From Flavobacteriaceae bacterium (lineage in GTDB: Bacteria > Bacteroidota > Bacteroidia > Flavobacteriales > Flavobacteriaceae), in assembly GCA_013043685.1 (NCBI GenBank), contig JABDNT010000002.1:124001-188000 (forward strand): 64,000 nucleotides of DNA, written 5' to 3'. Positions within the stretch are counted from its first letter, which is position 1; each line of letters begins with the position of its first letter. The notes beneath the pieces are model-generated. The model saw only the letters and a program-made list of their open reading frames with translations. It ran no database searches and was not told where the DNA came from. Shown here one piece after another: positions 1 to 64,000 of the stretch. A program made the position numbers and the translations under genes.

Positions 1-984
1 AGAATTACTTGGATAGACCAGGCGAGGGGGTTCTCTATTTTTCTCGTTGTCTATGGACATAACTTTCCCACGAATGAACCTTATATCTATAGCTTTCACG
101 TTCCGCTTTTCTTTTTTATTGCAGGAATGTTTCACCCTAAAAAAATAGATTTCGCGGTGCTGAAACGAAGAGCAAAAATGTTGCTAATACCTTATTTTAT
201 TTGGGCCGTGGCTTTGTTTTTGTTTTGGTGGGCCTTAGGTAGAAATTACGGCAATAGCATTGAACTTAACTTATCTCCGCTTAAAAATTTTATTGGTGTT
301 TTCTATGCTCAGGGCGGCAGCGATTATATGGACTGGGGCATTCCTCTATGGTTTATTCCCTGCATTTTTTTGGTATTCGTTTTACGAGCTATTACTCAAA
401 AAATTTCGAATAAATTTATTGAACACCTACTTCTTTTAGTGATTTTCACAATTGGTTTTGCATGGCCACGCTTCTTCGAGATCCACCTACCCTGGAGCCT
501 TGATGTTGCTGCCGTGGCGCTTGGATTCTATGTTGCGGGTGAGGTCTTAAAGAACTATATGATTGAGCTTTCTAAAATGCGCTCAGCATACTTTTTTTTG
601 TTTGCTTTGATAATCAACATCATGGCCTTTTATTATAATCCTGAAAAGGTCGACATGTATCGATCCATTTATGGAAATGAAGTGCTTTTCTTCGTAAGTG
701 GATTTGCCGGGTCGATCGCCTTTGTTTTGTTTTTCAAAATAGTTCCTGTCTTTGCGTTTCTGTCTTATCTTGGAAGACACACGATAGTGCTTTTAGCAAC
801 CCACATCAGAATGCTAACCGTTATAAAAATGATCGCTTTCTTTATTTTTGGTGTCACAGTATTTAATTTTACTGAAGCGGAAAAACTACTATTGTCGGCT
901 GCTCAGGTTATCATGGTGATACCAATAATCTGGTTTGTAAATAAATATGCTCCTATACTGGATGGAAAAGTTAAAAAGAATTAA
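1..984 (+). CDS. Acyltransferase 3 family membrane protein (5' partial)
   Basis: Frame 1 is open from the first base, so the gene begins left of the window. Upstream of the first ATG (127) the translation still reads as protein, with WIDQARGFSIFLVVYGHN and then YSFHVPLFFFIAGMF. This is the N-terminal block of the acyltransferase-3 (OafA/YrhL, NolL) family, including the conserved catalytic-type His in VYGH. The rest is about eight hydrophobic segments, as expected for an integral membrane O-acyltransferase that modifies surface glycans or other envelope carbohydrates. The stop overlaps the next gene, so the two are probably co-transcribed. Family assignment is good; the acyl group and acceptor are unknown. 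Confidence 0.85.
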   Translation, partial: RITWIDQARGFSIFLVVYGHNFPTNEPYIYSFHVPLFFFIAGMFHPKKIDFAVLKRRAKMLLIPYFIWAVALFLFWWALGRNYGNSIELNLSPLKNFIGVFYAQGGSDYMDWGIPLWFIPCIFLVFVLRAITQKISNKFIEHLLLLVIFTIGFAWPRFFEIHLPWSLDVAAVALGFYVAGEVLKNYMIELSKMRSAYFFLFALIINIMAFYYNPEKVDMYRSIYGNEVLFFVSGFAGSIAFVLFFKIVPVFAFLSYLGRHTIVLLATHIRMLTVIKMIAFFIFGVTVFNFTEAEKLLLSAAQVIMVIPIIWFVNKYAPILDGKVKKN

Positions 985-2446
985 ACCTGTAATTGTCTTT
1001 CACCTGGTGCTGAACGCGATCATTGTCGTTTTCATCACCGGCGCTTCCTACTATCATGTGCCGCTGGAAGGGCTGAAAGATCATGCTATTTATTTCTTAC
1101 ATCTTTGCGCACTGCAATCAACCGTGGCCGGAATACTCTATGTCCTAAGCCTGTTCAAATGGACATTCAGAGTCGTGTTTTCCATTTTGTTTCTGTCTTA
1201 TTGCGGATTTTCATTCTGGGCTTATTCTCAGGACATATCCATTACACGTTCTTTGATTCAGGGAGTGATGGAGACGAAACCGGACATAGCCATCGATCTG
1301 ATCACCATTCCTTATTTCATATTTTATCTGGTTGCGATCGCGGTATTGATATTCATACTTAATTGGCACGGGAGATTAAATAGGCGCAAAGGGTTTCGGA
1401 TCTTTATTGTGCCGGCAGTGGCTTTAATAATTATGTTTTTTGTTTTCGAACGGAAACAATATGGCATCTTTAAGTTCAGGTTGCCGTATAATGTAGTGGT
1501 TGCCCTCGATGATTATTACGAGCAGCCCCCCTTTAAACTTGAGCAGAAGATACCACCGGTACATTCAGGAACCGATTCTTTAAAAGTTGTGTTTGTATTA
1601 GGGGAAACGGTACGAGCTGATCATTTAGGTCTGAATGGCTATAATCGCAATACAACACCCTTGCTTTCCCAAAGAAAGGACATTATTAGTTATTCGAACC
1701 TGTTCACCAGCAAGACAATTACAGCAACAAGCCTGCCTCAAATATTAACAGATCAACTGTTAACCGATACAATTGGATCTTATACTTCTCTGTATTCGGT
1801 TGTTAATGATGGAGGATTTAAAACCACCTGGATTGGAAATCAAACCATGGAAAAATCGTATTTACCTATCGTCGAAACCAACCGGGATATTATTCTTGTG
1901 GACAAGTATAAATCGGTTTTCAGTTTTGATAAAGAACTGGATGGTGTCATGCTAAAACCCATTGATTCTTTGTTGCGGCTGAACGATAAGCAGCTAATCA
2001 CAATTCATATGATTGGTAGTCACTGGTGGTATGAGAATCGTTATGAGGACCGACACAGGAAATTCACCCCGGTTATCGACAGCAAGTATATCCCTTCGCT
2101 CACTAAAGAACAGGTTATAAATTCATATGATAATACCGTGGTATATCTTGATTATTTCCTGAACGAAATTATAACCCGGCTAGAGAAAGAGAGGCTTCCT
2201 ACATTTATGATTTATGTGTCAGATCACGGAGAAATCCTTGGCGAAGGGGGCAAATGGTTACATGCGCAGGAAGATGATGCTTTAAAAAACCCTGGATACA
2301 TTTTATGGTTTTCTGAATCCTTCAGGCAATGGTACCCAGGAAAAGTAACAGCTATTGAGCAACTTAAAAACAGCGAGATCACAACCGATGTGATCTATCC
2401 TACACTCTTAGATCTCCTGGATCTTCAGGTTTCCGAAGGAAAATAA
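962..2446 (+). CDS. EptA-like phosphoethanolamine transferase (sulfatase fold)
   Basis: About 494 residues. Five hydrophobic segments fill roughly the first 170 residues and a periplasmic alkaline-phosphatase/sulfatase-fold domain follows. Near residue 215 VVFVLGETVRADHLGLNGY carries the Thr nucleophile (GET), and SDHGEILGEGGKWLHA near the C-terminus holds the Asp-His metal ligands. This is the layout of EptA/EptB/OpgE enzymes, which transfer phosphoethanolamine from phosphatidylethanolamine to lipid A, core sugars or other glycans. I chose the ATG at 962 (MEKLKRIKP), which overlaps the preceding gene by 23 bases; an in-frame ATG at 947 would add five residues. The neighbouring acyltransferase suggests envelope modification. 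The acceptor cannot be read from sequence. Confidence 0.85.
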   Translation: MEKLKRIKPVIVFHLVLNAIIVVFITGASYYHVPLEGLKDHAIYFLHLCALQSTVAGILYVLSLFKWTFRVVFSILFLSYCGFSFWAYSQDISITRSLIQGVMETKPDIAIDLITIPYFIFYLVAIAVLIFILNWHGRLNRRKGFRIFIVPAVALIIMFFVFERKQYGIFKFRLPYNVVVALDDYYEQPPFKLEQKIPPVHSGTDSLKVVFVLGETVRADHLGLNGYNRNTTPLLSQRKDIISYSNLFTSKTITATSLPQILTDQLLTDTIGSYTSLYSVVNDGGFKTTWIGNQTMEKSYLPIVETNRDIILVDKYKSVFSFDKELDGVMLKPIDSLLRLNDKQLITIHMIGSHWWYENRYEDRHRKFTPVIDSKYIPSLTKEQVINSYDNTVVYLDYFLNEIITRLEKERLPTFMIYVSDHGEILGEGGKWLHAQEDDALKNPGYILWFSESFRQWYPGKVTAIEQLKNSEITTDVIYPTLLDLLDLQVSEGK

Positions 2447-2449
2447 AAA

Positions 2450-2470
2450 AACCCCGAATTTCTCGGGGTT
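2450..2470. terminator. Bidirectional intrinsic terminator
   Basis: A perfect 8-bp stem (AACCCCGA / TCGGGGTT) with a 5-nt loop lies between two convergent genes. An A-run precedes it on the plus strand, so the minus-strand transcript of the SPFH gene ends in a hairpin followed by a U-run. It may also end the plus-strand transcript. Confidence 0.85.
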
Positions 2471-2475
2471 CGTAA

Positions 2476-3474
2476 TTAGTATGTTACATCCGGATCATCA
2501 GAAGAAGGTGGCTTGCGCCTGGTTTTAGACCGCTTCGTCCCCATATTTGGATCTGCCTCGTTTTTCTTTCTCATCTCTTCACCTATTTTATTACTGGCCA
2601 CAAAAGAGGCTATCATATCGTTAAGCATATTGCTGCCTGCTTGCGGGGAATTTGGAAGAAGAATGAGGTTTGTATTGGTTTCTTCTCCAATTGACTGCAA
2701 GGTGTCGTAATGCTGGGTTACAACGATCAATGCCGATGCTTCCTGGGAATTAATCCCAACATTGTTCAGCACATCCACACTTTCTTCGAGTCCACGGGCG
2801 ATTTCACGACGCTGATCGGCGATTCCCTGACCCTGAAGGCGCTTACTTTCAGCTTCGGCACGCGCTTTAGCAACTATTTTAATACGTTCGGCTTCGGCCT
2901 CATACTCTGCCGCTACTTTCTCGCGTTCGGCAGCATTAATCCTGTTCATGGCGGCTTTTACCTGAACATCCGGATCGATATCGGTAACCAGGGTTTTTAT
3001 TATGTCGTATCCGTAATCGATCATTGCGTCGTTCAGTTCACTTTTAACAGCAATCGCAATGTCATCTTTCCGCTCGAATACGTCATCAAGTTTCATTTTG
3101 GGTACTTCCGCCCTAACTACGTCGAATACATAGGAGGTGATCTGGTCCTGAGGACTCTGAAGTTTGTAGAATGCGTCGTACACTTTTTCACGGATAACCT
3201 GGAACTGCACGGAGATCTTTAATCGTACAAAAACATCATCCTTGGTCTTTGTCTCCACCAATACATCCAGTTGCTGAATCTTAAGGTTAATACGACCGGC
3301 AATCCGCTGGACGATCGGGATCTTGAACTGCAGTCCGGAATTTCGAATACTGCTATATCGACCGAACGTTTCAATGATCGCAGCCGTTTGCTGCTTCACT
3401 ATGAATAAAGCTGAAAACAATAAAAAGAAGAGAATGATTCCAATAGGAATCGCAAATACAAAAAAACCACCCAT
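2476..3474 (-). CDS. SPFH/Band 7 (stomatin-prohibitin-like) membrane protein
   Basis: 332 residues. One N-terminal membrane segment (about residues 5-27) is followed by an SPFH domain (about 28-190, including IIETFGRYSSIRNSGLQFKI). A helical stretch rich in Ala, Glu and Arg (about 190-235) contains EAEAERIKIVAKARAEAESK, and the tail is polar with KR-rich and PP segments. Such proteins (QmcA, HflC/K, stomatins) form oligomeric rings that organise membrane microdomains and can control membrane proteases. No NfeD-type partner gene adjoins it. It is convergent with the EptA-like gene, with a shared terminator between them, and diverges from the beta-barrel gene. Family is confident; the specific role is unknown. 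Confidence 0.9.
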   Translation of the reverse strand: MGGFFVFAIPIGIILFFLLFSALFIVKQQTAAIIETFGRYSSIRNSGLQFKIPIVQRIAGRINLKIQQLDVLVETKTKDDVFVRLKISVQFQVIREKVYDAFYKLQSPQDQITSYVFDVVRAEVPKMKLDDVFERKDDIAIAVKSELNDAMIDYGYDIIKTLVTDIDPDVQVKAAMNRINAAEREKVAAEYEAEAERIKIVAKARAEAESKRLQGQGIADQRREIARGLEESVDVLNNVGINSQEASALIVVTQHYDTLQSIGEETNTNLILLPNSPQAGSNMLNDMIASFVASNKIGEEMRKKNEADPNMGTKRSKTRRKPPSSDDPDVTY

Positions 3475-3557
3475 ATTAATTGAAATATTAAATTAAAAAC
3501 ACCGTTGAAGATACGAATTTAAAGCTACTTTTATTGCCCTAATTTGATATCTGATTT

Positions 3558-4256
3558 ATGAGTCTAAAAAACCTCACCTTCGTTACTTTCACCCTATTAT
3601 TTATAGTTACTTCGCAGGCTCAAAAGAATTATGACAGCTATAACAGGTTGGGCCTGCAAGCCGGCTTCACACTTTTTGATATTGAAACTTCAGACCTCAC
3701 TACAAAGCAAACGGCTGGTTTTATGGGGGGATTCACCACAAGAGGATCATTCTATGAAGGCTTCGACCTCATATACGGAATTAATTTCTTCAGTAATAAT
3801 ATCGAAATACTTGCCGTTTCAAAGGGATTAGAGAATAGCATCCCTATTGAAGAATTCCTGGATTATACCATAAACGCAGTACAAATAAACTTTCTGGGAA
3901 GTTATAATATAGTAAGACATCATTTTTCACTGGAATTCGGGCCGGTGTTAAACGTGAACGGAAAGATGAAACTAAATAATGAAGATAGGTACGAACGCTA
4001 CATACTCGACGGAGATGCTAGTGGGGATGCAAGTGCTAGCGGCCCTATAAGAGCAGGGGATGTACAGGATATTTCGAAAGTAAACTTTAGGGTCATGGGC
4101 GGCGCAACGGCTGGCCTGGAGAACTTTCGGTTATGGGGTCAATACCAGTACGGAGTTACTAACATGCTTAAAAACCTTAATGATAAAGGACTGGGAAAGA
4201 CCGACTTTAAAGGGAACAGCAGCACTTTTATATTTGGCGCGGTTTTCTTCTTCTAA
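3558..4256 (+). CDS. Outer-membrane beta-barrel protein (PorT-like)
   Basis: 232 residues. The N-terminus MSLKNLTFVTFTLLFIVTSQAQ is a cleavable signal peptide ending in AQ, typical of Bacteroidota. The mature part alternates hydrophobic and polar residues, with repeated LQAGFTLF, VNFRVMGGATAGL and FIFGAVFFF segments ending in aromatic residues. This fits the 'outer membrane protein beta-barrel / PorT' class of small 8-stranded barrels. A stretch rich in Asp, Ala, Ser and Gly (DGDASGDASASGP) near residue 152 looks like an extracellular loop. Its stop overlaps the convergent gltX stop by 4 bases. No specific function can be assigned. Confidence 0.7.
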   Translation: MSLKNLTFVTFTLLFIVTSQAQKNYDSYNRLGLQAGFTLFDIETSDLTTKQTAGFMGGFTTRGSFYEGFDLIYGINFFSNNIEILAVSKGLENSIPIEEFLDYTINAVQINFLGSYNIVRHHFSLEFGPVLNVNGKMKLNNEDRYERYILDGDASGDASASGPIRAGDVQDISKVNFRVMGGATAGLENFRLWGQYQYGVTNMLKNLNDKGLGKTDFKGNSSTFIFGAVFFF

Positions 4257-5764
4257 TCAATGAAATTGATCGCAGCCTGAATCCGATTAATAACCTCTTC
4301 TTGCCCAAGCAGGGCAGCGATCTTAAACACATCCGGCCCCTTCATTTCACCCACCAATGCAAGTCTTAGAGGCATCATCACCTTTCCAAAACCAATTTGG
4401 TTCGAAGTGATCCACCCTTTAATGGATTCTGATATATTTTCTGCAGAAAAGGTGTCAACATTTTGCATTAACCCCAGAGCCTTGGACAGAATCTCTTTGG
4501 TATCTTCTTTAAAAGCTTTCATTGATGCCTTTTCGTCGTAGTTCCTGGGAGCTTCGTAAAAGAAACTTCCCTGTTCCCAAAGGTCTTCCACAAAAGTAGC
4601 GCGCTCTTTGAGAAGAGGAACAATATTAGCTGAGATTGAGGTGTCGGAAATACCTTTAGTACTTAGAAGTTGATTGAATTGTGATACCAGTATGCTTTCG
4701 TCCATCATTTGAAGATAATGGTGTTGAAACCACCTGGTCTTTTCAGGATCGAATTTAGCACCTCCTTTATGCACACGGCCCAGATCGAATGCACTCACAA
4801 GTTCTTCCAAAGAAAATATCTCTTGTTCGGTACCGGGATTCCATCCCAGGAGCGCCAGCATGTTTACCACAGCCTCCGGAAGATAACCTTCTTCACGATA
4901 TCCTGCGGAAGGAGCTGCGTTTTCAGGCTTCCATTCTAATGGAAATACGGGAAACCCTAATTTTTCACCATCCCGTTTGCTAAGCTTGCCTTTGCCAACA
5001 GGTTTCATTATTAGGGGCAGATGAGCAAATTCCGGAGCACTCCAACCAAAAGCGTCATAAAGCATCTGGTGTAATGCCAGAGAAGGCAACCATTCTTCTC
5101 CTCGTATTACATGGCTTATTTCCATAAGGTGGTCGTCTACAATGTTGGCCAGGTGATAGGTTGGCATGCCATCACTTTTGAATAGTACTTTATCATCCAG
5201 CGTATTAGAATCTATTGAAATTTCACCGCGGATAATATCGGTTAATGTTATGGCCGTATCTTGTGGAGACTTGAAGCGTATAACATAAGGGTCTCCGGCA
5301 TCTAATTTTTTTTGAGTTTCTTCAGAATTCAAGACAAGCGCATTATTGAGTTTTTCTCGGTTATGCCAGTTATAAATAAAAGTCTTTCCTTCAGCCTCGT
5401 GATCTTTTCGGTGTTTTGCCAATTCTTCCGCAGTGTCGAATGCGTAATACGCTTTTCCTTCAGAAATAAGCAGGTCAGCATATTCTTTATAAAGGTGTTC
5501 ACGCTCGCTTTGGCGATAAGGGCCGTAATTCCCTTCTTTACCAGGGCCTTCGTCAAAAGGAATATTCAGCCAATTGAGGGATTCAATAATATAATCCTCT
5601 GTACCCTCTACGTAGCGATTACGGTCTGTGTCTTCAATTCGGAGAATAAAATCTCCTTGATTTTTCTTAGCAAACAGGTAATTAAAGAGGGCAGTTCTCA
5701 CACCACCAATGTGCAGCGGCCCGGTTGGGCTGGGAGCAAAACGAACGCGTACTTTCTGAGCCAT
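4253..5764 (-). CDS. gltX: Glutamate--tRNA ligase
   Basis: 503 residues from the chosen start MAQKVRVRFAPSPTGPLHIG; an upstream ATG at 5788 would add eight residues that do not look conserved. It is a class I aminoacyl-tRNA synthetase: the HIGH-type motif HIGG is at residues 18-21 and the KMSKS-type motif KLSKR at about 260-264. IEDTDRNRYVEGTEDYI and VIRGEEWLPSLALH are further GluRS blocks, followed by the helical anticodon-binding C-terminal half. It charges tRNA-Glu with glutamate in the cytoplasm. The length is normal. It follows alkB closely and is probably transcribed with it. Confidence 0.97.
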   Translation of the reverse strand: MAQKVRVRFAPSPTGPLHIGGVRTALFNYLFAKKNQGDFILRIEDTDRNRYVEGTEDYIIESLNWLNIPFDEGPGKEGNYGPYRQSEREHLYKEYADLLISEGKAYYAFDTAEELAKHRKDHEAEGKTFIYNWHNREKLNNALVLNSEETQKKLDAGDPYVIRFKSPQDTAITLTDIIRGEISIDSNTLDDKVLFKSDGMPTYHLANIVDDHLMEISHVIRGEEWLPSLALHQMLYDAFGWSAPEFAHLPLIMKPVGKGKLSKRDGEKLGFPVFPLEWKPENAAPSAGYREEGYLPEAVVNMLALLGWNPGTEQEIFSLEELVSAFDLGRVHKGGAKFDPEKTRWFQHHYLQMMDESILVSQFNQLLSTKGISDTSISANIVPLLKERATFVEDLWEQGSFFYEAPRNYDEKASMKAFKEDTKEILSKALGLMQNVDTFSAENISESIKGWITSNQIGFGKVMMPLRLALVGEMKGPDVFKIAALLGQEEVINRIQAAINFID

Positions 5765-5797
5765 TTCTATATCTGAATTTGGCTGCAAAGATACAAT

Positions 5798-6838
5798 CTA
5801 AGTACGCATTTCCACAGGAATTCGCTTATTCATAATTTTAAACCACAACGGGGGCAATAGAGAAAGCATCATCGATGTGGGATAACCGAACGGCATCTGC
5901 GGACTGCTCTCATGACAATCTAATAATTGATACTTTTTCGAGGATTTATAATGATGGTCACTGTGCCGGGTCAATTCATAGAGCATAATCCGTCCTAATA
6001 CATGGTTGGAATTCCATGAGTGTATCTCCTGTACCCTCTCGTAGCGACCGCTGGCCAGCTTCTTGCGGCTAAGGCCATAATGTTCAATGTAATTTATAGT
6101 CTCAAGAAGAACAGCAGCCGTGAGCGCAATGGCCATTGCAATTAAGGCTGCCATTCCTCCCATAATGATAAAGATGACTCCCAGGTAAGCAAACTGAAAA
6201 ATACTGTACCAGAACATATCGTTCTTATTGCTGAAGAATCCTCTCCCTTCGCGTTTCAGCAGTTCTTTCTGAATTTTCCAGGCATTAAAGTATTGATGCA
6301 ACATGGAACTTACCCAGAATGAATACACGCTCTGATTGTATTTGGCGCTCGCAGGATCTTCAGCCGTAGCGGCATTTTTGTGATGTCCAAAATTATGTTC
6401 AATAAAGAAGTGCATATAAAGCGCCGGAAGCAACAGGATCTTCCCCAGGGTTTTCTCCCACTGAGTGGTTCGGTGTCCTAATTCATGTGCAACATTGATC
6501 CCGTTTCCACCCAGTACGATTCCTACGCTGAATATGAGGCCTACGATTTCAAAGTTGCTGTAGTTAGCCCAGGTAAGGCTGTAGAGAAAATATCCAATGA
6601 TACTATAAACGATAGGAAGATTCAAATATAAGAGGACATCAAATAGTCTCTTTTTCTTCTTTTCAGAAGCTTCTTCCTGGGTGAGGTTCGCTGGATCCTG
6701 GGAAAGAATTATTTCCAGCACAGGGATGAATCCGAAGGCATAAACCGGGGTAAGAAAAGTCCAAATTCCTTCCAGATACAACCCAATTATTGCCACAATT
6801 GGGATGGAATATGCCGCGAGATACTTCAGGTCTTTCAT
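5798..6838 (-). CDS. alkB: AlkB-type membrane diiron hydroxylase (alkane 1-monooxygenase family)
   Basis: 346 residues with at least six hydrophobic helices and the full His signature of the membrane fatty-acid desaturase/AlkB superfamily: HELGH (118-122), EHNFGHH (147-153), NYIEHYG (249-255), HSWNSNH (273-279) and RHSDHH (291-296). NYxEHYG and the closing RHSDHH/YQLL block are more AlkB-like than desaturase-like. It should hydroxylate a hydrophobic chain (an n-alkane terminal carbon or a lipid) using rubredoxin or ferredoxin electrons in the inner membrane. No rubredoxin gene is nearby. It lies just upstream of gltX on the same strand. The substrate is not proven. Confidence 0.88.
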   Translation of the reverse strand: MKDLKYLAAYSIPIVAIIGLYLEGIWTFLTPVYAFGFIPVLEIILSQDPANLTQEEASEKKKKRLFDVLLYLNLPIVYSIIGYFLYSLTWANYSNFEIVGLIFSVGIVLGGNGINVAHELGHRTTQWEKTLGKILLLPALYMHFFIEHNFGHHKNAATAEDPASAKYNQSVYSFWVSSMLHQYFNAWKIQKELLKREGRGFFSNKNDMFWYSIFQFAYLGVIFIIMGGMAALIAMAIALTAAVLLETINYIEHYGLSRKKLASGRYERVQEIHSWNSNHVLGRIMLYELTRHSDHHYKSSKKYQLLDCHESSPQMPFGYPTSMMLSLLPPLWFKIMNKRIPVEMRT

Positions 6839-6924
6839 TTCGGTTTATTTTGGATTGATTTTTGAGGTTTTCTTAACAGAATAAAATCGTATTTTAGGAG
6901 TTTCTGATATAAGCAGCATAGAGC

Positions 6925-9900
6925 ATGAGTACATTCAGTATAATTCAGCAAAAGCTGGAACAATTTATAAAAAAATACTACACCAATGAATTGATCAAAG
7001 GTGCGATATTGTTTTTTGCTATTGGGCTGTTATATTTCATTGTTACGTTACTTGTCGAGTATTTTTTATGGCTTGACCCTTTTGGAAGGACTGTATTGTT
7101 CTGGCTTTTTGTCGGGGTAGAAGCAACCTTATTTATTCGATTTATTGCCTTCCCGCTGGCGAAGCTGTTTAACCTGCAGCGAGGAATCAGCCATGAAGAA
7201 GCTTCCAGGATCATTGGAAATCATTTTCCACAGGTAAGCGACAAGTTGTTGAATGTGATTCAGCTGAATCAGAATCAGCGCGAATCTGAATTGCTGATGG
7301 CGAGTATCGACCAGAAGGCATCACAACTTCAGCCAGTGCCGTTTAAGCGTGCTGTCGATTTCAGGAAGAATGCCAGGTACCTCAAATATGCCGCTATTCC
7401 CATTGTAATTTTTGCACTGATCAGTGTATTAGGAGACAAAGATATATTCTCGAGCAGCTATGAGCGTGTTGTGAATTATGACACTGCTTATGAACCCCCG
7501 GCGCCATTTTCATTTTTAGTCACAAACGAGTCGCTCAGGGCCATAGAGAACAAACCTTTCACTCTTAAAATAAGGACAGAAGGAGAGGTGATCCCCGAAA
7601 ATGCAAGCATTAACTATAACAACGAGGTTTACTATCTCCAACAAACAGCCCCGGGCATTTTCGAATATACATTTCTGCAACCTACAGAAGCCGTGTCTTT
7701 TGTATTACAGGCCAATAAGGTTGTTTCAAAAGAATATACCATTGATGTTGTAAAAACGCCTTCGCTGCGAGCTTTGGAAATGGTGCTGGATTATCCGGCC
7801 TATACCGGCAAACGGGATGAGATATTGAAAAGCACAGGTAACGCCACAATTCCAGAAGGTACCAGGGTTAAATGGAAAGTAAATGCACTGAATACGACTT
7901 CCGTTTCACTTAAAACAAGGGATACAATGTTTGGTTTTAATGAAACAGCAGCTAAAGAAAGCATTGTGAAAGAGCAACATTTCGAATTGGACCGTCGGGT
8001 ATATCGAAAACTGGATTATGCCATAACAACATCCAATGATAATTTAAAGGAGTATGAGAATATCTCCTTTACGCTGGGAGTGATCAAAGATGAATACCCC
8101 GAAATAGATGTTCAATCGAAACAAGATACCACCAACTCTCAGATTGTCTATTTCCTGGGACAGGTTAGCGATGATTACGGGCTTTCAAAATTGCGCCTTG
8201 TATTTTACCCCATTGGTGAAGAAGATAAAGCCGAATCGGCGAGCTTACCGGTTAATAAAACCACAGTAGATCAATTTGTATTCACATTTCCCGGGGAATT
8301 GCCTTTGCAGGATGGGACTGCGTACGAATATTATTTTGAGGTATTCGATAATGATGCTATACACAATTTCAAGTCCAGCAAGTCCGGAGTATTTGCTTTT
8401 AGAAAGCTAACCAAGGACGAGATTGAAAATGAGCAACTTCAGAACCAGGAGAACACCATTAAGGATCTTGATAAAACGCTGGACGAGTTAAAACAACAGG
8501 ACAAGAAGCTTGAGGAGTTGAGCAAACTTCAGAAAGAAAAGAAAGAACTCAATTGGAACGACAAGAAGAAACTGGAAAACTTCATCAAGAGACAAAAGCA
8601 GCAGGAAGAGATGATGAAAAATTTCTCCAAGGAAATGAAGGAGAATCTCGAGAATTTTCAGCCTGAAAATGAAGAAGAGGATCCGTTCAAGGAGCAGCTG
8701 GAAAAGCGTTTGGATGAAAATGAAGAGCGACTAAAGGAAAACGAAAAGTTGTTGGAGGAACTGGAGAAAGTTCAGGATAAAATTGAGAAAGAGGAGCTTA
8801 CGGAGAAGCTTGAAAAACTCGCAAAACAAAACAAGAATCAAGAGAAGAACCTGGAGCAGCTTCTGGAATTAACCAAACGTTACTACGTTGCAAAGAAAGC
8901 TGAGAAACTTGCCGAGGAAATCTTCAAGCTTGGTGAAGAGCAGGAGAAACTAGCCGATAGCCCAGAGGAAGAAAATACCAAGGAAGCACAGGAAGAATTG
9001 AATGAGAAGTTTGAAGAATACAAGAAGGAGATGGACGAGCTTCAGAAAGAAAATGAGGGCCTCAAATCACCCATGGAGATCCCCCAGGATGAATCGGGAG
9101 AGAAGAAGGTAGATGAGGAACAACAAAAAGCGACGGATAATCTTCAGCAGCAGAAACAACAAGACGCCCAGAAGAATCAGAAAAAAGCGGGTCAGAAAAT
9201 GAAGCAGATGGGCCAGCAAATGCAGGCCGCGATGATGCAGGGACAAATGGAAACCATTTCTGAAGATGTAGAGATGCTAAGACAGATCCTGGATAATTTA
9301 GTGGTGTTCTCCTTCGAGCAGGAATCCCTTATGGAAGACTTTAAAGTAACCGATTACGGAAATCCTGTTTTTGGAAAGAAGCTGAATGTACAGAACGATC
9401 TCAAGCTTAATTTCCAGCATATAGACGATAGTTTATTTGCTTTATCACTAAGACAACCCATGATAAGCGAGCCTATAAATGAGTCTATCACTGAGGTGCA
9501 GTATAATATTGATAAAGCGCTGGAACGTCTGGCCGAGAATCAGATGAGGCAGGGTATATCGAGCCAACAATATAGTGTTACCGGCGCCAATGAGCTGGCG
9601 ATACTTTTAAGTGAGTTGCTTGGGAATATGCAGAATCAAATGCAGATGTCCGGACAGGGTTCTGGCCAGGGACAAGGTCAGGGCCAGGGTCAGGGGCAGG
9701 GCAAAGGATTTCAGTTACCCGACATTATTAAGAAGCAGGAGAGTCTTTCAGAGGAGATGCAAAAAGGAATGGGAAGCAAACCTGGTGAGAACAGTGGTGG
9801 CAGTGAAGGAGAGTCAGGGGGCGAAAGTCAAGGTGAACAAGGTGAGAATGGTCGTCAGGGAGAAGGTAAGGACGGAGAAGGAGGTAAGTCAGGGAATGGA

Positions 9901-10380
9901 GAAGGAGGGAATAACGGAGACGGGAATGGTGATAGTGATGGCGAAGGAGGAGAAAATGACAATGAAGATATGAATGGGCTTCTGTATGAAATATATAAGC
10001 AACAACAACAATTAAGGCAGCAACTACAAGACAGGCTGAGTAAAGAGGGACTGAAAGGAAAGGGCGGCGATATTTTACGACAAATGGAACAGGTTGAACA
10101 ACAATTATTGGATAAGGGATTCAACGAAAGAACATTGCAGCAAATGCTTAATTTGAAATACGAGCTTTTAAAATTGGATGAGGCGGACTTTGAACAGGGA
10201 CAGGAAAGCAGGAGAGAATCTCAAACCAATAGGAATAAATATCAGAATACACTTCGTTTGTCCCCTGAGGATGTTAAGAAGTATTTCAATACTACAGAAA
10301 TTCTGAACAGGGAGGCGCTTCCATTGCGTCCTGAATTTAAGGAAAAAGTGCAGTCTTATTTTAAGAAGAATAATGGTTAA
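6925..10380 (+). CDS. DUF4175-family giant membrane protein
   Basis: 1151 residues. Three hydrophobic segments (about 23-50, 58-82 and 152-170) are followed by a predicted periplasmic beta-rich region (about 185-490). A long charged coiled coil rich in Glu, Lys and Gln (about 500-760) comes next, then a conserved helical block (about 770-900). A low-complexity tract begins with a Gly-Gln repeat (QGQGQGQGQG, near nt 9665-9700), continues as a Gly/Glu/Ser/Asn-rich acidic stretch to about residue 1015, and leads to a final helical domain. This matches the Bacteroidota DUF4175 family, whose role is unknown and which is sometimes mislabelled 'ATPase'; I see no Walker motif. The ybeY start overlaps its end by 8 bases, so they are co-transcribed. 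Confidence 0.85.
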   Translation: MSTFSIIQQKLEQFIKKYYTNELIKGAILFFAIGLLYFIVTLLVEYFLWLDPFGRTVLFWLFVGVEATLFIRFIAFPLAKLFNLQRGISHEEASRIIGNHFPQVSDKLLNVIQLNQNQRESELLMASIDQKASQLQPVPFKRAVDFRKNARYLKYAAIPIVIFALISVLGDKDIFSSSYERVVNYDTAYEPPAPFSFLVTNESLRAIENKPFTLKIRTEGEVIPENASINYNNEVYYLQQTAPGIFEYTFLQPTEAVSFVLQANKVVSKEYTIDVVKTPSLRALEMVLDYPAYTGKRDEILKSTGNATIPEGTRVKWKVNALNTTSVSLKTRDTMFGFNETAAKESIVKEQHFELDRRVYRKLDYAITTSNDNLKEYENISFTLGVIKDEYPEIDVQSKQDTTNSQIVYFLGQVSDDYGLSKLRLVFYPIGEEDKAESASLPVNKTTVDQFVFTFPGELPLQDGTAYEYYFEVFDNDAIHNFKSSKSGVFAFRKLTKDEIENEQLQNQENTIKDLDKTLDELKQQDKKLEELSKLQKEKKELNWNDKKKLENFIKRQKQQEEMMKNFSKEMKENLENFQPENEEEDPFKEQLEKRLDENEERLKENEKLLEELEKVQDKIEKEELTEKLEKLAKQNKNQEKNLEQLLELTKRYYVAKKAEKLAEEIFKLGEEQEKLADSPEEENTKEAQEELNEKFEEYKKEMDELQKENEGLKSPMEIPQDESGEKKVDEEQQKATDNLQQQKQQDAQKNQKKAGQKMKQMGQQMQAAMMQGQMETISEDVEMLRQILDNLVVFSFEQESLMEDFKVTDYGNPVFGKKLNVQNDLKLNFQHIDDSLFALSLRQPMISEPINESITEVQYNIDKALERLAENQMRQGISSQQYSVTGANELAILLSELLGNMQNQMQMSGQGSGQGQGQGQGQGQGKGFQLPDIIKKQESLSEEMQKGMGSKPGENSGGSEGESGGESQGEQGENGRQGEGKDGEGGKSGNGEGGNNGDGNGDSDGEGGENDNEDMNGLLYEIYKQQQQLRQQLQDRLSKEGLKGKGGDILRQMEQVEQQLLDKGFNERTLQQMLNLKYELLKLDEADFEQGQESRRESQTNRNKYQNTLRLSPEDVKKYFNTTEILNREALPLRPEFKEKVQSYFKKNNG

Positions 10381-10789
10381 TTTTTGTTCTGAAAATGAAT
10401 TCATTCTCGACCAAGAAGCGGAAGTATCGGATTGGATAAGAGGCACAATAATGTCTGAGGGATATAAATTAGGTGAAATTACGTTTGTATTCTGTGACGA
10501 TTCATACCTCCTTGAGATTAACAAGGAGTTTCTTCAGCACGACACCTATACAGACATAATCAGCTTTGATTATTCACTTGGAAAAGAAGTGCATGGCGAG
10601 ATCTATATTTCTATCGAACGGGTACAAGAGAATGCGGTAGAATTTGAGACTCAATTTAGAGACGAGTTGCACCGTGTTATTATTCACGGAGTACTGCACT
10701 TATGTGGCTATAATGACAAGGAAACTAATGATAAGGTTCTTATGCGAACTAGGGAGAATGAGTGCTTGTTGGCTAGAAACTTCCTCTAG
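10373..10789 (+). CDS. ybeY: Endoribonuclease YbeY (rRNA maturation)
   Basis: 138 residues. The UPF0054/YbeY fold is marked by INKEFLQHDTYTDIISFDYS and HGEIYISIERV, then the metal motif HRVIIHGVLHLCGYNDKE near residue 103. YbeY is a single-strand RNA endonuclease for 16S rRNA 3'-end maturation and late 70S quality control. Two of the three zinc-binding His residues (HxxxH) are present; the position equivalent to the third His in E. coli is Asp here, which from memory is common in Bacteroidota homologues. The start overlaps the preceding stop by 8 bases. An AT-rich hairpin follows the stop directly. Confidence 0.93.
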   Translation: MVNFCSENEFILDQEAEVSDWIRGTIMSEGYKLGEITFVFCDDSYLLEINKEFLQHDTYTDIISFDYSLGKEVHGEIYISIERVQENAVEFETQFRDELHRVIIHGVLHLCGYNDKETNDKVLMRTRENECLLARNFL

Positions 10790-10810
10790 AAACTTGATAT
10801 TCAAGTTTTT
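10790..10810 (+). terminator. Probable intrinsic terminator after ybeY
   Basis: An 8-bp stem (AAACTTGA / TCAAGTTT) with a 3-nt loop and trailing Ts begins on the base after the ybeY stop. It is AT-rich and therefore weak, but well placed ahead of a separate mnmG promoter. Confidence 0.55.
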
Positions 10811-10844
10811 AGCCCTTTAACTATCTGAATTATAGATATTTACG

Positions 10845-10852
10845 TATCTTTG
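10845..10852 (+). promoter_or_regulatory. Bacteroidota -7 promoter element for mnmG
   Basis: TATCTTTG matches the TAnnTTTG -7 consensus of the Bacteroidota primary sigma factor. It lies 51 bases before the mnmG ATG. I see no clear -33 TTG at the usual spacing. The predicted leader (from about 10859) would contain the parS-like palindrome. Confidence 0.6.
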
Positions 10853-10874
10853 CGGACTTAAATTTAAAATGCAA

Positions 10875-10892
10875 TTGTTCCACGTGGAACAA
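10875..10892. promoter_or_regulatory. parS-like centromere site (ParB box) 1
   Basis: TTGTTCCACGTGGAACAA is a perfect 18-bp palindrome. Its central 16 bases match the bacterial chromosomal parS consensus (TGTTnCACGTGAAACA in B. subtilis) at all but one defined position, with G for A in the right arm. ParB binds such sites for origin segregation. It lies 11 bases before the mnmG start codon. A second site lies just after mnmG. Confidence 0.85.
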
Positions 10893-10903
10893 GACGAATA
10901 AGT

Positions 10904-12775
10904 ATGTTTGAAAAGGAATATGATGTAATCGTAGTTGGTGCAGGCCATGCGGGTTCTGAGGCGGCGGCAGCCGCGGCCAATATGGGATCTAAGACGCTTC
11001 TGGTAACCATGAATCTTCAGAATATTGGACAGATGTCGTGCAATCCTGCCATGGGAGGAATCGCTAAAGGGCAAATCGTTCGTGAAATTGACGCGCTTGG
11101 AGGTTACAGTGGTATAATTTCCGACAAGACAGCCATTCAGTTTAAGATGCTCAATATATCAAAAGGGCCTGCCATGTGGAGTCCACGAGTACAAAGTGAT
11201 CGTATGAAGTTCTCGGAAATGTGGAGATTTATGCTGGAGCAGACACCAAATTTGGATTTTTATCAGGAAATGGTCTCTGGTATCATCGTTGAGGGATCCA
11301 GGGTTACCGGGGTGCGAACTTCTCTAGGTTTAGAAATAAAAGGAAAATCTGTTGTACTTACAAATGGCACCTTTCTCAATGGGTTAATTCATATTGGGGA
11401 GAAGCAATTTGGCGGAGGAAGGGCAGGTGAAAAGGCTGCTACGGGAATTACAAAGGATCTTGTTGAATTAGGTTTTGATTCAGGGAGAATGAAAACCGGG
11501 ACACCTCCAAGAGTTGACGGAAGGTCATTAGACTTTTCAAAAATGATAATTCAACCAGGAGACGAGGAACCCCAAAAATTTTCTTATCTGGATAGCACGG
11601 AACCTTTAAAAGAACAACTTCCATGTCACATGACATATACGTCCACTCATGTTCATGATCTGTTACGTGAAGGTTTTGAAAGGTCGCCTATGTTTAATGG
11701 AAGGATAAAAAGTATTGGTCCGAGATATTGCCCGTCGATCGAGGATAAGATTAATCGATTTGCGGAGAAGGACAGGCATCAGTTGTTTGTGGAACCAGAG
11801 GGATGGAACACGGTAGAGTATTATGTAAATGGATTCTCTACCTCATTGCCGGAGGATGTTCAGTTTAAGGCACTGAAAGAGTGTGAGGGATTTGAAAATG
11901 TCAAGTTTTTCCGTCCGGGCTATGCCATAGAGTATGATTATTTTCCGCCCACACAGTTAAAGCATACGCTGGAAACGAAACTAGTGGAAGGACTGTTTTT
12001 TGCTGGTCAGATTAATGGTACTACCGGGTATGAAGAAGCAGCTTCTCAGGGATTAATGGCAGGTATGAATGCCCACTTAAAAATTCAGGATAAAGATCCG
12101 TTTATTTTAAAAAGGAATGAGGCATATATAGGGGTTTTAATCGATGATTTAATTACAAAAGGAACAGAAGAACCTTACAGGATGTTTACTTCCCGAGCGG
12201 AGTACAGGACCTTGTTGAGGCAGGATAATGCAGATTTCAGACTAACGCCCAAATCATACGAATTAGGGCTTGCTTCAGAAGAAAGGATGAAAACCATGGA
12301 ACGGAAAAGGAAGAAGTCAGATGAGTTCGTGAATTTTTTCAAGAAGACCAGCGTAAGTCCGAATGAAGCAAATCCTATTCTGGAGGCAAATGATTCTGCC
12401 AAAGTGAAGCAAAGTGACAAAATGTTCAAACTGTTTTCTCGTCCCGAAATAGATATGGAGGACATGAAACATATCGCTTCTGTTTCATCGTATATTGACG
12501 AAAATGATTTGGATACGGAAGTGCTGCAGCAAGCGGAGATTCAGATTAAGTATGCCGGTTATATTGAGAAAGAGAAAAATAACGCAGACAAACTGAATCG
12601 GCTGGAAGGCATCAGGATTCCACAGAATTTCGATTATAGCAAGCTTAAATCTCTTTCTTATGAGGCTATGGAAAAGCTAAAAGCCATCCAACCCGCAACT
12701 ATTTCCCAGGCTAGCAGAATAAGCGGAGTTTCGCCTAATGACATTTCTGTTTTATTAGTTTACATGGGACGATAA
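10904..12775 (+). CDS. mnmG: tRNA U34 carboxymethylaminomethyl-modification enzyme MnmG (GidA)
   Basis: 623 residues. The N-terminal FAD-binding Rossmann motif is VIVVGAGHAGSEAA (about 9-22). Further GidA blocks include MSCNPAMGGIAKGQIVREIDALGG, RPGYAIEYDYFPPTQL, GLFFAGQINGTTGYEEAA and EPYRMFTSRAEYRTLLRQDNAD. A helical C-terminal domain ends ATISQASRISGVSPNDISVLL. With MnmE it makes cmnm5U34 in tRNAs reading NNA/NNG codons. The gene is bracketed by two parS-like sites, as expected for an origin-proximal gidA. Length is normal and the start is at a clear ATG with a -7 element upstream. Confidence 0.98.
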   Translation: MFEKEYDVIVVGAGHAGSEAAAAAANMGSKTLLVTMNLQNIGQMSCNPAMGGIAKGQIVREIDALGGYSGIISDKTAIQFKMLNISKGPAMWSPRVQSDRMKFSEMWRFMLEQTPNLDFYQEMVSGIIVEGSRVTGVRTSLGLEIKGKSVVLTNGTFLNGLIHIGEKQFGGGRAGEKAATGITKDLVELGFDSGRMKTGTPPRVDGRSLDFSKMIIQPGDEEPQKFSYLDSTEPLKEQLPCHMTYTSTHVHDLLREGFERSPMFNGRIKSIGPRYCPSIEDKINRFAEKDRHQLFVEPEGWNTVEYYVNGFSTSLPEDVQFKALKECEGFENVKFFRPGYAIEYDYFPPTQLKHTLETKLVEGLFFAGQINGTTGYEEAASQGLMAGMNAHLKIQDKDPFILKRNEAYIGVLIDDLITKGTEEPYRMFTSRAEYRTLLRQDNADFRLTPKSYELGLASEERMKTMERKRKKSDEFVNFFKKTSVSPNEANPILEANDSAKVKQSDKMFKLFSRPEIDMEDMKHIASVSSYIDENDLDTEVLQQAEIQIKYAGYIEKEKNNADKLNRLEGIRIPQNFDYSKLKSLSYEAMEKLKAIQPATISQASRISGVSPNDISVLLVYMGR

Positions 12776-12780
12776 TAAAT

Positions 12781-12796
12781 TGTTCCACGTGAAACA
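12781..12796. promoter_or_regulatory. parS-like centromere site (ParB box) 2
   Basis: TGTTCCACGTGAAACA matches the B. subtilis parS consensus TGTTnCACGTGAAACA at every defined position. It lies 5 bases after the mnmG stop and 14 bases before the methyltransferase ATG, about 1.9 kb from site 1. Confidence 0.88.
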
Positions 12797-12810
12797 TTTC
12801 AATGTAGAAA

Positions 12811-13662
12811 ATGGTAGATCCGGATAAGGCAAGTGAGTTTATGGTAGTTAAAGATTTTCTGGTTTCCGGGGAATCTTTTCAGCTGATGCATCATCCTGAA
12901 CTCGATATGCTTTTTACATTTCCGCAACCTTCGGCGGATCGTTTGTCAGAATATTACGAAAGCGAGCAGTATATTTCTCATACCGATTCAGGAAAAGGCC
13001 TTATTGCTTGGCTGTACCAAATAGTGAAGGGATATTCCCTTCGAAAGAAAGTGAAACTAATTGATCGAATTAATTCCGGGCCGGGAAGTCTTGCCGATAT
13101 AGGAGCCGGAACAGCTGCATTCCTGGATGCTGCCAAAAGGAGAGGGTGGGATGTCTCAGGAATTGAACCTAATGCAAAAGCCAGGGGATTTGCCAAAGAA
13201 CGCGAAATTGATTTGCAGGAATCAATTTCTAACCTGACGGGAATGCAATTCGATGTGGTTACACTCTGGCACGTACTGGAGCATCTGCCGGATCTTGAAA
13301 ACACGATACTTAAAATATCCGAATTGGTGAAGCCAGAAGGACATTTAATCATTGCAGTTCCGAACTTCAAAAGCTATGACGCACATTATTATAAAAAATA
13401 TTGGGCTGCCTTTGACGTCCCCAGGCACTTATGGCATTTTTCAGGCACGTCTGTTAAGAAATTGTTCGAAGGCAAGCTGGATTTTGTTCAAACCAAACCA
13501 ATGATCTTTGATTCGTTTTATGTGAGCCTGCTTTCTGAAAAATACAAGAATGGAAATTCATTTTCCTTACGGGCATTAGGAATTGGTTTATGGTCCAATA
13601 TAAGCGCATGGCGCTCAAAAGAATATTCTTCCCGGGTATATCTGTTTAGAAAAGCTAATTAG
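12811..13662 (+). CDS. Class I SAM-dependent methyltransferase
   Basis: 283 residues. A SAM-binding motif I, LADIGAGTAAFLDAAKRRGW, is at about 94-113, an acidic strand-2 end is at GIEP (about 117-120), and motif IV is FDVVTLWHVLEHLPD (about 147-161). The N-terminal part (KDFLVSGESFQLMHHPELDMLFTFPQP) is typical of a Bacteroidota methyltransferase group related to UbiG/UbiE-type C- or O-methyltransferases. The substrate is unknown. It lies directly downstream of mnmG and the second parS-like site and may be read from the mnmG promoter. No recognisable terminator follows in the 143-base gap before the convergent delta' gene. Confidence 0.85.
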   Translation: MVDPDKASEFMVVKDFLVSGESFQLMHHPELDMLFTFPQPSADRLSEYYESEQYISHTDSGKGLIAWLYQIVKGYSLRKKVKLIDRINSGPGSLADIGAGTAAFLDAAKRRGWDVSGIEPNAKARGFAKEREIDLQESISNLTGMQFDVVTLWHVLEHLPDLENTILKISELVKPEGHLIIAVPNFKSYDAHYYKKYWAAFDVPRHLWHFSGTSVKKLFEGKLDFVQTKPMIFDSFYVSLLSEKYKNGNSFSLRALGIGLWSNISAWRSKEYSSRVYLFRKAN

Positions 13663-13805
13663 GCATTTTAGACGCGTTTTAAGCGGTTTTTATATCAACG
13701 GCGGCAAATTGGCCGTCTGAATTAAATAAAGGCCTAGGCGACGGCATATACAGGCCTAATACAATAGAAAAAAATTACTTAAAAGTTTATTTGAATAGAG
13801 AGAGC

Positions 13806-14960
13806 TTATACAAGCTCTTTTCTGTGAATTAGCCTGGTGAGTCGAATAGAAAGATCGCTGAAAATAATTTTAGCATTTCCATTTCTCTCTACATGATAAA
13901 TGGCGTCTTCCAATTCTTTCATGATTTCAAAAATATTATTCTGATGGACAAAAGGAGCGAATTTCGTAATATCGAAAGAGGGATCTTCTGCTTCAAAGTA
14001 AAGTAATGAATCAGCCGAATAATTCTTTAGCATTGCCTGGCGAAAAACCTCAATACAGAATGCCAGAAATTTCTTCTGAGTTTCCCTTCCCTGGCCAGCC
14101 AATGTTTCACTCCACTTCAATAGTTCACTAATAGCGCCTTTGTTTCCTTTTGCTCTAAAGGCCATACGGACCCAGCTAACAAACCAATTCTCAAATTCCA
14201 GGTCATCGGCGTTATGTTCTAAAATATGCAATGCCATATTGTAATCTCCTGCAGACCGGTGCGCAATCCTCTTGGCTAAATTTACTTCAACACCCTTAAA
14301 ATCAATTAGTTGTGATGCTATATCTTCTTCTGAAAGTAATGGAAAATGAAGTTTCTGACAGCGAGAATGAATAGTTGTGAGTAAAGATTCTTCATTTTCT
14401 GTGAGCAACAACAGTACTGTTTTAGCTGGTGGCTCTTCAACAATTTTCAGAATCTTATTCGCGCAGGCTGTATTCATTTTTTCGGCCATCCAAACGATCA
14501 TAATCTTATATCCTCCTTCATAAGATTTTAAGGCAAGGGTTTTCATTATTTCCGCAGCCTCGTCAACATTAATTATTCCTTGTTTGTTTTGAATACCAAG
14601 AAGCTGCAACCACTCAAATAGCGATCCGTACGGGTTGGATTTCACAAACCCTCTCCATTCTTCAAGGAACTGGCTGGAAACAGCATGCTTTTTAACCGTG
14701 CTTGTTGTATTCACCGGAAAAACAAAATGAAGATCAGGATGCATTAGTTTTTTAACCTTGTTCGCACAGGAAGTGTACTGCGAAGACGATGGATCAAATT
14801 GAGAACAGAGCATTGCCTGTGAATAGGCAAGTGCCATTGAAAGAAGTCCGCTTCCCGTTGAACCAACAAATAGCTGAGCATGGGGAACCCGTCCGTTATC
14901 GATGGTTTTAAGGAAGTATGACTTAAGGTGATTATGTCCTATGACATCGCTGAAATCCAT
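13806..14960 (-). CDS. holB: DNA polymerase III delta'-like clamp-loader subunit
   Basis: 384 residues from MDFSDVIGHNHLKSYFLK; an ATG two codons upstream is possible. RFC/AAA+ clamp-loader features are the N-terminal VIGHNHLK box and PHAQLFVGSTGSGLLSMALAYSQ, where the Walker A Lys is lost, as usual for the non-hydrolysing delta' subunit. The SRC motif is in IHSRCQKLHFPLL, and the helical C-terminal collar region follows. Delta' helps open and load the sliding clamp with delta and tau/gamma. It is transcribed divergently from pgk and convergently with the methyltransferase. Confidence 0.88.
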   Translation of the reverse strand: MDFSDVIGHNHLKSYFLKTIDNGRVPHAQLFVGSTGSGLLSMALAYSQAMLCSQFDPSSSQYTSCANKVKKLMHPDLHFVFPVNTTSTVKKHAVSSQFLEEWRGFVKSNPYGSLFEWLQLLGIQNKQGIINVDEAAEIMKTLALKSYEGGYKIMIVWMAEKMNTACANKILKIVEEPPAKTVLLLLTENEESLLTTIHSRCQKLHFPLLSEEDIASQLIDFKGVEVNLAKRIAHRSAGDYNMALHILEHNADDLEFENWFVSWVRMAFRAKGNKGAISELLKWSETLAGQGRETQKKFLAFCIEVFRQAMLKNYSADSLLYFEAEDPSFDITKFAPFVHQNNIFEIMKELEDAIYHVERNGNAKIIFSDLSIRLTRLIHRKELV

Positions 14961-15008
14961 ACACAAAACTACACTTTTTTTGTCTCGGAAAATAACCTTT
15001 GAAAAAAC

Positions 15009-15016
15009 TATATTTG
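15009..15016 (+). promoter_or_regulatory. -7 promoter element for pgk
   Basis: TATATTTG fits TAnnTTTG and lies 19 bases before the pgk ATG in the divergent pgk/delta' intergenic region. A TTTTG at 14978-14982 could serve as the -33 region, but its 26-base spacing is longer than usual. Confidence 0.55.
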
Positions 15017-15034
15017 TGGCTATAAATTAAGAGA

Positions 15035-16222
15035 ATGAAAACAGTTAACGACATAAATTTTGAGAATAAGAAAGCACTCATCAGGGTTGATTTCAATGTC
15101 CCGCTGAATGAAAATTTGGAAGTGACTGATGATACCAGGATCCGGGCTGCAAAGCCTACCATTATCAGTATCCTGGAAAGCGGAGGAAGTTGCATTCTTA
15201 TGTCGCATTTAGGGCGACCAAAAAACAGGGAAAACGAATTTTCCTTGCGTCATATTGTAGATAAAGCAACCCAGGTGCTTGGTGTTCAGGTGAATTTTGT
15301 GGATGACTGTATAGGGGAAAAGGTAGAGGATGCTGTCAATAATCTTGAGCCTGGTGAGATCCTTCTTCTAGAAAACCTTCGATATTACGACGAGGAAAAA
15401 CAAGGGAATCGGGACTTTGCTGAAAAACTTAGCAGGCTGGCAGATTATTATGTAAATGACGCCTTTGGAACTGCGCATAGAGCACATGCTTCCACTGCGG
15501 TGATCGCAGAATTCTTCCCCGAGAACAAATGTTTCGGATTATTATTAGCTTCCGAAGTAGAAAACCTGAACAGGGTATTGGCCAACGGGGAACCTCCCAT
15601 CACTGCGATCATTGGTGGCGCTAAAGTCTCCTCCAAGATCACAGTGATAGAAAACATACTCGACAAGATCGATCACCTGATCATAGGCGGGGGTATGGCA
15701 TTCACATTTGTTAAAGCCCAGGGAGGGCATGTAGGGAGTTCTCTTGTTGAAGACGACAAACTACAGGTGGCCCTGGACATAATGAAAGAGGCCGAAAGGA
15801 AAAATGTGAAGATTCATCTTCCTTCAGATGCTGTTATTGCCGACAGTTTTAGTAACCAGGCTAATACAGGCATAAGCCCTGTAGGCCAAATACCTGATGG
15901 CTGGATGGGGTTGGATGCGGGACCAGAGACCAATGCAGCTTTTGCTGAGGTGATTTCTCAGTCCCGGACGATCTTATGGAACGGACCGGTGGGCGTTTTC
16001 GAAATGGACAGTTTTGCCCAGGGAACCGTAAAACTGGGATTAGCTATTGCCGATGCTACCGAAGATGGTGCATTTTCGCTTCTAGGTGGAGGTGATTCCG
16101 TCGCGGCTGTTAAAAAATTCCAACTGGACAACAAAGTGAGTTATGTATCTACTGGTGGCGGTGCTATGCTGGAAATGTTGGAGGGCAAAGTTTTACCGGG
16201 TATAGATGCGTTACTTGATTAG
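15035..16222 (+). CDS. pgk: Phosphoglycerate kinase
   Basis: 395 residues. The family signature KKALIRVDFNVPL is at about 12-24. Others are the HLGRP substrate-binding block, LLLENLRYYDEEKQG, NDAFGTAHRAHAS, and the nucleotide-binding LWNGPVGVFEMDSFAQGT and GGGDSVAAV. The enzyme interconverts 1,3-bisphosphoglycerate + ADP and 3-phosphoglycerate + ATP in glycolysis and gluconeogenesis. Length is normal for bacterial Pgk. It appears to be monocistronic, with 146 bases before the next gene. Confidence 0.98.
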   Translation: MKTVNDINFENKKALIRVDFNVPLNENLEVTDDTRIRAAKPTIISILESGGSCILMSHLGRPKNRENEFSLRHIVDKATQVLGVQVNFVDDCIGEKVEDAVNNLEPGEILLLENLRYYDEEKQGNRDFAEKLSRLADYYVNDAFGTAHRAHASTAVIAEFFPENKCFGLLLASEVENLNRVLANGEPPITAIIGGAKVSSKITVIENILDKIDHLIIGGGMAFTFVKAQGGHVGSSLVEDDKLQVALDIMKEAERKNVKIHLPSDAVIADSFSNQANTGISPVGQIPDGWMGLDAGPETNAAFAEVISQSRTILWNGPVGVFEMDSFAQGTVKLGLAIADATEDGAFSLLGGGDSVAAVKKFQLDNKVSYVSTGGGAMLEMLEGKVLPGIDALLD

Positions 16223-16368
16223 AAATCCCGAATAATCTGTTTTGATGCCGCAAAGAAATAATTAATACGCTTTTCCGTTCTTTGTTACGAAGGTGTTAAA
16301 AATTTGCCCAATCACCATGATTGTGTATTTTTAGATAAATTTTACTCAACCCCGCAAGCTCTAATTTT

Positions 16369-17934
16369 ATGAAACCTACTTTCTTTCTTGTCGTTTTCTT
16401 ATGTGTTGGAATGTCTTTCCTGAATGCCCAGGAAGAGGGTGATAAAGAAGTTCTTCAGAAGAAAACAATTCAAGTAACGGACTCTATCACGATTCCTGTG
16501 AAGATTGGCGATTTGACTCAGAATACACTGGTCACAAATGTGAAAGACTCAGTTGTTTTTTCATTGAACGATATGGAGTCGGCTCGCTTAATAGACAGCC
16601 TGTGGTTAAAGGAATTGTATAGTACGGGACGTTTTGAAGAAATGTACGGAACCATTCTGGATGAAGATTACGAGCCTGTGGAATACGAAGAACTTCCTAC
16701 CGAGGTGCTGAAACAACGCTTGCAGGAGCTCAATGCACGAACACCTTTCAACGTAGAATACAATCCATCCCTGGAAAGTGTCATCAAAGGCTATCTTAAG
16801 AACAGACGAAGAACCATGGCAAGGCTGATGGCTCTGAGTGACTATTATTTCCCTATGTTCGAGGAACAACTGGACAAGCACGGGCTTCCGTTAGAGATGA
16901 AATATCTGGCAATAGTGGAATCTGCCCTGGATCCGAGGGCTAGATCACGTGTTGGAGCTACCGGTTTATGGCAGTTTATGTACAGCACGGGTAAAATTTT
17001 CGGGCTGGAAGTAAACTCTTATGTAGACGAAAGATCCGATCCAGTTATGGCTACTGAAGCCGCCTGCCAATACTTAAAAAGTTTAGAGAAAAGCCTGGGT
17101 GACTGGGACCTGGCTCTGGCTGCCTATAATTCTGGCCCTGGTAATGTTTCCAAGGCATTACGCCGAGCCGGAGGCCATACCAACTATTGGAATATCAGGC
17201 ATCATCTGCCAAGAGAAACTGCGGGATATGTTCCGGCTTTTCTGGCTACCATGTATATCTTCGAATTTGCAGAAGAGCACGGCTTTAAAAGCAGTGGACC
17301 TAAGTTTCCGTATATCGCCACGGACACAGTTCGAGTGAAAAATATGATTGCCCTGGAACACGTAGCAAAAGTTACGAACCTGGAAATGGAAGAACTTACT
17401 TTCTTAAACCCATCTTATAAGCACGAGATCATTCCTGTTGTGAAAGACGAGGATTATGTGCTAAGATTGCCTGTGGATGCAGTTGGAAAATTTGTGGCGA
17501 ATGAAGAAGCTGTTTATGCTTATGCGGCAGCAGAATTTAACAGCAAGGAGAAACCTCTTCCGCAATACTTTGAACAATCGGACAGAATACGATATCGTGT
17601 CCGCAGTGGTGATTACCTTGGTAAGATTGCCAGTAAATACGGTGTCACGGTGAGCCAGATTAAAAGGTGGAACAGCCTGCGGAGTACCAGGTTGCGTATT
17701 GGGCAACGTCTGACGATCTATCCCAGGGGAGGTGGCCGGAAAAAGTCCTCTGGTTCAAAAGCAACTGTCAGCAATACTTCGGGAGCAAAAACCTACACTG
17801 TAAAGAACGGAGATTCTTTATGGAGTATCTCTCAGAAATTTCCAGGAGTAACGGTAGATAATATCAGAAAATGGAACGATATTAGCGGTAATAAGTTAAA
17901 ACCGGGGATGAAACTTAAGATTCAGAAAGGGTAG
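16369..17934 (+). CDS. MltD-like membrane-bound lytic murein transglycosylase with two LysM domains
   Basis: 521 residues. A signal peptide (cleaved near residue 20, ...LNAQ) is followed by a charged linker, then an SLT goose-lysozyme-like domain (about 155-300). LEMKYLAIVESALDPRARSRVGATGLWQFM supplies catalytic Glu184, and LALAAYNSGPGNVSKAL is the second SLT block. Two C-terminal LysM domains (about 407-452 and 475-520; YRVRSGDYLGKIA and YTVKNGDSLWSIS) bind peptidoglycan. It should cleave the MurNAc-GlcNAc bond to 1,6-anhydro ends in the periplasm. The DUF4837 lipoprotein gene follows after 20 bases, a pairing I recall in other Flavobacteriia. Confidence 0.93.
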   Translation: MKPTFFLVVFLCVGMSFLNAQEEGDKEVLQKKTIQVTDSITIPVKIGDLTQNTLVTNVKDSVVFSLNDMESARLIDSLWLKELYSTGRFEEMYGTILDEDYEPVEYEELPTEVLKQRLQELNARTPFNVEYNPSLESVIKGYLKNRRRTMARLMALSDYYFPMFEEQLDKHGLPLEMKYLAIVESALDPRARSRVGATGLWQFMYSTGKIFGLEVNSYVDERSDPVMATEAACQYLKSLEKSLGDWDLALAAYNSGPGNVSKALRRAGGHTNYWNIRHHLPRETAGYVPAFLATMYIFEFAEEHGFKSSGPKFPYIATDTVRVKNMIALEHVAKVTNLEMEELTFLNPSYKHEIIPVVKDEDYVLRLPVDAVGKFVANEEAVYAYAAAEFNSKEKPLPQYFEQSDRIRYRVRSGDYLGKIASKYGVTVSQIKRWNSLRSTRLRIGQRLTIYPRGGGRKKSSGSKATVSNTSGAKTYTVKNGDSLWSISQKFPGVTVDNIRKWNDISGNKLKPGMKLKIQKG

Positions 17935-17954
17935 TTCCCCATAAACAGTTTTAC

Positions 17955-18929
17955 ATGAAAATTTTACGTATTGCCCTGGCAGGGCTTGTCTTTGCATTGA
18001 CATCTTGTGAAAATTCAGGGGAACAAAACGCGTATTTACTGAAGTCGTTGGGTAATATCAATACCCTTCAGGTAATAATCGAAAATGATCTTTGGAATGG
18101 TGAGGTAGGAGAAGAAATAAGAGGTTTTTTTGCAGCTCCTATAGACGGCCTGCCACAGGATGAACCACTGTTCTCCATGAACCAGATGCCGCCGTCAACT
18201 TACACCGATTTTGCACGTAAATACCGGACATTCCTGCATGTTACAATTGGAGATACTACCGGTGTAGCAATCAAAAAAAACCCTTATGCCAAGCCGCAGA
18301 TCGGGGCGTTTATTGTAGGGAAGGATATAGCAGATATCAAAAGATTGCTAGAGAAGAATTATCAGCAGATCATTTCAGCGTTTAAAAAATCAGAAATAAT
18401 AGAAAAACAGAGAAGGATAAAGATCTCTCTCAAGAAAACAGATTCGCTGAAGAAGTTCTTTGGAGTCAATATGAGGCTTCCTTCTGCTTATCGATCAGCT
18501 TTGGAAACGGAAGATTTCATTTGGTACAGGAAGGCCTTGAAATCGGGCGAGACCAATATCATTGTCTATCAGGTGCCATTAGGCCTTATTCGAAGCGACA
18601 GCACCAGCGTCGCTGATATTATCACCATTAGAGATTCCATTGGCGGGGATTATATGCCGGTGGAAGAAGGAGGCAGGTTTATTACCGAAGAAGCCTATGC
18701 TCCTTACATCTTCAAGACAAAGATCGACGATCGATTCGCATACGAAACCAAAGGTATCTGGGAGGTTAAAACCCAGTTTATGGGAGGTCCGTTCATTAAT
18801 TACGCCGTGAGGGATTCTATAAATAATCGATACCTCATTATTGAAGGTTTTGTATACGCTCCGGCAACCAGTAAAAGGGATCTGCAATTTGAGCTTGAGG
18901 CTATACTTCGCTCAATGAAATTCGAATAA
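17955..18929 (+). CDS. DUF4837 family lipoprotein
   Basis: 324 residues. The N-terminus MKILRIALAGLVFALTSCEN is a lipoprotein signal with lipobox LTSC and Cys18. The mature part has no membrane segments and includes YRKALKSGETNIIVYQVPLGLIRSD and MGGPFINYAVRDSINNRYLIIEGFVYAP, typical of the Bacteroidota family DUF4837. Function is unknown. Its position behind the MltD-like gene suggests a periplasmic or outer-membrane cell-wall role, but that is inference only. A strong bidirectional terminator follows. Confidence 0.85.
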   Translation: MKILRIALAGLVFALTSCENSGEQNAYLLKSLGNINTLQVIIENDLWNGEVGEEIRGFFAAPIDGLPQDEPLFSMNQMPPSTYTDFARKYRTFLHVTIGDTTGVAIKKNPYAKPQIGAFIVGKDIADIKRLLEKNYQQIISAFKKSEIIEKQRRIKISLKKTDSLKKFFGVNMRLPSAYRSALETEDFIWYRKALKSGETNIIVYQVPLGLIRSDSTSVADIITIRDSIGGDYMPVEEGGRFITEEAYAPYIFKTKIDDRFAYETKGIWEVKTQFMGGPFINYAVRDSINNRYLIIEGFVYAPATSKRDLQFELEAILRSMKFE

Positions 18930-18932
18930 AAA

Positions 18933-18957
18933 AAGCCGGTCATTTAATGACCGGCTT
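18933..18957. terminator. Bidirectional intrinsic terminator
   Basis: A 10-bp perfect stem (AAGCCGGTCA / TGACCGGCTT) with a 5-nt loop lies between the convergent DUF4837 and tatA genes. An A-run on the left supplies the U-tract for the minus-strand transcript, and TTCTTGTTT follows on the right. Confidence 0.92.
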
Positions 18958-18981
18958 CTTGTTTATATCAAGAGGAGAATT

Positions 18982-19167
18982 TTATTCCTCGATTTTTTTA
19001 TCATCGCTGGGATCTTCCTTGGAAGCCTCTTTGAATTCCTTTATTCCGCTTCCCAGGCCTCGCATCAGTTCAGGGATCTTTCTTCCGCCAAACAGCAACA
19101 ATACAATCACAACAATTAATACAATTTGCCATGGGCCGATTGCTAGGGGTAAAAATAATGCAGTCAT
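18982..19167 (-). CDS. tatA: Sec-independent protein translocase subunit TatA/TatE
   Basis: 61 residues from [20 protein letters not shown]. One N-terminal membrane helix (about 11-26) leads through [23 protein letters not shown], the conserved Tat hinge and amphipathic helix, into a short acidic tail. TatA oligomers form the conduit of the twin-arginine pathway for folded proteins. An in-frame upstream ATG at 19224 would add 19 residues that do not fit the family, so 19167 is preferred. It diverges from the M23 peptidase gene. No tatC lies in the window. Confidence 0.92.
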
Positions 19168-19222
19168 ATTTAAGAAATTTATAAGACAAAGGTAACAAGA
19201 ATTCCTTAGATACAACGTTTTC

Positions 19223-19238
19223 ATGCTAAGTTTAGCAT
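19223..19238. repeat. Inverted repeat in the tatA / M23-peptidase divergent region
   Basis: ATGCTAA-GT-TTAGCAT is a 7-bp inverted repeat with a 2-base centre, 18 bases before the TATATTTG element of the peptidase gene. It is placed where an operator would lie. No regulator can be named. Confidence 0.4.
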
Positions 19239-19256
19239 ACTCGCTGGACGTTTAAT

Positions 19257-19264
19257 TATATTTG
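19257..19264 (+). promoter_or_regulatory. -7 promoter element for the M23 peptidase gene
   Basis: TATATTTG fits TAnnTTTG. It overlaps an in-frame TTG (19262) that could be mistaken for the start, so translation should begin at the ATG at 19286, 21 bases downstream. Confidence 0.6.
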
Positions 19265-19285
19265 CAATCCAGGAAAATTGATAAA

Positions 19286-20158
19286 ATGGCCGAGAAGGAA
19301 AAAAGAACAAAAAAAATAAAGAAGAAACTATTGCACAAGTATCGTTTGGTTGTTCTAAACGAGGATACTTTTGAAGAGCGATTTTCTTTTAAGCTGAACC
19401 GATTAAATGTGTTCGTTTTCAGCACCATCTTTGCTGTTTTCCTAATAGCAATTACTACGCTTTTAATAGCGTTTACTCCTTTGAGGGAATACATTCCGGG
19501 ATACTCGTCTACCGCACTTAAGAAAGAAGCTACAGACCTGGCTTTTAAGACAGATTCCCTGCAGCAGGTAATAGACATTAATCAGAGTTACCTGGCCTCC
19601 ATCAGAAAAGTATTATCCGGAGATGTAAAAACGGTCGACTTCAATAAAGATTCAATCATTGAAATTGCCAATGCCAATGCCAACCAGGGAGACCTGGATC
19701 TGTCACCTTCTAAAGAAGATTCGTTGTTGAGGGAAAAGGTGTTTCAGGAGGATAAATACAATCCGCTGGTCGATCCGGAGGCTGTAAATATTGTATTGTT
19801 TCCGCCTGTTAAAGGCACCGTTTCTGAAGCTTATAATCCACAGGAAAAGCATTATGCCATGGACATTGTGACCACCAAAGATGCACCGGTAAAAGCAACA
19901 GCAGATGGCACGGTAATATTCGCAGGATGGACTTCGGAAACAGGTTACGTAATCATCCTTGAACACAGAAACAACCTTATTTCGGTATATAAGCACAACG
20001 CCTCATTAGCGAAGGAACAAGGAGATCTGGTTAAGGCAGGAGAAGTTATAGCAACCTCTGGCAATACCGGGGAATTAACTACAGGACCGCATTTACATTT
20101 CGAACTTTGGAGTGAGGGCTACCCGATAAATCCAGCTAACTTTATAGATTTCGATTAA
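19286..20158 (+). CDS. M23 (LytM-type) peptidoglycan endopeptidase, membrane-anchored
   Basis: 290 residues from MAEKEKRTKKIKKKLLHKYR. A basic cytoplasmic N-terminus and one membrane helix (about 40-63) are followed by a helical linker and a C-terminal LytM domain (about 175-288). The zinc-binding set looks intact: HYAMDI (HxxxD) and the HLHFE motif in GPHLHFELWSEG, with the intermediate VYKHNAS. It should cleave peptide cross-bridges in the periplasm. Seven bases separate it from the GH3-family gene, so they probably share a transcript starting near 19270. Confidence 0.92.
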   Translation: MAEKEKRTKKIKKKLLHKYRLVVLNEDTFEERFSFKLNRLNVFVFSTIFAVFLIAITTLLIAFTPLREYIPGYSSTALKKEATDLAFKTDSLQQVIDINQSYLASIRKVLSGDVKTVDFNKDSIIEIANANANQGDLDLSPSKEDSLLREKVFQEDKYNPLVDPEAVNIVLFPPVKGTVSEAYNPQEKHYAMDIVTTKDAPVKATADGTVIFAGWTSETGYVIILEHRNNLISVYKHNASLAKEQGDLVKAGEVIATSGNTGELTTGPHLHFELWSEGYPINPANFIDFD

Positions 20159-20164
20159 AGATAT

Positions 20165-21661
20165 ATGTCATTAAAAGCTATTGCTGCCAGGATCTTTGCA
20201 GGGACGATTGCGAAACGCAATCGGAAATGGTCATCGCGTCCTATTGAAACACAGCAAAAAGTCTTTGATTCGCTAATATCTCAGGCTTCCTCGACAGTTT
20301 TCGGCAAGGATCATCATTTCAGTAGTATAAAATCTTACCAGGATTTTACCCAAAACGTACCGATACGTGATTATGAAGAACTGAGGCCGTATGTGGATAG
20401 AATGGTGGCGGGTGAAACCGACATCCTTTGGCCCGGAAAACCAATATACTTTGCGAAAACCTCTGGAACAACCTCTGGGGCTAAGTATATTCCGATAACC
20501 AGGGCATCAATGCCTAGCCATATAAGGGCGGCCAGAGACGCAATACTAACCTATATACATGAAACGGGAAACACGGATTTTGTGGATGGTAAAATGATAT
20601 TTCTTCAGGGAAATCCGGTATTAAAAGAGCAAAATGGGGTAAAATTAGGGAGGCTGTCTGGCATTGTAGCTCATTATGTGCCCAAGTATCTTCAGAAAAA
20701 CCGGTTGCCATCCTGGGAAACCAATTGCATTAACGACTGGGAAACAAAGGTAGATGTTATCGTAGAAGAGACTAAAGATGAAAATATGACGGTGATAAGC
20801 GGTATACCGTCGTGGGTGCAGATGTATTTCGAAAAATTGATAGATACCAGTGGTAAAAAAGTGGGAGAATTATTTCAGAATTTCAGCCTTTTCATCTACG
20901 GCGGAGTGAATTATGAACCCTATCGTGCTAAATTTGAATCCCTTATAGGAAGAAAAGTAGACAGCATTGAATTATTTCCAGCAAGTGAAGGATTCTTTGC
21001 GTATCAGGATAAGCAGGAGGAAAAGGGGATGTTATTATTGCTTAATTCAGGGATTTTTTATGAATTTGTGGAAGCAGATAAATTCTTTGACGAAAACCCG
21101 AAGCGCTGCATGCTTAATGAGGTGAAATTAGGAGTGAACTATGTGATGATCATTTCTACGAATGCGGGATTATGGGCTTACAATCTGGGAGATACTATTC
21201 AATTTACGTCCCTCTCGCCATATCGTGTAATAGTTTCCGGCCGAATTAAGCATTTTATCTCGGCTTTTGGTGAGCATGTCATTGGAAAAGAAGTGGAACA
21301 GGCCATGCGGCTTGCGATGCAAGATCACGGATTTACAATAAGTGAATTTACGGTTGCCCCACAGGCAAATCCTGCTGATGACGGACTTCCTTTTCACGAA
21401 TGGCTTGTCGAGTTCGAAAATATACCATGCGATATTTCCGAAATAGAAGCAACGCTGGATAAACATATGCAGGATCAGAACAACTATTATTATGACCTTG
21501 TTTCAGGTAAGATTCTCAGACCTTTGAAAATAAAACCATTGACCAAGAACAGCTTTACTCTATTAATGAAAAAAGCCGGAAAACTTGGTGGTCAAAACAA
21601 GGTGCCACGATTATCCAACGACCGGAAAATAGCAGATGGATTGCACGAATTGCAACCATAA
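20165..21661 (+). CDS. GH3-family acyl-adenylate/amido synthetase
   Basis: 498 residues matching the GH3 'auxin-responsive promoter' family. The ATP/AMP-binding block is YFAKTSGTTSGAKYIPIT (about 95-112). Others are LFIYGGVNYEPYR, ELFPASEGFFAYQ and NLGDTIQFTSLSPYRVIVSGRIKHFISAFGEHV. Plant GH3 enzymes adenylate carboxylic acids and couple them to amino acids. Bacterial homologues are widespread in Bacteroidota and poorly characterised, so the substrate here is unknown. It is downstream of the M23 peptidase with 6 bases between. A separate promoter for the next gene begins inside its last codons. Confidence 0.88.
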   Translation: MSLKAIAARIFAGTIAKRNRKWSSRPIETQQKVFDSLISQASSTVFGKDHHFSSIKSYQDFTQNVPIRDYEELRPYVDRMVAGETDILWPGKPIYFAKTSGTTSGAKYIPITRASMPSHIRAARDAILTYIHETGNTDFVDGKMIFLQGNPVLKEQNGVKLGRLSGIVAHYVPKYLQKNRLPSWETNCINDWETKVDVIVEETKDENMTVISGIPSWVQMYFEKLIDTSGKKVGELFQNFSLFIYGGVNYEPYRAKFESLIGRKVDSIELFPASEGFFAYQDKQEEKGMLLLLNSGIFYEFVEADKFFDENPKRCMLNEVKLGVNYVMIISTNAGLWAYNLGDTIQFTSLSPYRVIVSGRIKHFISAFGEHVIGKEVEQAMRLAMQDHGFTISEFTVAPQANPADDGLPFHEWLVEFENIPCDISEIEATLDKHMQDQNNYYYDLVSGKILRPLKIKPLTKNSFTLLMKKAGKLGGQNKVPRLSNDRKIADGLHELQP

Positions 21662-21677
21662 ATTAGTACTATCTTTG
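21650..21677 (+). promoter_or_regulatory. Complete Bacteroidota promoter (TTG-N17-TATCTTTG)
   Basis: A -33 TTG at 21650-21652 and a -7 element TATCTTTG at 21670-21677 are separated by 17 bases, within the usual 17-23. Only seven bases separate the -7 element from the next ATG (21685), which implies an extremely short or absent leader. Confidence 0.65.
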
Positions 21678-21684
21678 CACCCGA

Positions 21685-23352
21685 ATGACTCGATTGATCT
21701 CACATAAACGAACCCGTGCTCAGGAAAGCTCCGGTGCTATTGAGCGTATGTATATAACGATGCGCCACCTTTTTAACCGGGGGTTTTACAAGCCGATGGG
21801 TATTTCCGGGGAAACGCTGCGCGAATCGTTGCTTATTCTTAGCCCTGAGATCTACGGCTCCATAACCGAGGACAAAATTGAACTGGAAGGTCTTTTGTAT
21901 GTGATCGACCGGCTTCCCTACGGAATTGAAGAATGCCGATTTATAAATTTAACCTCGGACGAAGGATACAAAAACTCGCATTTTAAGCCTATTATCCCAG
22001 CGAAACGCCGCCGAAATTGTTATCGCATAGACGATGAACAAATGAATATTGAAATTACTCGTGGACGAAGCGAGATATACGACATTCTTACGCACCTCAC
22101 CTTCCTGTATATTGAATCGCATAAGATCATGAAGCAGGTAATGATCAATGATGAAGGTGAAGTAATACGGGATTGGAAGAAACTTGAGGAAGCGGTACTG
22201 ATAAAAAAGAACCTGTCACAAAAAGACAAGGAAATCGCGCTCACTCATACAGCAAATTTCCTTGGAAGAACCTTCGAGGAAGTAAATAAGATTTACTCGT
22301 TATTTGAATGTGAGAGCATTAAGAATCGGTTCTTGAATATCATCTATTTCCTGGGAAAGCGCGCAATGGAAGAAGTAATGACCGACTCTCAGCGCCTGAT
22401 AACCTTCAGTCCTGTACTCCGGGAACGCCTGGGCCATCATATTCATGGTGAGCAATGGGCACTTAAAGTAAAGAAGACACTAAAGAATAATGGCCTCTTG
22501 TCCAGGCCATTGCATATCATTAGTGCGAATATGCACAGTGTACTCAATAGTTTGTATGCGCCAAAAGCGCTGGCAAATGAACTTAAGAATGAAGACGGCA
22601 TCGCTATATTTGAGAAACTCAGTAATTCTAAAAGTAAATTGCAGCAGAAAGTGAACAAATATGCACTCGAAAACGGGATGACCTATATAGAAGATGAATC
22701 AGGGGCCAATATTAATGTGCAGATCTTCGATTCGGATTATTTTTATGAAGGCCCGGTAGATATGGTAAAGGAGGATAAACCCGTTATTTTAGTAATGGAC
22801 TATGCTTTTGGCGAGCAGGCCTACGAAACTATGGACGAATTGCTGAAACCCTTCATAGCGAGTGGTAGTCGGGAATTATTAAACCTAATTTCCATATCCA
22901 TCATGGGCAAAGCGGGTATTTTAAGCGGGAAAAAAGGAGATATTATGATCCCCACTGCGCATGTTTTTGAAGGAACTGCCGACAATTACCCGTTTAAAAA
23001 CAAATTGAAAAAATCACATTTCGGGGATGTGGATATCGACGTATGTGAAGGAACAATGATTACTGTTTTGGGTACTTCACTTCAGAACAGGGATATATTG
23101 AAATTCTTCCACACTTCCACCTGGGATGTCATAGGACTGGAGATGGAGGGGGCCCATTATCAAAAAGCGATCCAGTCGGCATCTAAGATAAGGGGAAGTA
23201 TTAGTCCTAAAGTAACAGTTCGTTATGCCTATTACGCCTCGGACAACCCCCTTAAAAGCGGAAGTACCTTGGCATCGGGGGGACTTGGCACAGCTGGGGT
23301 GAAACCCACCTATGTAATAACCGAAAAGATGTTAAAACAAATTTTAGTCTAA
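21685..23352 (+). CDS. Conserved Bacteroidota protein of unknown function with nucleosidase-like C-terminus
   Basis: 555 residues, soluble, no signal peptide. The N-terminal half (RTRAQESSGAIERMYITMRHLFNRGFYKPMGISGETLRESLLIL) is a conserved flavobacterial block I recall as a DUF (possibly DUF6909). The C-terminal part has alpha/beta character: KPVILVMDYAFGEQA, SISIMGKAGILSGKKGDIMIPTAHVFEG and WDVIGLEMEGAHYQKAI. GKAGIL...GD-IMIPT and EMEGA resemble the PNP/UDP-phosphorylase and MTA/SAH-nucleosidase fold, in which Glu486 of EMEGA would bind ribose. No catalytic activity is established. rfbB starts 14 bases downstream with a TTG and may be co-transcribed. Confidence 0.75.
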   Translation: MTRLISHKRTRAQESSGAIERMYITMRHLFNRGFYKPMGISGETLRESLLILSPEIYGSITEDKIELEGLLYVIDRLPYGIEECRFINLTSDEGYKNSHFKPIIPAKRRRNCYRIDDEQMNIEITRGRSEIYDILTHLTFLYIESHKIMKQVMINDEGEVIRDWKKLEEAVLIKKNLSQKDKEIALTHTANFLGRTFEEVNKIYSLFECESIKNRFLNIIYFLGKRAMEEVMTDSQRLITFSPVLRERLGHHIHGEQWALKVKKTLKNNGLLSRPLHIISANMHSVLNSLYAPKALANELKNEDGIAIFEKLSNSKSKLQQKVNKYALENGMTYIEDESGANINVQIFDSDYFYEGPVDMVKEDKPVILVMDYAFGEQAYETMDELLKPFIASGSRELLNLISISIMGKAGILSGKKGDIMIPTAHVFEGTADNYPFKNKLKKSHFGDVDIDVCEGTMITVLGTSLQNRDILKFFHTSTWDVIGLEMEGAHYQKAIQSASKIRGSISPKVTVRYAYYASDNPLKSGSTLASGGLGTAGVKPTYVITEKMLKQILV

Positions 23353-23366
23353 TCTAAAAATATATT

Positions 23367-24383
23367 TTGAAATACGATAATATACTGATTACCGGGGGCG
23401 CAGGATTTATTGGCTCCAATTATGTTTCTTATCTACTGGAAAGCACTTCGGCGGATGTTTATGTATTAGACAAGCTCACTTATGCCGGCGATATGCATAA
23501 TCTTGAGTCGGTTTCTAATAAATCCAACTTCTTTTTTATCCAGGGAGACATCTGCGATAAGGAATTCGTGGACGAAATGTTTGAGAAGCATCAGTTTGAT
23601 CAGGTGGTGCATTTTGCCGCGGAATCCCACGTGGACAATTCTATTACTGGCCCGGCAGAATTCATACAAACTAATATCGTTGGAACCTTTAACTTACTTC
23701 AAAGCGCATATACGACCTGGATGGAAGGTCCGGGAAAAATGAAAGAAGCATTTCAGCATGCAAGATTCCTTCATGTTTCTACCGATGAAGTATACGGCAC
23801 ACTTGGTGAAACGGGGTTATTCACAGAAGAGACCCCTTATGCACCAAACAGCCCTTATAGTGCCTCCAAGGCCTCTTCCGATTTTATTGTTCGGTCTTAC
23901 TTTCACACCTATCAATTGCCGGTAGTCACTACCAATTGCTCTAATAATTACGGTCCGAATCAGCATAAGGAAAAATTGATTCCCACTATAATCAGGAAGG
24001 CATTAGCAGGTGAACCTATCCCTATATACGGCGATGGGACTAATGTGAGAGATTGGCTTTATGTCCTGGATCACTGCAAGGGGATCAAGTTGGCCGTAGA
24101 AAAGGGCAGGCTGGGTGAAACGTACAATATTGGGGGGAAGAACGAGCGACAGAACTTGTACATTGCCGAAACCATTTGTAAAATTATGGATGAACTAGAG
24201 CCACGAGAAGGATCGTATAGCGAACAAATATCTTTTGTTACCGATAGGCCAGGCCATGATTTCAGATATGCGATCGATGCGTCCAAGATTGAGAAAGAAT
24301 TGGGATGGAAAGCAGAAGAGAATTTTGAATCAGGTATTCTGAAGACTATTAAATGGTATCTTCAGCACAAGGAAAGACTATAA
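23367..24383 (+). CDS. rfbB: dTDP-glucose 4,6-dehydratase
   Basis: 338 residues. The extended SDR fold has NAD motif TGGAGFIGSNY (about 9-19), the 4,6-dehydratase TDE triad element at 139-141 and Tyr164-x3-Lys168 (YSASK). ESHVDNSI, NCSNNYGPNQHKEKLIP and the nucleotide-binding VRDWLYVLDHC complete the family picture. It makes dTDP-4-keto-6-deoxyglucose, the second step to dTDP-L-rhamnose. The start is a TTG (L-KYDNILITGG); no in-frame ATG lies near the conserved N-terminus. It is the first gene of an rfbBACD block. Confidence 0.96.
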   Translation: MKYDNILITGGAGFIGSNYVSYLLESTSADVYVLDKLTYAGDMHNLESVSNKSNFFFIQGDICDKEFVDEMFEKHQFDQVVHFAAESHVDNSITGPAEFIQTNIVGTFNLLQSAYTTWMEGPGKMKEAFQHARFLHVSTDEVYGTLGETGLFTEETPYAPNSPYSASKASSDFIVRSYFHTYQLPVVTTNCSNNYGPNQHKEKLIPTIIRKALAGEPIPIYGDGTNVRDWLYVLDHCKGIKLAVEKGRLGETYNIGGKNERQNLYIAETICKIMDELEPREGSYSEQISFVTDRPGHDFRYAIDASKIEKELGWKAEENFESGILKTIKWYLQHKERL

Positions 24384-24386
24384 CAA

Positions 24387-25244
24387 ATGAAAGGAATAGT
24401 ATTAGCCGGAGGTTCTGGCACACGGTTACACCCGATAACACTTGCAATAAGCAAACAATTAATGCCGGTTTACGATAAACCGATGATCTATTACCCCTTA
24501 TCCACTCTAATGTATTCAGGGATTCGAGAGATTCTTATAATATCTACCCCTCAGGATCTGCCCCTATTTAAGAAGCTATTGGGAGACGGGAGTAAATACG
24601 GTTGTTCCTTTCACTATGCTGTGCAGGAAGAACCAAAAGGATTAGCTGAAGCATTTATTATTGGAAAAGATTTTATAGGGAAGGAAAAGGTCGCCCTAAT
24701 TTTGGGAGATAATATTTTCTATGGCTCGGGGCTAAAGGAACTTCTAATTTCCAATAATGACCCGGATGGCGGAGTGATCTATGCCTATCACGTCCATGAC
24801 CCCGAGCGCTACGGGGTGGTTGAATTCGACGATCAGGGCAAGGCATTGTCCATAGAGGAGAAGCCTGAAAACCCTAAATCGAACTTTGCAGTACCCGGCA
24901 TCTATTTTTATGACAATACTGTGGTAGATATCGCGGCGGGAATAAAACCCAGTGCGCGTGGTGAACTTGAGATCACCGATATTAACAACGAATACCTGAA
25001 AGCTGGAAAATTAAACGTTAGTATTCTCGATAAGGGTACGGCCTGGCTGGATACCGGCACATTCGCATCTTTAATGCAGGCAGCGCAGTTTGTGGAAGTG
25101 ATCGAAGAGAGACAAGGGCTTAAGATAGGGTCTATAGAAGAGGCAGCTTATGAAATGGGCTATATCGACGCAGATCAATTGAAGAAATTAGCGGAGCCAC
25201 TACTTAAAAGCGGATACGGAAAACATATATTACATCGGAAATAG
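24387..25244 (+). CDS. rfbA: Glucose-1-phosphate thymidylyltransferase
   Basis: 285 residues. The nucleotidyltransferase signature [18 protein letters not shown] opens the protein, then [27 protein letters not shown] and [18 protein letters not shown]. It couples dTTP and glucose-1-phosphate to dTDP-glucose, the first step of dTDP-rhamnose synthesis. Length is typical for RmlA. It follows rfbB after 3 bases and precedes the TTG of rfbC by 2 bases, so translation is probably coupled. Confidence 0.97.
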
Positions 25245-25246
25245 CT

Positions 25247-25792
25247 TTGGAAAAGATTTTAACACCTTTAAAAGATTGTTTTGCTTTAAAGCCCAGGATA
25301 TTTTCAGACGAAAGGGGGACATTTTATGAAACCTATAATGAGAATACCTTTAAGGCATCAACAGGGATCGATCTAAATTTCGTTCAGGATAACCAGTCTA
25401 CTTCATCTTATGGAGTGCTGCGGGGGCTACATTTTCAGAAAGGAAAAATGGCCCAGGCTAAGTTGGTGCGGGTAATTGCGGGTAAGGTTTTGGATATTGT
25501 TGTGGATCTTCGCCCAGAGTCTGGAACTTTTGGAAAATCGTATGCCATAGAGCTAAGCGACAAAAATCATCTTCAGCTTTTTGTGCCTCGGGGTTTTGCC
25601 CATGGTTTTGTTACACTTTCCGATAGATCTGTGTTTGCATATAAATGCGATAATTTCTACAATAAGTCTTCGGAAGGAGGTATTATCTATAATGACGCAA
25701 CCTTAAACCTGGACTGGCATCTTCCAGAGGAGGATTTAATAATTTCAGAAAAAGACCTGCAACTACCTGGATTTGAGCAGGCAATTTCATGA
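25247..25792 (+). CDS. rfbC: dTDP-4-dehydrorhamnose 3,5-epimerase
   Basis: 181 residues of the RmlC cupin family: PRIFSDERGTFYETYN, FVQDNQSTSSYGVLRGLHFQ with catalytic His62, and LFVPRGFAHGFVTLSD with conserved His119. It epimerises C3 and C5 of dTDP-4-keto-6-deoxyglucose. The start is a TTG two bases after the rfbA stop (L-EKILTPLKDCF); no alternative ATG precedes the conserved block. Its end overlaps the rfbD start by 4 bases (ATGA). Confidence 0.96.
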   Translation: MEKILTPLKDCFALKPRIFSDERGTFYETYNENTFKASTGIDLNFVQDNQSTSSYGVLRGLHFQKGKMAQAKLVRVIAGKVLDIVVDLRPESGTFGKSYAIELSDKNHLQLFVPRGFAHGFVTLSDRSVFAYKCDNFYNKSSEGGIIYNDATLNLDWHLPEEDLIISEKDLQLPGFEQAIS

Positions 25793-26658
25793 AGCAAATT
25801 TTAGTCACCGGAGCAAATGGCCAGCTGGCAAAGTGCATTAAGGATGCCGCGAATAATTATTCGGGTATGGAACTGCATTTCGTCACACGGAAGGAGCTTG
25901 ATATAAGCAATGCTGCCGCTGTTTCGGTCTGGTTTGAAAACAAATCTTTTGATTACTGCATTAATACAGCAGCTTATACCAATGTTGAAAAAGCAGAATC
26001 TGAAAAAGATGCTGCATTCGCCACCAATGCCGAAGGAGTAAAGAATGTTGCTAACGCGTGTAAAAAATACGGAATAACATTAATTCATATATCGACGGAT
26101 TATGTATTCGATGGAAATAAGACCAGCCCTTATTCCGAAGAGGACAAAACCAATCCTATTAATGTGTATGGAGCCTCGAAGCTGAAAGGCGAGGAAAACA
26201 TTACTGCATCCGGATGCAAGCATCTTATAATGCGCACCTCATGGCTTTATTCCCAGTACGGGCATAATTTTTTCAATACCGTATTACGCTTTGCCTCGGA
26301 AGGTAAACCACTAACCGTTACAACGGAACAAACAGGGGTGCCTACCAATGCCAATGATTTGGCAGATGCTATTCTAAAAATTGTCATGGGAAATGCAGAG
26401 GCCCACGGTATTTTTCATTTCAGCAATCGCGGAAATGCCACCTGGTATGATTTTGCAGAGGCCATATTGGAATTTACCGGGCAATTAGCCGGCGCAAAAC
26501 TTGCCAAAACCAACCATTACCGTACTTTTGCAAAACGTCCTAAGTATAGTATTTTAAACACCAAAAGGTTTTCTGAAGCATTCGGGATCGTACCGCTTCC
26601 ATGGAGAGAGAGCCTAAAAGAATTAGTTAAAATCAATTTAACCAAAAAAAGGAACTAA
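25789..26658 (+). CDS. rfbD: dTDP-4-dehydrorhamnose reductase
   Basis: 289 residues. The NADPH-binding motif VTGANGQLAK is at about 6-15, followed by INTAAYTNVEKAE, ISTDYVFDG, catalytic Tyr127-x3-Lys131 (YGASK) and MRTSWLYSQYG. It reduces dTDP-4-keto-L-rhamnose to dTDP-L-rhamnose, completing the four-step pathway encoded here in B-A-C-D order. It overlaps rfbC by 4 bases and the following Wzz-like gene by 1 base. Confidence 0.96.
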   Translation: MKQILVTGANGQLAKCIKDAANNYSGMELHFVTRKELDISNAAAVSVWFENKSFDYCINTAAYTNVEKAESEKDAAFATNAEGVKNVANACKKYGITLIHISTDYVFDGNKTSPYSEEDKTNPINVYGASKLKGEENITASGCKHLIMRTSWLYSQYGHNFFNTVLRFASEGKPLTVTTEQTGVPTNANDLADAILKIVMGNAEAHGIFHFSNRGNATWYDFAEAILEFTGQLAGAKLAKTNHYRTFAKRPKYSILNTKRFSEAFGIVPLPWRESLKELVKINLTKKRN

Positions 26659-27635
26659 TGGCACAAAACAATCAGGAAGAAGTAGATCTGTTTGTGGTAC
26701 TGCAAAGACTTAACAAGCTATATCATCGTTTTCTTTCCGGAATTTATAAAGGAATCCGGTTCATTATTAAGAATTGGATCGTATTAACGATTCTAATCGT
26801 TGGGGGATATTTCCTTGGCGGGGTATGGAAAACGAGTTTGCCATCGACTAAGGAATCGGTGTTGATTGTACAGAATAACTTCGACAGCTCTAACTATGTA
26901 TACAATGCAGTGGAATTGCTGAATATGAAATACAGCCAGCGAGACTCTAACTTTCTGAGCAAGCATAATTTCGATACAGAGGAACCAGATCTTTTCAGTA
27001 TTGAGATTGAAGCAATTGTAAATATTTTTGAACTGCTTGAAAAACAGGAGACCAATGACAGGAACCTCGAATCTTATTTAAGTCGTGTAGGTTTTGAAGA
27101 GGATCCATTGATTTCCGAATTATACACTCCGGAATACAGGTACCATAGAATTACCATTCACACTCATAAGGCGAGCTTACAAACTCCAAAGAAAGTGCTG
27201 GATTATTTGAACAGTAATGAAATTTATAACAAGACCAGGGAAGTTGTGGTCGAAGAAACCAGGCTAAGAATACAAAGAAACGATACGAGCATTAAATATA
27301 TAGACGACGTTTTTATTGAGTTGGCGGGAAAGAACGATCAAGATGATAAACAAACGGGAGAAGTAAATTTCAAGGTGCAGCAACACGATAATTTGCACCA
27401 TTTAATGGAAAAGAAGAGAGAAATCATCGAGGAAAATGAAATGTTGAAAAAAGAACTCATTAAATACGATAATGTGGTAACTCTTATCAACGAACCATAT
27501 TTCTATGGGAAGACTTCCTTCTTGGACAAAAAGAAAATAATACTTCCTGTACTCCTGGTATTCTTGTATGTAGGCTTTTTTGTTGTTCGCAACATGTACA
27601 GAAAAGGAAGAATGTACTCAAAGCAAGAAGAGTAG
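26658..27635 (+). CDS. Wzz-like chain-length determinant candidate
   Basis: 325 residues. A cytoplasmic N-terminus with VDLFVVLQRLNKL is followed by a membrane helix at about 38-57. A large, mostly helical periplasmic region with a coiled-coil stretch (about 245-275, LMEKKREIIEENEMLKKEL) leads to a second membrane helix at about 289-308 and a short basic tail. Two helices flanking a helical periplasmic domain is the polysaccharide co-polymerase (Wzz) layout, and the position next to rfb and wzx genes supports a chain-length role. There is no C-terminal tyrosine kinase. The match is by topology and context only. Confidence 0.6.
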   Translation: MAQNNQEEVDLFVVLQRLNKLYHRFLSGIYKGIRFIIKNWIVLTILIVGGYFLGGVWKTSLPSTKESVLIVQNNFDSSNYVYNAVELLNMKYSQRDSNFLSKHNFDTEEPDLFSIEIEAIVNIFELLEKQETNDRNLESYLSRVGFEEDPLISELYTPEYRYHRITIHTHKASLQTPKKVLDYLNSNEIYNKTREVVVEETRLRIQRNDTSIKYIDDVFIELAGKNDQDDKQTGEVNFKVQQHDNLHHLMEKKREIIEENEMLKKELIKYDNVVTLINEPYFYGKTSFLDKKKIILPVLLVFLYVGFFVVRNMYRKGRMYSKQEE

Positions 27636-27780
27636 TTATAGCCATATACCCGAATTGTCTTGCTTCTAACATAGCATGATGATGACGCGGGTTCAGTCAG
27701 TTATAAAGATCTTCCCGGAAATCGAAGCCAAGCTGCTCACTGTGATGTTGACAACCTATACCAATGATGCTACTGGATAA
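27623..27780 (+). pseudogene. Frameshifted gene remnant between wzz-like and wzx genes
   Basis: Two short out-of-phase reading frames abut here. One gives RRVVIAIYPNCLASNIA then a stop (27677-27679). The other starts at an ATG at 27676 and gives MMMTRVQSVIKIFPEIEAKL and a further 14 residues to a stop at 27778-27780. Joined across the one-base phase change they resemble the N-terminus of a DJ-1/PfpI-AraC (GlxA-like) regulator, judged from memory. It could equally be meaningless leader DNA. The downstream flippase start lies inside it. Confidence 0.35.
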
Positions 27781-29071
27781 ATTAAAGGATCTGTTAAGTA
27801 ACAAGATGGTGTTTCAAAGCATCAATGTTCTCGGCTTGCGAGTTGCTGGGATGCTATTGTTCTTTGCCCTCACCCTTTTTCTTACCAATAACTTTGAAGC
27901 CTCCCTGGTGGGTCAATACGATTTCAGCCGTGCTTTACTTATTTTCCTTGGTGGTATTTGTGTGTTTGGAATGCACCAATCTGTGATTTACTATGCCGGA
28001 TATTTAAAGGCAAAGGAATCGCTGGCATATATGAAACGCTTATATAAAAAAATGGTGGTGATCGTGTTTTCGATCGCCTTTGTTTTTTTTTTAGCAGTAT
28101 TAGGTATTGCGCCTTCGTTCATTGATGGTCTTTTCGACAAAGAGGTGTCGCAATTGGTGACATATTCGGTCTTCGCTTTATTCTTCTACGGAATTACGCT
28201 ACTGAATATCGATGTGTTCCGAGCGATTCAAAAGATATATGTTTCAGAATTCTACAGGAATGTGATGCGCTACGCCGTATTCTTTGGAGCGATTATCTAT
28301 CTCTATTATAGCGGAAATCCTCAATTTCTTGTTGAGGTATTTTTACTCAATTTTGCTTTTCTTGCAATGCTTTCAACGGGATACTTATTATTCTATTTCT
28401 CAAAGATGAATATTGAAAAGGTTTCGGAAGTAATCACATATAAGCAAATATTAAAGCGGTCTGGCCCCATGGCTATCAGTGCCATAACCTATCTACTCAT
28501 GCAAAGTGTGGATGTTATCCTTTTAAGTAAATACAGCAGCTTTGAACGAGTTGCATTTTACTCGGTGGCGATTAAACTTACCACGGTATTGTCGCTTGTG
28601 CTAGCTTCGGTAAACACCGTATATGCGCCGTCCTTTGCTGAATGGTACAACCTGAACGACCTCAGCAGTTTACGTGAAGGACTTAAGCGATCTACCCGCC
28701 TTATTTTTCTCTTCACATTTCCCGCCATTATTGTTGTGCTGGTATTTTCAAAAATGATATTGGGATTTTTTGGCCCTGATTATATTGAAGCTCAATGGGC
28801 CCTTATCATTTTGTTGATCGGGCAAGCAGTAAACGCATTGTGCGGATCGGTGGGCGTGTATATGAATATGACGGGAAAACAGGTAATATTTCAACGAATT
28901 TTGGTCACCGCCTTCTCTATAAATATTGTTTTGAATCTGATCCTGATTCCTGTTTACGATCTGTTGGGAGCTGCAATTGCAACAACCATTTCAACAGTAT
29001 TCTGGAATGTCGTGACAACGGCGTATATCTATAAAAAAGATAAAATGATAACCTTTTTAACCATAAAATGA
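27764..29071 (+). CDS. Oligosaccharide flippase (Wzx/PST family)
   Basis: 435 residues with about twelve hydrophobic helices. The protein opens with LLSNKMVFQSINVLGLRVAGMLLFFALTLFLTNNF, a typical polysaccharide transporter start. AISAITYLLMQSVDVILLSKYSSFERVAFYSVAIKL is the start of the second half, as in the MOP/MATE superfamily. It should flip an undecaprenyl-linked repeat unit across the inner membrane. The start is either ATG of the MM pair. Its stop overlaps the next gene by 4 bases. Another flippase occurs at 57484. Confidence 0.9.
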   Translation: MMLLDKLKDLLSNKMVFQSINVLGLRVAGMLLFFALTLFLTNNFEASLVGQYDFSRALLIFLGGICVFGMHQSVIYYAGYLKAKESLAYMKRLYKKMVVIVFSIAFVFFLAVLGIAPSFIDGLFDKEVSQLVTYSVFALFFYGITLLNIDVFRAIQKIYVSEFYRNVMRYAVFFGAIIYLYYSGNPQFLVEVFLLNFAFLAMLSTGYLLFYFSKMNIEKVSEVITYKQILKRSGPMAISAITYLLMQSVDVILLSKYSSFERVAFYSVAIKLTTVLSLVLASVNTVYAPSFAEWYNLNDLSSLREGLKRSTRLIFLFTFPAIIVVLVFSKMILGFFGPDYIEAQWALIILLIGQAVNALCGSVGVYMNMTGKQVIFQRILVTAFSINIVLNLILIPVYDLLGAAIATTISTVFWNVVTTAYIYKKDKMITFLTIK

Positions 29072-30003
29072 AACAGGTGCTGGTTGACTTCTTTGTGATA
29101 GGTGTTGCTCGAGGAGGGACTACTTCGCTGTATAATTATTTACAGCAGCATCCGGCAATTTTTCTTCCTAAAGTTAAGGAGTGTAACTTCTTTTCTGAAG
29201 TGGATTCCCTCGATAAAGAAGTGTATCTCAAACCGGAGAAGAATAAAGAATACCATATGAAGATCATACAGGATGAAGCTGTTTACTTCAGTTTGTTTGA
29301 TAACGCCTTGGATTCGCAACTCAAAGGAGAGATAAGCCCCTCTTATTTATGGGACAGGAACACCGCGGAAAGAATTTTTAATCACAACCCTAACGCCAAT
29401 TTATTGATAAGCCTTCGGAACCCAATTGAACGGGCACATAGTCATTATTTAATGAATTATCAGACGGGGCACGAAAAAGAATCCTCCTTCGAAGATGCTT
29501 TAAAAGCGCCGAAGAACAACATTTGGGGAGGTGGAAACATGTATTTGGAAATGGGGATGTATTACGAGCAATTGAAACCCTATTACGATCGCTTCAATTC
29601 AGAAAATATTAAAGTTATAGTGTCCGAAGAATGGACGCGGAATAATGGCGAAGCACTGAATGAAATTTACAATTTTTTAGGGCTTCAATCATTTGATGCT
29701 CTCGAGGTAGATACAGCGCATAATGCGGCAAAACAGATAAAGAATAAAGGCTTATTGGCGTTTCTTAGATTGGAGAAAATTAAGCGGCCTCTTAAGTGGC
29801 TGCTTCCTGAAAAAGCAAAGGACAAGCTTAAAGACCGTTGGTTTTATAAAGAAGGGGAAAAGCAATGCTTAGATCCGGAAACATATCGCCGGCTGGAGGA
29901 TCACTTCAGGGAAGATATTCGTAAGACCGAGGATCTTACGGGCCTTGATCTAAGTGGAAAATGGCGTATTAGGAATAACAGCAACTTGAAGACGATAGAA
30001 TGA
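29068..30003 (+). CDS. PAPS-dependent sulfotransferase (Sulfotransfer_1-like)
   Basis: 311 residues. The 5'-phosphosulfate loop FFVIGVARGGTTSLYNYL is at about 8-25, with the conserved Gly-Thr-Thr-Ser. KVKECNFFSE follows, and LLISLRNPIERAHSHYLMNYQ near 110-130 provides the 3'-phosphate-binding Arg and Ser. This is the signature of PAPS-dependent carbohydrate sulfotransferases (heparan-sulfate and NodH-like). In a glycan cluster it probably sulfates the repeat unit in the cytoplasm or at the membrane face. It overlaps the flippase and the second sulfotransferase by 4 bases each. Confidence 0.88.
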   Translation: MKQVLVDFFVIGVARGGTTSLYNYLQQHPAIFLPKVKECNFFSEVDSLDKEVYLKPEKNKEYHMKIIQDEAVYFSLFDNALDSQLKGEISPSYLWDRNTAERIFNHNPNANLLISLRNPIERAHSHYLMNYQTGHEKESSFEDALKAPKNNIWGGGNMYLEMGMYYEQLKPYYDRFNSENIKVIVSEEWTRNNGEALNEIYNFLGLQSFDALEVDTAHNAAKQIKNKGLLAFLRLEKIKRPLKWLLPEKAKDKLKDRWFYKEGEKQCLDPETYRRLEDHFREDIRKTEDLTGLDLSGKWRIRNNSNLKTIE

Positions 30004-30689
30004 TAAGCCCCAAACATAAAACTCTTTTTGTGCATATTCCGAAAGTCGCAGGTCAAAGTATCGAGACGATTTTTTTACAGGACTTGGGGCTTAGCTGGGA
30101 CGAAAGGCACGAATTACTTCTTCGTAAGAAGAAAAATAATGAAGCAGGGCCTTATCGGCTGGCACATTTGAAAGCAAAGGAATACCTGGAGTATAATTAT
30201 ATAGACAAAGAAACGTTTGATAGCTATTTCAAATTTTCATTCGTGCGAAATCCATATAAGAGACTCCTTTCTGTATATAATTATTTGGGGTATTCAAGGA
30301 TCATATCCTTTACGGATTTCGTCGGTAAGGTAGTGAAGAAAGCATTGGAAAGAGATGACTTTTTTTACAGTCCGCAATATGAATATTTATACGACGAAGG
30401 CAAACTAATGATGGACTTCGTGGGTAAATTAGAGAATATCAAGGTTGACATGAAACAAGTCTTGATAAAAACCAGGCTTGCGGGAAAAGAAATTCCTCAT
30501 GTAAATAAATCGGAAAAAGGCCTGAAAAGAGGACTTGCCGCGCTCATAAAAACACCACGGCTCTGGACGAGAATCAAATTTCGGAGTTTATTCTCTACAC
30601 GGAGAAAGTTGAATTTAAACGAAGAAGAACGGGCACTCGTGTACGAACTTTATCAGAAGGATTTTGAGTATTTTAATTATGAACCATAA
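30000..30689 (+). CDS. Sulfotransferase family 2-like protein
   Basis: 229 residues. The PAPS-binding 5' loop KTLFVHIPKVAGQSIETIFL is at about 7-26, and FKFSFVRNPYKRLLSVYNYL at about 77-96 is the 3' loop. The HIPKxAGxS form is typical of the Sulfotransfer_2 (chondroitin/HNK-1-type) group and differs from its neighbour. The C-terminal end is basic and ends EERALVYELYQKDFEYFNYEP, the common 'DF..F.Y' ending of these enzymes. It overlaps the preceding gene by 4 bases and the following glycosyltransferase by 11. It presumably sulfates a different position of the same glycan. Confidence 0.85.
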   Translation: MISPKHKTLFVHIPKVAGQSIETIFLQDLGLSWDERHELLLRKKKNNEAGPYRLAHLKAKEYLEYNYIDKETFDSYFKFSFVRNPYKRLLSVYNYLGYSRIISFTDFVGKVVKKALERDDFFYSPQYEYLYDEGKLMMDFVGKLENIKVDMKQVLIKTRLAGKEIPHVNKSEKGLKRGLAALIKTPRLWTRIKFRSLFSTRRKLNLNEEERALVYELYQKDFEYFNYEP

Positions 30690-31857
30690 GAAGAACATCT
30701 TATTTATCAGCATTGCCTGCGATATGTACGGATCTTCTAAGGTTCTGCTATCCCTGGTACTGCAAATGAAGCAGGACAGTGAAGAATACAACCCGATCGT
30801 CTGCCTGCCACCGGAAGAGGGCCCTCTCCGGCAAAACCTTATCAATGCCGGAATACAAATAATAGAAATGCCCGTTGTTAAGCTTACCCGTTCAATGTTG
30901 AAATCACTCAATTTTATTGGGCTGTTCCGGGAATACTTCAGGGCCAAGAAAGTATTTAGGCAGGAAACCAGGGGAATTACAGTGGACGCTATTCAGTCCA
31001 ATACACTGGCGACTATGTTTGGTGCCATGTATTGTAAATTTCGAAAGACTAAACATGTGATCCATGTTCATGAGATAATGGATCGACCAAAAATTGCGAG
31101 CTTCTTTTTCAAGATGGTTCTGAAGTATTGCTGCGACGAAATTGTATATAATTCAGAGGCAACTGCCGAATTTTATAACGGAATGGCCCCAACTTTAAAG
31201 AATAAGTCAGCAACCATAGTGAATGGGGTTGATAGAAATCGAGGGGTAATTTCGGAAGAAGAACGGTCAAAGATTCGTACGGAAATGTTTCGATCTTCTC
31301 CGGAGGAGTTCATCATTGGATTGTTGGGCCGTTTTAACAGGTTGAAAGGTCACCAGGTCACACTGGAAACCTTTAAAGAGATATATGAAGAATATCCTAA
31401 GCTGAAATTGTGTTTTATAGGTTCTCCCCCACCGAACCAGGAACATTTTTTGGTTAACTTACGAGAGCGTATTGCATCGATGGGATTAGATAAAAGGGTT
31501 CAGATTATGGGTTTTCAGGATGATGTTTTTGCAATACTTGAAGCACTGGATCTTGTCGTTGTCCCCTCTACTGAACCTGAGTCCTTCGGACTTGTAGTTG
31601 TTGAAGCCATGTTGGCTGGCACGGCCGTTATTGGTTCTGACATAGGTGGGATTTCAACGATTATAGACCATGGGAAAACCGGCTTGCTATTTGAACCGAA
31701 CGATAAAAATGAATTTAAGAATGCCATTGTTTCTTTACTAAACGATGGATCTTTAAAAGCAATGATGGAGAAAAAAGCAATGGATAAAGCAAAGATTGCA
31801 TTTTCATCGGAAGCAATGTTTCAAAAGTTTAACCTTTTGTACCGTAAAATAATATAA
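30679..31857 (+). CDS. Glycosyltransferase family 4 (GT-B)
   Basis: 392 residues from MNHKKNILFISIACDMYGSSKVLLSL; an in-frame TTG at 30664 is also possible. The GT-B fold has an N-terminal acceptor domain (GSSKVLLSL, HVHEIMDRP) and a C-terminal donor domain (FIIGLLGRFNRLKGHQ, VQIMGFQDDVFAILEALDLVVVPSTEPESFGLVVVEAMLAG). The E-x7-E motif (EPESFGLVVVE) binds the nucleotide sugar. It adds a sugar to the lipid-linked repeat unit on the cytoplasmic side. Donor and acceptor are unknown. The next gene starts immediately after its stop. Confidence 0.9.
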   Translation: MNHKKNILFISIACDMYGSSKVLLSLVLQMKQDSEEYNPIVCLPPEEGPLRQNLINAGIQIIEMPVVKLTRSMLKSLNFIGLFREYFRAKKVFRQETRGITVDAIQSNTLATMFGAMYCKFRKTKHVIHVHEIMDRPKIASFFFKMVLKYCCDEIVYNSEATAEFYNGMAPTLKNKSATIVNGVDRNRGVISEEERSKIRTEMFRSSPEEFIIGLLGRFNRLKGHQVTLETFKEIYEEYPKLKLCFIGSPPPNQEHFLVNLRERIASMGLDKRVQIMGFQDDVFAILEALDLVVVPSTEPESFGLVVVEAMLAGTAVIGSDIGGISTIIDHGKTGLLFEPNDKNEFKNAIVSLLNDGSLKAMMEKKAMDKAKIAFSSEAMFQKFNLLYRKII

Positions 31858-33120
31858 ATGGGACAGTGGTTTTATAAAATATGCCTTGTTGTACTTATCT
31901 GGTCGATTCAGACGGCAAATATTGAGTTGTCCTTTGGAATAGCAGCCTTCGTTACTTTGGCATCATTCCGAACAAAACTATCCAGCCAGGCATTGTTGCT
32001 AATCATAATACTGTTCTTCCTGGTTATCATTGGGTCAATTTCGGTATTTTCTCCGGAGAATGATTATTACTTCTTCCTAAAAGACCTTATATATTTCACC
32101 AGGCCTATACTGGTGATACTTGCGGGATATTTCCTCACCATGCGCTTCAAGAATAAGATGTCTTTTTTGAATATCATTGTTTTGATGGGGTTTTATTTTG
32201 CATTCGTACACGCCCTGAGTTTTATTATATACTTCAATATAATTCCAGGCCATACCAGCGGTATTAGGAATATTTTCGGGCGCTATAATCATGTGGAAAC
32301 CGCCGCATTGTTGTTGATAATTTGCGTTAAAGACCTTCCTGTAAAAAGGTCGCGTTACAAGTTCTTTTATCAGGCGTTTGTTGCCTGTCTTGTATTATCG
32401 TTCTTGTTGTATATGTCCAGAACCATGATCATGGTAGTATTTGTAGGTTCGCTGGCGTACTATGGTTATTTGAAATTGAACAGAAAGGGAACTATTGCAT
32501 TGGTATCGTTTATGATCGTCGGGGCTGGATTTGCCTTGTTCCTGCAGGCCTATGATCCCCCAACGGAAAATCCGGGGGTTGTGGATGGGCTGCTTCTGAA
32601 AATTAAAAATTCGGTGAACGAAAGTTTCAGTCTTGGGAATATCAATGTACAGGATCTGGACCGCAGGGAGCTATGGAAGCATTGGCGGGCATATGAGGCT
32701 TTTAAAGTATATCAGGAAATTGAAGCAGAAAAGCTGTGGGTCACCGGACAAGGATTTGGTTCTACGGTCGACATTGGATTCGAAGCCCGGTTAGACGGAG
32801 AACTCACACAGCATCTGTCACTTACACATAACGGATTTGCTTACTTATTTCTAAAGACGGGTGTACTGGGTTTATTGATCTATTTTGTCATGATACTTTA
32901 TTTATATTCTTTTTCTTATTCTCCCAGAAGAGGAACCATGGCAGATATTGGAAACAATCTGCTTGTAGCCACAACATTTTATATTCTGATCACCAGTTTT
33001 GTGGTCACCGGAATTTTTAAACCTTACGACATGGCAACACTGCTCATTGGAGCAGCATTTGCCCTTAAACAATTAAAACCAAGTGAAGATAGCGATACTG
33101 GGGACCAGAGGGATACCTAA
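31858..33120 (+). CDS. O-antigen polymerase/ligase-like membrane protein (Wzy candidate)
   Basis: 420 residues with roughly ten to twelve hydrophobic helices. A larger hydrophilic periplasmic loop lies at about 255-320 (NVQDLDRRELWKHWRAYEAFKVYQEIEAEKLWVTGQGFGSTVDIG), followed by LSLTHNGFAYLFLKTGVLGLLIYF. The WRA...W..GxGFG...HNG.. pattern is that of Wzy_C/O-antigen ligase proteins. It is the first of three such genes in this locus. I cannot tell the polymerase from the ligase by sequence. It overlaps the following glycosyltransferase by 38 bases. Confidence 0.8.
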   Translation: MGQWFYKICLVVLIWSIQTANIELSFGIAAFVTLASFRTKLSSQALLLIIILFFLVIIGSISVFSPENDYYFFLKDLIYFTRPILVILAGYFLTMRFKNKMSFLNIIVLMGFYFAFVHALSFIIYFNIIPGHTSGIRNIFGRYNHVETAALLLIICVKDLPVKRSRYKFFYQAFVACLVLSFLLYMSRTMIMVVFVGSLAYYGYLKLNRKGTIALVSFMIVGAGFALFLQAYDPPTENPGVVDGLLLKIKNSVNESFSLGNINVQDLDRRELWKHWRAYEAFKVYQEIEAEKLWVTGQGFGSTVDIGFEARLDGELTQHLSLTHNGFAYLFLKTGVLGLLIYFVMILYLYSFSYSPRRGTMADIGNNLLVATTFYILITSFVVTGIFKPYDMATLLIGAAFALKQLKPSEDSDTGDQRDT

Positions 33121-34186
33121 TACTTATGGAGGCTTCGAGCAATTCGCAGAGTTCTTTTCGGTATTTCTGAAAGAGAAGGGACACGATGTGTATGTCTATT
33201 CTTCAAGTTCCCATGAATATCAGGACAAAGAATACAAAGGTGTTAAACTGGTCCATTGTAAAGATCCGGAGCACAAGATCGGAACCGTGGGACAATTCAT
33301 TTACGATTTCAACTGCATCCACGATGCCAGGAAGAGGAACTTCGATATAATTCTTCAACTGGGATATACAAGCAGTTCGATATGGAGAAGATATTTGCCC
33401 AGGAAATCCATGATTGTAACCAATATGGACGGCCTGGAATGGAAAAGGACCAAGTTCTCGAAAAAAGTGCGGAGATTCCTTAAATATGCCGAGTCCCTGG
33501 CAGTAAAAGGGAGTGATCACCTCATAGCCGACTCCCTGGGTATTCAAGACTATTTAAAACAGAAGTATGATGTAGAATCCAGGTATATTCCGTACGGGGC
33601 CACTGTATTTTCTAATCCGGATGCTTCTGTAATTAACAATTACGGCCTGAAACCATTTAAATATAACATGCTTATTGCCCGCATGGAACCGGAAAATAGT
33701 ATTGAGATCATTTTGGATGGTGTTGTGAGTAGTGGCAGCGAGGAAACATTTCTTGTTGTAGGGAAGCACGACGTAAATAAGTTCGGTGTATATCTGAAAG
33801 AGAAATTCAGGGCGAATGAAAACATCAAATTCCTGGGCGGAATATACAATCAGGACCATTTGAACAATCTGCGGCATTATTCGAAGTTATATTTTCATGG
33901 ACATACGGTTGGTGGAACAAATCCCTCTCTTCTTGAAGCCATGGGAAGTAATTCTTTAATCGCAGCACACAACAATAAATTCAATGCTGCAATATTGGGG
34001 GAAGACGCTTTTTATTTCAGTAGTGCTGATGAAGTAGCGTCTGTTCTGAAAAAAGTGCTGAGCAAGAATGATTATCAGGACGCTCTTATCCATAATGCGG
34101 AGAAAATAAAGACAATGTATAGTTGGGAACTAATTAATAAGACCTATTTGGACTTCTTTGAAGAAAAATATGCAACGTATAAGTAA
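33083..34186 (+). CDS. DUF1972-type glycosyltransferase (rhamnosyltransferase-like)
   Basis: 367 residues. It opens with MKIAILGTRGIPNTYGGFEQFAEF from a GTG start inside the previous gene. The first 180 residues are the DUF1972 domain (LQLGYTSSSIWRRYLPRKSMIVTNMDGLEWKRTKF), followed by a GT-B donor domain (YNMLIARMEPENSIEIILDGVV, HGHTVGGTNPSLLEAMG). This arrangement is seen in beta-1,4-rhamnosyltransferases such as Cps2T/WchF, which fits with rfbBACD upstream. That donor assignment is inference. It overlaps both neighbours. Confidence 0.88.
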   Translation: MKIAILGTRGIPNTYGGFEQFAEFFSVFLKEKGHDVYVYSSSSHEYQDKEYKGVKLVHCKDPEHKIGTVGQFIYDFNCIHDARKRNFDIILQLGYTSSSIWRRYLPRKSMIVTNMDGLEWKRTKFSKKVRRFLKYAESLAVKGSDHLIADSLGIQDYLKQKYDVESRYIPYGATVFSNPDASVINNYGLKPFKYNMLIARMEPENSIEIILDGVVSSGSEETFLVVGKHDVNKFGVYLKEKFRANENIKFLGGIYNQDHLNNLRHYSKLYFHGHTVGGTNPSLLEAMGSNSLIAAHNNKFNAAILGEDAFYFSSADEVASVLKKVLSKNDYQDALIHNAEKIKTMYSWELINKTYLDFFEEKYATYK

Positions 34187-35399
34187 GATAGTAAGCTCTC
34201 CACAAGCCTATTGGGTGCTTTTATCAGCACTTTTAATATCGTTGCCCTTACCTTATGGATTTAGCACTGGTATTCTTATTGCGTTGCTCGCCTCATCGTT
34301 ACTCTCCGCTCGTTATCATAAGTTGTCTTTTCAAAAGATTTACCTGGTTCCGATATTATTTTATGTTCTAATGGTATGTTCCCTGTTTTGGACCAGTAGC
34401 GTGGAAAATTCCCTGCGCGGGTTGGAGCGACAATTGGCCATGGTACTAATTCCTGCTGCTTTTTTCTTGATGCCCGAGTTATCAATAAAAATACGCGATA
34501 AGATCTTCTATGCATTCGCAGTGGCGCTTACGATGTTCGCGATATTCTTCATAGGAGCGGCCTTTATTGAATATCTTGAAAATTCCAATATCAATAGATT
34601 TTTTTATCATGCATTGGTCTCGCCGCTGGAGCTAAATGCCATATATCTATCGGTAATGGTATCATTGAGCGGACTATTTCTTTTGTTCAACCAACCTAAG
34701 TCGTTAACTACCATACTACTTCTGCTCATTCATGCGATCTTTCTCATTTTACTTGCGTCTAAAGTGATAATTGTTATTACAGCACTAGTGGCTGTATTTG
34801 GGATTGTGAGAACGTTCAAGCGGTCAAGAATACTTCTTCTCTTACCCGTTCTTTTAATTGGTGTGATCCTGCTAATGGTGACGTCAAATCCTGTTCGTGA
34901 AAGGTTTGAAAGGGAATTTACAGTTTCGGACGTCAAAGAAGTAATGGAATGTGAACGATTTGATAAAGTATACGACTGGACGGGAACCACGATACGATTA
35001 TTTCAAGCCAGGATATTTGTAGAGATGCTCGATGAAGACTCGGCTTATCTTACGGGTTATGGTATCAATAACTCCAAACATAAAATAATTGAAAAGCAAA
35101 AGCAGTATAACCTTTGGCAGGGTTATTACGAGTATAATTTTCACAATCAGTACATTCAGGCTTTTGCCGAATTAGGCATTTTCGGATTTATTTTCCTACT
35201 CATATTACTGGGATCAATTTTCAAGGAGTACCTCAGAACAAAAGATATGTTATTCTTAAGTTTGTTTCTTGTTATGCTCGTTGTTTTCCTGACCGAATCT
35301 TATATCTGGCGGCAGAGAGGCCTGTACCATTTTCTTGTATTTTTCTGTTTGCTTTTTAAAGTATCTGCCATTCCATCGAAGTCCGGGACAGAATCTTAA
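34170..35399 (+). CDS. O-antigen ligase family protein
   Basis: 409 residues from the ATG at 34170; a TTG at 34158 is an alternative. About ten to twelve membrane helices are visible. The large loop near 250-320 includes FDKVYDWTGTTIRLFQARIFVEMLDEDSAYLTGYGINNSKHKIIE, and YNFHNQYIQAFAELGIFGFIFLLILLG is the Wzy_C/WaaL-type signature around the conserved His. TTIRLxxW/ARI..E and HNQYIQ.FAELG are typical of O-antigen ligases that move the finished glycan from undecaprenyl to its final acceptor. It overlaps the preceding gene by 17 bases. Confidence 0.85.
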   Translation: MQRISKIVSSPQAYWVLLSALLISLPLPYGFSTGILIALLASSLLSARYHKLSFQKIYLVPILFYVLMVCSLFWTSSVENSLRGLERQLAMVLIPAAFFLMPELSIKIRDKIFYAFAVALTMFAIFFIGAAFIEYLENSNINRFFYHALVSPLELNAIYLSVMVSLSGLFLLFNQPKSLTTILLLLIHAIFLILLASKVIIVITALVAVFGIVRTFKRSRILLLLPVLLIGVILLMVTSNPVRERFEREFTVSDVKEVMECERFDKVYDWTGTTIRLFQARIFVEMLDEDSAYLTGYGINNSKHKIIEKQKQYNLWQGYYEYNFHNQYIQAFAELGIFGFIFLLILLGSIFKEYLRTKDMLFLSLFLVMLVVFLTESYIWRQRGLYHFLVFFCLLFKVSAIPSKSGTES

Positions 35400-35528
35400 T
35401 TCACATTGAAAGGAATAAGCAAGGGAGTCTGTACCCTGTTTTACTTAAAATTATATGTAAATTGCAGGCCAACAGACTTCCGTGAGCATTACGTATAAGT
35501 ATGAATCGGGTCATCGGTAATATCTGAA

Positions 35529-36752
35529 ATGAAAGTCTTATTAAGAGCAATCTATCCGTATATATATCTGCTGCTGTTTTTAACGATACCCTTCGATAAT
35601 TACGTACGGGTATTACCAAATATCTTAATGGCCGCATTACTGGCTATTTTTCCTTTCATTGTTACCAGGAACGATCTTACGAAGCTAAGGAAAGCTCCTA
35701 CGATTGCGTTTTTAATATTCTTGATATATCTCGTTATTAATTCACTGGTCTTCAATAGGATTGATGAGGATTTTGTTACTATAAAAAAAATTGGCTTAGC
35801 TGTAGGATTGGCGATTTTATATATTCCAGTTCAGGACCGTCGGAAAATTAGTCTTGCTATCATTTTTTCGTCCCTGGCGGCCATCGTGTTTTCTATAGTG
35901 AAGATTGTTATCATTATAAATGTGTCTGAAGACATTGCTCTTGGATATTCACGAGAAGTAATTGAGGCATTATTAATAGACCGGCTTTATCTGGGAATGC
36001 TTAGTATCCTAAGTGTGTTGGTTTCATATCAGGCAATTACAAAAAGATTTCATCCTAACAATCAGTATCACCTTATCAATATCATAATAAATGTGCTGTT
36101 TGTTTTTCTAATGGTTTCAAAAATAGCCATTGTAGTTATGGGAGCCTTATTTGTGATCCGGCTGTTTTATAGCAAGAAAAAAATGTTCAGGGTATTTGCG
36201 GTAATCATTGCGATAGCATCAGCAACCGTTCTTTTCGTTTCAATAAGAAATATAGATAATAATCATGCTTCCGTCACCACTGTTAATCCAGCAGATAGAT
36301 CATTTCTGGAGAATACGGTAACATGGGAATTGAGAACAACAGTTTGGAAATGCGGATATCAGGTAGCCAGAGCTCAAGGAGTTATTTTTGAAGGCCTCGG
36401 CTTTAATGAGACAAGGGAATCCCTTATAGACTGTTACGAAAATACGATTGAAAATAACTGGAAAAAGAACAAATATGTAGAAATGGGATATAACTCACAT
36501 AACCAGTTTATAGACCTGTATCTGAATTATGGCCTTTTTGCGCTAATCCTTTTTGTGGCATTCTTATTAATCGCCTTTGTAAAATGCAAGAAGCATTATT
36601 TCGCTATGGCGATGTTAGTTACAATGGTAAGTTATTTACTTGTTGAGAATGTATTCCACAGACAGATAGGTGCATATTATATTGGGTTCATACTTATCGT
36701 TCTCCTTTCGAGGAATTTTCTAGGTCAAATCAATTCAGTAAAAGAAGATTAA
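35529..36752 (+). CDS. O-antigen ligase/polymerase family protein
   Basis: 407 residues, about eleven membrane helices. The periplasmic loop (about 245-320) includes ENTVTWELRTTVWKCGYQVARAQGVIFEGLGFNETRESLIDCYE, and MGYNSHNQFIDLYLNYGLFALILFVAFL follows. These resemble the WELRxxVWKxG...GxGFxE...HNQFIDxxxNYG blocks of Wzy_C proteins. It is the third such gene in a row and the least compact in arrangement, with 129 bases separating it from the second. In that gap I see no clear promoter or gene. It may be the ligase, the polymerase or a second-glycan enzyme. Confidence 0.83.
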   Translation: MKVLLRAIYPYIYLLLFLTIPFDNYVRVLPNILMAALLAIFPFIVTRNDLTKLRKAPTIAFLIFLIYLVINSLVFNRIDEDFVTIKKIGLAVGLAILYIPVQDRRKISLAIIFSSLAAIVFSIVKIVIIINVSEDIALGYSREVIEALLIDRLYLGMLSILSVLVSYQAITKRFHPNNQYHLINIIINVLFVFLMVSKIAIVVMGALFVIRLFYSKKKMFRVFAVIIAIASATVLFVSIRNIDNNHASVTTVNPADRSFLENTVTWELRTTVWKCGYQVARAQGVIFEGLGFNETRESLIDCYENTIENNWKKNKYVEMGYNSHNQFIDLYLNYGLFALILFVAFLLIAFVKCKKHYFAMAMLVTMVSYLLVENVFHRQIGAYYIGFILIVLLSRNFLGQINSVKED

Positions 36753-36767
36753 AATAAAGGCATGTTG

Positions 36768-36775
36768 TATTTTTG
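36768..36775 (+). promoter_or_regulatory. -7 promoter element for ugd
   Basis: TATTTTTG fits TAnnTTTG and is 50 bases before the ugd ATG, followed by CACCCG as in other promoters here. It would start a second transcription unit within the polysaccharide locus. No clear -33 TTG is seen. Confidence 0.55.
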
Positions 36776-36825
36776 CACCCGTGGAAATTGAGCATACGAA
36801 GTAAAAAGTAAGAGAATAAAAAACT

Positions 36826-38136
36826 ATGAAAATAGCAGTAATTGGAACAGGATATGTTGGATTGGTTACAGGAACCTGTCTTGCTGAGACAGGAAATGAT
36901 GTGATCTGTGTTGACATAGATACGGAAAAGATCGAGAAGATGCGCCAGGGAATCGTTCCTATCTATGAACCACATTTGGATGTGTTGTTTGAAAGGAATA
37001 TTAAGGCGGGCAGATTGCAATTCACTACATCTCTGGACGAAGGGCTCGAGCATGGCGATATAATATTCCTGGCCCTGCCCACTCCTGAAGATGAGGACGG
37101 TTCGGCGGATTTGTCTTATGTGCTCAATGTTTCAGAAGAAATTGGAAAGAGAATCACCCGCTATAAAGTAATAGTAGACAAAAGCACCGTCCCGGTGGGA
37201 ACAGCCGAAAAAGTGCATGCTGTAATTTCGGAGAACGCAAAGACCGAGTTCGATGTGGTATCCAATCCTGAATTTCTTAGGGAAGGCCTTGCAGTAGATG
37301 ATTTCCTCAAACCAGAGCGAATTGTCGTTGGATCGAGTAGCGAGCGAGCCACCCAATTAATGAAAAAATTATACGGCCCATTCGTACGTTCCGGAAATCC
37401 AATCATTATAATGGATGAAAAGTCTGCAGAACTTACCAAATATGCTGCCAATTCATTTTTAGCCACCAAGATCACATTTATGAATGAGATCGCTAATTAT
37501 TGCGAAAAAGTAGGTGCGGATGTGGACAAAGTACGTGTAGGGATGGGAACTGATTCCAGAATTGGGAAACGTTTTCTGTTTCCCGGGATAGGTTATGGAG
37601 GTTCTTGTTTTCCAAAAGATGTTAAAGCATTGATCCATGCGGGATCCCTCGTGGATTATGAATTCCAGATACTGGATTCGGTAGTTAGAATTAACCATAT
37701 TCAAAAGCGCATCCTTATTCCGAAAATATCCGAATATTTCAACAATGAATTGAAGGGTAAGAATGTCGCGATTTGGGGTTTGGCATTTAAACCCGAAACT
37801 GATGATATCCGGGAGGCCCCTTCAATTAGTGTAATGGAAGAATTGCTTTCTAAAGGAGCTAGTCTTTCTGTATTTGATCCGGAAGCCATGCCGAACATTA
37901 AAAAACAGTTTGGAGATAAATTAACTTACGCTGATAGCATGTACGATGCCATTGAAAATGCCGATGCCCTGGTAATTTGCACCGAATGGAGCATATTCCG
38001 ATCACCGAGCTTTTCTAAAATGAAGTCACTTTTAAAGGAGCCTGTCATTTTTGATGGCCGTAATATCTACCAGGTAGAGGAAATGGCCAAAGAAGGATTC
38101 AAATATGTTTCCATTGGCAGGAACGAAGCAAACTAA
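36826..38136 (+). CDS. ugd: UDP-glucose 6-dehydrogenase
   Basis: 436 residues. The N-terminal NAD-binding motif is [27 protein letters not shown]-type [37 protein letters not shown] and [17 protein letters not shown] follow. Catalytic Cys261 lies in [16 protein letters not shown], and the C-terminal UDP-binding domain has [14 protein letters not shown]. It oxidises UDP-glucose to UDP-glucuronate in two NAD-dependent steps. Only a few bases separate it from the UDP-xylose synthase-like gene, which would use its product. Confidence 0.97.
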
Positions 38137-38140
38137 GACT

Positions 38141-39139
38141 ATGAATAACAAAAAGAAAAGAGTGTTGATCACAGGAGCTGCCGGATTTTTAGGCTCACAC
38201 CTATGCGATAAGTTTATCGAAGAAGGCCACGATGTGGTTGGTATGGACAATCTTATTACCGGAGATCTGAAGAATATAGAACATCTTTTCAAGCGGCCTG
38301 ACTTCGAGTTTTATCATCATGATGTAACTAAGTTTGTGCATGTCCCCGGAAACATTGACTATATCATGCATTTTGCATCTCCGGCCAGCCCGATCGATTA
38401 CTTGAAGATCCCTATCCAGACGTTAAAGGTGGGCTCCCTGGGAACCCATAATTTGCTGGGACTTGCCAAACAAAAGAAGTCACGAATCCTTATTGCTTCC
38501 ACATCCGAAATATATGGTGATCCACTTGTTCACCCGCAAAGTGAAGATTATTATGGAAATGTAAACACCATTGGTCCCAGAGGGGTGTACGACGAGGCGA
38601 AACGATTCCAGGAGTCTATTACCATGGCATATCACCGGGTTCATGGGCTTGATACACGAATTGCCAGGATATTTAATACTTACGGCCCGAGAATGCGGCT
38701 CAATGATGGCCGGGTGATCCCTGCTTTCATTGGACAGGCATTGCGCGGAGAGGATCTCACGGTTTTTGGAGACGGAAAGCAAACCCGTTCCTTCTGTTAC
38801 GTCAGTGATCAGGTGGAAGGTTTGTACAGGTTATTAATGAGTGATTATGAGCTGCCGCTCAATATAGGCAACCCGGATGAAATAACGATACTGGATTTTG
38901 CCGAGGAAATCATTAAACTAACGGGAACAGAGCAGAAAATAGTTTTCAGGGAATTACCGAAAGATGATCCGCTGCAAAGACAACCGGATATTACGAGGGC
39001 CAGGGAAGTTCTTGGTTGGGAACCTAAGGTTTCGCGCACAGAAGGAATGAAGAAGACGTTTGAATATTTCAAAAACCTCACAGATGAGGAATTATATAAC
39101 AGCGAGCACAAAGATTTTACCAAGCATAACAGGCTTTAA
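38141..39139 (+). CDS. UDP-glucuronate decarboxylase (UDP-xylose synthase-like SDR)
   Basis: 332 residues from [20 protein letters not shown]; an in-frame ATG at 38105 lies inside ugd and adds non-conserved residues. The SDR features are [64 protein letters not shown], the catalytic Tyr-x3-Lys in GVYDEAKR, and [32 protein letters not shown] and the YDEAKR/GPR block are those of UXS enzymes, which convert UDP-glucuronate to UDP-xylose. Placement after ugd supports this. A related SDR activity cannot be fully excluded. Confidence 0.92.
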
Positions 39140-39141
39140 AA

Positions 39142-40497
39142 ATGATCTATAGGACTGGAAGATATTCAGGTTATTTGAGGCCCATATCATATCTCATTGA
39201 TTTGGCGATCATCCATGTCTTGGCCTATCAGTTCTTTAGTAGTAGTTTTCATTTTATAAATTATGTAGTATTCATAACCGTGGCCTGGATCGTTATTTCA
39301 CTTCGATCCCGTTTTTATGAGATCTTTCGGTTCACGCGATTAACCACAATTCTGTCTCTGGTAGGCAAACAAGGGGTGCTTTTCTTGTTATTGGTCTTTG
39401 CTTTTTTCGGATTTTACAGGGAGTTACAAGTGGAACCTTTATCGATCTTCCGATATGTTTTACTGGTAATTCTTTATATCACTATTGTTAAGGTTGGGAT
39501 CTATTATCTACTGAAAAAATACAGGGTTATTTTAAGAGGAAACCTCAGAAGGGTAGTGATCGTTGGTTTAAATCAAAAAACGGATCAGTTGCGGAAATTT
39601 TTTGATGACAATCCGGAATATGGATATAAACTTCTAAATATTTTCGACTTAAGTGGCCCGGAAAAGGTGAGTATTGAAGACTGCCTGGAGTATATAAATG
39701 AAAACAAAATTGATGAGATATATTCGTCGGTAGGAGAACTAAGCAATGAAGAACTTACTAAACTTATTGATTATTCCGATAATAATCTGAAAATTCTGAA
39801 ATTCCTACCGGACAATAAAGAGATCTACAGCAAACGTCTCGATTTCACCTATTATGGCTACCTGCCTATTCTGTCTATGCGGAAAATTCCGATAGAAGAA
39901 CCATTTAATAAATTTATAAAACGAGGATTCGATATACTGCTTTCGCTTATTATCATTGTTGGGATACTGTCCTGGCTCACCCCGCTACTTGGACTCATAA
40001 TCAAACTGGAATCTAAAGGCCCTATCTTCTTTAAACAGAAGAGAAACGGACTGGATTACCAGGAATTTTATTGCTATAAGTTCCGTTCGATGCGTCCAAA
40101 TCCAATGGCCCATCTTCACCAGGTGCAGAAGAATGATCCGCGGGTAACTAAGATTGGGAGGATCATTCGTAAGACTAGTATCGATGAGCTTCCTCAATTC
40201 ATTAATGTGTTAAAAGGCGAGATGAGTGTTGTGGGCCCAAGGCCGCATATGGTAAGCCATACGCATATGTATGCTGAGCGCATCGATAAATTCATGGTGC
40301 GTCATTTTGTGAAACCCGGGATTACAGGATTGGCCCAGGTAAGTGGATACCGAGGGGAAGTCGAAGATGAGAATCATATAATCAACAGGGTTAAATACGA
40401 TATTTTTTATCTTGAAAACTGGTCTTTATTCCTGGATCTGAAGATCGTCTTCCAAACCGTATACAATGCAATTAAAGGAGACAAAAGAGCATACTAA
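39142..40497 (+). CDS. Undecaprenyl-phosphate sugar-1-phosphate transferase (WbaP/WcaJ type)
   Basis: 451 residues. Four N-terminal membrane helices (to about 130) are followed by a Rossmann-like middle domain (RRVVIVGLNQKTDQL...). A fifth, re-entrant helix is near 265-290 (FIKRGFDILLSLIIIVGILSWLTPLLGLIIKLESKGPIFFKQKRNG). The C-terminal catalytic domain reads YKFRSMRPNP..., RIIRKTSIDELPQFINVLKGEMSVVGPRPHMVSH and VKPGITGLAQVSGYRGE. It transfers a hexose-1-phosphate to undecaprenyl phosphate, starting repeat-unit assembly. The GT2 gene starts inside its last 32 bases. Confidence 0.95.
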   Translation: MIYRTGRYSGYLRPISYLIDLAIIHVLAYQFFSSSFHFINYVVFITVAWIVISLRSRFYEIFRFTRLTTILSLVGKQGVLFLLLVFAFFGFYRELQVEPLSIFRYVLLVILYITIVKVGIYYLLKKYRVILRGNLRRVVIVGLNQKTDQLRKFFDDNPEYGYKLLNIFDLSGPEKVSIEDCLEYINENKIDEIYSSVGELSNEELTKLIDYSDNNLKILKFLPDNKEIYSKRLDFTYYGYLPILSMRKIPIEEPFNKFIKRGFDILLSLIIIVGILSWLTPLLGLIIKLESKGPIFFKQKRNGLDYQEFYCYKFRSMRPNPMAHLHQVQKNDPRVTKIGRIIRKTSIDELPQFINVLKGEMSVVGPRPHMVSHTHMYAERIDKFMVRHFVKPGITGLAQVSGYRGEVEDENHIINRVKYDIFYLENWSLFLDLKIVFQTVYNAIKGDKRAY

Positions 40498-41275
40498 TGA
40501 TAAAAGCTCACCGCTTATCTCCATTATAACACCGCTTTATAATGCGGAATCATTCGTTTCTGAAACTATTAAAAGTGTCCTTAATCAAACCTATTCAAAT
40601 TGGGAACAGATTATTGTTAATGACGCGTCCACCGATGCATCTTTAAGCATAGTAAAAAGATTTGCCCAAAATGATGAAAGAATCCGTATCGAAGATCTAT
40701 CCAATAACAAAGGGGCAGCCTATTGTAGAAACCTGGCGACCGATCTGGCCCGTGGAACCTATATAGCCTTTCTCGATTCTGATGACCTGTGGCATACTGA
40801 GAAACTGGAGAAGCAGGTAGCATTTATGATTAAGAATAAATGCGATGTCTCTTATACCAGCTATCTGCATATTGATGAGTCCGGGAATAGCCTGAACAAA
40901 AGAATACTGGCCCTTCCGAAACTTTCTTATAAAAAGCAACATTGCAATAATTACATCGGTAATTTAACAGGGATGTACAACGCTGAAATACTTGGAAAGA
41001 TAGCCTCCCCCGATATTAGAAAACGGCAGGATTGGGCGGTCTGGCTGGAGGCCATAAAACGCAGTGGTAAACCTGCACTGGGCCTGCAGGAAGATCTCTC
41101 ACTTTACAGGGTCAGGCGCGATTCCATGAGTTCAAACAAAGCGAAACTGGTAAAATACAACTACAGTTTTTACAAAGACTACCTGGGTTATTCTTCAATT
41201 AAGTCGGGATGGAACCTTATGAAATTCTTCTATGAATATTTCTTTGTGAGGCCTCGCTATATTCAAAAATTATAG
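40466..41275 (+). CDS. Glycosyltransferase family 2 (GT-A)
   Basis: 269 residues. The GT-A nucleotide-binding start is PLISIITPLYNAESFVSETIKSVLNQTYSNWEQIIVNDASTDAS. The DxD-type motif is in YIAFLDSDDLWHTEKLEKQV, and RKRQDWAVWLEAIKRSGKPALGLQEDLSLYRVR is the usual acceptor-side block. It probably adds a sugar to the lipid-linked repeat. It overlaps the priming transferase gene by 32 bases and ends convergently over the CapK-like gene by 6 bases, which marks the end of the locus. Confidence 0.92.
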   Translation: MQLKETKEHTNDKSSPLISIITPLYNAESFVSETIKSVLNQTYSNWEQIIVNDASTDASLSIVKRFAQNDERIRIEDLSNNKGAAYCRNLATDLARGTYIAFLDSDDLWHTEKLEKQVAFMIKNKCDVSYTSYLHIDESGNSLNKRILALPKLSYKKQHCNNYIGNLTGMYNAEILGKIASPDIRKRQDWAVWLEAIKRSGKPALGLQEDLSLYRVRRDSMSSNKAKLVKYNYSFYKDYLGYSSIKSGWNLMKFFYEYFFVRPRYIQKL

Positions 41276-42577
41276 GAGTGAAGTAAATTGTTTCAGCTTG
41301 CCGCGCTTACTTCGGTCTAGGATATCTTTGCGTTCAAATTCCAGTTTTAGATCATTTTCCAGGTACGTATACAAAGCATTTTTTATGGTTTCCGTCTCAT
41401 TGGCCGTTAGTTCTCTATCTGAAACATATCTAATTTTAAACCGATCCAAATCCGCTTGCTCAATAACAAATTCCTTTACATTGCCATCGTCCTCTATCAC
41501 ACTCTTTGTAACATAATAGAAAGTTAATCCCGGGACCGTTTTCCCACCCGGCAATAGGGCCACGTCATTTGTGCGTCCAACCAGTTCTCTTAACACAGGG
41601 TCTTTGAAACCACTCCCGGGCTCAATACTTCCAGTATCTCCTATATCGTATCGTATCATCGGGTGGGCTTTATTGTATAAGGATGTGATCACAATTCTAC
41701 CTTGAGTACCATGAGGAACTGGCTGGTCATTTTCGTCCACAATTTCAACGAACAGGGTTTCGCTGTTTAGAACAAATTGGCCCTCAGCATTGGTAAATGC
41801 AATGAGATCCAATTCACTGGCCCCGTATTCGTTAATGACAGGAACACCGAAAATGTTTTCCATAAGCTTCTTGTCGTCGGGATACAACATTTCGCTTGTT
41901 ACAATACAATACTTTAAGGTAGGACAAACATCGGTGAGAGTGATATTTTTTGATTTTAGAAATTTGGCAAAAAGCACTATGGAACTTGTATATCCATTAA
42001 TGTGATCGAATTTTTTACTTCGGAAGTGTTCCAGGAACTGCCCTAATTTGGCTTCGGAAAGATCGAATATTGGAAATCTATACCTTTTCCCCAGCCAATC
42101 TTTGAAGCGTTCTTTCTTGTAACCGATGGTATCCAGGGGAATTCCATAAAATCTCGCCTGATAAGAGGAGTGAAAGTCGATACCAAACCAACCAAACCGA
42201 TCCAGGATCTCTGCCCACGTCAGTGCATGACAATAACGGTCTTTAGCAAAAATGAACGGATGTCCGCTGGATCCGGAGGTTTTATTTACGTAAACTTTCT
42301 TTTCACTAAAACCATGTGAAAGTCGCTCTTTCAACGGTTTCTGAAGGTCGCTTTTTTGCATCACAGGTATCTGGCTCCATTCAACAGTGTTTCTGTCTGC
42401 GATGAATTTCTTGTAGAACGGATTATTGTTTAAATGATAGAAGAGTATGTCCTGTCTGCTGCGAATCACGTATTCCTCGAACTTGTTCTCCGGAATGTCC
42501 TTTATATCTTCTAATGCACGCTTTGCTTCCGTTATAGGGAAGCCGTTCAGTTTCAATGAAAGTTCGAATAAATTCAA
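41270..42577 (-). CDS. CapK/PaaK-like AMP-forming enzyme
   Basis: 435 residues of the phenylacetate-CoA ligase-like (CapK) branch of ANL enzymes. The AMP-binding P-loop is KVYVNKTSGSSGHPFIFAKD, followed by GYTSSIVLFAKFL, VINEYGASELDLIAF, and HPMIRYDIGDTGSIEPGSGFKDPVLRELVGR with the conserved Asp. CapK homologues occur in capsule and LPS loci, so an adenylation role in glycan decoration is plausible, but the substrate is unknown. It is on the opposite strand to the polysaccharide genes and diverges from purD. Confidence 0.85.
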   Translation of the reverse strand: MNLFELSLKLNGFPITEAKRALEDIKDIPENKFEEYVIRSRQDILFYHLNNNPFYKKFIADRNTVEWSQIPVMQKSDLQKPLKERLSHGFSEKKVYVNKTSGSSGHPFIFAKDRYCHALTWAEILDRFGWFGIDFHSSYQARFYGIPLDTIGYKKERFKDWLGKRYRFPIFDLSEAKLGQFLEHFRSKKFDHINGYTSSIVLFAKFLKSKNITLTDVCPTLKYCIVTSEMLYPDDKKLMENIFGVPVINEYGASELDLIAFTNAEGQFVLNSETLFVEIVDENDQPVPHGTQGRIVITSLYNKAHPMIRYDIGDTGSIEPGSGFKDPVLRELVGRTNDVALLPGGKTVPGLTFYYVTKSVIEDDGNVKEFVIEQADLDRFKIRYVSDRELTANETETIKNALYTYLENDLKLEFERKDILDRSKRGKLKQFTSLL

Positions 42578-42611
42578 CGAGAAATAATTAGGGCTTCAAT
42601 TTACAAACAAT

Positions 42612-42619
42612 TATTTTTG
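42612..42619 (+). promoter_or_regulatory. -7 promoter element for purD
   Basis: TATTTTTG fits TAnnTTTG and ends 23 bases before the purD ATG in the 65-base region shared with the divergent CapK-like gene. No -33 TTG was found at proper spacing. Confidence 0.5.
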
Positions 42620-42642
42620 ATGGCGAATTAAAACTTCACAGC

Positions 42643-43917
42643 ATGAACATTCTTATCCTTGGTTCCGGAGGTCGCGAACACACCTTTGCATATAAAATAT
42701 CTGAAAGCGAAAATTGCACAAAGCTCTTTGTAGCTCCCGGTAATGCTGGCACACATGCGATAGCAACCAACCTGCCTATTTCTGTAAATGACTTTGAAGC
42801 CATACGATCTGCTGTTCTCGAACACAATATTGAAATGGTGATTGTTGGGCCCGAAGATCCGCTGGTAAGCGGCATAGCCGATTACTTTGCCAAAGATGAT
42901 CGGTTGAAGGAAGTAATGCTTATCGGACCGTCATCGCGAGGAGCAATGCTGGAAGGAAGTAAAGAAAGGGCCAAGGAGTTTATGATGCGGCACAACATTC
43001 CTACGGCAGCTTACGCCAGTTTTACCAGGGAAACTCTGGTTGCCGGAAAGAAATTCCTGGACACATTGCAACCGCCCTATGTGCTCAAAGCCGATGGCCT
43101 TGCTGCTGGGAAGGGTGTTCTTATTCTGAATTCACTGGAAGAGGCAAAACATGAACTCGAGAACATGTTAGCGCATAGCAAGTTTGGAGAAGCCAGTACG
43201 AAAGTTGTTATAGAGGAATTCCTGGATGGGATTGAATTAAGTGTCTTCGTGCTTACCGATGGGAAGAATTACAAAATATTGCCAACAGCAAAAGATTATA
43301 AGCGTATAGGTGAAGGCGATACGGGTTTAAATACAGGGGGTATGGGAGCTGTATCACCGGTTCCTTTCGCCGACGAAGAACTGATGCGCAAGATTAAAGA
43401 ACGTATTGTGATCCCCACCGTGAATGGTATTGCCGAAGAAAAGATCGATTACAAAGGATTTATATTTATCGGACTTATAAGGGTGAACAACGAACCATAT
43501 GTCATTGAATACAATGTGCGTATGGGTGATCCGGAAACAGAAGTTGTGCTGCCAAGAATAAAGACAGACCTCGTCGAACTGATGCGAGCAACTTCTCAAC
43601 AAAAGCTGGATGAGATTTCCCTTGAAATTGACAAACGCTCCGCTACCACAATCATGGTGGTATCCGGCGGATATCCTGAAGCTTATGATAAAGGAAAAGT
43701 AATTTCAGGAATCTCAGAAATTCAAGACTCTATTGTGTTTCATGCGGGTACCGCTGTTAAAGATGGAGACATAGTCACCAACGGCGGGCGGGTGATCGCC
43801 ATAACTTCACTGGATGAGGATTTCAGAAAAGCCATAAAAAAATCCTACCAAAATATAGAGAAACTATCTTTTGACAGGATGTATTACAGAACCGATATCG
43901 GTTTTGATCTATCCTAA
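42643..43917 (+). CDS. purD: Phosphoribosylamine--glycine ligase
   Basis: 424 residues. The N-terminal motif is MNILILGSGGREHTFAYKI, then VGPEDPLVSGIADYF, the ATP-grasp region (YVLKADGLAAGKGVLIL, VIEEFLDGIELSVFVLTDG, DTGLNTGGMGAVSPVPF) and YVIEYNVRMGDPETEVVLPRI. It ligates glycine to phosphoribosylamine to give GAR, step 2 of purine synthesis. Length is normal. Its end overlaps the convergent small membrane protein gene by 9 bases. No other pur gene is in the window. Confidence 0.97.
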   Translation: MNILILGSGGREHTFAYKISESENCTKLFVAPGNAGTHAIATNLPISVNDFEAIRSAVLEHNIEMVIVGPEDPLVSGIADYFAKDDRLKEVMLIGPSSRGAMLEGSKERAKEFMMRHNIPTAAYASFTRETLVAGKKFLDTLQPPYVLKADGLAAGKGVLILNSLEEAKHELENMLAHSKFGEASTKVVIEEFLDGIELSVFVLTDGKNYKILPTAKDYKRIGEGDTGLNTGGMGAVSPVPFADEELMRKIKERIVIPTVNGIAEEKIDYKGFIFIGLIRVNNEPYVIEYNVRMGDPETEVVLPRIKTDLVELMRATSQQKLDEISLEIDKRSATTIMVVSGGYPEAYDKGKVISGISEIQDSIVFHAGTAVKDGDIVTNGGRVIAITSLDEDFRKAIKKSYQNIEKLSFDRMYYRTDIGFDLS

Positions 43918-44139
43918 GAAGGAGTGTGAAGTAGAACTGCGGTCTTCCTCTCCCCTGGTGTTCACTTCGGCCAGTTTTCGCATCCAGTAAAAGAAGGCAA
44001 CCAGTCCTAAAGCAAAAAACAACCAGCTCATCACATTAGAAATCCACCAACTATCCATCTCGATGGCCCGTAGCGCATCAAACGGGGCGAAAAAATAATC
44101 AACAAATAGTGTTTCTATACCGTAAAAAAAGTCCTTCAT
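43909..44139 (-). CDS. Small flavobacterial membrane protein (DUF6341-like)
   Basis: 76 residues from MKDFFYGIETLFVDYFFAPF; an upstream ATG at 44160 lies on the promoter and is disfavoured. One clear membrane helix (about 34-54, ISNVMSWLFFALGLVAFFYWM) is followed by a charged tail ending SSTSHSFLG. I recognise this as a small protein conserved beside purD in Flavobacteriaceae, possibly DUF6341; homologues are sometimes mislabelled uracil phosphoribosyltransferase. Function is unknown. It is transcribed divergently from the DUF6427-like gene. Confidence 0.75.
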   Translation of the reverse strand: MKDFFYGIETLFVDYFFAPFDALRAIEMDSWWISNVMSWLFFALGLVAFFYWMRKLAEVNTRGEEDRSSTSHSFLG

Positions 44140-44157
44140 AACTGTATCTTTATACTG

Positions 44158-44188
44158 CAAAAATATAAATTACCCGTAATGCTTACAA
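44158..44188 (-). promoter_or_regulatory. Complete minus-strand promoter (TTG-N20-TATTTTTG)
   Basis: On the minus strand, TTG (44188-44186) and TATTTTTG (44165-44158) are 20 bases apart, the ideal Bacteroidota arrangement. Predicted transcription starts near 44151, upstream of the 44139 start codon, supporting the 76-residue form of the small membrane protein. Confidence 0.65.
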
Positions 44189-45102
44189 GCTTTTTCAGTA
44201 AATCTAATCCGGTTAATTTTTTAATACTGGGGGCGGTGATGGTAATTGCGTATATAATATATCAATTTACCACCCTTAATTCGGGGTTAGAATTGCTTGA
44301 TATAATTGGTGTGATCGCAATTTCAGCATTGCTGGTTTTTACAATCTTGTTATTGGATTTTATTGTGAGAAAGAACAATCTTACTCGCAAGAATACTTTG
44401 TCGGTTTTCATTTTTATAGCTTTTACACTGATGGTGCCTTCAGTATTCGGGAATACTGAAATATTAATAGCAGTAGTCTGCTGTCTTTTTGCTATGAGAA
44501 GGGTTTTCAGTTTTACTTCTGAAAAAAACACGGAAAAGAAGATCCTTGACGCTTCCCTGTGGTTGTTACTGGCAAGTTTTTTTTATTTCTACAGCTTCTT
44601 GTTTTTTGCCGCAGTGTATTTTGCGATCCTGCGTAATCCAAAGACAAGCTTCAGATTTTTATTTATTCCTCCCATCGCCATATTAGCTGCATTTAGCATT
44701 GCAACCTCTTATTTTTATCTCACTGAAAATTCATTCGATTGGTTCTGGAGTATTGTTACTCCCGTTGGTCTGGATTTTTCTGCCTATAATTCTTTTGGGT
44801 TACTGATTCCTTCAGCCCTATTTCTAAGTGCAATCTTTTGGATAGGGCTGTATCGATTATTCAAGGTTAGCCGTATTATGCGGAAAGAACGCCCGAATTT
44901 CGTTGTTTTGCTTGTAATCCTGGTATGCTCGGTAGCAGTGTCGATCGTGTCTCCACAAAAGGACGGCAGCGAATTGTATTTTCTAATTTCGCCTCTCGCG
45001 ATCACGATGGCAGATTACATTGAAAACCGGGAAGAGAAATACATAAGTGAAATTTTCATATGGGTATTAATGCTTTTGCCAGTGGCGCTTATTTTCATGT
45101 AA
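44179..45102 (+). CDS. DUF6427-like polytopic membrane protein
   Basis: 307 residues with about nine to ten hydrophobic helices (for example NFLILGAVMVIAYIIYQF, DIIGVIAISALLVFTILLLDFIV, FIAFTLMVPSVFGNTEILIAVVCCLFAMRRVFSF). The start MLTSFFSKSNPVNFLILG and the RNPKTSFRFLFIPPIAILA block match a flavobacterial family I recall as DUF6427. No catalytic motif is visible and the function is unknown. The order purD, DUF6341, DUF6427, DUF4254, GT9 is familiar from other Flavobacteriaceae. Confidence 0.75.
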   Translation: MLTSFFSKSNPVNFLILGAVMVIAYIIYQFTTLNSGLELLDIIGVIAISALLVFTILLLDFIVRKNNLTRKNTLSVFIFIAFTLMVPSVFGNTEILIAVVCCLFAMRRVFSFTSEKNTEKKILDASLWLLLASFFYFYSFLFFAAVYFAILRNPKTSFRFLFIPPIAILAAFSIATSYFYLTENSFDWFWSIVTPVGLDFSAYNSFGLLIPSALFLSAIFWIGLYRLFKVSRIMRKERPNFVVLLVILVCSVAVSIVSPQKDGSELYFLISPLAITMADYIENREEKYISEIFIWVLMLLPVALIFM

Positions 45103-45118
45103 TCTGCACCTTTTATTT

Positions 45119-45151
45119 TTGGTATTAAACAGATGAAATATAATACCTTTG
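45119..45151 (+). promoter_or_regulatory. Complete promoter (TTG-N22-TACCTTTG) for DUF4254 gene
   Basis: TTG at 45119-45121 and TACCTTTG at 45144-45151 are 22 bases apart. The start codon at 45197 lies 45 bases downstream, giving a leader of roughly 40 bases. Confidence 0.65.
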
Positions 45152-45196
45152 CAGTCAGTAGCGGAGTTAGACTCTGTATTTTAAATTCAGCACCAA

Positions 45197-45805
45197 ATGT
45201 TTAGTGATAAAGCGAACCAGATATTTCAGAAAGTTATAGAATTCTATCATGTTTTAGATAGAGTAGATCAACCATTTAGTAATCCTTACGATAATGAATC
45301 TCAACTTATTGAGCATTTATTATACAGAAAATGTTGGATCGATACGGTACAGTGGCATTATGAGGATATAATCCGCGACCCGAATATTGATCCTGACGCA
45401 GCATTGACCCTTAAACGCAAGATCGATGCCTCCAATCAGGATCGAACCGATACCGTTGAATATATTGACGGCTATTTCCTTGATAAATACAGAGATGTAA
45501 CACCGCAGGAGAATGCAACTATCAATACCGAAAGTCCTGCCTGGGGAATAGACAGGCTGTCAATTTTGGCGCTGAAGATATATCACATGAATGAAGAAGC
45601 CAGCCGCACCGACGCCAGCCCGGAACATATTAATGCGTGTAAGGCCAAGCTCGATATACTATTAGAGCAGCGGGAGGATCTAAGTACTGCAATTGACCAA
45701 CTGCTGTATGATATCTCAGAGGGATCGAAGTATATGAAAGTCTATAAACAGATGAAGATGTACAACGACGATGAGATGAATCCTGTACTGCGTAACCAGA
45801 AATAG
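45197..45805 (+). CDS. DUF4254 family protein
   Basis: 202 residues, soluble and mostly helical. It contains LIEHLLYRKCWIDTVQWHYEDIIRDPNID, LKRKIDASNQDRTDTVEYIDGYFL, ESPAWGIDRLSILALKIYHM and KLDILLEQREDLSTAIDQLLYDISEGSKYMKVYKQMKMYNDDEMNP. These match the Bacteroidota family DUF4254, usually found directly upstream of an ADP-heptose/GT9 glycosyltransferase, as here. Function is unknown; the context suggests a link to LPS core synthesis. It has its own predicted promoter. Confidence 0.88.
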   Translation: MFSDKANQIFQKVIEFYHVLDRVDQPFSNPYDNESQLIEHLLYRKCWIDTVQWHYEDIIRDPNIDPDAALTLKRKIDASNQDRTDTVEYIDGYFLDKYRDVTPQENATINTESPAWGIDRLSILALKIYHMNEEASRTDASPEHINACKAKLDILLEQREDLSTAIDQLLYDISEGSKYMKVYKQMKMYNDDEMNPVLRNQK

Positions 45806-45865
45806 GATGATTTAAGTTGAATTCCATACCTCCTGTGGCAATTCATTCGTTATTAAAAAGGTTCC

Positions 45866-46903
45866 ATGACATTGCCAACTCACATACTTGTAATCCGATT
45901 CTCTGCCTTGGGCGATGTCGCAATGACGGTTCCTGTTCTCAGAGTGGTAACTGCGGCATATCCGGAAATCAAAATTACGGTAGTATCGAAAAATCAATAT
46001 GCTCCTCTTTTCGATGATGTTCCCGGAGTCCAGTTTTTAGAGGCCGATGTTTATGGCAGGCACAAGGGTTTCGGGCTATTTAAATTAGCTTCTGAAGCTA
46101 AAGAATTGGGCATCGATGCGGTTGCCGACCTTCACAATGTGATCAGATCGAAAATTGTTCGCTCTACGTTGTGGGGTAGAGGTATAAAGACAACGGCTAT
46201 TGACAAGGGCCGTGCAGAAAAGAAAAAATTGACCGTCGGTCAGAACCGGGAGTTGGCCCCATTAAAATCCACCCACCAAAGGTATGCAGACGTCTTCATG
46301 GAGCTTGGTTTAAAGATCGATCTGGACACTCATGTGTTTCCTGCTGCGAAGGATATTTCGCCACGTATTCATCATTTCTTCGGCTCACAGCCAAAAAAAG
46401 CTATTGGGATCGCACCATTTGCAGCTTACACCAGCAAAATGTATCCACTCCAAATGATGAAAGAAGTAATCGCGAGATTAGATTCCCTGGGTGATTATAA
46501 AATATTTCTTCTTGGTGCCGGAGCAGAAGAAGCAGACATCCTTAAAAGCATAGAGTTGGAGCATAAAAATGTGTTGAATGTTGCCGATCAGCTTACATTT
46601 GGTGAAGAATTATCCCTTATTTCAAATCTAGACTTGATGGTTTCAATGGATAGTAGTAACGGACACCTTGCTGCCATGTATGGAGTACCGGTTATTACCA
46701 TGTGGGGGGTTACTCATCCTTGCCTTGGGTTCACACCATTTGAGCAACCAGCTGAAAACCAATTGTTAACCGATCGGGAGAAATTTCCTTTAATCCCAAC
46801 ATCGGTATATGGAAATTCATTCCCTGTAGGGTATGAAAACGCCATGGAAACCATCACACCTTCAGTGGTGATAGCAAAGATCCAGGAAATTATTGAACAT
46901 TAA
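45866..46903 (+). CDS. Glycosyltransferase family 9 (heptosyltransferase-like)
   Basis: 345 residues. The GT9 start is THILVIRFSALGDVAMTVPVLRVV, with VADLHNVIRSKIV, KAIGIAPFAAYTSKMYPLQMMKEVIARL, the donor-domain ISNLDLMVSMDSSNGHLAAMYGVPVITMWGVTHP and the closing basic/aromatic region. GT9 enzymes add heptose or other sugars to the LPS inner core on the cytoplasmic face. Many Bacteroidota lack heptose in LPS, so the donor is uncertain. Its stop overlaps the convergent oxidoreductase stop by 4 bases. Confidence 0.9.
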   Translation: MTLPTHILVIRFSALGDVAMTVPVLRVVTAAYPEIKITVVSKNQYAPLFDDVPGVQFLEADVYGRHKGFGLFKLASEAKELGIDAVADLHNVIRSKIVRSTLWGRGIKTTAIDKGRAEKKKLTVGQNRELAPLKSTHQRYADVFMELGLKIDLDTHVFPAAKDISPRIHHFFGSQPKKAIGIAPFAAYTSKMYPLQMMKEVIARLDSLGDYKIFLLGAGAEEADILKSIELEHKNVLNVADQLTFGEELSLISNLDLMVSMDSSNGHLAAMYGVPVITMWGVTHPCLGFTPFEQPAENQLLTDREKFPLIPTSVYGNSFPVGYENAMETITPSVVIAKIQEIIEH

Positions 46904-47949
46904 ACATCATCATAATCGATACTCAGGGTAGGTGAGCTTGGATGTGCCTGGCAGGTAAGAATAAGGCCCTCGGCAATTTCATCATCCGTGAGTATTTGGT
47001 TCTTGCGCATTTCGGCTTTGCCACCTGTTATTCTTGCGATACAGGTACTGCAAATACCACCTTGACAGCTGTAAGGCGCATCCAGGCCGTGGTCCAAACT
47101 CGCTTGCAGTACAGAAGTGTCCTGTGGCATGGTAAAAGTTTCGGTTTCGTCATCAAGAGTTATCGTAACCTTAGTAAACCCTTCATGGGCTTCCTCCAGC
47201 TCACCTTCTTCCGTAGTAGTGAAGAGTTCGAAGTGAATGTTCTCTTTACGGGCTCCTTTTTCCTGAAGCAATTCTGAAATCGAATGAATCATCTCTTCAG
47301 GACCACATAGATAATACGCATCAAATTCGTCCTGAACTAATTTGTTTTTTAGCAGGTAATTAACAGTAGACCTATCTATTCGGCCTGTAAGACCAACGTC
47401 CTCCTTCCGGCGGCTGAAGATATATTCAGCAAAGAAGCGCTCGGGATATAATGCCTTTAACTGAGCAATCTCATTGGCGAACATGGTTTCTTCCAGCGAT
47501 TGATTGCCATAGATCAAAGAGAACGTGCTGTTCGGTTCCTCTTCAAGTGCCGTGGTAATAATTGAAAGAACGGGAGTTATGCCGCTGCCGGCCGCAAGGG
47601 CAAGATAATTCCATGCATGAGAAGGATCGGGCATAAGCACAAAATTTCCTTCAGGGGGCATCACTTCAAGAGTATCTCCTGTTTTGAGATCTACATTGGC
47701 ATAGGGAGAGAATGCCCCATTCTTTACTTTCTTTATTCCAATGCTTAGCTTTCCACTTCCCGGACTGCTGCATATAGAATACGCTCGACGTATCTCCGAG
47801 CCGTTGTGCCTGTGTTTTATCGTGACGTATTGTCCGGCGGTATACTCGAACTCCTTAACAAGTTCATCGGGAATTTTGAAAGTGATACAAACAGAATTTG
47901 GGGTTTCTTTTCGTACCTCGGAAATTTTCAGCAGATGGAAATCGCTCAT
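46900..47949 (-). CDS. PaaE-like flavin/2Fe-2S ferredoxin reductase
   Basis: 349 residues from MSDFHLLKISEVRKETPNSV; an ATG six codons upstream overlaps the promoter. An FNR-type FAD domain (RRAYSICSSPGSGKLSIGIKKV) and an NAD domain (LALAAGSGITPVLSIITTAL, YYLCGPEEMIHSI) precede a C-terminal plant-type 2Fe-2S domain with Cys at about 295, 300, 303 and 333 (YSCQGGICSTCIARI...LTC). The architecture is that of PaaE/HcaD-like reductases feeding electrons from NAD(P)H to an oxygenase. No oxygenase is adjacent, though AlkB (5798-6838) is a possible distant partner. Partner unknown. Confidence 0.9.
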   Translation of the reverse strand: MSDFHLLKISEVRKETPNSVCITFKIPDELVKEFEYTAGQYVTIKHRHNGSEIRRAYSICSSPGSGKLSIGIKKVKNGAFSPYANVDLKTGDTLEVMPPEGNFVLMPDPSHAWNYLALAAGSGITPVLSIITTALEEEPNSTFSLIYGNQSLEETMFANEIAQLKALYPERFFAEYIFSRRKEDVGLTGRIDRSTVNYLLKNKLVQDEFDAYYLCGPEEMIHSISELLQEKGARKENIHFELFTTTEEGELEEAHEGFTKVTITLDDETETFTMPQDTSVLQASLDHGLDAPYSCQGGICSTCIARITGGKAEMRKNQILTDDEIAEGLILTCQAHPSSPTLSIDYDDV

Positions 47950-47964
47950 GGCATCATTTTTTTG

Positions 47965-47972
47965 CAAAAATA
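47965..47972 (-). promoter_or_regulatory. -7 promoter element for the PaaE-like reductase gene
   Basis: The minus strand reads TATTTTTG here, 15 bases before the ATG at 47949. No -33 TTG at typical distance was found. The position disfavours the in-frame ATG at 47967. Confidence 0.5.
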
Positions 47973-48138
47973 CGAATCCTAAAATTTAAATTAGAGGTGA
48001 GAACCTGCAATATCACTGAAATTTCCGCTATTTCCGAGCACAGATATTAAAAAGAAATGTATTTTTACGGTTCGATTCTTATTTTACATACTAAAAGCTA
48101 AGGTTTTAAGTTAGAATATCATATAAACCGAAACTATT

Positions 48139-50682
48139 TTGAAGGGCATATATAAAATTACCATTTTCTTACTGGCTGTCATTTTACTCGCTGCCTGTTC
48201 ACGAAAGAAAAACACTTTTTTAAGCAGGAATTATCATGCCGTAACCGGGGAGTATAATGCCCTCTACAATGGAGGTGTTGCTTTGGAATCAGGAAAGCAG
48301 GAACTTGCGCTTACATACAGGGATAATTTCTGGGAGATACTTCCCGTGGAGAGGTTCGAACTAGAGGATGACAAGAGTCTGCCGGGAGAGTCTCAGAATC
48401 CCGATTTCAATCGAGCAGAAGAAAAAGCAGCTAAAGCCATTCAGAAGCATTCCATTTATCTCGATGGGAAAGAGTATAATCCACAGATCGATGAAGCATA
48501 TATGATGCTTGGAAAGGCACGTTATTTCGATAAGCGTTTTATTCCTGCCCTGGATGCATTTAATTTTATCCTGAACAAATATCCAACCAGTAACAATATT
48601 AACCGGGCAAAGGTTTGGAAGGCGAAGTCCAATATTCGCCTGAACAATGAAGATATTGCCATAGAGAATCTTAAGAAAATGATGAAGACTGAAGAGCTGG
48701 ACGACGAGGAACTCGCAGAATCTTCGGTGATCCTGGCCCAGGCTTTTGTCAACCTGGACTCTATAGACGCTGCTCTTCCTTACATCAAACTTGCATCTGA
48801 ATATACCCGCGACAACGAATTACGAGGACGGTATGCATATATTAAGGGTCAGATCTATAATCGTCTTGACCTTAAAGACAGTGCCAATATGGCTTTCGAT
48901 GAGGTTATCGAACTGAATCGAAAATCTCCTCGTGTGTACATGATCAATGCCTATATTGAAAAGGCCCGAAACTTTAACTACGATAAGGAAGACCGTGTCG
49001 CCTTCCTGGAATTACTCTTCGACCTTGAGGAGAACCGCGAGAACAGACCTTTCCTGGATCGGATATACAACCAGATTGGAGAATACTATAAGAGCACTGA
49101 GAATATTGATACGGCGATAATCTATTACAATAAATCCATTAAGAATTACAAGGATGACCGTGTCATGCAATCTGTGAATTATTCTACGCTCGCCGAGATC
49201 AATTTTGATAAGGCCTTGTACAAGAGAGCTGGTGATTACTATGATAGTACCTTAACTTTTATGGATCCTAAAACGCGCCCATGGAGGCGTGTTAAAAAGA
49301 AGCGCGAGAATCTGGATGATGTTATAAAATATGAGGACATCGCAACGCTTAATGATAGTGTCCTTCGATTGGCAAACATGAGTGAGTCCGAGCAATTGGC
49401 TTTCTTTACCGAATATACCGACAGGTTAAAACAAAAAGCAATTGATGATTCAATAGCAGCGGTTAAACTGGAAAAACAGATCGCTAATAACGAGTTTTAC
49501 CAAAAGAACAAAACCGGGAATAATAAGGAGCAAAGCGGAGGAAAATTCTATTTCTACAACTCAACAACGGTTGCTTATGGGAAACAGGAATTCAGAAGGA
49601 TCTGGGGGGACAGAAAACTAGAGGATAACTGGCGTAGATCCGACAGGAAAACGTCAGGCATCACTGAAGAAGTGGTGGTTGAGGAGGATACTCCCATTTC
49701 GGAAAACGAACGCTTTAAGCCGGAAACGTATATCGCATTAATTCCAAGTGACGAAAAGGTGATCGACAGTCTTACGAAAGAACGGAATTTTGCCTACTAC
49801 CAGTTAGGTCTCATTTACAAGGTAAAGTTTAAGGAATATGGCCTGGCTGCAAACCGACTTGAGAAACTGCTTACGTATAACCCGGAAGATCGATTAATTC
49901 TTCCGTCTAAATACAATTTGTATAAGATCTATCAACAATTGGAACGTCCTGCGCTGGCAGATAAATACAAAAATGATATTATTAACAATCATCCGGAATC
50001 TCGCTATGCGGAGATATTATTGAACCCCGATGCGATGCTGGCCACGGATGAATCAAGCCCGGAATTCAAGTATAAGGCTCTGTATGCTGAATTTGAAGCT
50101 CAAAATTATCAGCAAGTGATCGAAACGGCCGAAGAGTACATCACACTATACAACGGTAATGACATAATACCCAAACTGGAGATGCTGAAGGCGACAGCAC
50201 TCGCAAGACAGGATGGCTTTGAGGCTTACAAGAAGGCCTTGAATTTCATTTCACTCAATTATCCGAATTCTGAAGAGGGTAAAAAAGCCCAGGAGATTTT
50301 CTCCACGGTATTACCAAAATTGGCTGTAAAGGATTTTGTGCCAGATGACGCCAGCGAGGAATGGAAAGTGGTATATGAATTTAATGTTACTGAAAGAGAA
50401 TCTGCTGAAAAGCTTACCGAAAAACTTGATAAATTCCTAACGGAAAGAAGATACGACACCGAAATGTCTACTTCTATAGATTACTACAATCCGGAAACTA
50501 TACTCGTGATCATTCACGGACTGAACACTAAACTTGGTGCCAGAGGCATAGCCGAGGTACTCAATGAAGACAAGAAATATAAAATTAAAAAACCATTTTT
50601 CGAAATATCATCTCCCAATTACAAGATCGTTCAGATACATAAAAACCTGGATGAGTATTTGAAAGCTGATACTGTCGAATAG
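48139..50682 (+). CDS. sprE: SprE-like gliding motility / type IX secretion TPR lipoprotein
   Basis: 847 residues from a TTG start (L-KGIYKITIFLL). The lipoprotein signal has lipobox LLAAC with Cys20. The conserved start of the mature protein is SRKKNTFLSRNYHAVTGEYNALYNGG, followed by many tetratricopeptide-type helical repeats (about 100-400 and 560-720) and a C-terminal domain ending SSPNYKIVQIHKNLDEYLKA. Size, lipobox and the N-terminal block match SprE of Flavobacterium johnsoniae (PorW of Porphyromonas), a T9SS component needed for gliding adhesin secretion. It is followed by a bactofilin and the atp operon. Confidence 0.85.
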   Translation: MKGIYKITIFLLAVILLAACSRKKNTFLSRNYHAVTGEYNALYNGGVALESGKQELALTYRDNFWEILPVERFELEDDKSLPGESQNPDFNRAEEKAAKAIQKHSIYLDGKEYNPQIDEAYMMLGKARYFDKRFIPALDAFNFILNKYPTSNNINRAKVWKAKSNIRLNNEDIAIENLKKMMKTEELDDEELAESSVILAQAFVNLDSIDAALPYIKLASEYTRDNELRGRYAYIKGQIYNRLDLKDSANMAFDEVIELNRKSPRVYMINAYIEKARNFNYDKEDRVAFLELLFDLEENRENRPFLDRIYNQIGEYYKSTENIDTAIIYYNKSIKNYKDDRVMQSVNYSTLAEINFDKALYKRAGDYYDSTLTFMDPKTRPWRRVKKKRENLDDVIKYEDIATLNDSVLRLANMSESEQLAFFTEYTDRLKQKAIDDSIAAVKLEKQIANNEFYQKNKTGNNKEQSGGKFYFYNSTTVAYGKQEFRRIWGDRKLEDNWRRSDRKTSGITEEVVVEEDTPISENERFKPETYIALIPSDEKVIDSLTKERNFAYYQLGLIYKVKFKEYGLAANRLEKLLTYNPEDRLILPSKYNLYKIYQQLERPALADKYKNDIINNHPESRYAEILLNPDAMLATDESSPEFKYKALYAEFEAQNYQQVIETAEEYITLYNGNDIIPKLEMLKATALARQDGFEAYKKALNFISLNYPNSEEGKKAQEIFSTVLPKLAVKDFVPDDASEEWKVVYEFNVTERESAEKLTEKLDKFLTERRYDTEMSTSIDYYNPETILVIIHGLNTKLGARGIAEVLNEDKKYKIKKPFFEISSPNYKIVQIHKNLDEYLKADTVE

Positions 50683-50712
50683 AAAACGTTAATCCCCACT
50701 AATAAACTAACT

Positions 50713-51189
50713 ATGTTTTCAGACAAAAAAGACAAAAAGAATATGGAACCAACAGCAAGCCAAAACAGAATTAATGAAGGAACTAAACTAAAAGGAGATA
50801 TCCAGTCTAAAGGATTTTTCCGTATAGATGGTGTTATCGACGGAAACGTGAACACCCCGTCTAAAGTAGTCCTTGGAAAGACAGGTGTAATCACTGGAAC
50901 CCTAACCTGCGAAAATGCAGATATTGAAGGAACCTTCGACGGGAAACTTGATGTTACCGGAACGCTAACGCTTAAAGCAACAGCTCGTATTACAGGAGAT
51001 GTTGTTGTAGGTAAATTGGCGGTCGAGCCTGGCGCAACCTTTAATGCGTCATGTGTAATGAAAGGTTCTGAGAAAGGTAAAGCTACTTCTGCCTCTGATA
51101 ACGCTTCAGCAGAGACCAAAAAATCTCAAAACCACCCTTTTGACCGAACCCAAAGAATCCAAAAACCAAAAACGGAACAGCAGACTTAA
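50713..51189 (+). CDS. Bactofilin (polymer-forming cytoskeletal protein)
   Basis: 158 residues. A charged N-terminal tail is followed by a right-handed beta-helix domain (about 18-115) built of short repeated strands (GTKLKGDIQSKGFFRIDG, VIDGNVNTPSKVVLGKTG, VITGTLTCENADIEGTFDGKLDVTGTLTLKATARITGDVVVG). The tail is Ser/Thr/Lys rich. Bactofilins self-assemble without nucleotide at the inner membrane and position cell-wall or motility machinery. The gene begins 30 bases after sprE and overlaps atpZ by 50 bases in another frame. Confidence 0.93.
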   Translation: MFSDKKDKKNMEPTASQNRINEGTKLKGDIQSKGFFRIDGVIDGNVNTPSKVVLGKTGVITGTLTCENADIEGTFDGKLDVTGTLTLKATARITGDVVVGKLAVEPGATFNASCVMKGSEKGKATSASDNASAETKKSQNHPFDRTQRIQKPKTEQQT

Positions 51190-51397
51190 CAGCTACGCCC
51201 GTTTCTCGGGAATAGCTTTTCAAATGATTGTCATTATTCTGCTGGGCACCTTAGGGGGCCTTAAACTGGATGAAATATATCCTAATGAATATTCCATCTT
51301 TACAATCATTTGCAGCTTGCTGGCCGTTGGAATATCGATGTATTTCGTAATCAAACAGGTAACTGATTTTTCAAAAAAACAAGATAAAGATTCATGA
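51140..51397 (+). CDS. atpZ: AtpZ/AtpI-type ATP synthase accessory protein
   Basis: 85 residues. A basic N-terminus precedes two membrane helices (about 22-40 and 50-72; YARFSGIAFQMIVIILLGTLGGLKLDE and YSIFTIICSLLAVGISMYFVIKQV). GGxxLDE between them is typical of the AtpZ family, found first in many atp operons and linked to c-ring assembly or magnesium handling. The start lies 50 bases inside the bactofilin gene. Its stop overlaps the next start by 4 bases. Confidence 0.88.
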   Translation: MTEPKESKNQKRNSRLNSYARFSGIAFQMIVIILLGTLGGLKLDEIYPNEYSIFTIICSLLAVGISMYFVIKQVTDFSKKQDKDS

Positions 51398-51789
51398 AGC
51401 GTGATCTTCCTTTCTTTCTAATTAAATTAATTGGTATTACTGCCCTTTTGTTCGGAATTCACTACTATGTTTTTACCGTTTTGTTTTCTGACATTGTCTT
51501 GTATTTTCCTCTGTGGGTCATTTATTTATTCAATGCAGGACTGGTTTTACTGGTATTCCTTATTATTCGAATTCAAATGGCCAGGGGATACACGAAAACC
51601 TATAATCTCTTCCTAATTCTTACCATATCCAAAATGGCTTTGGCGATTGTTTTTTTGCTTCCGTTATTTGCCGGAAAAGCAGAGAACGCTGTTGTCGATG
51701 TATCCAATTTTTTTATTCCCTATTTTCTCTTCCTGGTCTTCGAGATTTTTCAGCTGAATATTTTTTTCAAAAAGGAGGAAACAAACTAA
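51394..51789 (+). CDS. AtpI/AtpR-like small membrane protein of the atp operon (DUF6168-like)
   Basis: 131 residues with four predicted membrane helices (FFLIKLIGITALLFGIHYYVF; PLWVIYLFNAGLVLLVFLIIRI; FLILTISKMALAIVFLLPLFA; FFIPYFLFLVFEIFQLNIFF). The topology and position between atpZ and atpB are those of AtpI/AtpR-type accessory proteins. I recall the flavobacterial version as DUF6168. Function is unproven, probably in assembly of the membrane rotor. It ends 69 bases before atpB, in which a full promoter lies. Confidence 0.72.
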   Translation: MKRDLPFFLIKLIGITALLFGIHYYVFTVLFSDIVLYFPLWVIYLFNAGLVLLVFLIIRIQMARGYTKTYNLFLILTISKMALAIVFLLPLFAGKAENAVVDVSNFFIPYFLFLVFEIFQLNIFFKKEETN

Positions 51790-51797
51790 TTTATAAT

Positions 51798-51827
51798 TTG
51801 TCAATTCATTTACTATTAGTACATTTG
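51798..51827 (+). promoter_or_regulatory. Complete promoter (TTG-N19-TACATTTG) for atpBEFHAG
   Basis: TTG at 51798-51800 and TACATTTG at 51820-51827 are spaced by 19 bases, an ideal Bacteroidota promoter. It gives the ATPase structural genes a transcript separate from sprE, the bactofilin and atpZ. The atpB start codon is 31 bases downstream. Confidence 0.75.
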
Positions 51828-51858
51828 CACCGAATTTCAGAACCGCAAACGCACTACA

Positions 51859-52971
51859 TTGAAAACTACTAATTTTACTATTGTTAGAAGCCTGTTTATC
51901 GGGCTGTTTTTTATTCTGTCAGCTACCTCGGTTTTAGGAGCCTCCAGTACTTCTTCGAGTAAAGAGGAAGGGGAGGAAAAAGAGTTTGATGTAACTGAAA
52001 TGATCATGCACCACATTAAGGATTCGCATGATTTTCACATTTTAGACTGGAATGGCCACGCGGTGTCATTTCCGCTTCCTGTGATCTTATGGACGGACAA
52101 TGGATTGGTTTCTTTTATGTCAAGTGAATTCCACCATGATGATGCGGGGACTGTAGTGGTTGAAAAGAATGGGCAGAAATTCGTGAAATACCATGAAGAG
52201 ATTTATTACGCTTCAGAAACTGCAAATGCCGATGGAGCCTATATAATGTTGGAAGAGGGAGATCATCCTTCAAATGCACATCCAATCGATTTCTCCATCA
52301 CCAAACTAGTTTTTTCGATGTTCCTTTCTATCGTATTAATACTGCTGATATTTGGAGTTTCAGCCAGGAAATACGACAAGGTTGGTGTACCCAGAGGGAT
52401 AGCCAAATTTACTGAACCGTTAGTGGTTTTCATTCGTGATGAAGTAGCTATTCCGAATATAGGTGAAAAGCACTATCACAAGTATATGCCATTCCTGCTA
52501 ACGTTGTTTTTCTTTATATGGATCAACAACCTGATGGGGTTGATACCTTTCTTCCCCTTCAGTGCGAACTTAAGTGGAAATATAGCCTTCACCCTGGTAT
52601 TGGCTTTCATCACATTCACTATTACAACGCTTAAAGGGAATAAAGACTATTGGAAACATATTTTCTGGATGCCCGGAGTTCCGGTTTTCCTGAAACCATT
52701 CCTCGCATTGATTGAATTTGCAGGAATATTTATAAAGCCCGTTTCCCTGATGATCCGATTGTTCGCGAACATCACAGCGGGACATATTATTGTATTAAGT
52801 CTGATATCGCTGATCTTTATCTTCGGTACTGTCTGGATCTCACCGGTTTCGGTATTCTTTTCAGTATTCATTAGTGTGATCGAGGTATTAGTTGTTGCCA
52901 TTCAGGCATATATATTTACCATGCTATCGGCCCTGTATATAGGTTCGGCCATGGAAGAACACGCACATTAA
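51859..52971 (+). CDS. atpB: F-type ATP synthase subunit a
   Basis: 370 residues from a TTG start (L-KTTNFTIVRSLFIGLFFILSATSVLG), longer than the roughly 270 of E. coli. The extra N-terminal 150 residues comprise a signal-like segment and a periplasmic region with DSHDFHILDWNGHAVSFPLPVILWTDNG, typical of Bacteroidota. Five to six membrane helices follow. The essential stator Arg is Arg300 in SLMIRLFANITAGH, with VVAIQAYIFTMLSALYIGSAMEE at the end. It forms the proton half-channels with the c-ring. Confidence 0.96.
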   Translation: MKTTNFTIVRSLFIGLFFILSATSVLGASSTSSSKEEGEEKEFDVTEMIMHHIKDSHDFHILDWNGHAVSFPLPVILWTDNGLVSFMSSEFHHDDAGTVVVEKNGQKFVKYHEEIYYASETANADGAYIMLEEGDHPSNAHPIDFSITKLVFSMFLSIVLILLIFGVSARKYDKVGVPRGIAKFTEPLVVFIRDEVAIPNIGEKHYHKYMPFLLTLFFFIWINNLMGLIPFFPFSANLSGNIAFTLVLAFITFTITTLKGNKDYWKHIFWMPGVPVFLKPFLALIEFAGIFIKPVSLMIRLFANITAGHIIVLSLISLIFIFGTVWISPVSVFFSVFISVIEVLVVAIQAYIFTMLSALYIGSAMEEHAH

Positions 52972-52985
52972 TTAATCTTTAATAA

Positions 52986-53234
<249 letters not shown>

Positions 53235-53242
53235 AAAAAACT

Positions 53243-53271
53243 CGGCGCAACGGTTGGTTGCGCCGGTTTTT
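53243..53271 (+). terminator. Intra-operon terminator/attenuator-like hairpin after atpE
   Basis: A 9-bp GC-rich stem (CGGCGCAAC / GTTGCGCCG) with loop GGTTG is followed by GTTTTT. It has the form of an intrinsic terminator inside the atp operon, between atpE and atpF. Some polymerases presumably read through. It may instead, or also, protect the atpE message 3' end. Confidence 0.75.
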
Positions 53272-53306
53272 GAATTTTAGTTAAAGATTATCAAAACAAT
53301 AAAAAG

Positions 53307-53801
53307 ATGGATTTAGTAACTCCGGACATTGGTTTAATTTTTTGGACATTCATATCATTTGCTGTCTTATTTTTTCTTCTGAAAAAGTTCGCCTGGAAAC
53401 CTATAGTAGGTACCGTTAACGACAGAGAACAGTCGATACGTGAAGCATTGGCTTCCGCAGAGGACGCTAAAAAGGAAATGGAGAATCTTTCAGCCGACAA
53501 CGAGCGCATTTTAAAAGAAGCCCGACTCGAGCGTGAGGCAATGCTAAGAGAAGCCCGAGAAATTAAGGCTAAGATGATTGCAGAAGCCGAGGACGATGCT
53601 AAAGCAAAGGCCGACAAACTCGTTGCAAATGCAAAGGAAGCTATCGAAATAGAAAAGAAAGCTGCGATTGCGGAGCTAAAGAGCCAGGTTGCTGTATTAT
53701 CTGTTGATATTGCTGAAAAGGTAGTTCGTACCGAACTTTCAGATAAGGATAAGCAGCTGAAACTGGTCGAGAATATGTTAGACGACGCGACGCTAAACTA
53801 A
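53307..53801 (+). CDS. atpF: F-type ATP synthase subunit b
   Basis: 164 residues. One N-terminal membrane helix (GLIFWTFISFAVLFFLLKKFAW, about 8-29) is followed by a long charged helix (about 40-135) ending in AVLSVDIAEKVVRTELSDKDKQLKLVENML, the delta-binding region. This is the peripheral stator stalk joining F0 to the F1 head. Length and layout are normal. It precedes atpH by 6 bases. Confidence 0.96.
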   Translation: MDLVTPDIGLIFWTFISFAVLFFLLKKFAWKPIVGTVNDREQSIREALASAEDAKKEMENLSADNERILKEARLEREAMLREAREIKAKMIAEAEDDAKAKADKLVANAKEAIEIEKKAAIAELKSQVAVLSVDIAEKVVRTELSDKDKQLKLVENMLDDATLN

Positions 53802-53807
53802 GAAATA

Positions 53808-54347
53808 ATGAAAGGAAGCAAAGCAGCAATCCGTTATGCGAAAGCACTATTACAGCAGGCTAAAGAAGTCAAAGCTGCTGACAAGGTATTTGCAGATATG
53901 CAGGCTGTAGCCCATACTTTAAAGGACAGCAAAGAGTTGAGATCTGTCTTGAAAAGCCCGGTTATAAAAGCTTCAGATAAGAAAGAAGCCTTATTAGAGA
54001 TATTTAGTTCGGTATCGGAGGACACCAAAAATGTAATCGGTGTGCTGGTTGATAACCAAAGAGTGGCAATTCTGGGTGCAGTAGCAGACAGCTATGTGTA
54101 TTTATACAATGAAGCAAAAGGAGTAAAGGTTGCGAGTGTAACAACGGCAATTCCATTGTCTGCGGCTATCGAGTCACAGGTATTGGCAAAAGTAAAAGAG
54201 TTAACAGGGAGTAATACTGTTACCCTTGAAAATACAATTGATGAGTCTATAATCGGAGGATTTATTCTTCGGGTGGGTGACCTTCAGTATAATTCAAGTA
54301 TCGCGAATAATTTGAATAAACTTAAGAGAGAATTTACAGTAAATTAA
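53808..54347 (+). CDS. atpH: F-type ATP synthase subunit delta
   Basis: 179 residues. The N-terminal helical domain is AAIRYAKALLQQAKEVKAADKVFADM, then LRSVLKSPVIKASDKKEALLEIF. The C-terminal signature KVKELTGSNTVTLENTIDESIIGGFILRVGDLQYNSSIANNLNKLKREF matches OSCP/delta. It caps the F1 hexamer and binds subunit b. A bulged hairpin lies in the 39-base gap before atpA. Confidence 0.96.
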   Translation: MKGSKAAIRYAKALLQQAKEVKAADKVFADMQAVAHTLKDSKELRSVLKSPVIKASDKKEALLEIFSSVSEDTKNVIGVLVDNQRVAILGAVADSYVYLYNEAKGVKVASVTTAIPLSAAIESQVLAKVKELTGSNTVTLENTIDESIIGGFILRVGDLQYNSSIANNLNKLKREFTVN

Positions 54348-54372
54348 AGATCCGGCAGATTAGTGCCGGTCT
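54348..54372 (+). other. Bulged stem-loop between atpH and atpA
   Basis: AGA-t-CCGGCA pairs with TGCCGGTCT (nine base pairs, one bulged T, loop GATTAG). It is not followed at once by a T-run, so it is more like an mRNA-processing or translation-affecting hairpin than a terminator. Its role is inference. Confidence 0.45.
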
Positions 54373-54386
54373 AAAACTTTTATAAA

Positions 54387-55964
54387 ATGGCAGAAGTAAA
54401 ACCAGCTGAAGTTTCAGCGATTTTAAAGAAACAACTTTCAGGTTTTGAAGCAACCGCTTCATTGGATGAAGTAGGAACAGTTCTTACCATTGGGGATGGT
54501 ATCGCCCGAGTTTACGGACTATCGAATGCCCAGTACGGGGAATTGGTTGAGTTTGAAAATGGTTTAGAAGGAATTGTACTAAACCTGGAGGAGGACAACG
54601 TTGGGGTCGTATTATTAGGGCCATATACAGAGATCAAAGAAGGTGCTACCGTAAAACGTACACAGCGAATTGCCTCTATCAATGTTGGTGAAGGTATCGT
54701 GGGGAGAGTGGTGAATACTCTGGGTGAACCTATCGACGGGAAAGGACCTATCTCCGGCGAGACATTCGAAATGCCATTAGAGCGTAAAGCGCCCGGTGTA
54801 ATTTATCGTCAGCCTGTAAATGAACCACTTCAAACAGGAATTAAGTCGGTAGATGCCATGATCCCGATTGGGAGAGGGCAACGTGAACTTGTTATTGGCG
54901 ACCGTCAGACGGGTAAAACTACGGTGTGTATCGATACAATCATCAACCAGAAAGAATTCTACGATGCCGGTGAACCTGTTTACTGTATCTACGTAGCGGT
55001 TGGCCAGAAAGCATCTACGGTAGCTAACATTGCAAGAGTATTAGAAGAAAAAGGTGCACTTGCATATACTACTATTGTAGCAGCAAATGCCTCAGATCCT
55101 GCGCCAATGCAGGTTTATGCTCCTTTTGCCGGTGCTGCGATCGGTGAATACTTCCGTGATACGGGAAGACCAGCGCTTATTATTTATGATGACCTGTCTA
55201 AACAAGCGGTAGCATATCGTGAGGTATCTCTGTTACTTCGTCGTCCACCGGGACGTGAAGCATACCCCGGAGATGTTTTCTACCTTCACTCAAGATTATT
55301 GGAGCGTGCCGCCAAAGTGATTGATGACGATTCCATTGCTAAGAACATGAACGACCTTCCGGAACCGTTGAAAGGTAAAGTAAAAGGAGGAGGTTCATTA
55401 ACAGCACTACCGATTATCGAAACTCAGGCGGGTGACGTATCTGCCTACATCCCTACCAACGTAATTTCGATTACCGACGGACAGATTTTCCTGGAATCTG
55501 ACTTATTCAACTCCGGGGTACGTCCTGCGATTAATGTAGGGATCTCAGTATCACGTGTAGGAGGTAATGCACAGATTAAGTCGATGAAGAAAGTTGCAGG
55601 TACATTGAAACTGGATCAGGCGCAATTCCGTGAATTGGAAGCCTTTGCGAAGTTCGGTAGTGACCTTGACGCGGCAACCATGAACGTAATTGAAAAAGGT
55701 AAGCGAAACGTGGAGATCCTGAAACAGGCTCAGAACGACCCGTTTACCGTAGAAGACCAGGTAGCAATTATCTATGCAGGATCTAAGAACCTGTTGCGTA
55801 ATGTGCCGGTTAACAAAGTAAAAGAATTCGAAAGAGATTATCTCGAGTTGCTTAATGCAAAGCACAGAGAGGCATTAGACGTATTGAAACAAGGTAAATT
55901 AACCGATGATGTTATTGATACCCTTTCAACGGTGGCTAAGGATCTTTCGGCGAGGTATAACTAA
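54387..55964 (+). CDS. atpA: F-type ATP synthase subunit alpha
   Basis: 525 residues. The noncatalytic nucleotide-binding P-loop [10 protein letters not shown] is at about 171-180. Other alpha signatures are [86 protein letters not shown], and [49 protein letters not shown]. It forms the alpha3 half of F1. The beta and epsilon genes are not downstream. Confidence 0.98.
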
Positions 55965-55991
55965 TAAGAATTCGTAAACAATAGCTAAAGG

Positions 55992-56861
55992 ATGGCGAAT
56001 CTTAAGGAAATAAGAAATAGAATCAGCTCGGTGGGATCAACAATGCAGATCACCAGTGCCATGAAAATGGTTTCTGCTGCTAAGTTGAAGAAAGCCCAGG
56101 ATGCTATTACCGCAATGCGGCCTTATGCTAATAAACTTACCGAATTACTTCAAAATCTTAGTGCAACACTGGATGCCGATAGTGGTGGTAAGTTTGCAAA
56201 TCATCGAGATGTGAAAAAGGTGTTGATTGTGGCCATAACTTCAAATCGCGGTTTAGCCGGGGCATTTAACAGTAATATTGTAAAGGAAGCGAGACGAACT
56301 GCTGAAGAGGACTTTGCAGGGAAGCAGGTGGATTTTGTAACAATCGGTAAAAAGGGTAATGATATCATTAGCAAGAGTGAAACAGTTATTGAGAATAACA
56401 ATGCTATTTTTGATGATCTTACTTTCGATAATGTTGCTGCCATCGCTGAGTTTTTAATGGATCAATATGCCGAAGCGAAATACGACAAGATCGTATTGAT
56501 ATATAATAAATTCAAGAATGCTGCTACCCAAATCGTTATGAATGAGCAATTCTTGCCTATTCTTCCTCCTGATTCAGATGGCGCGGATAGTAAGGGAGTA
56601 GCCGATTATATTTTTGAACCAAATAAAGAGAAGATCGTCGAGGAATTAATTCCGAAGAGTTTAAAGACACAATTGTTCAAAGCAATCCGTGATAGTGTTG
56701 CGAGTGAGCATGGAGCGCGTATGACTGCCATGCATAAAGCAACAGATAATGCCTCCGAACTTAAGGATGATCTTACACTTGAGTATAACAAAGCACGTCA
56801 GGCTGCAATTACCGGGGAGATCCTGGAAATTGTGGGAGGAGCAGAGGCGCTTGCCGGATAA
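55992..56861 (+). CDS. atpG: F-type ATP synthase subunit gamma
   Basis: 289 residues. The N-terminal helix is MANLKEIRNRISSVGSTMQITSAMKMVSAAKLKKAQ, followed by ITSNRGLAGAFNSNIVKEA and the C-terminal DSVASEHGARMTAMHKATDNASELKDDLTLEYNKARQAAITGEILEIVGGAEAL. It is the central rotor shaft of F1. It is the last gene of this operon; a strong terminator begins 22 bases downstream, confirming that atpD and atpC are not part of it. Confidence 0.98.
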   Translation: MANLKEIRNRISSVGSTMQITSAMKMVSAAKLKKAQDAITAMRPYANKLTELLQNLSATLDADSGGKFANHRDVKKVLIVAITSNRGLAGAFNSNIVKEARRTAEEDFAGKQVDFVTIGKKGNDIISKSETVIENNNAIFDDLTFDNVAAIAEFLMDQYAEAKYDKIVLIYNKFKNAATQIVMNEQFLPILPPDSDGADSKGVADYIFEPNKEKIVEELIPKSLKTQLFKAIRDSVASEHGARMTAMHKATDNASELKDDLTLEYNKARQAAITGEILEIVGGAEALAG

Positions 56862-56883
56862 AAGATACAATAGATAAACTATT

Positions 56884-56914
56884 AAAGCCTTCCGCGATTA
56901 CGGAAGGCTTTTTT
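56884..56914 (+). terminator. Strong intrinsic terminator after atpG
   Basis: An 11-bp stem (AAAGCCTTCCG / CGGAAGGCTTT) with loop CGATTA is followed by further Ts. It ends the atp operon. Confidence 0.95.
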
Positions 56915-56950
56915 GTACCTTTATGGCAAGGCTTTTGATTTTCAATCCTT

Positions 56951-57472
56951 ATGAAAACACACAAAAATTTGGCAGGCACCATTAGCTTGGCTATGATAAT
57001 TATACTCTTTGCCCAATGTGGTGGTGGAAAAACAGAAAACGGAAAACCACAATTGGATCAAAATCCGCCATTTAAAATACTCGATGCATATTACCAGGAT
57101 TGGGTAGCCGGTATTCCTGAAGGTGGCTCAGGAACAAATATTTATATCTCTTTGGGAGATATTTCAGAAGACGTTGTTATAGACAAGATATATTTCAGAA
57201 AAATGATTAGTGATGCTAAATTGTCGCCACAAACAAAAAATCAATATATAGGCTATTTCAGAAAAGACCAGCGCCAGGATATCATTATGGATATTGACCC
57301 TGTAAAAGAAGCTCAAAACATCCCCAGAGAGCCATTTCCATTCGAATTGAAGGACGATGAAGCGGTAATCGCTTATAGGCACGAAAATGAAATGAAATAC
57401 ACCAGGGTGTCCGATCTAAGAATGGAAGAACTCCTTGCCTATCCTTCTACAAAACCTAAAGACGATAATTAG
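56951..57472 (+). CDS. Predicted lipoprotein of unknown function
   Basis: 173 residues. The N-terminus MKTHKNLAGTISLAMIIILFAQCGGGK is a lipoprotein signal with lipobox FAQC and Cys23. The mature part is hydrophilic and contains NPPFKILDAYYQDWVAGIPEGGSGTNIYISL and RKDQRQDIIMDIDPVKEAQN. I do not recognise a named family with confidence; the 'WVAG.PEGGSG.N' block suggests a conserved flavobacterial periplasmic lipoprotein. The flippase TTG start follows 11 bases after its stop, so the two are likely co-transcribed. Confidence 0.75.
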   Translation: MKTHKNLAGTISLAMIIILFAQCGGGKTENGKPQLDQNPPFKILDAYYQDWVAGIPEGGSGTNIYISLGDISEDVVIDKIYFRKMISDAKLSPQTKNQYIGYFRKDQRQDIIMDIDPVKEAQNIPREPFPFELKDDEAVIAYRHENEMKYTRVSDLRMEELLAYPSTKPKDDN

Positions 57473-57483
57473 CCCCTCATGCT

Positions 57484-58944
57484 TTGAGCATATTCAAGAA
57501 ACTCTTTAAGCAAACTTTTATCTATGGTCTCGCAACCGTCCTCCCTCGGGCGCTGGGAATCGTATTGGTCCCATTGTACGTTTCTGTCCTTGGGAAAGAG
57601 CAATACGGGGTGTACGCAACACTGATGGCGTTTCTCATACTAGGAAATGTACTGCTCTCTTATGGGATGGAAACAGCTTTTTTCCGTTTTATCAATAAAC
57701 ATGAGGACCAGAAGAAATTAGTTCAGTCCACGGCATTGACTTCGGTAGCCTTAAGTACTTTACTCTTCCTGTCAATTACATTGTTTTTCAACACCAGCCT
57801 GGCTGAATTCCTGGATTTTAGAAAGGAGTTTGTTACCCATGGCCTCATCATACTTGCTTTAGACGCTCTGGCGGTTTTGCCTTTCGCATGGTTTCGCGCG
57901 AACGAAAAACCTATGCGCTATGCGGTGATCAAAATATTCAATGTACTTATCAACCTGAGCCTCAATTTATTCTTCTTCCTGGTACTTCCATCCTGGGCAA
58001 GGAATGATCCGGGCTCCTTCTGGGATGCAATTCTACTAACCGATACGCGGGTTGCGTATGTCTTTATCGCCAACCTGATTGCCAGCGCTATTACTTTGAT
58101 TATCGTCTCGCCCTTGTATGTTCGAATTGGCTTTAGATTTAGCAGTGCGATCTGGAAAGGTATGCTGCGTTATGCGTTGCCGGTGCTTATAGCGGGAATT
58201 GCATTCTCCATTAATGAAGCCTTCGATAAGATATTGCTTAGATATCTGCTTCCTTCCGATATCGCCGAAGCAGAAGTGGGTGTTTATGCTGCCTGCTATA
58301 AATTAGGGGTATTTATGACCCTGTTCGCGACAGCTTTCAGGCTGGGGATAGAGCCCTTCTTTTTCAATCATGCCAAGAGTGAGAATGCTAAAGAGACTTA
58401 CGCTACTATAACCAAGTATTTTACCATCTTCGGAAGTGGGATTTTACTTTTTGTGATCGTTTATATAGATCTGTTCAAGCGTATTTTAATCCCTGATCCG
58501 AAATTCTGGGAGGCGTTGGTAATAGTTCCCGTAATATTACTTGCCAATCTATGCCTCGGGATCTATCACAACTTGTCGGTATGGTATAAAGTCACAGACC
58601 GAACCCGTTACGGGGCCGTAATTTCGGTAATTGGAGCGCTTATAACACTTTCCCTCAACCTGGCTTTGATCCCGATTATAAGTTATAAAGGATCGGCTAT
58701 TGCAACCCTTGCTGCCTATGGCAGTATGATGGTAATCTCGTATATCCTCGGACAGCGAAACTATGCTGTACCTTATGATCTTAAAAAAATTGGGGGATAT
58801 CTAATGCTGTCAGTTGGAATGTCCGTGCTGTCTTTTTATGTTTTCGAGGGTAATTTAATCATTGGTACAGCATTATTATTGGTATTTTTGCTGTGGATAA
58901 TTATTGCTGAAAAGACTCAGCTAATGAGATTACTAAAAAGATGA
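57484..58944 (+). CDS. Polysaccharide/lipid flippase (MOP superfamily, Wzx-like)
   Basis: 486 residues with 12-14 membrane helices from a TTG start ([32 protein letters not shown]). The first helix pair, the [11 protein letters not shown] motif and the [33 protein letters not shown] second-half start match the polysaccharide biosynthesis (PST) transporters. It sits outside the main polysaccharide locus, with dut, a sugar nucleotidyltransferase and envelope lipoproteins, so it may flip a different, more conserved lipid-linked glycan. It overlaps dut by 4 bases. Confidence 0.88.
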
Positions 58945-59375
58945 AGGTTAAAATTGTAAATAAGTCGGAACATCCCCTACCACACTACGAAACCATATAC
59001 TCCGCTGGCATGGATCTGCGGGCGAATGTTCCCGAGCCATCCACCTTACAACCCCTTGAACGAGCTATAGTGAAGACAGGTTTATTCATCGAGCTTCCCA
59101 TTGGATACGAAGCTCAGGTACGCCCGCGAAGTGGCCTTGCCGCTAAGCATGGAATCACGGTTTTAAATTCACCGGGGACCATTGATGCCGACTACCGCGG
59201 GGAAATAGGAGTTATACTTGTTAATCTATCCAAGGAGCCTTTCACAATAGAAAATGGTGAGCGCATCGCGCAATTAGTCATTGCCAGGCATGAACGGGCA
59301 ATTTGGGAAGAGGTAGAGGAATTATCGGAGACCGATCGTGGTGCTGGTGGTTTTGGAAGTACCGGAGTACAATAG
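58941..59375 (+). CDS. dut: dUTP diphosphatase
   Basis: 144 residues with all five trimeric dUTPase motifs: [48 protein letters not shown] and the C-terminal Gly-rich [10 protein letters not shown]. It hydrolyses dUTP to dUMP and pyrophosphate, keeping uracil out of DNA and feeding dTMP synthesis. Length is normal. It is overlapped at its start by the flippase gene (ATGA) and is 28 bases before the nucleotidyltransferase. Confidence 0.98.
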
Positions 59376-59403
59376 AAATGAATTTTTACACTGAACATAT
59401 TAT

Positions 59404-60420
59404 ATGAAAATAATAGTCCCAATGGCTGGACGCGGATCGCGTCTTCGCCCACACACCTTAACTGTTCCAAAACCACTTATTCCGGTTGCCGGGAAACCTA
59501 TTGTACATCAACTGGTAACCGATATTGCCGGGATCCTAAAAGAGGACATCGAAGAGATAGCATTTATCCTGGGTGATCCCGCTTTTTTCGGAGATGATGT
59601 TGTGGAAAGCCTGAATGCGCTGGCCGGCGAATTGGGGGCAAGATGCAGTATATACAGGCAGTTAGTACCAAAAGGAACAGGCCATGCCATTATGTGTGCC
59701 GAACCATCGCTCTCGGGACCTGCCGTAATTGCTTATGCCGACACCCTGATCAGGGCCGATTTCGATCTTGATAAGGATGCTGACAGTGTGATATGGACTA
59801 AAAAAGTAGCCAATCCTGAAGCTTATGGCGTAGTGAAGCTCAATGAACTGAATGAGATCGTAGAGCTGGTAGAAAAACCCTCAGAATTTGTTAGTGATCA
59901 GGCGGTCATAGGAATTTACTATTTCAGAGATGTCGCCGTTTTAAAAAATGAACTTCAATATGTGTTGGACAATAACATCGTTCATGGCGGTGAATACCAA
60001 ATAAACGATGGTATCCTGCGTATGATAAAGGCTGGTAAGATATTTAAAACCGGAACGGTAAGCGAATGGATGGACTGTGGAAATAAGGAAGTGACCCTAG
60101 AAACCAATGCCAAAATGCTTGGGTTCCTGGCCGAAAGTAATACCCAACTCATTTCAGAAAAGATCAGCCTGGACAATTCCATAATTATTGAGCCTTGCTT
60201 TATAGGGGATGGCGTAGTACTAAAGAATGCAACCGTAGGACCATATGTTTCTGTGGGACAAGGCACAATAATTGAGGATAGTATCGTTAAGAATAGTATA
60301 ATTCAGACAGAAGCAGTTATAAAAAATGCTACTTTAGACAACGCGATGATTGGCAATTATGCCACCTTCGATGGAAATTTTACCAACCTTAGTATTGGAG
60401 ACTATTCAGAATTGAAATGA
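59404..60420 (+). CDS. Sugar-phosphate nucleotidyltransferase with left-handed beta-helix tail
   Basis: 338 residues. The signature is MKIIVPMAGRGSRLRPHTLTVPKPLIPVAGKPIVHQL, followed by GTGHAIMCAEPSL, AYADTLI and YQINDGILRMIKAGKIF. The C-terminal third (about 255-338) has hexapeptide-type repeats (IIEPCFIGDGVVLKNATVGPYVSVGQGTIIEDSIV), as in GlmU/RmlA3 and archaeal-type transferases. It should activate a sugar-1-phosphate with an NTP; the specificity (glucose, GlcNAc or other) is not readable. It is embedded in a tight conserved envelope operon. Confidence 0.9.
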   Translation: MKIIVPMAGRGSRLRPHTLTVPKPLIPVAGKPIVHQLVTDIAGILKEDIEEIAFILGDPAFFGDDVVESLNALAGELGARCSIYRQLVPKGTGHAIMCAEPSLSGPAVIAYADTLIRADFDLDKDADSVIWTKKVANPEAYGVVKLNELNEIVELVEKPSEFVSDQAVIGIYYFRDVAVLKNELQYVLDNNIVHGGEYQINDGILRMIKAGKIFKTGTVSEWMDCGNKEVTLETNAKMLGFLAESNTQLISEKISLDNSIIIEPCFIGDGVVLKNATVGPYVSVGQGTIIEDSIVKNSIIQTEAVIKNATLDNAMIGNYATFDGNFTNLSIGDYSELK

Positions 60421-61790
60421 CCTATAAATACTCATACATTCTTGTTATACTCTTCGGAATGATATTCATGCCGGAAGTCGCTATGGCGCAAGAGGATGAT
60501 GATGCCCCCACAGATGACCTTGGAAATGTGAGTGATGCTTTCCAGGAGAATTTCTTCGAAGGACTGAAGCAAAAGGGGATTGAAAACTATGAATTGGCCC
60601 TTACCGCACTTCGAAAGGCTGAAATGGCGGCAAAAGGCGACGCTGTGAATATTGCAGTAGTTCATTTCGAAATGGGTAAAAATTATTCCAAATTAAAACA
60701 GTACGAGGATGCTGAAATGATGTATAACCAGGTTCTCGAAAGCCAGGGGGAGCGATTAGATGTTTTGGAAGCACTTTACGACGTGTACTATGAACAGCAG
60801 GATTATACGGCTGCAATACCGCTTGTGGAGAAACTAACAAAATACGACGCCGATTATCGGGAAGATCTCGCTAACCTTTATCACAGGACAGAACAGTACG
60901 AAAAGGCACTGGAATTACTCGACGAACTGGACGAGGACTGGGGCGAGAGTGCAATGCGAAACGCCTTGAGAAGACAGATCTACAAAGTCACGGGAAATAC
61001 GGAAGGAGCAATCACAAATCTTGAGGATAAAATTGATAAGAATCCGCAGAAAGAACAGGATTATCTCAATTTGATCTTCTTGTATAGTGAACAGGGCAAA
61101 ACGGAAAAAGCATTTGAAACGGCTAAGGAATTACTTAAGAATCAGCCTGACTCCGAATTGGTTCACTTAGCGCTATACAAGTTTTACCTGGACGCAGGAG
61201 ATATAGAAAAAGCACTAAACTCTATGGATGTGGTCTTTTCTTCTACGGAAGTAGATAAAGACAGTAAATACCGTGTTCTGGGAGATTTTATTGGGTATGC
61301 CAATGAAAATCCGGGTTATGAAACACAGCTTGAAGCGATTGTAGATAAATTCAGCACGGAAAATTCAGGGCAGGTTTATGAGCAATTGGGGCTTTATTTT
61401 TTTGCGCAGGGTCAAAAGGAAAAGGCGCTTCAGTTTTATGAAAAGGGAATGGCGAACGATCCCGACAATTATAGCCTTGTGAAGAATACACTTTTATTGC
61501 AGATCGAGTTCGGAAGGTATCAGGAGGCCGCTGCAAATAGTTCGCTTTCCCTTGAGATCTTTCCGGCACAGCCTTTGTTGTATCTTATAAACGGTGTTGC
61601 AAATATTGAAATCGATCAGCTGGACCAGGCAATAGAAAGCCTGGAAACGGGACTGGATTATTTACTGGATGATCTAAAAATGGAAAAAGATTTCTATGAA
61701 CAATTGAGTATTGCATACGCACGTAAAGGCAATGATACGAAGGCTGCATCGTTTAGTAAAAAGGCCTCAGAAATAAATATAGCCAACTAG
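60417..61790 (+). CDS. TPR-repeat periplasmic protein
   Basis: 457 residues. A signal peptide (MTYKYSYILVILFGMIFMPEVAMAQ) and an acidic stretch are followed by TPR-like helix pairs over most of the length (for example AVVHFEMGKNYSKLKQYEDAEMMYNQVLE, ANLYHRTEQYEKALELLDEL, YEQLGLYFFAQGQKEKALQFYEKGMANDPDN). It is probably a periplasmic scaffold or assembly factor. The start overlaps the nucleotidyltransferase stop by 4 bases and the DUF4292 gene begins 3 bases after its end, so it belongs to the same operon. A lipobox is absent. Confidence 0.88.
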   Translation: MTYKYSYILVILFGMIFMPEVAMAQEDDDAPTDDLGNVSDAFQENFFEGLKQKGIENYELALTALRKAEMAAKGDAVNIAVVHFEMGKNYSKLKQYEDAEMMYNQVLESQGERLDVLEALYDVYYEQQDYTAAIPLVEKLTKYDADYREDLANLYHRTEQYEKALELLDELDEDWGESAMRNALRRQIYKVTGNTEGAITNLEDKIDKNPQKEQDYLNLIFLYSEQGKTEKAFETAKELLKNQPDSELVHLALYKFYLDAGDIEKALNSMDVVFSSTEVDKDSKYRVLGDFIGYANENPGYETQLEAIVDKFSTENSGQVYEQLGLYFFAQGQKEKALQFYEKGMANDPDNYSLVKNTLLLQIEFGRYQEAAANSSLSLEIFPAQPLLYLINGVANIEIDQLDQAIESLETGLDYLLDDLKMEKDFYEQLSIAYARKGNDTKAASFSKKASEINIAN

Positions 61791-61793
61791 GAA

Positions 61794-62576
61794 ATGAAAA
61801 GAGTAATAATATATCTGTTTGCACTGCTCCTGCTTTTAACCTCCTGTAAGGGGTTAAAGGGAGTGAATGGTTCTGAAACGGCTAATGCTGGACTTCAGGC
61901 GAAAGAGATTATTGCAACTCACAAGCTGGCATCACCCAAATTTAATACGATGGCCGGCAGAATCAAGGTTGAGTATGAAGATGAGAAGAAATCCCAAAGT
62001 ATTACGGTGAGTCTTCGCATGGAGAAGGATAAAAAGATATGGATCAAAGCCTCAATAATCGGAATTACACTTGCTAAAGTAATGATCACCCCGGATAGCG
62101 TTAGTTATTACGAGACCCTGTCGAATTCGTATTTTGACGGAGATTTCACTCTTATAAGTGAATGGTTGGGAACGGAAGTGGACTTTGAAAAAACGCAGGC
62201 CATACTCCTGGGTCAAACCATGTTCGAACTAAATAAAAGTACCTATACCTCGCAAGTAGTAAATAATCAATATAAATTGCTTCCCAAACAGCAGTTAGAG
62301 AATTTTATACACAGCCTGTTTCTAAATCCCAGTAACTTTAAAGTGGCATCAGTTTCTGTAGCGCAACCCTGGGAGGACAGAATGTTGACAGTTTATTATG
62401 GGCCCTATCAAATGATTGAAGGGGGGTATTTCCCTTCGGAATTATCTATAAATACGATCGAAGGTGATGATCGAACACGTATAGACGTTACCTATCGTAA
62501 GATCGACCTTAATGTAGATGTAAACTTTCCGTTCAACATTCCTCGTGGATATGAACAAATCGATCTTGGCCGATGA
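61794..62576 (+). CDS. DUF4292 family lipoprotein
   Basis: 260 residues. The lipoprotein signal is MKRVIIYLFALLLLLTSCKG with lipobox LTSC and Cys18. The mature sequence (FNTMAGRIKVEYEDEKKSQSITVSLRMEKDKKIWIKASIIGITLAKVMITPDSVSYYETLSNSYFDGDFTLISEWLG) matches DUF4292, whose fold resembles LolB/LolA-type lipoprotein carriers. It may act in lipoprotein or glycolipid movement to the outer membrane; that is inference. It overlaps the EnvC-like gene by 4 bases or less. Confidence 0.87.
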   Translation: MKRVIIYLFALLLLLTSCKGLKGVNGSETANAGLQAKEIIATHKLASPKFNTMAGRIKVEYEDEKKSQSITVSLRMEKDKKIWIKASIIGITLAKVMITPDSVSYYETLSNSYFDGDFTLISEWLGTEVDFEKTQAILLGQTMFELNKSTYTSQVVNNQYKLLPKQQLENFIHSLFLNPSNFKVASVSVAQPWEDRMLTVYYGPYQMIEGGYFPSELSINTIEGDDRTRIDVTYRKIDLNVDVNFPFNIPRGYEQIDLGR

Positions 62577-63805
62577 TGCGACTTAAGTTCATTCTCACTG
62601 TGCTTTGTTGTTTTGTATTGGCATCAGCTTCCGTACAAGGTCAGTCCAAAAAACAGCAGGAACTGGAAGCTAAAAGACAAGCCATTCTCGAAGAGATAAA
62701 ACAGATCAACACACTTTTATTCAAAACCCGTGGCGAAAAGAAATCTGTTCTCACACAGGTTGAAGACCTCGATCAACGGATTCGTGCAACAGAGAACCTG
62801 ATCCGTGTCACAAATCAGCAGGCCAATTTGCTTACCAGGGAAATAAATGATAACCTGAACAAGATCGAAGCCCTGCGCGAGGAGCTAAAGGCACTGAAAG
62901 AGGACTACGCGGCTATGATAAAGAAATCCTATAAAAGCAAGTCCCAACAAAGCAGGGTGATGTTTCTATTATCTTCCGAAGACTTCCTGCAAGCGTATAA
63001 GAGGTTGCAGTATATGAAACAATACGCCAAACATCGTAAGGAACAGGGTGAGCGAATTAAAGATAAAACAGAGGAGTTGCAGGCGCTTAACACAGGGCTA
63101 ATCGAACAGAAGAACCAGAAGCAGTTACTCATAGATCAGAATAAACAGACCCGTGTGACACTTGCGAAGGAGAAGAAAGACCAGGAAACACTTATTGCAT
63201 CCCTTAGAAAGGACGAAGGTAAATTCGCTTCTCAAATTAGGAGCAAGCAACGAGAGGCAGATGCCATTGATAAACAAATAGATGCCATCATTAAGGCCGC
63301 TATTGCAGAATCAAACAAAAGCGCAGGTACGAAAGTAACCAAAGGTACGGTAGAGACTTTTGCCCTTACAGCCGAAGCAAAGGCTTTAGCAGCTAGTTTC
63401 AGCAGTAATAAAGGTAAGTTGCCCTGGCCGGTGGAAAAAGGCGTAGTGATTCGCCGATATGGCAATCAAAGGCATCCACAGTTGCCCAACGTAACTACAT
63501 TTAGCAGTGGGGTTGAGATTGCCACGGAAAAGAATGCGAAAGCACGTGCTGTTTTCAACGGAGAGGTTTTTCAGGTTCAGAGGTCCAAACAAGGCATTAT
63601 GGCCGTATTTGTGCGCCACGGAAATTATATTTCAGTGTATTACAACCTGGATAATCTATTGGTTAAGAAAGGAGACAAGGTGACTACCAAACAGGAGATA
63701 GGAACGATATTCACCAATGGGCTGTCCGGCAAAACCGTTTTAAAGTTTCTTATCTACCAGAACAGTACCCGGATGAATCCGGCCGACTGGGTGTACAGAA
63801 TGTAA
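62573..63805 (+). CDS. EnvC-like murein hydrolase activator (degenerate LytM)
   Basis: 410 residues. A signal peptide (to about residue 24, ...ASVQGQ) is followed by a long coiled coil (about 25-255; KKQQELEAKRQAILEEIKQI, LEDLDQR-type repeats) and a C-terminal LytM/M23 domain (about 285-410, KLPWPVEKGVVIRRYGNQRHPQLPNVTTFSSGVEIAT). The zinc ligands are replaced: SGVEIA instead of HxGxD, and LKFLIY instead of the HxH motif. That is the EnvC pattern, in which the domain activates amidases rather than cutting. It is the last gene of the envelope operon. Either ATG of the MM pair may start it. Confidence 0.92.
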   Translation: MMRLKFILTVLCCFVLASASVQGQSKKQQELEAKRQAILEEIKQINTLLFKTRGEKKSVLTQVEDLDQRIRATENLIRVTNQQANLLTREINDNLNKIEALREELKALKEDYAAMIKKSYKSKSQQSRVMFLLSSEDFLQAYKRLQYMKQYAKHRKEQGERIKDKTEELQALNTGLIEQKNQKQLLIDQNKQTRVTLAKEKKDQETLIASLRKDEGKFASQIRSKQREADAIDKQIDAIIKAAIAESNKSAGTKVTKGTVETFALTAEAKALAASFSSNKGKLPWPVEKGVVIRRYGNQRHPQLPNVTTFSSGVEIATEKNAKARAVFNGEVFQVQRSKQGIMAVFVRHGNYISVYYNLDNLLVKKGDKVTTKQEIGTIFTNGLSGKTVLKFLIYQNSTRMNPADWVYRM

Positions 63806-63807
63806 AT

Positions 63808-63837
63808 AAAAAAGGGAACCGAATGGCTCCCTTTTTT
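63808..63837. terminator. Bidirectional intrinsic terminator
   Basis: AAAAAGGGA-a-CC pairs with GG-c-TCCCTTTTT around loop GAAT with one mismatch, followed by TT. It lies between the EnvC-like gene and the convergent T9SS cargo gene and can serve both. Confidence 0.88.
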
Positions 63838-63854
63838 ATTTAGTTCAATCTATA

Positions 63855-64000
63855 TTATCTAATCACTAATTTCTTAGTTGTTGATAGTCCGTCAACTTCA
63901 ATTGTAACGAAGTAAATTCCGGTTCTGTAGTTCGACACATTTAAAACGGTTGAACTTGAACCATTATCTTCACTTACTGTTTGAAGTGTTTGGCCAAGAC
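63855..64000 (-). CDS. C-terminal end of a T9SS-secreted protein (type A sorting domain)
   Basis: On the minus strand the frame is open from the window edge to a TAA at 63857-63855. The 48 visible residues include VLNVSNYRTGIYFVTIEVDG and end STTKKLVIR. The YxxGIYFVTI...KKLVIR ending is the type IX secretion system type A C-terminal sorting domain, which is cleaved or anchored after export across the outer membrane. The passenger domain lies outside the window. This agrees with a sprE gene 15 kb away. Confidence 0.85.
   Translation of the reverse strand, partial: LGQTLQTVSEDNGSSSTVLNVSNYRTGIYFVTIEVDGLSTTKKLVIR

Follow-up and report, generated by a model that had tools for sequence, protein, structure and literature searches.

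Organisation of the mnmG locus

The window analysed here is a stretch of 64,000 nucleotides (C77:124001-188000) of a draft genome of a Flavobacteriaceae bacterium (3.0 Mb, 83 contigs, 97.7% complete). It encodes mnmG (gidA), and the initial annotation had described parS-like palindromic sites before and after this gene; both were present. The features of the locus, in positions of the window, are as follows.

10373..10789, + strand: ybeY, the neighbour on the upstream side (YbeY 4.1e-28)
10845..10852, + strand: TATCTTTG, putative -7 promoter element of mnmG (by resemblance to the consensus)
10875..10892, unstranded: predicted parS site 1, a palindrome of 18 bp, TTGTTCCACGTGGAACAA (read from the sequence)
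10876-10891: core 16-mer of site 1, TGTTCCACGTGGAACA, which ends 12 nt 5′ of the mnmG ATG
10904..12775, + strand: mnmG (gidA), encoding the tRNA-modifying enzyme MnmG of 623 amino acids, between both sites (open reading frame; GIDA 1.2e-162, SAM_GIDA_C 3.8e-25)
12781..12796, unstranded: predicted parS site 2, TGTTCCACGTGAAACA, which starts 5 nt past the mnmG stop codon
12811..13662, + strand: SAM-dependent methyltransferase-like gene, the neighbour on the downstream side (Methyltransf_23 3.4e-23)

Site 1 had been called a perfect palindrome, and this was borne out over its whole 18 bp (10875-10892). Site 2, as claimed, matched all of the defined bases of the B. subtilis parS consensus, TGTTNCACGTGAAACA. 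A search of both strands of the window with up to 3 mismatches to TGTTNCACGTGAAACA revealed 7 matches compared to a mean of 1.66 in shuffled sequences, 7 being reached in 1 of 100 shuffles. The -7 promoter element of the Bacteroidota is TAnnTTTG, which TATCTTTG (10845..10852) resembles; such an element would put site 1 within the transcribed leader of mnmG. Elsewhere in the window, the gene for a 1151 amino acid DUF4175 protein (6925-10380) had an unusually strong purine skew; between 8001 and 10000, within this gene, the GC skew was 0.25 and the AT skew was 0.29.

Occurrence of the palindrome in the genome

Analysis of the whole draft genome with the symmetric pattern TGTTNCACGTGNAACA revealed two exact places, which were the sites flanking mnmG; five further places had two mismatches and no place had one. 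The reversed control pattern yielded 11 places with up to two mismatches in the same genome, against 7 for TGTTNCACGTGNAACA, and the two-mismatch matches were therefore at chance level. As the sites flanking mnmG were the only exact places, with none at one mismatch and with 7 matches overall compared to 11 for the control, they were not due to chance. Equally good matches away from mnmG were thus not found anywhere in the genome assembly. The background in 1.6 Mb sampled from four closed relatives consisted of no exact, no one-mismatch and nine two-mismatch matches.

ParB, ParA and DnaA of the genome

The initial annotation had also stated that parA, parB and dnaA are absent from the window, which proved correct: the window is on contig C77, whereas the only ParB_N match in the genome (2.7e-33) was on contig C79 and the only match to the DnaA C-domain was on contig C16. 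A ParA-like open reading frame of 254 amino acids with the motif KGGVGKTT, identified by reading the sequence, stopped 6 nt ahead of parB. The HTH of this ParB contained the equivalents of Q162, G170, K171, R173, N178, G201 and R204, with N at the position of S172, and its N domain contained GERRYRA and ENIQR, the CTP-binding motifs. These Caulobacter residue numbers were placed on the protein by spacing, and a gapless alignment with a segment of Thermus Spo0J agreed with them.

In the sections of PMC7383237 drawn on here, R173 and G201 of Caulobacter ParB are described as parS-contacting residues that are absolutely conserved in ParB and altered in Noc. Eleven ParB loci were read, nine of which fitted the search pattern and encoded both G201 and R204; those of G030 and G002 did not fit. 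As the search pattern itself demanded Q162, G170 and R173, the presence of R173 in the eight other ParB proteins is by construction. R173 of the ParB encoded by the source genome was borne out by alignments, including that with Thermus Spo0J.

Linkage of the sites to mnmG across the phylum

The exact site was present in 226 of 296 genomes of the phylum and mnmG in 295 of them; the reversed control pattern matched 3 of the 296 (the 3 were counted by eye). From 150 mnmG places listed, out of 295 and ordered by score, a panel of 80 genomes was chosen, not at random, which represents 34 of the phylum sample's 50 family labels, with family f17 among those left out. Each panel locus comprised mnmG and 4 kb on each side, two loci being cut by contig ends, and the strands, the genome site totals and, for the closed genomes below, the places of mnmG, parB and dnaA were entered by hand.

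The 80 panel genomes contained 108 exact sites, 93 of which fell within 4 kb of mnmG (one of the 93 inside mnmG). An exact site was found within this distance in 54 genomes, and 20 of the other 26 contained one there that departs from the pattern at one or two bases. When the distance was narrowed to 1 kb from mnmG, 67 of the 80 genomes had a site with up to one mismatch and 74 had a site with up to two; under the latter threshold the sites were on both sides of the gene in 25 genomes, upstream only in 24, downstream only in 25 and on neither side in 6. Sites on both sides, under the same thresholds, were found in all 15 members of the source genome's own family and all five of its sister family, and in five of the 60 other panel genomes. 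The mismatches in the 156 panel sites (up to two mismatches) were mostly at the two outermost bases (approximately 24% of sites each), compared to at most approximately 3% at the other defined bases, a low core rate that partly results from the selection at two mismatches or fewer.

A further set comprised the 80 best loci from 144 relatives, mostly Flavobacteriaceae, and will be referred to as the named set. All 80 of these loci had an upstream site with up to one mismatch, which was 6-23 nt ahead of the ATG in 79, and a downstream site with up to one mismatch was present within 700 bp in 79; that of the remaining locus, L263, had two mismatches. Both sides were occupied at up to one mismatch in 79 of the 80. 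Additionally, mnmG adjoined a site in all of five f17 genomes from outside the panel, three of which (G063, G052 and G106) had a pair of sites at a distance of 1896 bp.

No site with up to two mismatches was found within 4 kb of mnmG in six of the 80 panel genomes (G091, G037, G013, G179, G254 and G251). In G179 and G254 the exact sites shared a contig with mnmG, at a distance of 12-18 kb, and in G013 they were on another contig; in two f9 genomes the exact site was 25-27 kb away from mnmG. The 15 exact sites that were outside mnmG neighbourhoods came from G003, G072, G013, G030, G179, G254, G200 and G050. When 30 parS loci were fetched with 1.5 kb on each side, mnmG was present in 23, and of the seven without it four were from f5 and two from f9, the last being at the end of a contig.

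Position of the replication origin

The window had initially been proposed to lie near oriC. On C77 the cumulative skew minimum was at 101.7 kb and mnmG is at 135-137 kb, while the twelve best strand-separated skew change points extended from approximately 97 kb to 131 kb with near-equal support, in a weak skew and a draft of 83 contigs. The turn in skew on the draft itself is loosely placed and is consistent with an origin near mnmG. A total of 21 DnaA boxes (TTWTNCACA) were scattered over C77 with no cluster near mnmG, and because C77 contained no DnaA-box cluster, oriC itself was not located.

A clearer signal came from the third-codon-position skew, split by gene strand, than from the plain GC skew, which was noisy both in C77 and in two relatives. 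Third-position skew in four closed relatives was analysed in 20 sampled stretches of 20 kb per genome. The skew origin of G226 (4.18-4.40 Mb) included mnmG (4.291 Mb), as did that of G095 (2.66-2.86 Mb; mnmG at 2.764 Mb). The skew origin of G118 (1.20-1.30 Mb) missed mnmG (1.376 Mb) by 75-175 kb, and two sampled stretches to the left of mnmG in this genome already had right-arm skew. That of G134 (1.62-1.66 Mb) missed mnmG (1.587 Mb) by 30-75 kb, with a weak fit. The observed skew contrast was reached in none of 200 permutations for G226, G095 and G118, and in 10 of 200 for G134. Placing the origin at dnaA gave a negative skew contrast in all four closed relatives. Plain coding-strand bias gave no support to mnmG in either G118 or G095; in both genomes it favoured dnaA over mnmG.

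The distances between mnmG, dnaA and parB were determined in the 20 of 34 closed genomes for which all three places were available (11 in the order and 9 outside). In the 11 genomes of the order, mnmG was 19-45% of the chromosome away from dnaA and 15-46% away from parB; outside the order, the separation from dnaA was 16-251 kb, or no more than 6% of the chromosome, in six of the nine genomes. Predictions by Ori-Finder and GC skew have placed oriC at mnmG in Flavobacteriaceae, according to the sections of PMC11278836 and PMC12843772 considered here. The sites are therefore probably in the origin region, a placement that rests on the skew of the four closed relatives, one of them weak, and on these published predictions. 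To this extent the initial proposal stood, and the draft genome itself was no more than consistent with it.

Smc-ScpAB and MksE

Profile models for ScpA and ScpB matched neither the source genome nor any of its 12 closed relatives within the order. The Smc matches in these genomes were weak (22 bits at best in the source genome and up to 37 bits in the relatives, with a cut-off of 567). Smc, ScpA and ScpB were all matched in each of the 22 closed genomes outside the order, although in G030 Smc was split into two pieces, which scored below the cut-off. MksE was matched in two of 35 genomes, neither of which is in the order, with no match in the source genome or its 12 closed relatives. The control genome, that of Bacteroides ihuae, had no ScpA or ScpB match, and the text of PMC10197239 that was considered describes two gut Bacteroidetes with no known condensin homologue; condensin loss in the phylum is therefore not confined to the order.

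As Smc, ScpA and ScpB were undetected, we infer that ParB in the order would not act by loading Smc-ScpAB. A strongly diverged condensin may be encoded in the order. A tentative reading, which we hold to be rather less probable than its converse, is that the two-sided parS bracket is a condensin-independent centromere in the order: Smc-ScpAB would have been lost (MksE was undetected too), ParB-parS and its position would have been kept, and ParB clamps from both sides would organise the origin by themselves or together with a partner that has escaped recognition. The two-sided arrangement is itself independent of condensin loss, as G063, G052 and G106 of f17 have two sites and yet match ScpA, ScpB and Smc.

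Identity of the sites and alternative explanations

We interpret the two sites as the chromosomal parS centromere of a Flavobacteriaceae-like bacterium, which would load ParB for ParA-driven segregation of the origin-proximal region (probability approximately 0.94). The identification as parS, first suggested in the initial annotation, was upheld by the match to the consensus, by uniqueness in the genome, by parS-type residues in the cognate ParB and by recurrence beside mnmG in the phylum sample. Both are almost certainly ParB docking sites, as predicted from their sequence. By analogy with established ParABS systems, ParB dimers from a single parAB locus at a different chromosomal position would bind each 16-bp palindrome, and the bound ParB would close as a CTP-dependent clamp. 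The clamps would slide into the adjoining DNA, including mnmG between the two loading sites, and assemble a partition complex, and ParA-ATP would then separate the origin-proximal region after replication.

The palindromes could instead act as RNA and control mnmG expression, site 1 through a hairpin in the leader and site 2 through a hairpin or terminator behind the gene. Site 1 could fold into a stem of 7 bp with a loop of 4 nt. The regions around site 1 and site 2 gave better folds than the majority of shuffles (z -1.97 and -2.93, respectively), but the minimum-energy folds around both sites differed from the palindrome hairpin. The minus strand of site 1 was classed as terminator-like, but three such sites were present in the stretch compared to a shuffle mean of 2.0. 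Reading the sites with mnmG, the pairing-compatible form T..G outnumbered C..A by 19 to 4 in the named set of closely related genomes, whereas across the panel the pair-breaking C..A was found 26 times and T..G 21 times, with no preference for the pairing form. The central ACGT would be the unpaired loop of a hairpin, yet it is the ACGT that mismatches avoid (at most approximately 3% per base) and the outer pair that they hit, in sites selected at two mismatches or fewer. Sites are also found elsewhere upstream only, downstream only or in arrays of several, which the RNA reading does not fit. On the basis of the folding and of the pairing between positions 5 and 12, an RNA hairpin or terminator was rejected as the main explanation, and we regard this reading as very improbable.

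A different possibility accepts the sites as true ParB sites and makes their main role regulatory, with clamps in the leader and trailer tuning mnmG transcription and so coupling tRNA modification to replication or segregation. The short distance of site 1 from the ATG (12 nt), shared by 79 of the 80 named loci (6-23 nt), fits with this, but other lineages have sites downstream only (25 of the 80 panel genomes) or hundreds of bases upstream. No further exact sites occur in the genome beyond the two flanking mnmG, which makes a centromere the simpler interpretation; a mainly regulatory role is unlikely. Recognition of the sites by Noc or a different ParB-like protein, rather than by ParB, has a negligible probability. 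The general likeness of parS and NBS palindromes is all that points to Noc, but the Noc site, TATTTCCCGGGAAATA in the sections of PMC7383237 drawn on here, does not fit the sites flanking mnmG, and the one ParB_N protein in the genome has the ParB-type R and G and not the Q173/R201 type.

Comparison with known systems

The chromosomal parS consensus is given as TGTTTCAC-GTGAAACA in the same sections of PMC7383237. The system described here shares with chromosomal ParABS the 16-bp palindrome, HTH and CTP motifs in ParB, a ParA-like gene adjoining parB and, in relatives, a probable origin-proximal position. It differs in that sites are kept on both sides of mnmG in its own family, in the large distance of mnmG from parB (15-46%) and dnaA (19-45%) in the 11 closed genomes of the order, and in that Smc-ScpAB, a common though not a defining partner, was not detected. 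In the text of PMC10197239 considered here, parS clusters in gut Bacteroidetes were likewise used to locate an origin that is not always tied to dnaA, and a known condensin homologue was not found in the two species studied; unlike the present work, it covers two Bacteroidetes species and its main text has no occurrences of mnmG or gidA. PMC11278836 and PMC12843772, in the sections considered, predicted the origin at the same gene in Flavobacteriaceae, but ParB and centromeres do not occur in their main texts, where the single match to 'pars' in each is 'parsimony'. The legend of Figure 3 of PMC11278836 labels mnmG as ter and leuB/dnaA as oriC, which contradicts that paper's own text.

As a kind of element parS is already known; the steady bracketing of mnmG together with the undetected condensin is the moderately interesting part. 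Among the titles listed of open-licence papers on parS with mnmG, gidA or the phylum, none described the mnmG bracket. In Flavobacteriaceae and much of the phylum sample, mnmG is a practical landmark for the centromere and probably for the origin region, whereas dnaA, at which several genome records start, does not mark the centromere or origin in the order. This landmark bears on origin calling and on growth estimates from metagenome read coverage. A large bacterial group would also offer ParB-parS without detectable Smc-ScpAB, in which the segregation role of ParB could be separated from condensin loading.

Variant arrangements of the sites

In 9 of the 80 named loci (L204, L209, L211, L212, L215, L216, L250, L257 and L259) the nearest downstream site was 473-477 nt past mnmG. 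Seven of these nine were read (all except L211 and L216), which revealed an open reading frame of approximately 150 codons after mnmG with parS at or just past its stop codon. The frame of this small open reading frame was broken by a shift in L209. The exact parS pattern was found within the mnmG coding sequence at L010:2038 (G017) and L141 (G147). Loci L099 and L100 (G170 and G206) each contained an array of eight parS-like sites (0-2 mismatches) in approximately 600 bp upstream of mnmG, with one more downstream.
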